Source of the DNA: Halobacteriales archaeon QS_9_68_17
Lineage (GTDB): Archaea; Halobacteriota; Halobacteria; Halobacteriales; Natronoarchaeaceae
Assembly: GCA_003023565.1 (NCBI GenBank)
Contig: PXSA01000037.1
Coordinates: 64,504 to 100,662, forward strand
Reading direction: 5' to 3'
Length of the DNA stretch: 36,159 nucleotides
Shown here: positions 1 through 36,159 of the stretch, in pieces
Position numbering within the stretch: the stretch's first letter is position 1
Layout of the letters: each line of letters begins with the position of its first letter
The notes under the pieces: model-generated
What the model saw: only the letters and a program-made list of their open reading frames with translations
What the model was told of the DNA's origin: nothing
The model's database searches: none
Program-made: the position numbers and the translations under genes

Positions 1-300
1 GATGAACGACTGCGCGCCGCCGACGGAGCCGACGAGCGTCAGCGCCGCCGTCGGGTGGACCTGCTCGACCTTCTGGACGTTCTTGTTCGAGACGAACCGG
101 CCGCCGAGACTGGCGCGCATGTCCGTCGCGATGACGACCCCGTCGGCCGTGGTGAGGCCGACGGTGGTCGTCCCGGTCTCGTTCACGTTGTCCAGGTCGT
201 CCATGGTCAGGGAGTTCGTCGGCATCTCGCCGATCTCGGGCTCCCTGGCCCCGGAGAGGCCGTCGTCGATGCGTCCGTCGTTGGTGAAGTCGTCGTGCAT
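1..300 (-). CDS. psmB: Proteasome beta subunit, C-terminus beyond window
   Basis: Catalytic beta subunit of the archaeal 20S proteasome, the threonine protease of the inner rings. Only the first 100 residues are present; the gene leaves the window at base 1. Residues 1-43 form an acidic propeptide (MHDDFTNDGR at the start) ending in ETG, and residue 44 begins TTTVGL, so autocatalytic cleavage at Gly43/Thr44 would expose the catalytic Thr1. The Asp17 equivalent is in ATDMRAS and the Lys33 equivalent in QKVEQ; there is one extra residue between them compared with what I recall of the Haloferax protein (GGRF for GYM). The ATG overlaps the psmA stop by one base (TAATG), so the two are translationally coupled and made together. 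Identity is very secure. Confidence 0.95.
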   Translation of the reverse strand, partial: MHDDFTNDGRIDDGLSGAREPEIGEMPTNSLTMDDLDNVNETGTTTVGLTTADGVVIATDMRASLGGRFVSNKNVQKVEQVHPTAALTLVGSVGGAQSFI

Positions 301-1046
301 TATTCGTCCTCCTCCCCTTCGAGGAGACCGAGTTCGTCGAGGTGGGCCTCGACGCGGTCCTCGTCGAGTTCGTCGTACCGCTCGGTTTCGACGTCGATCG
401 TGGCGACGCCGACGCCGGACGGCTCGAACTCGCCGTCCTTGACCGAGGCGAGCGCCTCCAGCGCGAGGTCGATCCCCGTGTCGAGGTCCGCGCCCTCTTC
501 GTAGTGCTCTTCGAGGTGTTCCTGGATCTCCCCGCGGTCGCGGCCGACGGCCAGCGCCTTCCACTCGTTGGGAGTGCCGCTGGGGTCGGTCTCGAACAGG
601 CGAGGCTCGCCGTTCTCGACGCCGCCGATCAGCAGCGCGACGCCGAACGGGCGCGCGCCGCCGGTCTGCGTGTACTGCTGGATGTGGTCGGTGACCTCCT
701 TCGTCAGCGTCTCGACGCCGACCGGCTCGCCGTAGCGGATCTGGTTGACCTGCGTCCGGCGGCGGGCGAAGTCGATGAGCTGGCGGGCGTCTGCCACGTG
801 GCCGGCGCTCGCGATGCCGACGTGGTCGTCGGCCTTGTGTAGCTTCTCGATGCTGTTCGGCTCCATCAGCCGCGAGCGGAGCTGCTTGTCGACGACGAGG
901 ACGACGCCGTCCGCGGTCCGGACGCCGATGCTCGCCGTACCGCGCTTGACCGCTTCGCGGGCGTATTCGACCTGGTACAGGCGACCGTCCGGCGAGAAGA
1001 TGGTGATCCCCCGGTCGTAGGCCTGCTGTTGGGATTGTCCTTGCAT
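300..1046 (-). CDS. psmA: Proteasome alpha subunit
   Basis: Structural alpha subunit of the 20S proteasome, forming the outer gated rings that dock the PAN/Cdc48-type ATPases. The 248-residue length fits the family. The N-terminus carries the alpha signature: a short gate segment, then AYDRGITIFSPDGRLYQVEY and AREAVKRGTASIG. It lacks the N-terminal threonine of beta subunits, as expected. The C-terminus is highly acidic (LLEGEEDE), typical of halophiles. It is the first gene of a two-gene operon with psmB, the stop overlapping the psmB ATG. No convincing Shine-Dalgarno precedes the ATG, and the promoter within the long region upstream was not pinned down. Nothing is missing or broken. Confidence 0.97.
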   Translation of the reverse strand: MQGQSQQQAYDRGITIFSPDGRLYQVEYAREAVKRGTASIGVRTADGVVLVVDKQLRSRLMEPNSIEKLHKADDHVGIASAGHVADARQLIDFARRRTQVNQIRYGEPVGVETLTKEVTDHIQQYTQTGGARPFGVALLIGGVENGEPRLFETDPSGTPNEWKALAVGRDRGEIQEHLEEHYEEGADLDTGIDLALEALASVKDGEFEPSGVGVATIDVETERYDELDEDRVEAHLDELGLLEGEEDE

Positions 1047-1667
1047 GATAGAAAGCCGTGTTGACCTTCACCTCGGGTTAAGGCGGGGTCGTTCAAGTAC
1101 TTTTTGTCTAAGCTGGCTAACTCTACCGGATGGTTAGGCCGGTTCGGGCTAACTCAGCGAACCGGTGACCGGCCGTTCCACACTCCGACTCCCGGAACCA
1201 AAACCCCTCGATCGCCTGCAAACCTGACCTGTACGGTCGCCGAGTCGGTCCCTCTCGTGCGCCGGTTCGCGGCGACTTCCAGCAGGGACGGGCCGCTGCT
1301 TGCGCGGGCGGTCGACCATCGACCGACGTTCGCGGCGCGTGCTAACATGTCTCGCGGGCGACCCGAGCGCGGCGGCCCGGCCGGCGCGGGGCGTCGGCCC
1401 GGACGAGGAGTCCGACCGTATCAGTCCGGCAGCGGAAGGGGTGAAACCCGACATACCGAAGACGAGGGGACAACCCGTCGGCGGACCGCACCGGCCCGTC
1501 TCCTCCGTGCGAGAGGAGTACGAAGACCGAGTACCGGGCCGCACGCGAGGGCGGTCCGGGAACCGGCGGACGGTCGTACGGACCGGGGAACGCGTCGCCC
1601 GCCCGGATCTGGCGCTTTCCGCGACGGCGCGGTCGACGCTTTTAGTCCGCCGCGTTCTTTTACGAAC
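1047..1667. promoter_or_regulatory. Gene-free 620 bp upstream of psmA with direct repeat
   Basis: I see no credible gene here: open frames exist but are arginine- and proline-rich shadows. Next to psmA the 9-mer GGCTAACTC occurs at 1115-1123 and again at 1147-1155, a 32-base spacing (about three helical turns). GTTAGGC at 1133-1139 forms an imperfect inverted partner to GCTAAC. The position 70-110 bases from the psmA ATG suits a regulator site (inference). At the other end CTTTTA at 1639-1644 is a good TATA box for the plus-strand gene at 1668. Confidence 0.4.
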
Positions 1668-1934
1668 GTGCTCGAACTCTACCAGGCGGAAGGCTGTCCG
1701 CACAGCGAATCGGTCCGCGAGAAACTCACCGACCTCGGACTCTCCTACGTCGCGCATAACCCGCGTCGCCCGGGCGAGGACCCGGAGGTGCTGAACGAGC
1801 AGGTCCACGACGAACTGAAAGCGGTCGCCGAGGACCAGCTCCCGGTGCTCGTCGACCACCAGCACGGCGAAGTGGTCGCGGAGAGCGAGGAGGTTCGGGA
1901 CTACCTCGCCGAGCGCTACGGCGAAGTCCGCTAA
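1668..1934 (+). CDS. Glutaredoxin / GST N-terminal domain small protein
   Basis: An 88-residue single-domain thioredoxin-fold protein. The start LELYQAEGCPHSESVREKL is the beta-alpha opening of glutaredoxins and GST N-terminal domains, with an active-site motif CPHS (one cysteine, Cys10) rather than CPYC. LPVLVD near residue 64 is the cis-proline strand that contacts the thiol substrate, and VRDYLAERY closes the domain. A monothiol role in thiol exchange or redox protection is likely but the partner is unknown. The open frame extends far upstream, but the protein-like part begins at the GTG at 1668, and a TATA box (CTTTTA, 1639-1644) lies 24-29 bases before it, which supports a leaderless GTG start. 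It stands alone, not in an operon. Confidence 0.85.
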   Translation: MLELYQAEGCPHSESVREKLTDLGLSYVAHNPRRPGEDPEVLNEQVHDELKAVAEDQLPVLVDHQHGEVVAESEEVRDYLAERYGEVR

Positions 1935-2210
1935 CGGCCGACGCGGGCGGCGCGCACTCCCGGGTCGACCGCACCGCTCTGGCGTTCCCGAGTACCGCGA
2001 TCCGCCCGGTAAGCGACCGAGCCGGTACTGTCGCCCGTTCGCCCCTGCTCGCCGCCCCTCGACCCCCGCCTGTAAGTTATGGCTATCCAATCCGGTGGCC
2101 ACGAATATTCGAGAGCGGACTCACATGCGGCTTCGGAGTGTGTTGGCTGAACTGAACCATAGGGTTTTAGTGGGAGCCCGTCGTACGTGCCGATAGGGGG
2201 TGGTGATAGT

Positions 2211-2438
2211 ATGATCGACAGTCTCGGCAACGGCCGACGCACGGCGCGCGACGCCGGAGTATCGCGCTACGACCTCGTTCTGGCTGTCATCCCGGCAGCG
2301 CTGTTGCTCTCGCTGCTCGCAGGTCATCTGTTCTCGGTCCCGTCCCGCACCGCGCTGGTCGCCGGTGCCGCGGTCGGTCTCGTCGCGATGACGGACGGTC
2401 TCTTCCGCAACCCGCCGGAAGGGACCGGCCCAGCCTGA
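2211..2438 (+). CDS. Small two-helix membrane protein, unknown function
   Basis: A 75-residue hypothetical protein. After an N-terminal soluble stretch it has two hydrophobic segments (about residues 20-40, VLAVIPAALLLSLLAGHLF, and 45-60, TALVAGAAVGLVAMTDG) and a short polar tail, so an inner-membrane hairpin is expected. The ATG at 2211 is preferred over a GTG at 2187 because GGTGAT (2202-2207), complementary to the 3' end of archaeal 16S rRNA, lies just before it and a TATA-like GGTTTTAG is at 2162-2169. Nothing in the sequence indicates what it does; small membrane proteins of this kind are common and usually unannotated in haloarchaea. Confidence 0.7.
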   Translation: MIDSLGNGRRTARDAGVSRYDLVLAVIPAALLLSLLAGHLFSVPSRTALVAGAAVGLVAMTDGLFRNPPEGTGPA

Positions 2439-2541
2439 TCCCGTTCGGTTCGCCGACCGCGTCCGATCGCCCCACAGAGATAAGCGTCTCTCCGCCGTAG
2501 TACGCGCACCGATACCCGGCCGAGGCCGGGGTGGGGAACTC

Positions 2542-3924
2542 ATGACGGAGAGTGTCGATCCGGCGACCGAGGGGACCCTAGACTCGTACGAGACGCACGG
2601 CGAGGGGGACGTCGACGACCTGCTCGACCGCGCGAGCGACGCCTTCGAGGAGTGGCGCGAGCAGCCGACCGCAGAGCGCGAGGCGCTGCTAGAGCGGGCC
2701 GGAGAGGTGCTGCGCGAGAACAGCGACGAGTACGCCGGGCTGATGACCGTGGAGATGGGCAAGCCGGTCGAGCAGAGCCGGTCGGAGGTCGAGATGTGCG
2801 CGTGGGTCCGTGACTTCTACGCAGAGCGCGCGGCGGCGTTCCTGCAGGACGAGCACGTCGGCGGCGAGACGGACGCCGACACGTTCGTCGCGCGCCAGCC
2901 GCTCGGCCCCGTGCTCGCTATCATGCCGTGGAACTTCCCGTTCTGGCAGGTGTTTCGCTTCGCCGCGCCGACGCTGACGGCGGGCAACGTCGGCCTGCTC
3001 AAGCACGCCTCGAACGTGCCCGGCTGCGCGAAGGTCATCGAGGACGTGTTCCGGGAGGCCGGCTACCCAGAGGACGTCTTCGCGACGCTGATGGTCGGCT
3101 CGGACGCTATCGGCGTGAGACGCGACGGCCGGGTCCGCGCCGTCACCATCACCGGCAGCGAGGGCGCGGGTCGCAACGTCGCCGAGACGGCCGGGAAGAC
3201 CCTCGAGAAGCACGTCCTCGAACTCGGCGGGAGCGACCCGTTCTTCGTCCTCGACGACGCGCCGCTGGAGCGCGCCTGCGAGGTCGGGGTCCGGGCGCGG
3301 GTCATCAGCTCCGGGCGGTCCTGCATCGCCGCGAAGCGCCTTATCGTCCACGAGGACGTGTACGACGAGTTCCTCGACGGCTTCCTGAACGAGACGGAGG
3401 CGCTGCGGACGGGCGACCCGACCGACGGCGACACCGACGTGGGACCGCAGGCCCGCGAGGGCCTCGTGGAGGACCGACACGAGCAGGTCGAGGCGACCGT
3501 CGAGCAGGGGGCCGAGGTGCGGCCCGGCGGCGAACCGATGGACCGCGACGGCCACTTCTACCCGCCGACCGTGGTCACCGACGTCCCCGAGGGCTCGCCC
3601 GCCGACAAGAAGGTGTTCGGTCCGGTCGCGACCGTCTTCGAGGTGCCCGACGGGGCGGCGGCGATATCGAAGGCCAACGATATCGACTACGGCCTCGGCG
3701 CGAGCGTCTGGACGGAGGAGTTAGAGCGCGTCGCCCGGCGGTTCGAGTCCGGCCTCGCGTTCGTGAACGAACTCGTCCAGTCCGACCCGCGGCTGCCGTT
3801 CGGCGGCGTGAAAGACTCCGGCTACGGTCGCGAACTGGCGAAACAGGGCATCCGCGAGTTCGTCAACGAGAAGACCGTCCGGGTGTCTCACGGCCCGAGC
3901 AAGGAGGGCGATCCGGCCGAATGA
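2542..3924 (+). CDS. NAD(P)-dependent aldehyde dehydrogenase (succinate-semialdehyde type)
   Basis: A 460-residue cytoplasmic aldehyde dehydrogenase that oxidises an aldehyde to its acid with NAD(P)+. The substrate-binding and cofactor landmarks are in order: PWNFPFWQVFRFAAPTLTAGN, the general base Glu227 in LELGGSDPF, the nucleophile Cys261 in SSGRSCIAAKR, and FGGVKDSGYGRE near the C-terminus. The last motif and overall length place it near succinate-semialdehyde dehydrogenases (GabD/AldY-like); the real substrate cannot be read from the sequence. Its stop overlaps the ATG of the ThDP-dependent enzyme (ATGA, 3921-3924), so the two are co-translated. A pathway in which the ThDP enzyme makes or consumes the aldehyde is an inference from this pairing. 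Confidence 0.9.
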   Translation: MTESVDPATEGTLDSYETHGEGDVDDLLDRASDAFEEWREQPTAEREALLERAGEVLRENSDEYAGLMTVEMGKPVEQSRSEVEMCAWVRDFYAERAAAFLQDEHVGGETDADTFVARQPLGPVLAIMPWNFPFWQVFRFAAPTLTAGNVGLLKHASNVPGCAKVIEDVFREAGYPEDVFATLMVGSDAIGVRRDGRVRAVTITGSEGAGRNVAETAGKTLEKHVLELGGSDPFFVLDDAPLERACEVGVRARVISSGRSCIAAKRLIVHEDVYDEFLDGFLNETEALRTGDPTDGDTDVGPQAREGLVEDRHEQVEATVEQGAEVRPGGEPMDRDGHFYPPTVVTDVPEGSPADKKVFGPVATVFEVPDGAAAISKANDIDYGLGASVWTEELERVARRFESGLAFVNELVQSDPRLPFGGVKDSGYGRELAKQGIREFVNEKTVRVSHGPSKEGDPAE

Positions 3925-5498
3925 CGAACGCCGCCGACCTGCTGGCGGAGTGCCTGGAGGCGGAGGGCGTCGACTACGTCTTCGGCATCCCCGGCGAGGA
4001 ACTCGAGGACGTCCTCTTCGCCCTGCGGGACTCCGACGTGGACTTCTTCCCGGTGCGCCACGAGCAGGCCGCGGCGTTCATGGCCGACGTCCACGGCCGC
4101 GTGACCGGCGACGCGGGGGTCTGCCTCTCGACGCTCGGCCCGGGCGCGACGAACCTGCTGACGGGCGTCGCCGACGCCCACCTCGACAAGAGCCCGCTCG
4201 TCGCCATCACGGGACAGGGCGGCCTCGAACGCCTGCACAAGGAGAGCCACCAGGCGCTGGACGTCGTCGACACGTTCGAGCCCATCGTGAAGTGGAACAC
4301 GCAGGTGAGCGCGCCCGAAACGGTCCCGGAGTCCGTGCGCAAGGCGTTCAAGCTGGCCGAGCACGAGAAGCCCGGCGCGACCCACCTCGAGGTCCCCGAG
4401 GACGTCGCGGCCGAGTCGATCGACGCGACGCCGCTCCCGACGCGCGAGCGGGTGCGCCGACCCGACCCCGACGAGGCGTCGCTCTCGCGCGCCGCCGACC
4501 TGATCGCGGGGTCTGACCAGCCCATCGTCCTCGCGGGCAACGGCGCGGTCCGGACCCGCGCCGCCGAGCAGCTGCGCGCGTTCGTCGAGACGACCAACGT
4601 TCCGGTCGTCGCGACGTTCATGGGGAAGGGGGCGGTCTCGGACGCCGACGAGCACTCGCTGCTGACGCTCGAATCCGGTCCGGACGGGGAGTCGGCGACG
4701 GCGATCGACCGCGCCGACTGCGTGGTGGCCGTCGGCTACGACGTCGCCGAGCACGACCCCGAGGAGTGGAACCCCGGCCCCGAGAAGACGGTCATTCACG
4801 TCGACGCCGAACCCGCCGAGGTGTACCGCCACTACAACCCGGACGTGGAGGTGGTCGCGGACGTCTCCCGGGCGCTGGAGGAACTGACCGGCCGCCTCTC
4901 GACGGAGTGTTCGACGTGGTGGACGGACCTCCGCGAGCGCATCGCGGACGACGTCGGCGTGCGGCCCGACGCCGGCGACCCCGTGACGGTCCGGCGGGTC
5001 CTCCCGCTGCTGCGCGACGCGATGGCCGACGAAGACGTCCTGATCTCGGACGTGGGAAGCCACAAGATGGCGATCGCGAAGCGCTTCCCCGCCTACGAAC
5101 CGAACACCTGTATCATCTCGAACGGGCTCGCGAGCATGGGGATCGCCGTCCCCGGGGGCGTCGCCGCGGACCTCGCGCTGGACGAGGACGTCGTGGTCGC
5201 GACGGGCGACGGCGGGTTCCTGATGAACGCCGCCGAGATCGAGACGGCGAGTCGCCTCGGCTGCTCGTACACGGTCGTCGTGTTCCGCGACGACGACTAC
5301 GGGATGATCTCGAAGCATCAGGAGCAACACCGGAGCGAGCACTTCGGGACGGCGCTCTCTAACCCGGACCTCGTCGCCTTCGCCGAGAGCTTCGGGATCG
5401 AGGCCCACCGCGCCGACGACTGGGAAGCGATAGAAGCGACGCTGAACGACGTCGCGTCGGCCGACGAGATGACGCTCGTCGAGGTGCCGCTCGACTGA
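3921..5498 (+). CDS. Acetolactate-synthase-like ThDP-dependent enzyme
   Basis: A 525-residue member of the POX/acetolactate synthase family, which uses thiamine diphosphate to condense or cleave 2-oxoacids. The three domains are visible: Pyr domain with YVFGIPGEELEDVL and the cofactor-activating Glu48 in VRHEQAAAFM; a central domain (about 190-340); and the PP domain with GDGGFLMNAAE from residue 429. KESHQALDVVDTFEPIVKWN resembles catabolic AlsS-type acetolactate synthases more than IlvB. The ThDP motif usually ends NN, but here reads RDDDYGM. No regulatory (IlvN) subunit is nearby. The start at 3921 has a strong Shine-Dalgarno (GGAGGGCGAT, 3903-3912) inside the upstream gene. Product specificity is uncertain. 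Confidence 0.85.
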   Translation: MTNAADLLAECLEAEGVDYVFGIPGEELEDVLFALRDSDVDFFPVRHEQAAAFMADVHGRVTGDAGVCLSTLGPGATNLLTGVADAHLDKSPLVAITGQGGLERLHKESHQALDVVDTFEPIVKWNTQVSAPETVPESVRKAFKLAEHEKPGATHLEVPEDVAAESIDATPLPTRERVRRPDPDEASLSRAADLIAGSDQPIVLAGNGAVRTRAAEQLRAFVETTNVPVVATFMGKGAVSDADEHSLLTLESGPDGESATAIDRADCVVAVGYDVAEHDPEEWNPGPEKTVIHVDAEPAEVYRHYNPDVEVVADVSRALEELTGRLSTECSTWWTDLRERIADDVGVRPDAGDPVTVRRVLPLLRDAMADEDVLISDVGSHKMAIAKRFPAYEPNTCIISNGLASMGIAVPGGVAADLALDEDVVVATGDGGFLMNAAEIETASRLGCSYTVVVFRDDDYGMISKHQEQHRSEHFGTALSNPDLVAFAESFGIEAHRADDWEAIEATLNDVASADEMTLVEVPLD

Positions 5499-5573
5499 CT
5501 CCGGTCGGCCGGCCTCGGTCGCCGAGTCGGTCGGACCAGCGCCGGACGGGGCGCGGACGCGACCGGGAACGCG

Positions 5574-5666
5574 CTACAGGCCCAGTACGGCAATTATCAC
5601 GCCGGCGAAGATGAGCGCGAAGATCAGCAGCGTCACGACCAGAAAGAACCTGTCAGCGCCGTTCAT
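5574..5666 (-). CDS. 30-residue single-helix membrane peptide
   Basis: A very short gene: after MNGADRFF almost all residues are hydrophobic (LVVTLLIFALIFAGVIIAVL), forming one transmembrane helix. The ATG at 5666 is favoured because a TATA element (TTTTAT on the minus strand, about 5692-5698) lies roughly 28 bases upstream, the leaderless spacing; the next in-frame ATG at 5693 overlaps that element. Its function is unknown. Comparable single-helix peptides are frequent in haloarchaeal genomes and are easily missed by gene callers. It is isolated, convergent with the ThDP enzyme gene. Confidence 0.6.
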   Translation of the reverse strand: MNGADRFFLVVTLLIFALIFAGVIIAVLGL

Positions 5667-5723
5667 AGGTCGAGATACGTCGACCCGCGACATAAAACGT
5701 GGTCCCGAACGGCGTCGGCTCCG

Positions 5724-5990
5724 GGAGCGACGCGGCTCTACCGCGCGGTCAGCGGTGGGGTACCCGAAGGCGAACACCTCGTCCCCTTCGGCGACGCGGC
5801 CGTCGTCGAGGAGGGCGAGGACGTCACGGTCGTCGCGTGGGGCGCGATGCGCCGCGAGGCCCAGCGCGCCGCGAACAATGCCGACGTCGAACTGCTCGAC
5901 CCGCGGACGACCGTCCCGCTGAACGCTCGCGAGGACGACTACCTTCCCGACCCCGAACGCACCCGGAACGGGATCGCGGCGGAGTACTGA
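5724..5990 (+). pseudogene. Relic of 2-oxoacid dehydrogenase E1 beta subunit
   Basis: One frame ending in TGA at 5988-5990 reads RLYRAVSGGVPEGEHLVPFG, then DVTVVAWGAMRREAQRAA and VELLDPRTTVPLN, the characteristic middle of the beta subunit of pyruvate or branched-chain 2-oxoacid dehydrogenases (DLRTLSPLD region of transketolase C). It then jumps directly to YLPDPERTRNGIAAEY, which matches the extreme C-terminus of the same protein family. So roughly the first half and an internal stretch of about 80 residues are gone; there is no start codon or promoter. An intact subunit has about 330 residues. It is a decaying remnant, presumably of a lost E1-alpha/beta locus. Confidence 0.75.
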
Positions 5991-6035
5991 GGTCCTGGCT
6001 CCCGACGGGGCGGGAGACGCGGCGCTACGGGCGCG

Positions 6036-6049
6036 AAAAACGTAGAAAT
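6036..6049 (-). terminator. T-rich terminator after rpl15e
   Basis: On the minus strand, about 45-60 bases past the L15e stop, the sequence reads GATTTCTACGTTTTT. Archaeal transcription ends at such T-runs without requiring a hairpin. Assignment is by composition and position only. Confidence 0.45.
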
Positions 6050-6094
6050 CCGGTGGCGTCCGGAACGCTGCCCGAGACCGGTTGGGCCGGGGCG

Positions 6095-6685
6095 TTACTT
6101 TCCGCGGCCCTTGCCGCCGTTGTTGCTCGGGCGGGTGTGCTCCGTGCCTTTGCCCTTCTCCGTGAGGCCGCGGTTCTTCTGCCCGGCGCTCGTGAGGCCG
6201 CGGAACGCGCGGTTCTCGTGAGTGTCGTTGCAGATCCAGTCGAGGTCGCCGTCGTTCTCGATGGCGGGGTGCTCCGGGTCCACCATGATTACCTCGAACC
6301 ACTTCTGGCTGCCGTCCTCGCCGACCCAGTAGGAGTTGAGGACGCGCAGGTTGCGGAACTTCCGGGAGGTGCGCTCCTCGGCGATCCGCTGGAGGTTCTT
6401 GCGACGGGTGATCGCGTTGACACCCTGGCGCTTCGAGCGTCGGCCGGCGCGGAACCGCTCCTTGCGGGCCGAGCCCTTGCGGACGCTGGTCCGAGCGACG
6501 ACGACGCCCTGCTTCGCCTTGTAGCCCAGTTCGCGGGCCTTATCGAGGCGGGTCGGGCGGTCGATGCGCTCGATAGCGCCCTGGTCGCGCCACTCCTGCT
6601 TTCGCTGCCACTGGAGTTCGGCGAGTTTGCCGTCGTCCGGGTTCCGCCACGCTTCCTTGATGTGTGAGTAGAAGCTCTGTGCCAT
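6095..6685 (-). CDS. rpl15e: 50S ribosomal protein L15e
   Basis: Ribosomal protein of the large subunit, found in archaea and eukaryotes and absent from bacteria. The 196 residues match the usual haloarchaeal length. The N-terminus MAQSFYSHIKEAW, the basic rRNA-binding centre (RKERFRAGRRSKRQGVNAIT), the conserved LRVLNSYWVGEDG and the basic tail RPSNNGGKGRGK are all present. The ATG at 6685 has a Shine-Dalgarno-like GGTGAT four bases ahead. The likely TATA (CTTAAAC on the minus strand, about 6806-6812) would leave a leader of about 100 nt holding near-repeats of GTGCCCG(C/T); whether this is regulatory is unknown. It is monocistronic. Confidence 0.97.
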   Translation of the reverse strand: MAQSFYSHIKEAWRNPDDGKLAELQWQRKQEWRDQGAIERIDRPTRLDKARELGYKAKQGVVVARTSVRKGSARKERFRAGRRSKRQGVNAITRRKNLQRIAEERTSRKFRNLRVLNSYWVGEDGSQKWFEVIMVDPEHPAIENDGDLDWICNDTHENRAFRGLTSAGQKNRGLTEKGKGTEHTRPSNNGGKGRGK

Positions 6686-7332
6686 GGTTATCACCACGGG
6701 CGCTTGTGGTTCAGCCGGTGACCCGGCCACATTCCGTCCCGAGTAAACGGGTGCCCGCTGGTGCCCGTCGTCCAGCGAGTTACCCACTCGTACTCGGCTT
6801 CCGAGTTTAAGCGCTTCGAAACGCGCGGCGGTCCGTCGCGCCGACAGATCCGATCTACGCCGATCTCGGTCCGTTTCTACTGACCGTGCGATCATTACTA
6901 TCTCGAATAGCTAGCAGGAACGAAAAATTCAGGCCCCTTAGTGTGACGTGTTTCGTATAGCGCGCCGCTCGTCCGTCGGTCGTCCGGTCTCGCTCCGGCG
7001 GCGTAGCCACGGTGCCGGTCGTCACCGGCGTTTCGCTTCTCCTGACACCCGTCACCGGCGGAGGCGCTGACGGCCGCCCCGTCCGGTTCGGCGCTCGGTT
7101 CCCGAAGCCATCGGCTCCGGTCGCACTCTCCCGCGAGCAGCCGCTCGCCGGAACTCACCACGTCCTCACTCGCGCGTGGCGGAGCCCGCCGGAACGGCGA
7201 CTCGACGAGAAGTAGGAGTCGCCGTCCGAGACACGGCGACAGCGTTACGAGGCGAGGGCCGTCGACGTCGGGTCAGTCGTCGACGCGGGCGAGTCCGACT
7301 CGACCGAGCGGTTCCCGGCGTCGGGGCGGTGA
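6686..7332. other. Gene-free stretch between rpl15e and the HalOD1 gene
   Basis: About 650 bases without a gene I can support. It includes the L15e leader and promoter at the left. The rest is GC-rich, with a small perfect hairpin GCCGGT-CGTC-ACCGGC around 7014-7029. Open frames in it have low-complexity arginine-rich translations and look spurious. Confidence 0.4.
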
Positions 7333-7605
7333 CTACGGCGAAGGGGCGTCTTTCGGCTCGACGGTGACCGCGCCGTCGCTTTCGACGACGACGTCGTAGT
7401 CGTCGTACTCGAACTCGACCCGGCCGCTCGGACGGGGGACGCCGCCGGCCGGCGAGAACAGTTCGTCCAGGGCATCGAGGTCGATGACCGCGTTGAGCGG
7501 CGGGTCCAGCGCGATCGGATCGACCCCCTCCGCCTCGGCTATCGCTTCGACCACCCGCGTACTCGGTTCCCACTTAGTTGCCAGTTCGACCTCGGTGTCG
7601 CTCAT
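7333..7605 (-). CDS. HalOD1 output-domain protein
   Basis: A 90-residue acidic protein that matches the stand-alone HalOD1 output domain of haloarchaea: WEPSTRVVEAIAEAEGVDPIAL followed by NAVIDLDALDELF and a C-terminal strand pair VEFEYDDYDVVVESDGAVTV. Such domains occur at the ends of haloarchaeal response regulators or alone; their molecular role is not established. The TATA element (TTTATATC on the minus strand, 7629-7636) lies about 27 bases before the ATG, so the message should be leaderless even though GGAGGT also lies immediately upstream of the ATG. It is divergent from the winged-helix gene at 7745. Confidence 0.85.
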   Translation of the reverse strand: MSDTEVELATKWEPSTRVVEAIAEAEGVDPIALDPPLNAVIDLDALDELFSPAGGVPRPSGRVEFEYDDYDVVVESDGAVTVEPKDAPSP

Positions 7606-7744
7606 TACCTCCGATCCAATGTACCGCGATATAAATTCAGTGGTTACCTTGGTTGGAAGAGGCGAAGTCGTTATGCAGATATCACTAAGTGACTAGACTG
7701 ATAGTTCTTTGGTGACGAGATACAACGTGTTGTCGAACCGGAAC

Positions 7745-8137
7745 ATGAGCGATGACGACGGGGACGACGCCGACGACGACCGCGCCGGTGCCGGCGCGAG
7801 CGGTCCCGTATCGACGCCGTCGCTCGACACCGTCTTCGACCTCCTCTCGGACCAGCGGCGTCGATACGTTCTCTACCACCTCGTGAACGCGGCCGACGAC
7901 ACCGTCGACTACGAGGACCTCGCCGAACAGGTCGCGGTCTGGGAGGCGGGTGGCGACCCCTCCGACGAGCACGTCGAGCGGGTGGCCACCGACCTCCATC
8001 ACATCCACCTGCCGAAGCTCGCCGAGTCGAACGTCATCGACTTCGACCAGCGGAGCGGCGACGTGCGGTTCTGGGGGCAACCGACGGTCGAGGAGTACGC
8101 CGAGCACGCGGCCATGCAGGAACTCTCCGACAGATAG
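7745..8137 (+). CDS. Winged-helix DNA-binding protein, DUF7344 type
   Basis: A 130-residue acidic protein with a disordered Asp-rich N-terminus (residues 1-25) followed by a compact helix-turn-helix domain. LDTVFDLLSDQRRRYVLYHL is the signature opening of the haloarchaeal winged-helix family I recall as DUF7344, continued by VDYEDLAEQVAVWE, HIHLPKLAESNVIDFD and a wing. These are presumed transcription regulators with unknown targets. The ATG at 7745 is chosen because the domain and the acidic tail fit after it; an in-frame upstream GTG at 7712 is possible. The gene is divergent from HalOD1 and lies just ahead of the nitric oxide reductase relic. Confidence 0.85.
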   Translation: MSDDDGDDADDDRAGAGASGPVSTPSLDTVFDLLSDQRRRYVLYHLVNAADDTVDYEDLAEQVAVWEAGGDPSDEHVERVATDLHHIHLPKLAESNVIDFDQRSGDVRFWGQPTVEEYAEHAAMQELSDR

Positions 8138-8179
8138 CGTGACGGGCCGGGCCGCGAAGGAACCCGAGCGTGTTCGCCC

Positions 8180-8545
8180 GCATTGCCAGCCGTCACCCGC
8201 GAACAGGTCCGGGACGGGAAGAAGGCGTTCCAGCGGTACGGGCTGATGAACCACGGGTCGGTACTCGGCAACGGCGCGTACTACGACATCGACTACACCG
8301 CCGACGCGCTCGACCCGAAGGTCGAGCACATACGGTCGTACTACGCCGAGGAGCGCGGTCGTGAACGAGCGGGTCCAACAGGACCCGGAGAGCCGGGCCG
8401 CGAGCGACGAGAGACGGTACTCCGAGGCCGAGCGGTGCGCCCACGACCAGGTGCGCCGGACGTACGTCGAGCGCTACCACGAGGGCGACGCCGAGCGCGG
8501 CGTCCCGGCCGGGATGGTCGAGTCCGAGGAGGAGGCCGAGGAGTC
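8180..8545 (+). pseudogene. norB: Relic of nitric oxide reductase large subunit (NorB, qNOR type)
   Basis: An N-terminal fragment of the quinol-dependent nitric oxide reductase, which reduces NO to N2O in the membrane. PAVTREQVRDGKKAFQRYGL, MNHGSVLGNGAYYDIDYTA and KVEHIRSYYAEER are the conserved periplasmic N-terminal region of NorB. After about 8358 homology continues in another frame (YSEAERCAHDQVRRTYVERY, then HEGDAERGVPAGMVESEEEA). So there is a frameshift or deletion, the first transmembrane helix is missing, and everything after about residue 150 of a roughly 750-residue protein is gone. It ends at the junction with an oppositely oriented multicopper oxidase relic. Confidence 0.8.
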
Positions 8546-9397
8546 GGAAGCGGTGGTTGTGGACGTGCATCGAGTGGGACATGTAGACGGCGTTGACCGT
8601 GTGGAGGCGGACGGTGTCGCCCTCCGAGACGATGAGCGGCGACCCGTCCTCGGGGTAGAGCGTCCTTGGCGCGGATTTCTCGTCGATCGTGAACACGTCG
8701 GGGTTGCGGTTCCGCGGACTGTAGCTCACGTCCTTGCCGGCGAGCGTTCGGTTGACCCGGGAGTCCCGGTCCTTGAGCGTAGGAAGTACTCCCGGTTGGC
8801 GGGCTCGTACCCCGCAGGGTCGACCCGGAAGATGCCGTACATCCCCATATCGATGTGCCGGTGGGTCTGGTATAGTGGCGGTGATGGGTTTCGGGCACGT
8901 TCGCCGGGGTCTCGTCTGTGTGAGTCTCGTCCGGCGGGACGGTGATCCCCGTCGTCGTCGTCGTCGGGACACCGTCGTTCTCCCACGTCTTGCGCATGCC
9001 GTGGAAGTGCAGCGTATGCGGGTGCTGACTGTCATTGTTGTCGAGCGTCACCTCGGTGTCCTCGCCTTCGACCGTCCGGATGATCGGACCGGGGGCGCTC
9101 GGGTCGCGGTCGTCGGCCTGGAACGCCCACACCCGGGGCAGTTCGACCGGACCGCCATGGACTCGCCGGGGTGGGCCATGCGGCGCGCCGGGACGCTCTT
9201 CAGCGTGACCTGACGCCCTGTTCGTGGACGTCGGCGACCTCCAGCGGGGAGGGCAGCGGCACGTCGGACTGCGCCGCCGCGCCGGCCCGCTGGTTCTGCT
9301 CGCGGTTGCCGGCGGGCGCAGCAGCGGCCGCGCCGGTCGTTGCGAGGAACGCTCTGCGAGACGTGTCGTCGCCGGGAGCACCGACGTTCCGGGTCAT
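8546..9397 (-). pseudogene. Frame-broken multicopper oxidase (Tat-exported)
   Basis: A decayed cupredoxin-type multicopper oxidase. It begins with an intact Tat signal (SRRAFLATTGAAAAAPAG near residue 13). It continues through at least five segments in three frames: QVTLKSVPARRMAHPGESM, VWAFQADDRDPSAPGPIIRT with TLHFHGMRKTWENDGVP, HIDMGMYGIFRVDPAGYEP, and RTLYPEDGSPLIVSEGDTV with MSHSMHVHNHRFRLL. At least four frameshifts are needed to read it. The first copper motif HTLHFHG survives, but the expected YHCHYQTH is now HHRHY. The gene ends abruptly at about 8546 against the NorB relic. In other haloarchaea such oxidases occur near nitrite or NO reductase genes; it cannot make a working protein here. 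Confidence 0.8.
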
Positions 9398-9951
9398 GGC
9401 CTCATTTCGAGATTCGGGATGCCACTAAACGAGGCCGTCTCGGATTCCAAGGACCTGAGAACGGGGTGAGGCCGGTTGCGACTCCGCTGACCCTAGATCG
9501 ATGCGCTCGACTCCGCGGTCGAACGTTCGCGCGCTCGCAGCCTGAATCTTGCTGCGAACGTGTTCGAGCGTGCCGCGCTCGGTAGGCGTCGCTGCTGTAC
9601 CACAGGTTCGGAAGGTAGAGGGCGTAACAAAAGGAACTAAGGGTGAATCCGGAGTCTTCGCCGAGAAGTGAGCAGTCGTCCGCAACACCAGTCAGTCACG
9701 ATCGTGAATCATCCCACTTCTCACACGAACGACGAATACGAGGCCGACTGGCGGTATCAGTCGCTACCGACCGAAGCGAGTCCCGAGGACCATCTCGGCT
9801 GGGCTGGTGGATCCAGCCCCGTCCGGAACAACAGCACGACCGGCGAGGAGATCGACAGGGTATTACAGTCCGATCCGTTTCTCCCGTTCTGAACCGGCGC
9901 GTGAAGAACTACCGTCCAACGAGAAAATCAAACGATGACTGGATCCCCTCG
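9398..9951. other. Gene-poor region with a 12-bp palindrome
   Basis: About 550 bases, noticeably less GC-rich than the surroundings, with no gene I can support well. A 74-codon GTG frame on the plus strand (9668-9892) has partly acidic content and might be real, but matches no family I know. TCACGATCGTGA at 9696-9707 is a perfect 12-bp palindrome that could be an operator. The AT-rich GAGAAAATCAAAC around 9921-9933 is a likely promoter for the lipoprotein gene at 9952. Confidence 0.35.
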
Positions 9952-11193
9952 ATGAACCGACGGACGTTTCTCGGGACCGTTTCGGGAACGACCGGGCTAC
10001 TCGCTGGTTGTCTGTTCACTGCTGAGGACGAGACCTCCAGCGGGACCGTCTCGTGTGGCGACACCACCCACGATGCGCTGCACGACGAACCACTGGATGC
10101 AGCCGTCACCGGAACGTGGGAGTCGATCTACGGAGACCGGCAGAACACAGGGGTCCGTCCGAACACAGCCGGCCCGGCCGACTGTCCGCAGACACACTGG
10201 CGGGCCCTGCCCCCCGATCCAGACGATAGAATCTCGTTCGACTTTCCACCGGTCGTCAGCGACGGGTACGCCGTGATCTCGAACGGGTTGAGCCGCGTGT
10301 TCGCGTTCGACGCTAGGAGCGCCACCGCGGAGTGGACGGCAGAAGTGACATCGGGTATCACCGAACTGGCGACTATCGGCGACCTGGTCTGTTTCGGAAG
10401 CGGTCGTGGCGTTCACGCCCTGGCACTTGCCGACGGGACAGAACGGTGGTGCCGGGAGACCGACGACCGTATCAGTACAGCACCGAAAGTCGATGGTGAT
10501 CGACTGTTTGTGACGACGGACAGTGGGACACTGCTGGCGATCGACCGGGACGGTCACGTGGTCTGGCGAACGTCAGTTCCGAGTGGTGACCGCGAAACGT
10601 CGACGGACCGTAACCCGAGGACGCCGGCGGCAGTCACGGGGGACCGAGTATTCGTCTGCGACTCCGCTGGCCTCGTCGCCGCGGTCGACCGAACCACTGG
10701 AGACCTCGCCTGGTCTCGGTCGTTCGACGAGGACGTGTCGAACGCCCCGACGGTGGGTGCGGACGCCGTCTTAGTTGCGAGTGAGCGCTCTCTGCGCGCA
10801 CTCGACCGGCAGACCGGCGAGACACGGTGGACGGCCTTCGACGACGCCAGTGACTCCTCCGTCGTGGTGAACTCGCCGGCGCTCGACGTCACGACGGGGA
10901 CGGTGTACGCTCAGGCCGGTCCGGATCTGCAGAACCTGTTTCTCACAGCAGTCGATGCGGGGACTGGCACGGAACGCTGGCGAACCGGAATCGCTCTCCC
11001 CGAGACCGATCCGATCGTAGGCCTGGACCACGTCTATCTCGGTGCGGGGAGCGATCTAATCGCTGTCGACCGAGATAGCCACGAGGAGCGGTGGCGGATG
11101 ACGCAGAGAAGTGACATCCACGGCCATCCCGTACTGCTGGACAGGACGGTATTCGTTCCGTCGGTCGACGACGGTCTGTTCGCGGTTGCGTAG
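9952..11193 (+). CDS. PQQ-type beta-propeller lipoprotein, Tat-exported
   Basis: A 413-residue secreted lipoprotein. It opens with a Tat signal and lipobox (MNRRTFLGTVSGTTGLLAGC), so it should be exported folded and lipid-anchored at Cys20 on the outer face of the membrane. The mature part is a beta-propeller built from PQQ-like blades; recurring motifs are VFAFDARSATAEWTAEV, LLAIDRDGHVVWRTSV, VAAVDRTTGDLAWSRSF, LRALDRQTGETRWTAF and LTAVDAGTGTERWRTGI. No quinone ligands or enzymatic residues are evident, so it is more probably a scaffold or binding protein than a dehydrogenase. The ATG at 9952 directly precedes the signal. Its base composition is slightly less GC-rich than its neighbours, possibly reflecting acquisition. 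Confidence 0.85.
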   Translation: MNRRTFLGTVSGTTGLLAGCLFTAEDETSSGTVSCGDTTHDALHDEPLDAAVTGTWESIYGDRQNTGVRPNTAGPADCPQTHWRALPPDPDDRISFDFPPVVSDGYAVISNGLSRVFAFDARSATAEWTAEVTSGITELATIGDLVCFGSGRGVHALALADGTERWCRETDDRISTAPKVDGDRLFVTTDSGTLLAIDRDGHVVWRTSVPSGDRETSTDRNPRTPAAVTGDRVFVCDSAGLVAAVDRTTGDLAWSRSFDEDVSNAPTVGADAVLVASERSLRALDRQTGETRWTAFDDASDSSVVVNSPALDVTTGTVYAQAGPDLQNLFLTAVDAGTGTERWRTGIALPETDPIVGLDHVYLGAGSDLIAVDRDSHEERWRMTQRSDIHGHPVLLDRTVFVPSVDDGLFAVA

Positions 11194-11377
11194 ACACCGA
11201 CGGTACGTCCTACACCAGCCAACCGGATCAGGCACTGGATGGCATGATTCCCACTGAGGAGGTGCTGAACAGACAGTGCCCGATGCCTCATTGTGTCCTA
11301 CGGTTGGTGCTTTGTCGGTTTCCACGTTCCGAACCTATACTGTGCCGTTCCCGTAATTCGATATACCGGCATAAGGT

Positions 11378-12292
11378 TTACTCCTCGATCAGCGTCCGAA
11401 TGCGGCCCTCGTCACCCTCCTCGACGGCGGCCGCAACCCTCGGGATATCGACGTCGTCGGGCACGTGCTGCGGGTGCTTCCGCTGGAAGTAGCCGACCAA
11501 GTTCTCGACGTCGCGTTCGAGGAACTCGTCGGCGTTCTCGTGGTCGGTCGGGACCGACTGGGGCCAGTCGAAGATAGTGATCCCATGCTCGTTGACGAAG
11601 ACGTTGTACTCGCTCATGTCCGCGTGCACGCGCCCGTGCGCGAACGCCGCGCTCATCTCGTCTAGGATCAGCGCGAGCACCGGCACTACCTGTTGGTCCT
11701 CTAGCCCCGTCCGCGAGAGCTCCACGCCGTCTATCTTCTCCATCACGATGGCGTGGCGGTTCTGGTCGACCGGCCGCGGCACCTCCACGTCGGGATACAG
11801 CGCCTCCATGGCCTCGAACTCCCGCTCGGCGGCCTTCCGCGCGGTGTAGAGCCACGAGACGTGCTCGCGGTCGGAGGTGTAGTCGCGCTCTTTCATCACC
11901 TCGCGGAAGTTCGTGAACCCCTCGCGGTGATACTTCAGCGCCAGCGGCTTGTACGACTGCACCTCGAACACGTCGCTTTCCTTGCCGACGCCGAGCGACG
12001 AGCCGAACCCCTCGATGGTGTCGCGCTCGACGAAGGCGTGCAGCGCCAGGGCGTCGTACCCCTCGAACTTGAGGCTGTACCCCTCGTACTGGATCGTCTT
12101 CCGCTCGATCAACCCGTAGTCGAGACACCGGTCCACTCGGTAGTCGACCTCCTCTTCGGTCAGGCCGGAGAACTCCGGCAGCTCCTCCTTCCGGACCCAC
12201 TCGGAGAACCGCATCCCCTGCTCGACGCCCGAGAGCAGATAGAAGTCCTCGGGTTCCAGTTCCGGGAGTGTCCCGGCCACGTTCTGCACCAT
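11378..12292 (-). CDS. rio2: RIO2-type atypical serine kinase/ATPase
   Basis: A 304-residue RIO2 kinase, an archaeal and eukaryotic factor for late maturation of the small ribosomal subunit. Residues 8-90 are the RIO2-specific winged helix. Then come the nucleotide loop LGVGKESDVFEV (100-111), ATP-binding Lys120 in LALKYHREG, the catalytic HADMSEYN with Asp225 and Asn230, and the metal-binding Asp242 in FDWPQ. The usual RIO2 motif is DFPQ; Phe to Trp here is a mild change. The ATG at 12292 is supported by a TATA (CTTAAAC on the minus strand, about 12318-12324) some 27-30 bases upstream, a leaderless arrangement. It is monocistronic and convergent with the propeller gene. Confidence 0.93.
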   Translation of the reverse strand: MVQNVAGTLPELEPEDFYLLSGVEQGMRFSEWVRKEELPEFSGLTEEEVDYRVDRCLDYGLIERKTIQYEGYSLKFEGYDALALHAFVERDTIEGFGSSLGVGKESDVFEVQSYKPLALKYHREGFTNFREVMKERDYTSDREHVSWLYTARKAAEREFEAMEALYPDVEVPRPVDQNRHAIVMEKIDGVELSRTGLEDQQVVPVLALILDEMSAAFAHGRVHADMSEYNVFVNEHGITIFDWPQSVPTDHENADEFLERDVENLVGYFQRKHPQHVPDDVDIPRVAAAVEEGDEGRIRTLIEE

Positions 12293-12373
12293 ACCGGATC
12301 CGTAGCGGATGGGCGGGTTTAAGCCCCGTGTGTCCGGAGCGAAACAGCGATAAAGTACATGACGATACATCAA

Positions 12374-12685
12374 ATATCGGCAGACCGGGCCTCACAGGTT
12401 TGGGGTTCGAGTTGTGGCGTGTGCCTTGATCTCACTTCGAACAAGACCGATTGGACTCCAGTCCGGCGGTTTTCGAACCCGTACGAGGTATATGACTTGG
12501 AAAAGTTTTCTACGTGATAAGAAGTTCGAATCGCTAGATGGCCTCCTGCTTTGCATCCGTGTACAGGGAACAAAGGACACGCATCGAACCCATCCCCCGA
12601 GGTTGTGGGGCCTGTGGCGACCGGTCAGCGTTAACGCCGCCGCTGACTGCACAACGGCTTTGTCCCGACCGAACGTACTCCCGGT
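12374..12685. promoter_or_regulatory. AT-richer island with promoter-like elements before lplA
   Basis: About 310 bases without a gene. It is clearly AT-richer than its flanks. TTCGAA occurs three times within 95 bases (12436, 12472, 12525). GGTATATGAC at 12487-12496 resembles a strong plus-strand TATA box; it lies too far (about 190 bases) from lplA for a leaderless start, so it would give a long leader or a small RNA. I found no tRNA cloverleaf despite the tRNA-like TTCGAA strings. A weaker TATA (GGCTTTG, about 12655-12661) has the right spacing for lplA. Confidence 0.35.
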
Positions 12686-13519
12686 ATGGCCGACGATTCC
12701 GGTTCCCTGCGGTCGTCGCTCGCAGACAACGACTGGCGTTTCGTCAGCGAAGAGTCCCGTTCGGGCGCGATGAACATGGCGCTCGACGAGATCGCCGCCG
12801 AGACGGCGTCGTCCGGGGGACCCCGGACGGTTCGGGTGTACCGCTGGGACCCGAACTGCCTCTCGCTGGGCTACCGGCAGGACCCGGAGACCGTCGACTG
12901 GGGGTACTGCAAGCGCCGCGGGATCGACGTCGTCCGTCGACAGACCGGCGGCGGCGGCATCTACCACGACAACGTCGGCGATATCTCCTACAGCGTCGTC
13001 GCGCCCGCCGACGAGTTGCCGGGCGACCTGACGGACTGTTACTCCATGCTTTGCGAACCGGTCATCGAGGCGTTCCGCCGGATGGGCGTGTTCGCCGAGT
13101 TCGCGGACGAGGACCTGCCCGCGATCCACGAACCGGCGTGTTACCTCCGGGCGATCCACCCCGCGCACGACCTGGTCTGTGGGGGCCGGAAGGTCAGCGG
13201 CAACGCCCAGTACCACCAGCGCGACGCCGTCATCCAGCACGGGTCGATCAACTTCGACCTCACCGTCTCCGAACACCTCGGCGTGTTCTCGGACCCCGAC
13301 ACGACTCGCGACGAGTTCGAGGGCCGGGTGACGAGCGTCACGAACCACGCGAACGTCACGCGCGAGGAGGCCGTCGAGACGCTGGAGGAGTGCCTCCGGG
13401 AGTGGGCGGACGCGCGGACGGGCGGGTGGACCGATCAGGAGATCGACGACGCGCGTCTCCGCGCCGAGCGGAAGTACGAGACGGAGGCCTGGAACCGCCA
13501 CCGCGACGACCCGACCTGA
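12686..13519 (+). CDS. lplA: Lipoate-protein ligase A family protein
   Basis: A 277-residue enzyme of the biotin/lipoyl ligase fold that attaches lipoate (via lipoyl-AMP) to acyl-carrier domains of 2-oxoacid dehydrogenases or GcvH. The key signatures are present: RWDPNCLSLGYRQDPETVD, RRQTGGGGIYHD at residues 84-95 (adenylate and lipoyl binding), and KVSGNAQ at 169-175 with the conserved lysine, followed by HGSINFD. The C-terminal part (about 200-277) is helical and could be the small accessory domain. An octanoyltransferase role cannot be excluded by motif alone. It is notable beside a window that also holds a dead E1-beta relic, since the target complex is not here. Leaderless start at the ATG is likely. 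Confidence 0.9.
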   Translation: MADDSGSLRSSLADNDWRFVSEESRSGAMNMALDEIAAETASSGGPRTVRVYRWDPNCLSLGYRQDPETVDWGYCKRRGIDVVRRQTGGGGIYHDNVGDISYSVVAPADELPGDLTDCYSMLCEPVIEAFRRMGVFAEFADEDLPAIHEPACYLRAIHPAHDLVCGGRKVSGNAQYHQRDAVIQHGSINFDLTVSEHLGVFSDPDTTRDEFEGRVTSVTNHANVTREEAVETLEECLREWADARTGGWTDQEIDDARLRAERKYETEAWNRHRDDPT

Positions 13520-13582
13520 CCCGCGACGGGGCGGGCCGCCGGATTCGAAGTACCTTTGACAGTCCGGTCGCTTTCCGTACAC

Positions 13583-14413
13583 ATGCGAGTCGGAGCACAC
13601 GTGTCTATCGCCGACGGCGTCGACAACGCCGTCGACCGGCAGCGCGACGTCGGCGGGAACTGCGGACAGATATTCACTCACTCCCCACAGGTGTGGCAGG
13701 ACCCCGACATCGGGGACGACGAGGCGGCGGCCTTCCGCGACGGCAGTGCCGAGAAGCTCGACGGCCCCTGGGTCATCCATTCCTCCTATCTCGTGAACCT
13801 CTGTACGCCGAAAGACGGCCTCCGCGAGAAGTCGATCGACGCCATGCAGCAGGAGGTCGACGCCGCGGACAGACTCGGCATCGAGTACGTCAACGTCCAC
13901 CTCGGCGCGCACACCGGCGCGGGCGTCGAGGGCGGCCTCGACAACGCCGCCAGCGCGCTGGACGAACTGGCGATCCCGGAGGGCGTGACCGTCCTCGTCG
14001 AGAGCGACGCCGGCAGCGGCACGAAACTCGGCGGCGACTTCGAGCACCTCGCCGAGGTCCTCGACCGCTCCGAGCAGGACCTCGATGTCTGTCTCGACAC
14101 CGCCCACGTGTTCGCGGCGGGCTACGACCTCTCGACCGCCGAGGGCGTCGAGGAGACGGTCGCGGAGTTCGACGATATCGTCGGTCTCGAACACCTGCAG
14201 TGCATTCACCTCAACGACTCCAAGCACGAATGCGGCACGAACAAGGACGAGCACGCCCACATCGGCGAGGGTCTCATCGGGGAGGAGGGAATGCGGACCC
14301 TGATCAACCACGGCGACCTCGCCGACGTTCCGCTGGTGCTCGAAACCCCGAACGAGGACGGGAAGGGCTTCGAGTGGAACATAGAACGCGTGAAGGGGCT
14401 GCGAGAGACGTAA
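13583..14413 (+). CDS. nfo: Endonuclease IV (AP endonuclease)
   Basis: A 276-residue DNA-repair enzyme that cleaves the backbone 5' to abasic sites using three zinc ions in a TIM barrel. The family signatures are clear: [17 protein letters not shown] at the start, [34 protein letters not shown] with metal-ligand histidines, [11 protein letters not shown] with the bridging Glu, [32 protein letters not shown], and ETPNEDGKG at the end. All expected metal-binding motifs look intact. The ATG at 13583 has a TATA-like TACCTTTGACA about 25-30 bases upstream, consistent with a leaderless message. The gene is separate from lplA (63-base gap). Confidence 0.95.
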
Positions 14414-14491
14414 CCGCTCGAAGAGCGCCCGGCGAACGCGGGTGTTTCGCGAACCGACCGGCTTTTCTCGCCGCCCCCGCAAACGACGCCC

Positions 14492-15286
14492 GTGCGCCAG
14501 TTCACCGAAGAGTACCTCCGGCACACGCGCCGCGGGATGTGGGACGACCGGGCCGCGCTCGAACCGCTCGACCTCGACGACACCGAGCGCGTCCTCGACG
14601 TGGGCTGCGGCACGGGCGAACTGAGCGGCGTCCTCGCCGAGGAGTCGCCCGGCGAGGTGGTCGGCCTCGACGCCGACCCCGACCTGCTCGCGGTCGCGGG
14701 CGAGCGGGTCCCGGTCGCGGCGGGCGACGCGACTCGGCTCCCGTTTCCCGACGACGCCTTCGACCTCGTGGTCTGTCAGGCGCTTCTGATCAACCTGCCC
14801 GACCCGGCGGCCGCGGTGAGGGAGTTCGCCCGCGTCTCGCGGGACCGCGTGGCCGCCGTCGAACCCGACAACAACGCCGTGGCCGTCGAGTCGAGCGTCG
14901 AGAGCGAGTCCCGGCTAGAGGGTCGCGCCCGCCGCGCCTACCTCGACGGCGTTCCGACGGACGTGTCGCTGGGCGGTGAGGGAACGCGCCGGGTGTTCGA
15001 CGAGGTCGGGATCGACGACGTCGAGACGCGCCGGTACGACCACGAGCGGACCGTCGCGCCGCCGTACTCCGAGGCGGCGCTGGCCGACGCGAAGCGCAAG
15101 GCGACCGGCGAGGGCCTCGCTGACGACCGCGAGACCATGCTGTCGGGCGACCTCGACGCCGACGAGTACGACGGCCTCCGGACCGCGTGGCGCGCGATGG
15201 GCCGGGACGTGATCGACCAGATGCAAGCGGACGCGTACCGGCGGAGCGAGGTCGTTCCCTTCTTCGTCACGGTGGGACGAGTCTGA
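14492..15286 (+). CDS. SAM-dependent class I methyltransferase
   Basis: A 264-residue Rossmann-fold methyltransferase. Motif I VLDVGCGTGELSG (residues 34-46) binds S-adenosylmethionine, the acidic residue after the second strand is in VVGLDADPD, and AAGDATRLPFPDDAFDLVVC with LLINLPDPAAAVREFARV follows the usual order. The C-terminal third (YSEAALADAKRKATG onward) is not a standard methyltransferase part and probably forms the substrate lid. The acceptor is unknown. Translation starts at a GTG at 14492; a TATA-like CGGCTTTTC (14459-14467) at leaderless distance supports this start, as does the immediate onset of conserved sequence. Confidence 0.88.
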   Translation: MRQFTEEYLRHTRRGMWDDRAALEPLDLDDTERVLDVGCGTGELSGVLAEESPGEVVGLDADPDLLAVAGERVPVAAGDATRLPFPDDAFDLVVCQALLINLPDPAAAVREFARVSRDRVAAVEPDNNAVAVESSVESESRLEGRARRAYLDGVPTDVSLGGEGTRRVFDEVGIDDVETRRYDHERTVAPPYSEAALADAKRKATGEGLADDRETMLSGDLDADEYDGLRTAWRAMGRDVIDQMQADAYRRSEVVPFFVTVGRV

Positions 15287-15376
15287 CCGCTCCGGGGGTT
15301 CGGCCGTCGACCCGCCCGCCGGTCGCCGCGCTACCGCGGCCTTGATACCACCGGGGTGTGGAGAGCCCTGCAACGA

Positions 15377-16372
15377 ATGCGCGTGAGCCACTACTTCGAG
15401 TGGGCGGACCACATCACCGGCGGGCACGCCCAGTCCGTGGAGAACCAGCGGACGATCATGGACGACCGGGGGATCGAGTACACGACCGACCCCGACCTGA
15501 CGGCCGATATCCTACACCTGAACAACATGGGGCCGCGGTCGATCCGGTGCGCGCAGAGGGCCCGGAGACGGGGGGTTCCGGTCGTCGCCCACGCCCACCA
15601 GACCGCGGAGGACTTCCGCGAGAGCTTCGCGTTCTCGAACCTGCTGGCCCGCCCGATGCGGCCGTATCTGGAGTACGCCTACTCGCTCGCGGACCGGCTC
15701 GTCTGCCCGTCCGAGCACAACCGTGCGGTGGTCGACGGGTACACCGGCGTCCCGAAGACCGTCATCAGCAACGGGTTCGACCCGGCGATGCTGGAGGGCC
15801 ACGAGGACCTGCGCGAGGAGTACCGGGAGCGCTACGACCTCGACGGCACCGTCGCGTTCATGGTGGGACACGTCATCGAGCGGAAGGGCCTGCGGTCGTT
15901 CGTCGAGACGGCACGCCGGATGCCCGACACAGACTTCGTCTGGTTCGGCTATCTCAACCCGACGGGCGGGGGCGCGGTCGACCGCCTGCTCCGGAGCCGC
16001 GAGGCGACGGAGACAGTCGAGAGCGCGCCCGAGAACTGCACGTTCACCGGCTACGTCGCGGACATCCGCGGCGCGTACGCCGCCGGCGACGTGTTCGTCT
16101 TCCCGACGAAAAACGAGAACGAGGGGATGGCGCTCCTGGAAGCGATGGCCTGCGGCAAGCCCCCGGTCGTGCGGGACATCCCGACCTTCGAGTGGCTGGA
16201 GCACGGCGAGGAGTGTCTGAAGGTCGACCGCGATTTCGCGTCCGAACTGGAGCGGCTTCGGGACCCCGACCTGCGCCGGCGACTGGGTGAGAGCGCGAAG
16301 GCGACCAGCGAGCGGTTCGAACTCGACCGCGTCGGCGACGACCTCGTCGCGCTGTACCGCGAACTGGCGTGA
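15377..16372 (+). CDS. Glycosyltransferase, GT4-like
   Basis: A 331-residue glycosyltransferase of the GT-B fold, transferring a sugar from a nucleotide donor to a lipid, glycan or protein. The N-terminal acceptor domain includes ADILHLNNMGPRSIRCAQRA and VVAHAHQTAEDFRESF. The donor domain carries VISNGFDP, VGHVIERKGLRSFVETA and the E-x7-E signature with Glu247 and Glu255 (ENEGMALLEAMACGKPPVV). There is no membrane helix, so it acts at the cytoplasmic face. The acceptor is unknown; it is not in a recognisable N-glycosylation (agl) cluster. ATG 15377 is preferred over GTG 15356 because it directly begins the conserved strand MRVSHYFEW and the TATA-like CCTTGATAC (15340-15348) fits it. Confidence 0.88.
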   Translation: MRVSHYFEWADHITGGHAQSVENQRTIMDDRGIEYTTDPDLTADILHLNNMGPRSIRCAQRARRRGVPVVAHAHQTAEDFRESFAFSNLLARPMRPYLEYAYSLADRLVCPSEHNRAVVDGYTGVPKTVISNGFDPAMLEGHEDLREEYRERYDLDGTVAFMVGHVIERKGLRSFVETARRMPDTDFVWFGYLNPTGGGAVDRLLRSREATETVESAPENCTFTGYVADIRGAYAAGDVFVFPTKNENEGMALLEAMACGKPPVVRDIPTFEWLEHGEECLKVDRDFASELERLRDPDLRRRLGESAKATSERFELDRVGDDLVALYRELA

Positions 16373-16417
16373 GGGCGCGGCCGTCGAGGCCGATGGATTG
16401 ATCGGTCGCCTGTTCGA

Positions 16418-17068
16418 TTAGACCACGTCGCCGCGGACCGTCGCGCCTTCCTGTTGCTCTCGCCAGGCGTGGATCTCCGCGGCGGCGGTCTCGGCCTGTT
16501 CCGGTTCCAGCCCGAGCATCTCCAGCGACTCCGACAGCGTGGGGAACGGCAGTTCGCTGTTGCGGAGTTTCTCGAAGGCGTCGTCGCTCCGCGTGCCGTC
16601 GACCCAGAGGCAGGCCCCGCGGGGGTCGAGTATCTCCTCGTACGCCTCCCGGTCGACCGCGCCGCGCAGGCGCTGCGTGACGTTGTCCTCGAAACTGGCG
16701 TTGCACACCTCCAGGTGGATCGGTTCGTCGTCGATCAGGTGGGCGGCAAGGCACTTCTCGGGGGCGGCGTGGCCGTTCGGGTTCGCCCGCAGGTGCTCGG
16801 GATGCTCGCCGGCCCAGTCCGCGCGAACCGTCTTGCCGACCCCCTGAACGCCGTGGGACTCCACGAACTCGTCCTCGCGGTCGGGGTCGCCGTCCATGAG
16901 GATGTCCTTCGTCAGGTAGACGTCGAGGCGGTCGACGGGGTCCAGTCCGAGCGCCACGTCGCCGTACACCCACACCTCGCGCACCGGGACGGGCATCCGA
17001 TCGTTTTCCACGGTGTCGACCAGTTCCTCCACGCGGTCTAACGCGTCCTCGCGGTCCAGTCCGGTCAT
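16418..17068 (-). CDS. Conserved haloarchaeal protein of unknown function
   Basis: A 216-residue soluble acidic protein. I recall the family as DUF7095, known only from haloarchaea; no function is established. Visible features are a helical N-terminus (LDREDALDRVEELVDTVEND), the strand-rich core VPVREVWVYGDVALGLDPVD and RLDVYLTKDIL, and a histidine-rich centre (GHAAPEKCLAAHL). The phrase WVYGDVALGLDPVDRLDVYL faintly recalls a nucleotidyltransferase strand pattern, but no catalytic GS-x-DxD is present, so I do not claim that. A minus-strand TATA (GTTTTGC, about 17092-17098) is about 27 bases before the ATG, a leaderless start. It is divergent from the hydrolase at 17176 and shares its intergenic region. 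Confidence 0.8.
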   Translation of the reverse strand: MTGLDREDALDRVEELVDTVENDRMPVPVREVWVYGDVALGLDPVDRLDVYLTKDILMDGDPDREDEFVESHGVQGVGKTVRADWAGEHPEHLRANPNGHAAPEKCLAAHLIDDEPIHLEVCNASFEDNVTQRLRGAVDREAYEEILDPRGACLWVDGTRSDDAFEKLRNSELPFPTLSESLEMLGLEPEQAETAAAEIHAWREQQEGATVRGDVV

Positions 17069-17175
17069 CGCGTCCCGCTACTCGCCGGACCCGCAAAACG
17101 CCTTCGCGCCGCGACGGCGGTCGGCGGGGCGCGACCACCCGACCGTTTTTGTGACGATGCGGTGAACGCGACGCC

Positions 17176-17886
17176 ATGGACCGGCGCACGTTCGGAGCGG
17201 AGGGAGACGACGACTTAGTGTTCGTCCTCGGCTGGGGGAACAAGCTGTTTCACGGGAACGTCCGGTGGCTGATAGACCGGCTGGTCGAGGCGGAGTACCG
17301 CGTCCACGCGTTCCGCATCCCGACGACCATCGGCGACTTCCGGAGCGAGTACGTCGAGCCCGTGGCGGAGTTCGTCAATCAACTGGACGGCTACCGACTG
17401 CTCTCGCACAGCACCGGCGGCCTCATCGCCGCGTACCTCGACGGGGCGGAGCGCCGGGTGTACCTCAGCCCCTTCTGGGGGTTCCCGGAGGGACCGCAGG
17501 AGGTCCTGTTCGGCCTGCTCGCGAAGGTACCGACGAGCGCCGAACTCCTGCCGGCGGGGACGACCGACCGCGAGGCGCTCGGCGACCTGGCGACCGACCG
17601 CCAGTTGGAGACCGGGGCGAGCGTCGCCGCCCCGTCGTGGATCCGAGAGTGTCTGGCCGCCCAGGAGGGCCTGCCGCCCATCGACGACGACGCGGTCGTG
17701 TTCTGTAGCCTCCGGGATCGGGTCGTCAGCACGCGCGCCATCGGCGAGCGCGTGTCGGCGGACAGGGTCGTCCTCTACGACGGCGGCCACGAACTGTTCT
17801 CCTCGTCGTCCCGCGAGCGCCACGTCGACACCGTCCTCGCGGCGCTGGCCGACGGGGCGGCCGCGGTCAGGCCCAGAAGTGGATGA
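17176..17886 (+). CDS. Alpha/beta hydrolase-fold protein
   Basis: A 236-residue putative serine hydrolase. The nucleophile elbow reads LLSHSTGGLIAAYL with Ser79; the first residue of the usual G-x-S-x-G is Ser77. A plausible triad is completed by Asp181 in FCSLRDRVVS and His205 in VLYDGGHELFSS, both at the canonical positions after strands 7 and 8. FVLGWGNKLFHGN near residue 15 would hold the oxyanion hole. No signal peptide is seen, so it is cytoplasmic; the substrate is unknown. A TATA-like CGTTTTTGTG at 17142-17151 gives leaderless spacing to the ATG. Its 3' end overlaps the convergent small membrane peptide by 20 bases. Confidence 0.82.
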   Translation: MDRRTFGAEGDDDLVFVLGWGNKLFHGNVRWLIDRLVEAEYRVHAFRIPTTIGDFRSEYVEPVAEFVNQLDGYRLLSHSTGGLIAAYLDGAERRVYLSPFWGFPEGPQEVLFGLLAKVPTSAELLPAGTTDREALGDLATDRQLETGASVAAPSWIRECLAAQEGLPPIDDDAVVFCSLRDRVVSTRAIGERVSADRVVLYDGGHELFSSSSRERHVDTVLAALADGAAAVRPRSG

Positions 17887-17953
17887 CCGCGGCGAGCGAC
17901 GCCCCGACGAGGACCGCGGGGAAGAAAAGCAGCCCCGCCAGCCCGAGGCTCAT
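17867..17953 (-). CDS. 28-residue hydrophobic membrane peptide
   Basis: The minus strand encodes MSLGLAGLLFFPAVLVGASL followed by AAVIHFWA and a stop: a single transmembrane helix with aromatic end residues. The shape is that of a real small membrane protein rather than a shadow frame. The reading frame could begin further upstream (GTG codons about 8-10 codons earlier), and no strong TATA box was identified, so the start is tentative. Function is unknown. The gene overlaps the last 20 bases of the hydrolase gene tail-to-tail. Confidence 0.45.
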   Translation of the reverse strand: MSLGLAGLLFFPAVLVGASLAAVIHFWA

Positions 17954-18123
17954 GGCGGCGTACCCCGCGCTGTCGGCGCACACCCCCACGAGGGGGTCAC
18001 CTTGCCGTACGCGGGGCTTCGCACCGACGCCGAATCAACCGTTCTCAGGCTGCGATCCCAGGCTATTGCGTCGAAACCGCCGAGGCGAAACCGTGATGGG
18101 CGGCGCTCGGCAAGGGTCCGGTA

Positions 18124-19101
18124 ATGGACTGCAACAAGTGCGACCGCGAGGCGGTCATGCACGCGGCCTACTCCGGGTCGCACCTCTGCGAAGACCACTT
18201 CTGCGAGTCGGTGGAGCGCCGTGTCCGCAGTCGCGTCCGCGAGGACAACCTGCTTCCGCGCTCGGCGACGCCCGAGGACCCCGAGACGTGGGTGATAGGT
18301 CTCTCCGGCGGGAAAGACAGCGTCGTCCTCATGCGGATCCTGGACGAGACGTTCGCGGAGGACCCCCGCGTGGAGACGGTCGCCTTGACGATCCACGAGG
18401 GGATCGAGGGCTACCGGGACGAGAGCGTCGCGGCCTGCGAGGAACTCGCCGCCGACCTCGACATCCGCCACGAGATAGTCTCCTACGCCGAGGAGTTCGA
18501 CGTGCGGATGGACGACGTAGTCGAGAACGACCCCGAGGACATGGCCGCCTGCGCGTACTGCGGCGTGTTCCGCCGCGACCTCCTCTCGCGGTACGCCGAG
18601 GAGTTCGGCGCGACGAAACTTCTGACGGGCCACAACCTGGACGACGAAGCCCAGACCGCCCTGATGAACTTCCTCGAAGGCGACGTCGCCCAGATGGCCA
18701 AGCACTTCGACGCCAGCCTCGGCCCCTTCGGCGACGGTCCCGACGCCCGCGACGAGCAAGACGAGTTCGTCCCCCGAGCGAAACCGCTCCGCGACGTTCC
18801 CGAGAAGGAGGTCGCCCTCTACGCCCGTCTGCGGGACCTGCCCGCCCACATCACGGAGTGTCCCCACTCCAGCGAGGCCTATCGCGGCGAGATCCGGGAA
18901 CTCCTGCTCGGTCTGGAGGAAAACCACCCCGGCGCTCGCCACTCGATCATGGCCGGCTACGAGGAGATGGCCGCGATGGCCGCCACCCGCTACGGCGACG
19001 ACGGCGACCGCGACCTGAACGAGTGCGTCGAGTGCGGGGCGACGACGACGAGGGAGAAGTGTCGGAAGTGCGCGCTGGTCGAATCGGTCCACGCTGTTTA
19101 G
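18124..19101 (+). CDS. ncsA: tRNA 2-thiolation adenylase (NcsA/Ncs6-type)
   Basis: A 325-residue PP-loop protein of the TtuA/Ncs6 family, which activates wobble-uridine tRNA with ATP and installs sulfur delivered by ubiquitin-like SAMP proteins. An N-terminal zinc finger has Cys3, Cys6, His20 and Cys22. The PP-loop is LSGGKDS (60-66), followed by CAYCGVFRR with Cys143 and Cys146, then TGHNLDDEAQTALMN, HITECPHSSEAYR with the third conserved Cys, and a C-terminal zinc finger CVECGATTTREKCRKC. This matches Haloferax NcsA, which also neighbours ftsZ2. The last ten codons recur in diverged form 55 bases downstream (19127-19156). It converges with ftsZ2. Confidence 0.92.
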   Translation: MDCNKCDREAVMHAAYSGSHLCEDHFCESVERRVRSRVREDNLLPRSATPEDPETWVIGLSGGKDSVVLMRILDETFAEDPRVETVALTIHEGIEGYRDESVAACEELAADLDIRHEIVSYAEEFDVRMDDVVENDPEDMAACAYCGVFRRDLLSRYAEEFGATKLLTGHNLDDEAQTALMNFLEGDVAQMAKHFDASLGPFGDGPDARDEQDEFVPRAKPLRDVPEKEVALYARLRDLPAHITECPHSSEAYRGEIRELLLGLEENHPGARHSIMAGYEEMAAMAATRYGDDGDRDLNECVECGATTTREKCRKCALVESVHAV

Positions 19102-19126
19102 CGTAGGCCGTCGAGCAACGGGCATA

Positions 19127-19156
19127 GCTCTCGTGGAATCGGTCCACGCCGTGTAG
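19127..19156 (+). repeat. Diverged second copy of the ncsA 3' end
   Basis: These 30 bases read A L V E S V H A V stop, identical in translation to the last codons of ncsA (19072-19101). The two copies differ at five bases, every one a synonymous third position (GCG/GCT, CTG/CTC, GTC/GTG, GCT/GCC, GTT/GTG). The copy is out of frame with ncsA and has no start, so it is not expressed as a gene. Confidence 0.8.
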
Positions 19157-19180
19157 CGTCCGACCGCTCACCGCCGTCGT

Positions 19181-19224
19181 GTAAGACGCCTCGCGCTCGT
19201 CTCTTCACCCTCGCCGCGTAAGAC
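19181..19224. promoter_or_regulatory. Two GTAAGACGC repeats between ncsA and ftsZ2
   Basis: GTAAGACGC occurs at 19181-19189 and 19218-19226, start-to-start 37 bases. The 7-mer GTAAGAC is the same element found in the cdrS-ftsZ2 promoter region. This pair sits in the tail-to-tail gap of ncsA and ftsZ2, where no start codon needs a promoter, so its role is unclear. Confidence 0.45.
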
Positions 19225-19286
19225 GCGTCGTGGCCGTCCCCACACCGATACGCTCTCAGCGTAAAGCCGCGGCTACTGGACCGTCG

Positions 19287-19292
19287 AAAAAA
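19287..19292 (-). terminator. T6 terminator downstream of ftsZ2
   Basis: Reading the minus strand, six consecutive T follow the ftsZ2 stop codon by about ten bases. This is a typical archaeal intrinsic termination signal. Confidence 0.5.
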
Positions 19293-19301
19293 GCGTCGGA
19301 C

Positions 19302-20495
19302 TTACCGGATGACGTCGAGGCCGTTGCTCTTCTCGACCTCGTCGCGTCCGCCGTCGCTCTGTGCGCCGTTAGCCCCGTGGACGTGCTCGTGGCCCACGTT
19401 CTGGCTGGCGTCGAAACTCGCCTCGTCGACGCCCTCCAGGCTCTGCCGGGACTTGTTCGCCTGCTTCTGGGTCGTCGGCCCGAGCACCTGCGCGCTCTGA
19501 ACGCCCGTCATGATCGCCATGACGCGCACCTTGCCCTTGTAGTTCTCCTGTATCCGTGCGCCCCAGATGACGTTCGCGCTCGCTTCCAGGCGCTCGGTGA
19601 TGTTGTTGGCGATGCCCTCGGCCTCCTTCAGCGTGAGGTCGGGGCCGCCGGTGATGTGGACGAGGCCGCCGCTCGCGCCGCGGTAGTCGACGTCGAGGAG
19701 CGGGTGGCTCATCGCGTCGTTGACGACCTCGCGGGTCTTGTTCTTGTCCTGGGTCTCGCCGACGAGCATCACCGCGACGCCGCCCTGATTCATGATCGTC
19801 GTCATGTCCGCGTAGTCCAGGTTGATGAGCGACGGCTGGGTGATGGTCTCGCTGATCCCCTTGACGGTCTCGGCGATGATCTGGTCCATCACCGAGAACG
19901 CCTTCCCGATCGGCAGGTTCGGGACGTAGTCGAGCAGCCGGTTGTTGTCAAGCACGATGATCGAGTCGGCCTCCTCGCGGAGTTTCTCGAGGCCCTCCTC
20001 GGCTTTCACCGTGCGGGCGCGCTCGACGTTGAACGGCGTCGACACCATGCCGACGACGATAGCGCCCTGCTCGCTCGCGATCTTCGAGACGACGGGCGCG
20101 GCACCGGTGCCGGTCCCGCCGCCCATGCCCGCGGTAACGAACACGAGGTCGGCGTCGCCGAGCACTTCCTTGATGGTCCCCTGAGCCATCTCGGTCGCGC
20201 GTTCGCCCATCGACGGGTCGCCGCCCGCGCCGAGGCCGTTCGTGAGCGACTTGCCCACGAGGATCTTCGTGTCGGCCTCGATCATCTTCAGGTGCTGCTT
20301 GTCGGTGTTGATGGCGACGGTCTCCGCGCCGTCGACACCGATGTTGTACAGGCGGTTGACGGTGTTGTTGCCCGCACCGCCCGCGCCGACGATGACGATC
20401 CGGGGGTCCCCGAACTCGTCGTCGTCGTCGGACAGCTCCATGTCGCGCTGCTCCTCCTCGGCGTTTTCGAGCGCGTCCTGAACGATGTCCTGCAT
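19302..20495 (-). CDS. ftsZ2: Cell division protein FtsZ2
   Basis: A 397-residue tubulin-family GTPase; in haloarchaea FtsZ2 works with FtsZ1 to constrict the midcell ring. The GTP-binding elements are [18 protein letters not shown] (34-51), the tubulin signature GGGTGTG at 125-131, and the T7 synergy-loop region [17 protein letters not shown] that completes the GTPase site of the next subunit. The N-terminal acidic extension with [10 protein letters not shown] and the C-terminal peptide NGLDVIR identify it as FtsZ2 rather than FtsZ1. The ATG lies two bases after the cdrS stop, so it is translated from the cdrS message. A T6 tract follows the stop. Confidence 0.97.
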
Positions 20496-20497
20496 GG

Positions 20498-20677
20498 TTA
20501 CACCTTCGCCCAGTTGCGCTTGCTGGAGCTCTCCTGTGAGCTCTCGCTCTGTTCGTTGATCATTTCACGGACCGCCGACCGGATCGCCTCGCTCCGGTTC
20601 GGGAACTCGCCCGTTTCGACCAGCTGTTCAACCTCGTCGATCTGCTGTTTCGGGATTCGCAGTGTCACACGCTCCAT
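20498..20677 (-). CDS. cdrS: CdrS, short ribbon-helix-helix regulator of cell division
   Basis: A 59-residue ribbon-helix-helix protein: the DNA-contacting strand [20 protein letters not shown] is followed by [17 protein letters not shown] (the two helices) and a Ser/Glu-rich tail. CdrS is conserved directly upstream of ftsZ2 in haloarchaea, where genetic work in Halobacterium and Haloferax has shown it to be a transcription regulator affecting division. Here it is two bases ahead of ftsZ2. The leader upstream is about 130 nt, with GTAAGAC motifs and a possible purine-rich ribosome site GGGGAAG. It is a dimeric fold, so palindromic operators are expected. Confidence 0.93.
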
Positions 20678-20896
20678 AGTTTACTTCCCCTTTGGGTAAG
20701 ACGGACATGCATGAGTTCATCACACGCACGGTGTCTTACACCACGGAACCCCTGTCCGGGGCACCGATCCGTTTTCTTCTCCCCGCTGTGTAAGACAACC
20801 GTCTTACGCGAATCTACACAGCACGGCATATGTAATAAAAGTATCGACCGGTGTATGACAGGTACCGTAAACGGGGTCTTCAGGCCCTAATACAGG
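20678..20896 (-). promoter_or_regulatory. cdrS-ftsZ2 promoter with palindromic GTAAGAC operator
   Basis: The minus strand has a strong TATA (TTTTATTA, about 20834-20840), placing the start point near 20811. Just downstream is a perfect palindrome, GTAAGAC-AACC-GTCTTAC (20790-20807). Two further copies follow in the leader: GTCTTAC at 20733-20739 and GTAAGAC at 20696-20702. An operator overlapping the start of transcription suits repression or autoregulation by a ribbon-helix-helix dimer such as CdrS or CdrL (inference; the protein bound is not shown by the sequence). Confidence 0.7.
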
Positions 20897-21436
20897 TCAT
20901 GTCGAGTCTAACACGTCCGCGGCCGGTGTCCGACGACCGCACCCCGGACAGAACGCCCAGTCCGTTCTGAGTTCGTCGCCGCAGTCGCAGAACACTCGGT
21001 GGGTGGCCTTTTCGCCGCAGTTCGGGCAGTACACGTGGTCCGAACTGACCGACTCGCCGCACTGGCCGCACGTATTACTCGGTTCGGCCGAGCGGTCATC
21101 TCTATCGCGCGACTCTGTCTTACGCCCGGTAGCGTCGGACGCCTCGACCGACCGGTCGCCGTCGAGCGTGACGGTTACGTTGATGTCTCGCCCGCCGCTC
21201 GCCGGTGCTCGCTCGCCGAGTCGGCGTTCGACGAGCGCGTCCACCCGCTCCGCGACGACCTCGTCGATCGTCCCGTCGCGTACGTCGCGGTCCCCCGCGC
21301 CGGCGCGACCCGACGCCTGCGCCCGCGCGTCGAGGTACTCCCGGAGCGCCTCCCGCATCACCTCGCTCTTCGAGGCGTCGAACTGCTCCAGTTCCTCGAT
21401 CAGGTCGTCGTCCGCGCGAAACGTTATCTTGCTCAT
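20897..21436 (-). CDS. cdrL: CdrL, ribbon-helix-helix protein with double zinc ribbon
   Basis: A 179-residue regulator. Residues 1-45 are a ribbon-helix-helix domain (MSKITFRADDDLIEELEQFD, then SKSEVMREALREYL). A variable acidic linker follows, and residues about 130-170 form a double zinc ribbon: CGQCGESVSSDHVYCPNCG, then CDCGDELRTDWAFCPGCG. This is the architecture and location of CdrL, the long partner upstream of cdrS-ftsZ2 in haloarchaea. The ATG at 21436 begins the RHH strand directly; an in-frame GTG at 21466 would add ten residues with no domain content. One GTCTTAC copy lies inside the gene (21117-21123). Divergent from tRNA-Tyr. Confidence 0.88.
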   Translation of the reverse strand: MSKITFRADDDLIEELEQFDASKSEVMREALREYLDARAQASGRAGAGDRDVRDGTIDEVVAERVDALVERRLGERAPASGGRDINVTVTLDGDRSVEASDATGRKTESRDRDDRSAEPSNTCGQCGESVSSDHVYCPNCGEKATHRVFCDCGDELRTDWAFCPGCGRRTPAADVLDST

Positions 21437-21539
21437 CGGCGGTTCGGTGTCCGTATGTGCTATCACACGCTTTCTATTTCAATCTTCCCGCGCCGTCGGA
21501 CAACCGTCTGTCACCGACGGCGCAGGGACGAACAACAAC

Positions 21540-21546
21540 CCTTAAG
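21540..21546 (+). promoter_or_regulatory. TATA box of the tRNA-Tyr gene
   Basis: CCTTAAG lies about 25-30 bases before a start point near 21570, eight bases upstream of the mature 5' end at 21578. Spacing and composition fit an archaeal tRNA promoter. Confidence 0.6.
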
Positions 21547-21577
21547 TCCAACAGAGCAGCTACGTGTAACCGCTTGC

Positions 21578-21651
21578 CCGCCCTTAGCTCAGACTGGTAG
21601 AGCAGTCGACTGTAGATCGACTTGCCCCCCGTTCAAATCGGGGAGGGCGGA
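21578..21651 (+). tRNA. tRNA-Tyr (anticodon GUA)
   Basis: A full cloverleaf can be folded by eye. Acceptor CCGCCCT (21578-21584) pairs with AGGGCGG (21644-21650), discriminator A at 21651. The D arm contains AGCTCAGACTGGTAGAGC, the anticodon arm TCGACTGTAGATCGA carries GTA in a seven-base loop CTGTAGA, and the T arm is CCCCG-TTCAAAT-CGGGG. No intron is present, and CCA is not fully encoded (ACC then TT). It lies between divergent cdrL and the ferredoxin region. Confidence 0.96.
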
Positions 21652-21971
21652 CCTTCTTCCCGGTCGGAGCATAGCGGAGGCCGATTCCCCGCTTTCACGC
21701 CACACAGTCCTTTACCCGGCGGTCTACCGTTCCGCGGTGACCCTCCGAATTCGGATCAGAACTGGGTTCCGGTCGCACCCCCTCACAGTCATGCGAATCC
21801 CGTTGTTGGCGGTAGTGCGTGATGCTCCGACGCGAGTGCGGTGGTCCCGTCCGGGCGACCGGCGGGAGTGACCCCGACCGCGACGGGCGGATGGAGGAGG
21901 CTGCGCGCGTCGAGTTCGGCGTCGAGGGCGACGCCGACGTTCGCAATGCTCTCGTAGCCGGTCTCGTGAGA

Positions 21972-22051
21972 CGAGCGCCACGGCGGCGACATCTGGGTCG
22001 ACTCCGAACCCGGCGAGGGGTCGACGTTCCGCTTCACGCTTCCGGCGGTCG
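21972..22051 (+). repeat. Left arm of a perfect 80-bp inverted repeat
   Basis: These 80 bases are the exact reverse complement of 22444-22523. The two arms enclose 392 bases holding the ferredoxin gene. The sequence derives from the end of the histidine kinase ATPase domain. Confidence 0.92.
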
Positions 22052-22071
22052 GTAGCGCGGGGACGCAGTGA
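21973..22071 (+). pseudogene. Histidine kinase C-terminal relic in inverted repeat
   Basis: In one frame this reads [20 protein letters not shown], then [12 protein letters not shown] and a stop, the last strands of a histidine-kinase ATPase domain. It is identical in DNA to the end of the neighbouring kinase up to AV, then differs (GSAGTQ instead of EDE). Upstream of the 80-bp block no clear kinase homology continues, so only the tail was copied or retained. Its TGA ends six bases before the ferredoxin ATG. Confidence 0.75.
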
Positions 22072-22077
22072 TCGGTC

Positions 22078-22419
22078 ATGAGCGAGGCGATCCCGATCAC
22101 AGTCGTCGCGGGCGGCGAGGAGACGACCGTCGAGGTGGAGCGGGGAGCGAACCTGAGAGACGCGTTGCTCGACCGTGGCTTTCCGGTCTATGGGACCCTA
22201 TCGCGGTACGCCAACTGCGGTGGCCGGGGGCTGTGTTCGACCTGTACCGTCGAGGTCGACCCCGCGCCGGAACCGACCCACTGGCACGACGCCGCGGCCG
22301 TCAGATTCGGCTATCCGCGGCTCTCCTGCTGTATCGAGGTCGAGGAGCCGATGACGGTCGGGCTTCTGGACAAGCACGTCTGGGGGCAGGTGTTCCCGCG
22401 CCGGCTGTCCCCGGACTGA
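22078..22419 (+). CDS. 2Fe-2S ferredoxin-domain protein
   Basis: A 113-residue plant-type [2Fe-2S] ferredoxin, an electron carrier. Three cluster cysteines are in NCGGRGLCSTCTVEV (C-x5-C-x2-C) and the fourth is in RLSCCIEV, which has two adjacent cysteines. N-terminal ITVVAGGEETTVEVERGANL forms the first beta hairpin. It is cytoplasmic with no signal peptide. The start at 22078 is six bases after the stop of the kinase-tail relic; GTGATC just before may act as a weak ribosome site. No partner reductase or oxygenase is adjacent. The whole gene lies inside an 80-bp inverted repeat, so its orientation could be switchable. Confidence 0.88.
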   Translation: MSEAIPITVVAGGEETTVEVERGANLRDALLDRGFPVYGTLSRYANCGGRGLCSTCTVEVDPAPEPTHWHDAAAVRFGYPRLSCCIEVEEPMTVGLLDKHVWGQVFPRRLSPD

Positions 22420-22432
22420 GGGGCGGCCGCCC

Positions 22433-25400
22433 TCACTCGTCCTCGACCGCCGGAAGCGTGAAGCGGAACGTCGACCCCTCGCCGGGTTCGGAGTCGACCC
22501 AGATGTCGCCGCCGTGGCGCTCGACGATGCGCTCACAGAGCGCGAGGCCGACGCCAGTGCCCGCGTGTTCGTCGACGGAGTGGAGGCGCTGGAACACCTC
22601 GAAGACCCGCTCCTGGTCCTCGGGCGCGATGCCGATGCCCTCGTCGCTGACCGAGACGACCCGCTCGGCACCGGAGCGTTCGGCTTCGACGCGAACCCGC
22701 GGCGGTTCGTCGCCGCTGTACTCCAGCGCGTTGCTGAAGAGGTTCTGGAACAGTCGGCGCAACTGCCGCTCGTCGGCCTCGACGCGAGGAAGGTCCTCGA
22801 CGCTCACGGCGGCGTTTCGTTCCGCGATCTGGACCTGCAGGTCCGTCCGAACGTCGTCGAGAACGTCGTTCAGGTCGACCGGTTCAAGCGGGTCGCCAGC
22901 CGTTTCGACCCGCGAGTACGCGAGGAGGCTGTCGATCATCTCGCGCATCCGCTCCGCGCCGTCGACGGCGAACGCCAGGAACTCGCGGCCCTCCTCGTCG
23001 AAGTCGGCCGCGTACCGCTGTTCGATGAGCTGGAGGTAGCTGGACACCATTCTGAGCGGTTCCTGCAGGTCGTGAGAGGCGGCGTAAGCGAACTGTTCGA
23101 GCCGTTCGTTCGACTCCTCGAGTTGCCGCTCGCGTTCGAGCTGGTCCGTGATGTCGACCGCGAAGCTCTGACCGGCCGTTATCTCCCCGTCGGCGTCGCG
23201 CAGCGGCGTCGCCCAGACGCGGTAGGTCCGCCCGCCGAGCGTGGAAACGACGCTGTCCGTCTCGCCGTTCAGCGCCGCCCGGAAGATCGGTTCGACGTCG
23301 TCGGCGGTGTCCGGGGGGAGGGCGTCCCGGACGGTCCGGCCTTCGAGGTCCGCCGCGTCGGGGTCGATGTCGTCCCACATCGTCCCCTCGACCAGCGTGT
23401 ACCGGCGGTCCTCGTCGAACACGCCGACGCCGCCGTTCGGGAAGTTCTCGACGAGGGTGCGGTAGCGCTGCTCGCTCTCCTCCAGTTTGCGCCGGTACTC
23501 CCGCCGCTCTGTCACGTCCGTCAGCGTCACGACGCCCCGGACCACCTCGCCGCGCTCGTCCCTGATGGGCATCCCGTCCGCCATGGCGATCCGCCGTTCC
23601 CCGTCGGCGGCCTCGACCTCGAACGCGTCGGGTTCCGCGACCTCCTCGCCGCGGAGGACGCGGGCCATGGTAATATCGTCGGTCGCCACCGGTCGGCCGG
23701 AGTCCGCCCACCGGATGTCGTAGCGGTCGTACTCCGTTACCGACTCCGCGTCGAACACTTCGCCGCCCCAGATCTCCCGCGCGGTCTCGTTCGCCTCGAC
23801 GAGTTCGCCGTCCGCGTCCGCGACCATGACGCCGACCGGCAGGACCTCGAACAGGGTTTCGAGCTGGTCCTTGTGCCGTTCCAGCTCTCTCTCGGCCCGT
23901 TTCCGCTCGGTGATGTCGATGAGCGCGCCGGGGAACGAGACGGGGTCGCCGTCCGCATCACATTCCACGTGCCCGCGGGCGACCACCCAGCGGAGTTCGT
24001 CGTCGGCGTTCCAGACGCGGTACTCGGCCTCGTATTCGCCGCACGTCTCGACCGCGTCCTCGATCTTCCGCCGGACGCGCTCGCGGTCGCCCTCGTAGAT
24101 CGAGGAGACGAACCGTTCGAGCGACGCGTCCCCGCTGGCCTCCTCGGGGTCGACGCCGAACGTTCCGGCGAGCGAGGGTCCGGCGATGAACTGGTCGTCG
24201 GGGATGTTCCACTCCCAGGTGCCGACAGCGCCGGCCTCCGTCGCGGCCTCCAGTTGCGTCTTGGCCTCGCGTAAGTCCCGTTCCCGCTCTTTGCGCTCGG
24301 TGATCTCCTGAGACATCCCCATGGCCGCGAAGACATCGCCGTCCTCGTCGCGGACCGGGACCACGCGGAACTGGTAGACGCGGCCGTCGGACTCGTGTTC
24401 GAACGACCCCGACTCGCCCTCGAAGGCGGCCTCATAGCGCGGGACGAGCGTCTCGGCCAGCGCCGGCGGCAGGGCTTTCCGGGCCGGTAACCCCTCCAGT
24501 TCGTCGATCGCGTCCACGCCTTTCGGCGGCGTTCCGCCGATGGTTCTGTACCGGAGGTCCTCGTCGACGAGCGCGACCGCGCCGTTGGGGAACTGCTCGA
24601 CGAGCGTCCGGTACTGTCGCTCGCTGCGCTCCAGGGCGCGCTGGCGTGCCCTGCGTTCCGTGATGTCCTGCACCATGATCATCCCCCTGAAGATGTCGCC
24701 GTCGTCCTCCTCGACCGGGAGCGCGTACACCGACCAGTGTCGGCCGTGGAACTCGATCTCGAAGGAGTTCGTCTCCCCGCGGAGCGCGGCGCGGAAGTTG
24801 GACTCGAACTCGTCGGCCAGTTCCGGGGGGTAGCGTTCGCGGACGGTCTGCCCGACGACCTCTTCCGTCGCGGTGCCGATGTCCTCGAACGCCTCTCCGC
24901 CGGCGGCCGTGTACCGCAGGTCCTCGTCGAACAGCGCGACCGCGCCGTTGGGGAAGTTCTCGACGATCGTCCGGTACCGGCGCTCGCTCCTCTGGAGTTT
25001 CCGCTCGTACTCCTTGCGCTCGGTGATGTCGATGATGACGCCTTCGAGTACCACCTCGCCGTCGTCGACGATGGCGCGTCCGTGGTTTCGCACCCACCGC
25101 ACGTCGCCGTCGGCGGTCTCGATGCGGTAGGTCACGGAGAACTGCTCTCGTTCCTCGATACCTCGCTGGATCTCCTCCCAGAGGGTCTCGCGGTCCGCCT
25201 CGACGACGATCTCGGTGCCGTACGACACGTTCCCGCGCTCCAGCGCCTCGGCGTCGTACCCGGTCAGTTTCCTCGCTCCCTCGCTGACGAACGCCATCGG
25301 CCACTCGCGCTCGTTCCGGCAGCGATAGACCATGCCGGGAACGTTGTCCATCAGCGTCGAGAGCTGTCGCCGCTGCTCGCCGAGCTTTCGCTCCATCTCC

Positions 25401-26557
25401 TTGCGCTCGCTCACGTCCCGGAAGTACACCGACAGCCCCGACCCGGACGGGTAGGCGTGCACCTCGGCCCAGATCCCGAGCGGTTCGGAGTAGCGCTCGA
25501 ACGTCGTCGGCTCCTGTGTCTCCATCGCCTCGCGGAAACGGTCGTGGAGCTCCGACCCCGCAGCCTCGGGGAACTCGTCCCACAACACCCCGCCCCGGAG
25601 GTCGTCCGCTGACCGCCCCAGCATCTCCTCGGCCCGCTCGTTCGCGTGCGTGATCCGCCACTGGTCGTCGAGCGCGTAGAACGCGTCCGAGACCCGTCCG
25701 AACGCCTCGTTCAGTTCGTTTTCGAGTTCCCGCTCGCGCTCTTTCATCTCGGTGATGTCCTCGCCGGCGGTGACGACTCGGTCCACCTCGCCCTCCGGCG
25801 TCAGTATCGGCGCGGCGTTGACCCGGAGCCAGCGACGCTCGCCGTCGGGGCGTTCCATCTGCAGGACCCGGTCGTACACCGGCTCGCCCGTCTCGAGCAC
25901 CGTCGCGAAGGGATGGTCGTCGACCGAGAGCGGTTCCCCGTTCTCGTCGTAGGTCGGCCTGTCGCCGGGGGTGTACTCACCTCGCTCGTCGGCCGTGATT
26001 TCGAGTATCTCCCGCGCACGGTCGTTGGTCCGTCTGACCTCGCCGTCGTCGTCGACGACGAGGATCCCGACGGGGCTGGTTGCGAGCACTCGGGCCGTCA
26101 GGTCGCGTTCGCGCTGTAACTGCTGCTCGCGGTCGGTTCGCTCCCGGTCGCCGGCCTCGCGAACGGTCCCGGCGGCCCCCCGAACGACACCGTCCTCGAC
26201 GACGGCGTTCAGGTGGAGTTCGCACGGTATCCGCTCCCCGTCGGCCGTCCGGACCGCGACCGCGAACGTGTCGGTGTCCTCGTTCCGCCCGGCTGCGCGC
26301 CGGTCGACCGCTCGTTCGACGGTCGCCGCGTCGGCGTCGCCGAGCAGCGCCGAGACGTGCTCGCCGAGCAGTTCCTCGCGGTCACGGCCCGTCAGGTCGA
26401 CGAGCACGTCGTTGACCGCGACCAGCCGACAGTCGAGGTCGACCTGATAGACCCCGTCGTCGAGCACGTTGACGAGCGTCCGAAACCGCTGGAGGGTCTC
26501 CGTCTCGTTCGACTCCCTCCGGAAGACCGCTCCGGTGGCTTCCGTTCGTTCGCTCAT
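22433..26557 (-). CDS. Histidine kinase with nine PAS domains
   Basis: A 1374-residue soluble sensor kinase with no transmembrane helix. Nine PAS/PAC modules are visible, at about 22-135, 152-268, 285-384, 397-515, 523-634, 645-755, 768-885, 896-1017 and 1028-1138, most ending in a DITERK-type PAC motif. The fifth, sixth and ninth begin almost identically (RYRTIVENFPNGAVALFDED, QYRTLVEQFPNGAVALVDED, RYRTLVENFPNGGVGVFDED), a sign of domain duplication. The kinase core follows: phosphorylated His1162 in AASHDLQEPLRM, N-box Asn1276 in NLFSNALEYSG, DEGIGI and GTGVGLALC. No receiver is fused and no response regulator is adjacent. TATA (AATTTATCC on the minus strand, about 26582-26590) fits the ATG. 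Its 3' end forms the right arm of the 80-bp inverted repeat. Confidence 0.95.
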   Translation of the reverse strand: MSERTEATGAVFRRESNETETLQRFRTLVNVLDDGVYQVDLDCRLVAVNDVLVDLTGRDREELLGEHVSALLGDADAATVERAVDRRAAGRNEDTDTFAVAVRTADGERIPCELHLNAVVEDGVVRGAAGTVREAGDRERTDREQQLQRERDLTARVLATSPVGILVVDDDGEVRRTNDRAREILEITADERGEYTPGDRPTYDENGEPLSVDDHPFATVLETGEPVYDRVLQMERPDGERRWLRVNAAPILTPEGEVDRVVTAGEDITEMKERERELENELNEAFGRVSDAFYALDDQWRITHANERAEEMLGRSADDLRGGVLWDEFPEAAGSELHDRFREAMETQEPTTFERYSEPLGIWAEVHAYPSGSGLSVYFRDVSERKEMERKLGEQRRQLSTLMDNVPGMVYRCRNEREWPMAFVSEGARKLTGYDAEALERGNVSYGTEIVVEADRETLWEEIQRGIEEREQFSVTYRIETADGDVRWVRNHGRAIVDDGEVVLEGVIIDITERKEYERKLQRSERRYRTIVENFPNGAVALFDEDLRYTAAGGEAFEDIGTATEEVVGQTVRERYPPELADEFESNFRAALRGETNSFEIEFHGRHWSVYALPVEEDDGDIFRGMIMVQDITERRARQRALERSERQYRTLVEQFPNGAVALVDEDLRYRTIGGTPPKGVDAIDELEGLPARKALPPALAETLVPRYEAAFEGESGSFEHESDGRVYQFRVVPVRDEDGDVFAAMGMSQEITERKERERDLREAKTQLEAATEAGAVGTWEWNIPDDQFIAGPSLAGTFGVDPEEASGDASLERFVSSIYEGDRERVRRKIEDAVETCGEYEAEYRVWNADDELRWVVARGHVECDADGDPVSFPGALIDITERKRAERELERHKDQLETLFEVLPVGVMVADADGELVEANETAREIWGGEVFDAESVTEYDRYDIRWADSGRPVATDDITMARVLRGEEVAEPDAFEVEAADGERRIAMADGMPIRDERGEVVRGVVTLTDVTERREYRRKLEESEQRYRTLVENFPNGGVGVFDEDRRYTLVEGTMWDDIDPDAADLEGRTVRDALPPDTADDVEPIFRAALNGETDSVVSTLGGRTYRVWATPLRDADGEITAGQSFAVDITDQLERERQLEESNERLEQFAYAASHDLQEPLRMVSSYLQLIEQRYAADFDEEGREFLAFAVDGAERMREMIDSLLAYSRVETAGDPLEPVDLNDVLDDVRTDLQVQIAERNAAVSVEDLPRVEADERQLRRLFQNLFSNALEYSGDEPPRVRVEAERSGAERVVSVSDEGIGIAPEDQERVFEVFQRLHSVDEHAGTGVGLALCERIVERHGGDIWVDSEPGEGSTFRFTLPAVEDE
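22444..22523 (-). repeat. Right arm of the 80-bp inverted repeat (kinase 3' end)
   Basis: Lies within the histidine kinase coding sequence and encodes ERHGG to PAV near its C-terminus. It is the exact reverse complement of 21972-22051. Both arms match at all 80 positions, including third codon positions, so the copying is recent or kept identical by recombination. Confidence 0.92.
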
Positions 26558-26607
26558 ACACGCCGTAGTTCACCCCGACGCGGATAAATTCCGGGTACTG
26601 CCGCCGC

Positions 26608-27996
26608 TCAGTTTCCGCCGTCGTCGCGGTACACGGGCGAACGGAAGCCGATCCCGCGGGACCGGAGGAACCGGCGGAGTTCGCTACCACCCCACGTCAG
26701 ACCGGTGAGGACGGCGATAGTCAGCGCGCCGAACTCGGGCCGGCCCATCCACGTCGGTCCGACGTAGATGATGGCGTTGACGACCCGCGAGGGCAGCAGG
26801 TCGCGGATAGCGTCCCCGACAACGGTGAACACCTCGGCACCGACCCCGCCGGACTCGTCGGTTCCCGACTCCGTTCGCGATTCGAGGCCGAGCGCCTCGG
26901 CGCTCCGTCCGCCGACGCTCTCGTCGCCGGTTCCGAGGCGTTCGGCCTCGTAGGGGTGTGACAGTTCGACCTCCCAGACGATATCGCCCTCGGGGTTCAC
27001 TTCGATCAGGCGCTTGCCGTTCGTGTCCGTGATCAGGGTGTTGCCGTTCGGCAGGCGGTCGGCGTCGCGCGGCCACTGCATGCGCTCGTCGGACCACACC
27101 CACGTGCGCGTCCACTCGCCGTCATCGCGTCCGAACTCCTGAACCCGCTCGTTCTCCGAGTCGGCGACGACGACGGCGGGGCCGCCGCGCTCTTCGGGGA
27201 TGTAGTCGGGGTTGTGCTGCTCGTACTGGACGCCGTGGTCGTCCTCCTCGCCGAGGGTCCAGGACTCGTTCATCCCCGTCTCGGGGTCGACGAACACGAC
27301 CTGATCCTGGTTGCGGAGGCTGACCATCACGCGCCCGTCGTCCAGCACGCTCACGTCGTTGATGTGCGCCCAGTCGCCGGGATAGGAACCGCCTTCGTCC
27401 ACGGGGAAGTCGCTCTGGGCCTCCCACGCCCACTCCCGTATCCCCGTCTCGGTGTTCAGCATGAACACCTGGTCGTCCGCGATGTCCGCGACGACGACGC
27501 GGTCCTCGTCGACGCGGACGTGGTCGTGCCACTCGCCGGCGTTCTCGCGGTGGTCGTAGCGGACGACCATCTCGGTCACCTCGCCGGTCGAGATGTTCGC
27601 CCGCTCGATGACGTTGCGCGTACAGGGCGGGTCCTGACACCCCGGCCCGCCGGTGTGGACCGTGTCCGTGGCCGCGTACTCGACGGTCATCGACTCGCCC
27701 TCGACCGGGTCGACGTCGAAGTACTTCGTGTGCGTGTTGTTGTAGTAGGTGACGCTGCCGTCGGGCGCGTACGCGATGATCGTCCCGAACTTCGCGGACT
27801 CGGTGACGACAGTGTGGTTCCCCGTCGGCGGCGCTTCGCTGACGCCGCTTTGCGTGGCCGTCGTGACGCCCGTCGCGGCCCCGTACGCCAGATACGCACC
27901 GCAGATCACGATGATCAGGAGAAAGGCGATCCGAAGCCGACGCCGCGTGACGCCGGACCGGGTCCGGTCCAGCCTGCCCCCCAGGTCGCCGTCCAT
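26608..27996 (-). CDS. Arylsulfotransferase-like membrane-anchored protein
   Basis: A 462-residue protein of the haloarchaeal aryl-sulfate sulfotransferase (ASST-like) propeller family. A transmembrane anchor lies at about 22-43 (IAFLLIIVICGAYLAYGAA), and two further hydrophobic segments close the protein (VVNAIIYVGPTW and LTIAVLTGLTWGG), so the propeller faces outward. Propeller motifs include GTIIAYAPDGSVTYYNNTHT, EWHDHVRVDEDRVVVADIA, WAHINDVSVLDDGRVMVSLR and RLPNGNTLITDTNGKRLIEV. Sulfotransferase activity is inferred from family only; I cannot assign the catalytic histidine. The ATG at 27996 has a minus-strand TATA (CCTATTATGG, about 28015-28024) upstream. Similar proteins are widespread in haloarchaea and uncharacterised. 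Confidence 0.8.
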   Translation of the reverse strand: MDGDLGGRLDRTRSGVTRRRLRIAFLLIIVICGAYLAYGAATGVTTATQSGVSEAPPTGNHTVVTESAKFGTIIAYAPDGSVTYYNNTHTKYFDVDPVEGESMTVEYAATDTVHTGGPGCQDPPCTRNVIERANISTGEVTEMVVRYDHRENAGEWHDHVRVDEDRVVVADIADDQVFMLNTETGIREWAWEAQSDFPVDEGGSYPGDWAHINDVSVLDDGRVMVSLRNQDQVVFVDPETGMNESWTLGEEDDHGVQYEQHNPDYIPEERGGPAVVVADSENERVQEFGRDDGEWTRTWVWSDERMQWPRDADRLPNGNTLITDTNGKRLIEVNPEGDIVWEVELSHPYEAERLGTGDESVGGRSAEALGLESRTESGTDESGGVGAEVFTVVGDAIRDLLPSRVVNAIIYVGPTWMGRPEFGALTIAVLTGLTWGGSELRRFLRSRGIGFRSPVYRDDGGN

Positions 27997-28227
27997 ACTC
28001 GGAACTTCGGAGGCACCATAATAGGGTTTGCCGATCCGCGCGACTGCCGGTGGTCGTCCGGCGGCGTTCCGGTCTCTCGGCGGCCCGGGCGCTGTCAGGG
28101 CGCAGGACAGCGTCGGCACCGCGGCGTCAGCCGACCGCGTCCGGCCACACGCTGTCAGCCGTCGGTCCGTCGCGCTCGTCACCGTCCCGATGCGGTGAAT
28201 CGCGTCGCGTGACTGGGGCCGGAGTCC

Positions 28228-28392
28228 TCAATCACCGGGGTTGTCCCAGTCGACCCGCTCGACGCTGAAACCGCCGCAGGACGGACAGACCTGATGCTGG
28301 AGTTCGAACGACTGTCCACAGCTCTTGCACTCGTACGTGTACTCCGCCACGTCGCTGCGGAGTACGCGTCGCAGGTTCTCGATAACCTTCAC
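28228..28392 (-). CDS. Small zinc-ribbon protein
   Basis: A 54-residue protein with one four-cysteine zinc ribbon: YTYECKSCGQSFELQHQVCP followed by SCGGFSVERVDW (Cys22, Cys25, Cys36, Cys39). The N-terminus KVIENLRRVLRSDVAEY is helical. Start is a GTG at 28392 with a good Shine-Dalgarno (GGAGGA) seven bases upstream, and a minus-strand TATA CTTATATCG near 28432-28440 would place the start point about 15 bases before the GTG. Small zinc-finger proteins are abundant in haloarchaea; most have no known role. Confidence 0.8.
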   Translation of the reverse strand: MKVIENLRRVLRSDVAEYTYECKSCGQSFELQHQVCPSCGGFSVERVDWDNPGD

Positions 28393-28442
28393 TCGTCGGT
28401 CCTCCGGTAATGATACCTACACGAACCCGTCCGATATAAGAG

Positions 28443-28825
28443 GGCAGCTTCGTTTAATCGCTGAAGGAAACCATTGTGCGGGCCGCTACGCCGCGTACCG
28501 GCGCTGAAACGGCTGACCGCGCTACATCAGTACCGCGGACTGGTCGCGGCGGAGGGGGACGCCGGCGTCCCGCTCGTGAACGCGACGGCTGCCCGCGACC
28601 GCGGGCGTGGCCGACCGGCGGACCCGCTCCCAACCCTCCCCGTCTACCGGTCCACCGCGGCGGTCGAGAGGGGGTTCCGTCCGGTGACGGTAGACCGGGT
28701 CGCCTTATTCCAAAGACTTTAGACGCGTAAAACAAACGCGTCTTGTCAGACCCGTCACAGCCAGTGTGGAATCGTTGACACTACGCAGCCGTTACGAAAC
28801 GTCTCCGGAGGAGTTCGTGCTCTGT
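28443..28825. other. Gene-free stretch with a perfect hairpin
   Basis: About 380 bases between the two small zinc-protein genes. An 82-codon plus-strand frame from 28474 exists but lacks recognisable features. The one clear structure is AGACGCGT-AAAACAA-ACGCGTCT at 28721-28743, an 8-bp perfect stem with a seven-base loop, containing two ACGCGT copies. It could be an operator or a termination hairpin; neither is supported by an adjacent start or stop codon. Confidence 0.5.
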
Positions 28826-28987
28826 TTACAAACTCGTTCGAGCTTCGACTTGGTCGAGGCCAGCACCGTTTTTTACGGCGGTGGCTCCGACGCAGTCGAG
28901 ACAACCGTACACTTCGTCTTCGTTACCGCCGAAGACGCGCGCGAAATCCGGTGTGACGAACGATCCACAGTTGTTACATTCCGGCAT
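28826..28987 (-). CDS. Small zinc-finger protein, DUF7563 type
   Basis: A 53-residue protein beginning MPECNNCGSFVTPDFARVFG and continuing YGCLDCVGATAV. It matches a haloarchaea-specific family I recall as DUF7563, with Cys4, Cys7, Cys29 and Cys32 forming one zinc site. The function is unknown; a nucleic-acid or protein-binding role is a guess. A good Shine-Dalgarno (GAGGTG) precedes the ATG at 28987, and a minus-strand TATA GTATAACTA lies at about 29027-29035. It is divergent from the aIF2-beta gene, with which it shares an intergenic region. Confidence 0.82.
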   Translation of the reverse strand: MPECNNCGSFVTPDFARVFGGNEDEVYGCLDCVGATAVKNGAGLDQVEARTSL

Positions 28988-29122
28988 GCTGATGCACCTC
29001 GTCCTCGTCCACTCACAGTATCGGCATAGTTATACACCGCGTAATAGCCGTTAAACGGTCACTTAGGGCGTGCATTACGCCGACGGGCGACCGCTCACTC
29101 CGCCCGTTCGCCCGCCGCGATA

Positions 29123-29166
29123 TAGTTGGAAAGACTACCATTACGCCCCCGCAGCGTAGTTGGAAA
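29123..29166. promoter_or_regulatory. TAGTTGGAAA direct repeat before aIF2-beta
   Basis: TAGTTGGAAA occurs at 29123-29132 and 29157-29166, 34 bases apart start to start, lying 64-107 bases upstream of the aIF2-beta ATG. The core promoter (CCCTTTACTT, about 29201-29210) is downstream of both copies. The placement suits activator sites, but no factor can be named. Confidence 0.45.
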
Positions 29167-29229
29167 CATGATATTTCCCGCGCGCCGGCCAACGGGAACC
29201 CCTTTACTTCCTGGGCTCCTTGAACGGCT

Positions 29230-29838
29230 ATGGACTACGAAGCCAGCCTCGACCGCGCGCTCGACGCGGTCCCCGACTACGACGGCTCCGACGAGCGACT
29301 CTCCGTCCCCGACGCGATGGCGCAGAAAGACGGCGCGTTCACGCGTCTCACCAACCTCGGTGCCGTCGCGGACGCGCTCTCCCGCGACCCCGAACACCTC
29401 CACAGCGCCATTCAGCGCGAACTCGGGACCGCCGGCCAGTTCGACGACGGCCGCGCCCGGTACAACGGGACGTTCTCCGGTAGCGACTTCGATGCGGCCA
29501 TCGACAGCTACGTCGAGGAGTTCGTCACCTGCTCGCAGTGCGGCCTCCCGGACACCCGACTCACCATGGAGAACCGGACACAGATGCTTCGCTGCGAGGC
29601 CTGCGGCGCGTTCCGCCCGGTCACGAAGCGGTCGAGCACCGAATCGACCCAGCAGCGCGACGAGGTCGAGGAGGGCAAGACCTACGAGGTCAAGATCACC
29701 GGCACCGGCCGCAAGGGCGACGGCGTCGCCGAGAAGGGCAACTACACCATCTTCGTCCCCGGGACGCAGGAGGGCGACGTGGTGCAGGTCTACATCAAGA
29801 ACATCAGTGGCAACCTCGCGTTCGCGCGACTCGCCTGA
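29230..29838 (+). CDS. Translation initiation factor aIF2 beta subunit with TRAM domain
   Basis: A 202-residue initiation factor; aIF2 (alpha, beta, gamma) carries initiator Met-tRNA to the small ribosomal subunit. The order is an N-terminal helical part, the central domain (LTNLGAVADALSRDPEHLHS, IQRELGTAGQF, YNGTF), a zinc ribbon with CSQCGLPDT and CEACGAFRPV, and a C-terminal TRAM domain (VEEGKTYEVKITGTGRKGDG, then VFVPGTQEGDVV-like strands). The TRAM fusion is characteristic of haloarchaeal aIF2-beta. A TATA-like CCCTTTACTT lies 20-29 bases before the ATG, so translation is leaderless. It is upstream of, but separately promoted from, the acyl-CoA synthetase. Confidence 0.95.
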   Translation: MDYEASLDRALDAVPDYDGSDERLSVPDAMAQKDGAFTRLTNLGAVADALSRDPEHLHSAIQRELGTAGQFDDGRARYNGTFSGSDFDAAIDSYVEEFVTCSQCGLPDTRLTMENRTQMLRCEACGAFRPVTKRSSTESTQQRDEVEEGKTYEVKITGTGRKGDGVAEKGNYTIFVPGTQEGDVVQVYIKNISGNLAFARLA

Positions 29839-29920
29839 ACCGTCGGACGCCGTCCCTCCGCCGCCGCGGCGACCGCGCCATGCGAAAATTATACACTATC
29901 GTTTATTGAACTCCCTCGAT

Positions 29921-31534
29921 ATGGAGAAGCCTCTCCTCGTGACCGACTTCCTCGACCGCGCGCGCGACCACTACGGCGACGACGAGGCGGTGGTCGCGAC
30001 GACGGGCGAGCGCTACACGTACGACGAACTCGGCGACCGGGCCGACCACGTCTCGGCGGCGCTGCAGGACCGCGGCATCGAGAAGGGCGACCGCGTCGCG
30101 GTGCTCGACCCGAACACCCACTACCACCTCGAAGCCGCGTACGGGATCACGCAGATAGGCGCGGTCCACACGCCGCTGAACTACCGGCTGACCCCCGACG
30201 ACTACGAGTACATCCTGAACGACGCGGGGGTGGACGCGATAATCGCCGACCGCGAGTACGCGGAGAAGGTCGAACCGGTGCGCGACGACGTGCCGACGGA
30301 GACGTTCGTCGCGACCGACGCCGACGCGGTCGAGGGCGACTGGGACGACTTCGACGAGGTGATCGACGGCCTCGACCCCGAGTACGACCGCCCCGAGATG
30401 AGCGAAGACGAGACGATCACCATCAACTACACCTCCGGGACGACCGGCGACCCGAAGGGCGTCTGTCGCACCCACCGCACGGAGACGCTCCACGCCTACC
30501 TCGTCACGGTCCATCAGGGGATCCGCGACGACGACGTCTACCTCTGGACGCTCCCGATGTTCCACGTCAACGGCTGGGGCCACATCTACGCGGTGACGGG
30601 GATGGGCGCGAAACACGTCTGTACGCGCGGGGTCGACGCCGAAGCGGTCTTCGAGGCCGTGACGGGCGAGGACGTCTCGTACATGTGCGGCGCGCCGACC
30701 GTCCTCAACATGCTCTCGGAGTACCACGACGAGCACGACCCAGAGACGACCGGTGCGAACGACGTGCGCATCGCCACCGCCGGGAGCGCGCCGCCGGAGG
30801 CGACGATCCGCACCGTCGAGGACGAGTTCGGCTGGTACCTGAAACACGTCTACGGCGCGACGGAGACGGGGCCGCTCATCACCACCTCCGACGCCCGTCG
30901 TCGCTTCGACGACGACAGCGGCGACCGCTTCGCGGTCAAGAAGCGCCAGGGTCTCGGTTACCTCGGCACCGAGCTTCGTGTCGTCGACGAGGACGGGAAC
31001 GACGTGGCGCGCGACGACGAGAGCATCGGCGAGATAGTCGTCCGCGGGAATCAGGTGATGAAGGAGTACTGGCACAAGCCCGAGGCGACCGAGGAGGCGT
31101 TCAACGACCGCATCGAGGGCTACTACCACACCGGCGACCTCGCGACCGTCGACGAGAACGGCATGATCAGCATTCAGGACCGGAAGAAAGACATCATCAT
31201 CAGCGGCGGCGAGAACGTCTCCAGCATCGAACTGGAGGACGCGCTGTTCGAGCACGACGCGGTCGCCGACGCCGCCGTCATCCCCGCGCCGAGCGAGGAG
31301 TGGGGCGAGACGCCCAAGGCGTTCGTCGTCCCCGCGAACGGCGACCCGGACGACCCCGGGGTGGCCGCGGACGACCTCGTCGGCTTCACCCGCGACAACC
31401 TCGCGAGCTACAAGGCCGTCCGCCGCGTCGAGTTCGTCGAGGAACTCCCCACGACGGCGACCGGCAAGGTCCAGAAGTACGAACTCCGCGAGAAGGAGTG
31501 GGACGACGAGGACCGGATGGTCGGGCAGGGGTGA
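29921..31534 (+). CDS. AMP-dependent acyl-CoA synthetase (fatty-acid type)
   Basis: A 537-residue ANL-superfamily ligase that activates a carboxylic acid with ATP and joins it to CoA. Signature motifs are INYTSGTTGDPKGVCRTHR (P-loop), FHVNGWGHIYA, the adenylate motif VYGATETGPL, YYHTGDLATVDENG with the ribose-binding Asp, DRKKDIIISGGENVSSIELE hinge, and the catalytic lysine in TATGKVQKYELRE. The pattern resembles medium/long-chain fatty acyl-CoA synthetases (AlkK-like); chain length is not readable. Start at 29921 is fixed by a strong TATA (AATTATACAC, 29887-29896) at leaderless distance. No beta-oxidation genes are adjacent. Confidence 0.92.
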   Translation: MEKPLLVTDFLDRARDHYGDDEAVVATTGERYTYDELGDRADHVSAALQDRGIEKGDRVAVLDPNTHYHLEAAYGITQIGAVHTPLNYRLTPDDYEYILNDAGVDAIIADREYAEKVEPVRDDVPTETFVATDADAVEGDWDDFDEVIDGLDPEYDRPEMSEDETITINYTSGTTGDPKGVCRTHRTETLHAYLVTVHQGIRDDDVYLWTLPMFHVNGWGHIYAVTGMGAKHVCTRGVDAEAVFEAVTGEDVSYMCGAPTVLNMLSEYHDEHDPETTGANDVRIATAGSAPPEATIRTVEDEFGWYLKHVYGATETGPLITTSDARRRFDDDSGDRFAVKKRQGLGYLGTELRVVDEDGNDVARDDESIGEIVVRGNQVMKEYWHKPEATEEAFNDRIEGYYHTGDLATVDENGMISIQDRKKDIIISGGENVSSIELEDALFEHDAVADAAVIPAPSEEWGETPKAFVVPANGDPDDPGVAADDLVGFTRDNLASYKAVRRVEFVEELPTTATGKVQKYELREKEWDDEDRMVGQG

Positions 31535-32027
31535 CGGCCGGCCGCTACTCCTCGCCGGCCACCACGTAGCCCGATCACTGCCCGTCGACTACCCCGTAAC
31601 CCGCTTTTTCGACGGTGATCTCGATCCGCTCCGCCGACAGCGGGTCGTGGTCGGAGTCGGTCCCGGCCTCGCCGCTGTCGGCGTCTGTTACGGAAGTGCA
31701 AGGAGAAAGTCCCGCCGTTCACAGCGAGGATGAATCCGACACGTTCATGCCACTTGCTCTCATACGTTGGCATACCGGAGTTCCCCCGCCGGGACACACC
31801 AGCTTCGCTGGTACGGACGCTTCGCGTCCACGTCCCACGGGGTAACAAATCCGACTCCAGTCCACGACGTACCGGCTTGGCCGACGCGAATCGTGGTACC
31901 GTGCGGGCTGAATACCCCGCCGTGGAGAGACGAACGGTATTCGTCTCGGAGAAGCGCCGGCCGCGCGTCGGACGGAAGGCCGCTTTGACACGGCTGCACG
32001 CGCTGGAACGCACGCCCTCGGTCACCT
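31535..32027. other. Gene-free, palindrome-rich stretch
   Basis: About 490 bases without a supported gene. Three perfect hairpins occur within 150 bases: ACCAGC-TTC-GCTGGT (31798-31812), GGACGC-TTC-GCGTCC (31815-31829), and GAGACGAA-CGGTA-TTCGTCTC (31927-31947). The string GTCCCGCCGTTCACAGCGAGGATG around 31712-31735 loosely recalls the right-end hairpin of haloarchaeal IS200/IS605 elements, so a degraded mobile-element end is possible. No transposase domain could be recognised in either strand. Confidence 0.45.
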
Positions 32028-32195
32028 TTATTGCGGGGAGGATGTCAACGTCCCCATCACGCCTTCCAGCTCCGCCAGTTCGCTCTCGACGGCCTCGACG
32101 TCGGCGGAGGACTCGATCCCTCGGACCGTGAACTCCGCGGTGTTCTCTGCCACGACCGCCGACGCCGAGGAAGGCTCCAGGGTCGCCGCGGTCAC
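32028..32195 (-). CDS. Small HMA-like protein without cysteines
   Basis: A 55-residue acidic protein beginning at a GTG. The stretch AEFTVRGIESSADVEAVESE followed by LAELEGV follows the spacing of a heavy-metal-associated domain (strand, G-M-x-C-x2-C, helix, L-x-G-V), but the CxxC positions are Ser and Asp-containing, so metal binding is not expected. The start overlaps the stop of the acetyltransferase (GTGA), which implies translational coupling as the last gene of a three-gene operon. A possible alternative is a truncated or decaying HMA protein. The function is unknown and the homology is by eye. Confidence 0.5.
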   Translation of the reverse strand: MTAATLEPSSASAVVAENTAEFTVRGIESSADVEAVESELAELEGVMGTLTSSPQ

Positions 32196-33103
32196 TCGCC
32201 GTTTGGGGGCCGGTCCGCCGGGAACCGCAGGCCGAACTCGGTCTCCAGCACGTCGTGCCACTCCTCTGGCGCGACCGAGCGTTCCCGCTTCTCGCCGTTC
32301 TCGGTGACGGTCAGCGTCTCCGTCGTGAGCCGCTTGTGCCCGTACTCCGTCGCGAGCGTGACGACCGGGTCGCCGGTGAACGGGGACTCGGGCGCTGTCG
32401 AGAGGAAGTCGCAGGTCGCCGCGAAGTACGACCGGTCCCGGGGCACGTCGCTGAAGACGTAGCGGTCGCTCCAGCCGTCGGCGTCCTCGTGAGACGTAGT
32501 CGAACGAGGGCTCGATGAGCTCTGCTCATCGGCGCCCTCCCCGTCGCCCGCGTCGTCGCTCCGACCGTCGCCGGCGTCCCCGCCGGGCGTCCGGTACTGC
32601 GACACGTACGCCGCATCGGGGCGGTCGGACTCCACGACGCGCCACTCGACGCCGGCGGCGTCCTCTCGCACTTCGCCGTCGAGCGGCGTCGGTCGGCGCA
32701 TCGTCGGGACCCCTACCCCCACGTCGACGACGTACCGGCGGTCGAACTCGACGACGTGGGAGAGGTGGTTCGCGGGCGGGCGCGCCGCGCCGTCGTTCAC
32801 GACGCGGGCGGCGACGCGGTCCGGCCCGTAGCCGAGTTCGCGGAGCAGCCGCCCGAACAGGCCGTTGAGTTCGTAGCAGAAGCCGCCGCGGCGGCGCTCG
32901 ACGACCTTCTCGTAGGTGTCCGCAGGGTCGAGGCTCACGCCCTCGCCGTCGCGTGGGCCGTGGGGGTCGCCGGTGATAGACAGCGTCTCGAACGGGACCG
33001 CCGTGACGTGGGCGCGCTGGAGGCTCCGGAGCGTCTCGCGGTCCGCGCCGGCGACCGCGTCCGGGTCGCGGCCGATCCGGTCGAGGTAGCGGTCGGCGTC
33101 CAT
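32192..33103 (-). CDS. nat: Arylamine N-acetyltransferase
   Basis: A 303-residue NAT-family enzyme that transfers acetyl from acetyl-CoA to arylamines or similar amines. The Cys-His-Asp triad is in RRGGFCYELNGLF (Cys), NHLSHVVEF (His) and RYVVDVGVGVP (Asp). The N-terminus DADRYLDRIG and VPFETLSI are also typical. Between about residues 190 and 225 there is a low-complexity Gly/Asp/Ser insertion (GDAGDGRSDDAGDGEGADEQ and on) not found in standard NATs. The ATG overlaps the preceding reductase stop by one base (TGATG) and its own stop overlaps the next gene. An intact catalytic core suggests it is active. Confidence 0.9.
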   Translation of the reverse strand: MDADRYLDRIGRDPDAVAGADRETLRSLQRAHVTAVPFETLSITGDPHGPRDGEGVSLDPADTYEKVVERRRGGFCYELNGLFGRLLRELGYGPDRVAARVVNDGAARPPANHLSHVVEFDRRYVVDVGVGVPTMRRPTPLDGEVREDAAGVEWRVVESDRPDAAYVSQYRTPGGDAGDGRSDDAGDGEGADEQSSSSPRSTTSHEDADGWSDRYVFSDVPRDRSYFAATCDFLSTAPESPFTGDPVVTLATEYGHKRLTTETLTVTENGEKRERSVAPEEWHDVLETEFGLRFPADRPPNGE

Positions 33104-33684
33104 CAGTCCACGCTCGTGGGGCCGGCCGCGGGCGCGACCGCCTCCGGGTAGCACTCGACGCCCGCGTATCGGGTCAGTTCCTCGCCCAGTTCGCGGACGC
33201 GGCGCTCGACGTCGTCGTCTCGGACGGCGTCCGCCCCGACGGTCGCCCCCGAGTTCGGGACAGCGACCTCGTGCGGCAGGGGCCACGCGTCGAGCGTCAG
33301 GGCGACTTCCCGCAGGTGTTCGAGCGTCGACCCGGGGAAACTGCCGCCCGCGACCGCCAGCGAGGCGACGGCCGTCCCCTCGAAGTCCGCGCGCTCGCAG
33401 TAGTCGAGGGCGTTTTTCATCGCCCCCGAGAAAGACCCGTGGTACACCGGGGTGCCGAGGAGGACCGCGTCGGCCTCCCGTACACGCCGCCGGAGGCCGG
33501 TGGCGTCGCTCGCGTCCCGGCCCTCCAAGCCGTACGGCAGGAGTTCGTAGTCGCGCAGGTCGATGAGGTCGGTCGTCGCGCCCGCGGCGGAGGCGGCGTC
33601 GAGCGCGGACTCCAGCCCGACTCGCGTCTTGCTGTCGTCGTTCAGGCTCCCGCAGATCGCTGCGACGCGTGGGTTCGAGTGCAT
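33103..33684 (-). CDS. NADPH-dependent FMN reductase family protein
   Basis: A 193-residue flavodoxin-like reductase. The phosphate-binding loop is AAICGSLNDDSKTRVGLESA, and TPVYHGSFSGAMKNALDYCE is the conserved FMN-contact region. These enzymes reduce flavins, quinones, nitro- or azo-compounds with NAD(P)H. The pairing with arylamine N-acetyltransferase is suggestive: reduction of nitro or azo groups yields arylamines, which the next gene could acetylate (inference from context). It is the first gene of the operon; a minus-strand TATA-like GCTTTAGTG at about 33708-33716 has leaderless spacing to the ATG at 33684. Stop overlaps the NAT start. Confidence 0.88.
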   Translation of the reverse strand: MHSNPRVAAICGSLNDDSKTRVGLESALDAASAAGATTDLIDLRDYELLPYGLEGRDASDATGLRRRVREADAVLLGTPVYHGSFSGAMKNALDYCERADFEGTAVASLAVAGGSFPGSTLEHLREVALTLDAWPLPHEVAVPNSGATVGADAVRDDDVERRVRELGEELTRYAGVECYPEAVAPAAGPTSVD

Positions 33685-33768
33685 CGTTACTCGGTACTAC
33701 CTGGGAAACCCACTAAAGCGCTCCCTGAAGCCAATTTTTGTCGGGAAACTTATCTATGCCGCGGCGCC

Positions 33769-34167
33769 CTACTCCTCCGCTCGCCCGGGGAGGAACACCG
33801 GTACCGGCGAGTTCAGGATCACCTGTTGGCTGACGCTCCCGAACAGCGCCTTCCCCGTCGGCGACCGCTTCCGCCCGCCGACGCAGATAGCGTCGGCATC
33901 GGTCGCTGCGGCCTCGTCGACGATGCTCTCGGCCGGGTCGCCGCTCCCCTCTCCGACCCTGACTTCGATGCCGTCCTCCTCCAGCGCGTCGCGGGCGCGT
34001 CGCACCCCTTCGATCCGCGTCGCCGACGCGCCGCTGGGGTTGTCAGTGAAGGCGTGAAACACGGTGACTCGAACGGCGTCAGGCGCTTCCGGAAGCCCGG
34101 CGACCGCCTCGGCCTGTCGACGCGACTGGTCTTCGCCCTCGTCAACGGCCAGCAGTACGTGGTACAT
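33769..34167 (-). CDS. Universal stress protein (UspA family)
   Basis: A 132-residue single-domain UspA protein. MYHVLLAVDEGEDQSRRQAE forms the first strand and helix with the conserved Asp, VRVTVFHAF the second strand, and ICVGGRKRSPTGKALFGSVS followed by QQVILNSPVPVFLP is the ATP-binding G-x2-G-x9-G-S/T motif in slightly altered form (GGRKRS...GSVS). ATP binding is therefore probable. The biological role of individual haloarchaeal Usp proteins is generally unknown. It is monocistronic, and divergent from the M24 gene at 34266. Confidence 0.92.
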   Translation of the reverse strand: MYHVLLAVDEGEDQSRRQAEAVAGLPEAPDAVRVTVFHAFTDNPSGASATRIEGVRRARDALEEDGIEVRVGEGSGDPAESIVDEAAATDADAICVGGRKRSPTGKALFGSVSQQVILNSPVPVFLPGRAEE

Positions 34168-34265
34168 GCGTGACCGTTCGGCAGGGGTACGGTTAGACGT
34201 TGTCCCGATTCCCGGCCGCTCGGAACGCCTGAACGCTTTTGCCCGCGCCGGCCGTGGACGCCGGT

Positions 34266-35462
34266 ATGTCGACTCGCGTTCCCGACGGCGAGTTCGCGGA
34301 CCGCCTCGCTGCGGTACGTGACCGCCTGACCGAGACGGACGCCGACGCGGGGGTCTGGTTCGGCGCGACGAGCATCGAGTACCTCACCGGGTTCGACCAC
34401 GTTCGGACGGAGCGACCGGTCGTCCTCGCGGTGACCGCCGACCGGGTCGCCCTCACGGTGCCCCGTCTGGAGGTCGAACGCGTCGCCGACAACCCCCGGA
34501 TCGACGCCGTCTACGACTACTTCGACTACCCCGGCGGCGACCCCGTCGAGACGGCCGTCGGGATGCTCGACGAACTGGGCGTCGAGCGCGTCGCCGCGGA
34601 CGCCGAGGGGCCGCCCGGCGTGATGGGCTACGAAGGCCCCGACTTCACCGAGTTCGTCGGCGTGGAGACCCAGTCCTGGGTCGACCGCATGCGCTGGGCG
34701 AAGTCGGACGCCGAGGTGGACCTGGTCCGGGGGTCGGCCCGCTGGGCGAACCTCGGCCACCGCTACCTCGCCGACCGCGCCGAGGTCGGCGCGCACCCCG
34801 CGACGGTGAGTCAGCGTGCCTCGCTGGAGGCCTCCCGGGCCATGCTCGACGCGCTCGGGGACCGCTACGTCGCACGAACCCGCGGCGACGGGCCCGTCAC
34901 GGCGGGGTTCATCAGCGGCGAGCAGACCGCGCTCCCGCACGGTCACACCGCGAACCGCCGGCTGGAGGCGGGCGACGTGCTGATCACCGGCGCGACGGCG
35001 AACGTTGACGGCTACTACGCCGAACTGGAGCGGACGATGTTCGTCGGTGACCCGAGCGAGGAACAGGAACACTACTTCGCGGTGATGCTCGAAGCGCAGT
35101 CGGTCGCCATCGACGCGCTGGGACCCGGCGCGTCCATCAGCGCGGTCGACGACGCCGTCCGGTCGTACTTCGAGGAGCAGGGCGTCGCCGACCTCGCCCG
35201 GCACCACGTCGGCCATAACATCGGCCTCGGCGCGCACGAACCGCCGTACCTCGACCGCGGTTGGGACGACCACTGCGCCGCCGTCGACGACCGCGAGGAC
35301 CGCGACCGCGAGATGGAACCGGGCCACGTGTACACGATCGAACCCGGCATCTACACCGAGGACGCGGGCTACCGCCACTCCGATACGGTCGCCGTCACCG
35401 AGGACGGCACGGAGACGCTGACGTACTTCCCGCGGGACCTGGAGGGGAACGTGATCCGATGA
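34266..35462 (+). CDS. M24-family (Xaa-Pro peptidase / creatinase-like) protein
   Basis: A 398-residue two-domain protein: a creatinase N-terminal domain (1-125, with GVWFGATSIEYLTGFDHVRT) and a pita-bread M24 domain. Of the five metal ligands of M24 aminopeptidases, His in HHVGHNIGLG and Glu in YTIEPGIY are present. The first Asp appears replaced (LITGATANVDGYY, Thr241), the second position is Glu253 (AELERT in place of D-x-TRT), and the last Glu is Ser372 in GYRHSDTVAV. It may thus be a metal-independent, creatinase-like enzyme rather than a peptidase. The ATG at 34266 is supported by a TATA-like ACGCTTTTGC (34232-34241); an upstream in-frame ATG at 34239 lies at this element. Confidence 0.85.
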   Translation: MSTRVPDGEFADRLAAVRDRLTETDADAGVWFGATSIEYLTGFDHVRTERPVVLAVTADRVALTVPRLEVERVADNPRIDAVYDYFDYPGGDPVETAVGMLDELGVERVAADAEGPPGVMGYEGPDFTEFVGVETQSWVDRMRWAKSDAEVDLVRGSARWANLGHRYLADRAEVGAHPATVSQRASLEASRAMLDALGDRYVARTRGDGPVTAGFISGEQTALPHGHTANRRLEAGDVLITGATANVDGYYAELERTMFVGDPSEEQEHYFAVMLEAQSVAIDALGPGASISAVDDAVRSYFEEQGVADLARHHVGHNIGLGAHEPPYLDRGWDDHCAAVDDREDRDREMEPGHVYTIEPGIYTEDAGYRHSDTVAVTEDGTETLTYFPRDLEGNVIR

Positions 35463-35551
35463 CGACGCCGACCGCGGGCGGCACCGACCGGACACGCCGC
35501 CCGCGGCCGACCACCGACCGATTCAAGTGAGTTTGCACTAGCTACGACACA

Positions 35552-36007
35552 GTGGCTGTATCGTTCGACCTCTTCGGCACGCTGGTGGACGCGGACCGGC
35601 CCGCCGACCCCGCGGCGGCCCTCGTCGCGGCGTTCGACCCGGCGGTCGAGACCAGAGACGGCGCGAGCGAGGCCGTCGCGGCCGCGGCCGACCGCGGACC
35701 GGTCGCCGTGCTCTCGAACTGCAGCGTCCCGCAACTGGCCCGTCGGACGCTGATCCGGTCGGCCCTCGACCGCGACGCGTTCGACGCCGCGGTGACGAGC
35801 GTCGCCTGCGGGTGGCGCAAACCCCACGACCGGGCGTTCGAGACGGTCGCCGACCGCCTCGACGCGGACGCCGCGGACCTGCTCCACGTCGGCGACGACC
35901 CCCGGACCGACGGCGGCGTCGAGCGCTGCGGCGGGGCGTTCCTCGACGTCGCGGACGTGTCGCTCGCCGAGTTCCCGGACTGGCTGGAGGGTCGCGCGTG
36001 TCCCTGA
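35552..36007 (+). CDS. HAD-superfamily hydrolase, cap-less, linked to cobalamin genes
   Basis: A 151-residue phosphatase-like protein. All four HAD motifs are visible: SFDLFGTLVD (nucleophile and acid Asp), VLSNCS (motif II), WRKPHDRAFE (Lys), and HVGDDPRTD (acidic motif IV). Only about 45 residues separate motif I and II, so it lacks the usual cap domain, which suggests a large or protein-bound substrate. Translation begins at a GTG at 35552 with no Shine-Dalgarno. The last ten bases overlap the start of cbiB, so it is likely co-translated and may serve cobamide synthesis, for instance by removing a phosphate (inference from position). Confidence 0.82.
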   Translation: MAVSFDLFGTLVDADRPADPAAALVAAFDPAVETRDGASEAVAAAADRGPVAVLSNCSVPQLARRTLIRSALDRDAFDAAVTSVACGWRKPHDRAFETVADRLDADAADLLHVGDDPRTDGGVERCGGAFLDVADVSLAEFPDWLEGRACP

Positions 36008-36159
36008 CCGGACCCCCGGCCGTGGTGCTCGCGTTCGCCCTCGACCGCGCGGCGGCGGAACCGCCCGCGTCGCTCCACCCGGTCGCGTGGTTCGGTCGGC
36101 TCGTCGCGCCGGTCGACCGGGAGTGGCCCGCGCCGCGGCCCGTGGGCCTCGTCGCGGCG
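35998..36159 (+). CDS. cbiB: Adenosylcobinamide-phosphate synthase CbiB, 5' part
   Basis: The first 54 codons of CbiB (CobD in aerobic nomenclature), the membrane enzyme that attaches the aminopropanol linker to adenosylcobyric acid in cobalamin synthesis. The GTG at 35998 lies inside the end of the HAD gene. The segment VVLAFALDRAAAEPPASLHP followed by VAWFGRLVAPVDREW matches the N-terminal signature (D-x5-D/E-P-P...HPV-x-W-x-G). The gene leaves the window at its right edge, so its length and integrity cannot be judged. Confidence 0.85.
   Translation, partial: MSLTGPPAVVLAFALDRAAAEPPASLHPVAWFGRLVAPVDREWPAPRPVGLVAA

Follow-up and report, generated by a model that had tools for sequence, protein, structure and literature searches.

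A perfect inverted repeat around a haloarchaeal ferredoxin gene, probably the scar of a templated inverted insertion

How did a 2Fe-2S ferredoxin gene come to lie between two perfectly complementary copies of the 3' end of a histidine kinase gene, and can the segment between them invert? The question is raised by one locus in the window, which is the whole 36,159-nucleotide stretch of haloarchaeal DNA that was analysed. The original prediction took the two copies as the arms of a possible invertible switch. The analysis presented here favours another origin, in which the inverted repeat is probably a one-off scar: at a rearrangement junction next to a tRNA-Tyr gene, a templated inverted insertion would have left it behind. 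In what follows, G000 is the genome containing the window and G001 is a relative from the same genus.

The two arms and the source of the copy

The predicted perfect 80-bp inverted repeat around a complete ferredoxin gene was found again, with the same coordinates and identity: the two arms (Table 1), of 80 nt each, are 100% complementary and are separated by a spacer of 392 nt. A chance origin of the 80-nt match is out of the question, because the next longest perfect inverted repeats in the sampled genome are of 66 and 33 nt. RNA spanning both arms is predicted to form a long hairpin (z -13.6), as expected from their complementarity. The right arm had been attributed to the end of a histidine kinase gene with nine PAS domains, and it does consist of the last codons of that open reading frame, in which the nine S-box stretches were counted with TIGR00229 and the HisKA and HATPase_c domains come from Pfam. 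The left arm, described as a copy of this tail standing by itself, is confirmed as such as well; its outer edge is sharp, with a TGA in frame at 21967-21969 and no continuation of the kinase sequence in the bases 5' of it.

Table 1. Positions in the window of the features discussed
Feature	Position	Strand	Description
tRNA-Tyr (GTA)	21578..21653	+	ARAGORN; G001 synteny spans the gene and stops 9 bases beyond
Stretch without G001 counterpart	21663..21971	.	G001 holds 5.56 kb of other genes here
Left arm	21972..22051	+	Kinase 3' end copied in inverted orientation (derived); encodes 26 residues; missing before the G001 ferredoxin
Remaining ferredoxin upstream region	22052..22077	+	G001 homology restarts at 22052 (pairwise alignment) to 22058 (blastn)
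2Fe-2S ferredoxin, 113 aa, intact	22078..22419	+	Pfam Fer2, 8.6e-07; 88% identical to G001
PAS histidine kinase, 1374 aa	22433..26557	-	9 S-box stretches, HisKA, HATPase_c; orthologous position in G001
Right arm	22444..22523	-	Original kinase 3' end; 95% over 77 nt to the G001 kinase tail, in the orthologous place

The adjoining kinase is taken as the source of the left arm, because the other kinase tails of the same genome are only 73-88% identical to it (88, 86, 84 and 73%). A miniature element of the MITE type was considered and rejected: dispersed copies are absent, and apart from the arms themselves the genome matches the arm sequence at four places, which are read as kinase tails (this was shown for the C20 kinase tail and is presumed for C31, C37:229091 and C22). 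The direction of copying is shown by the comparison with relatives: the right arm is the original and the left arm the derived copy. The left arm is absent 5' of the ferredoxin in G001, the only relative found to have the syntenic pair, in which ferredoxin and kinase are oriented as in the window. A ferredoxin match is present in 21 of 40 genomes (own genome included), the closest being that of G001 (88%), followed by G007, G013 and G003 at 79-83%. The kinase adjoins the ferredoxin in one of 35 ferredoxin loci, that of G001; L100 has a weak match at a distance of about 6 kb, and none was found in the other 33, which are to be read with the span of the loci in mind (3.3 to 16.3 kb), as a kinase farther away would escape detection. 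These 35 loci, tested with the kinase C-terminus, are 31 of the 39 GTDB loci plus L010-L013, with L106-L113 left out. The ancestral state is thus read from G001, as the one syntenic relative, and from an upstream element at -36 that is present in other genera.

It could be argued that the left arm is instead what is left of another kinase gene, convergent with the present one, and that gene conversion has homogenised the two. The kinase tail of G008 runs on as PAVGS..., which resembles the PAVGSAGTQ of the left arm, and similar kinase tails are present elsewhere in the genome. However, the in-frame TGA and the lack of kinase homology 5' of the arm speak against such a remnant, as do the 35 ferredoxin loci, none of which has a kinase-tail match 5' of the ferredoxin (E up to 1e-6), and the upstream region of G001, which bears the -36 element instead. 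This explanation is the least probable of those considered.

The copy is young. The two arms differ at 0 of 80 positions, whereas about 27% of third codon positions differ between the window and G001 (54 of 200 in the kinase, counted in the stretch before its tail, and 30 of 114 in the ferredoxin). This contrast means that the left arm is a recent copy or a recently converted one, and it bears out the earlier claim that the identity of the arms reflects a recent duplication (or one kept by recombination). If the left arm drifts freely and conversion does not reset it, the age of the copy would be under about one sixth of that of the split from G001.

The tRNA-Tyr junction and the ferredoxin upstream region

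Homology with G001 extends up to 9 bases past the tRNA-Tyr gene (by blastn, window positions 18083-21662 align with positions 873-4409 of the G001 locus L067 at 89%) and is found again from 22058 across ferredoxin and kinase (about 85%), and the interval between tRNA-Tyr and ferredoxin measures 5,564 bp in G001 against 395 in the window. The copy is therefore placed, as judged from one syntenic relative, at the junction where G001 sequence is missing. The 5.56 kb may have been lost from the lineage of the window or gained in G001. There is no sign that it is located elsewhere in the incomplete G000 assembly: a misjoin was rejected after the 5.6 kb of G001 was sought in G000, which gave just 13 weak matches, the best with E 1.8e-7 and 77% identity.

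A source for 21654-21971 was sought in 40 genomes, including its own (E up to 10), and nothing convincing was found among many weak, GC-rich matches, the best of which outside the own genome reaches 77% over 73 nt in G003. The same stretch has no match in phages or in plasmids, and the left junction has no exact match in viral contigs. The open reading frames that overlap the stretch 5' of the left arm matched no Pfam family; one of them matched kinases in 27 plasmid records by tblastn, a result put down to the arm being translated antisense and not to a gene. The region downstream of the tRNA-Tyr looks unstable, because G004, which belongs to the same genus, carries about 10 kb behind the same tRNA-Tyr gene (L073:4046-14480, G004:C1), with a gene of the phage integrase family inside. 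This segment looks like an integrated element, as the tRNA 3' end is repeated (36 bp, 94%) where it stops. Matches in G004 and in Halostella pelagica plasmids (CP040679, CP040680) share their end coordinates, which suggests Halostella as the genus of G000.

On the other side of the left arm, homology with G001 restarts within about 6 bases of its inner edge. Upstream of the ferredoxin genes of relatives, a 14-nt consensus, GGTAGAACCACGTG, was recognised; it was derived from the same sequences that it scored, and its count in relatives is descriptive. Among 21 relatives, hand-picked from the 35 ferredoxin loci, 11 carry the element with at least 10 of 14 positions at -35 or -36 of the start, G001 scoring 13 of 14, and the upstream regions of the other 10 score below 10 or have it at other positions. 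In six loci, L010 (G001), L077, L078, L080, L082 and L083, the consensus is matched at 13 or all 14 positions, and its distance to the ferredoxin start is fixed. The best score in the window is 7 of 14, at -63, and in 2,000 shuffles of its upstream region exactly 7 was obtained 839 times and more than 7 in 1,081 cases, while 33 shuffles reached 10 and none 12. The main point of this motif test is the contrast in score between G001 and the window, and by this measure the -36 element is shown to be missing from the window relative to G001. The element looks like a promoter or a regulator site, a promoter role being suggested by its position. The copy occupies the expected place of the element, because homology with G001 restarts only at its inner edge (Table 1). 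The pairwise alignment also pairs part of the left arm with the G001 bases TTCCCGCCGGCAG; this pairing is taken to be chance, although it blurs the inner edge of the arm. Scans for sigma-70 promoters and terminators, which are uninformative for archaea, found none.

Inverted repeats elsewhere and the question of assembly error

A sample of 1,547,921 bases of G000, scanned singly in 82 stretches (54% of 2,882,595), holds three perfect inverted repeats of at least 30 nt whose arms stand 20 nt to 3 kb apart; the arms measure 80, 66 and 33 nt. The 66-nt pair belongs to a dispersed repeat and is bordered by N runs. The G001 sample (41 stretches, 807,502 bases) yielded no perfect inverted repeat of at least 30 nt, its longest having 26 nt, and the 39 GTDB loci (548,413 bases) hold one, of 59 nt. 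The remaining G000 pair, at L135:13697-13826 (G000:C20), has perfect 33-nt arms 64 nt apart, one of them within a gene that is longer by about 100 bp at this point in G001; the frame is broken here and open in G001, and the same gene carries a further 8-nt deletion upstream. In shape this pair repeats the 80-nt locus. With two events in 1.55 Mb and zero in 0.81 Mb, the numbers are too small to claim a difference between the genomes. Repeats of other kinds were also seen. G000:C37 contains, at L131:10928-12766, direct repeats (35, 95 and 57 nt, all perfect) that lie in register about 1.6 kb apart, and in another haloarchaeal MAG two hairpin-like elements (L087:7862-7974 and 8346-8399) flank a ferredoxin gene and share one 18-nt inverted repeat, with one mismatch in one of its four copies; they are unlike the arms of the window.

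The identity of the arms could also arise if the left arm had been introduced by the assembler, through an assembly or gap-closing error in a scaffolded short-read draft (the short-read origin is a guess). G000 is a draft of 42 contigs and 2.88 Mb with a completeness of 89%, and it has 18 N runs in 1.55 Mb (some of them maybe not gaps) versus 1 in 0.81 Mb of G001. Both inverted copies are 100% identical and located where G000 lacks sequence that G001 has, and two reports describe reads with fold-back or palindrome artefacts (PMC12870357, PMC6218980). The window, however, contains no N, and an artefact would have to be supported at two separate junctions, which a single fold-back read should not provide. 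Only two such copies occur in the 1.55 Mb sample, in which a pervasive fold-back artefact is not seen, and the gene on C20 bears its extra small deletion in the manner of a decaying gene. An assembly error is thus unlikely, though its chance is appreciable, and if it did occur, the locus would serve as a useful warning on perfect inverted repeats in draft genomes.

The proposed insertion, inversion and comparable systems

An inverted copy of neighbouring sequence, as expected of a templated inverted insertion, is present at the locus. This preferred reading is favoured because the gene pair of G001, oriented as in the window, has no left arm, and because the second pair, of 33 bp, also lies at a deletion junction relative to G001. 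It is proposed that repair or replication reached the rearrangement junction downstream of tRNA-Tyr, where synthesis would have jumped to the other strand close by, using 80 nt of the kinase 3' end as template before it returned to the original strand just 5' of the ferredoxin start. The inserted copy would thereby have displaced the former ferredoxin upstream region, including the -36 element. Template switching may have been the mechanism, and ferredoxin expression could be reduced or altered in consequence. No microhomology was assignable at the left-arm junctions in the alignment with G001, which offers no ancestral sequence for comparison on the tRNA side. A single local templated inverted insertion explains all the observations. 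If real, it would be a recent archaeal case in which a local templated inverted copy has overwritten a likely promoter, and long arms of this kind would be raw material for future invertible switches.

In the original prediction, recombination between the arms flips 22052-22443 and swaps the C-terminus of the kinase (EDE to GSAGTQ). Such a flip would also put the ferredoxin in an operon with the kinase. Inverted repeats do flank a segment here, as in invertons, and the arms are perfect over 80 bp. Homologous exchange across 80 bp is feasible, which counts for such a switch. The predicted change of the kinase end from PAV-EDE to PAV-GSAGTQ was reproduced by inversion in silico, in which the kinase stays open with the tail PAV-GSAGTQ-stop and 6 nt separate this stop from the ATG of the ferredoxin, a fit that also favours inversion. 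Moreover, the haloviruses phiCh1 and phiH1 are reported to change proteins by inversion, but phiH1 has a XerD-type gene within its segment (PMC6210493). In the window no recombinase was recognised among 16 open reading frames of the neighbourhood scanned with Pfam (6 of the 16 without any family; 203 are listed for the window). The assembly shows a single orientation, and the comparison with relatives, made with G001 as the one relative, gave this same orientation and no left arm. For this one relative, the result agrees with one of the outcomes that the original prediction had named as refuting it. Furthermore, the arms are coding sequence and their identity is accounted for by recency. The switch part of the prediction is therefore unsupported, and a functional inverton is improbable at this locus. 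A shade less probable again is the idea that the repair scar acts as an accidental new switch by homologous recombination, without a dedicated recombinase, and is a phase-variable redox/sensor unit at birth. If this were true, a flip would make the element-less ferredoxin the second gene of a kinase-ferredoxin operon, along with the exchange of the kinase C-terminus.

The literature search, as far as the texts of the papers were available, matched no paper to this locus, and the following comparisons draw on parts of the sources cited. The invertible tail-fibre segment of phiCh1 and phiH1 is likewise haloarchaeal, with inverted repeats around a segment whose flipping would exchange protein ends or alter how a gene is joined to its start, but it carries a XerD-type recombinase gene, whereas none was found among the scanned frames of the window, for which one orientation is known (PMC6210493). 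In bacterial invertons, inverted repeats likewise bound a short segment; the arms in the window differ in being a recent coding copy, absent in G001, with no recombinase seen nearby (PMC5903667, PMC11892184). The templated inverted insertion proposed here has closer likenesses in the templated inverted duplications of yeast (PMC11724301) and in template-switch mutations (PMC7954356), in which a short inverted copy from a local source also stands at a junction. The yeast duplications arise by fold-back at breaks and are mostly of about 5-34 nt (PMC11724301), so that the 80 nt of this archaeal locus exceed most of them; its mechanism would be template switching, and its microhomology is unassigned. 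Among haloarchaea, mutants of Haloferax volcanii show microhomology-mediated end joining with deletions (PMC7521656). Plasmids of Halobacterium, such as pNRC100, also contain an inverted duplication tied to deletion and insertion, but that duplication spans 40 kb or 32 kb and has transposons at the ends of the region, whereas that of the window spans 80 bp (PMC10264941).
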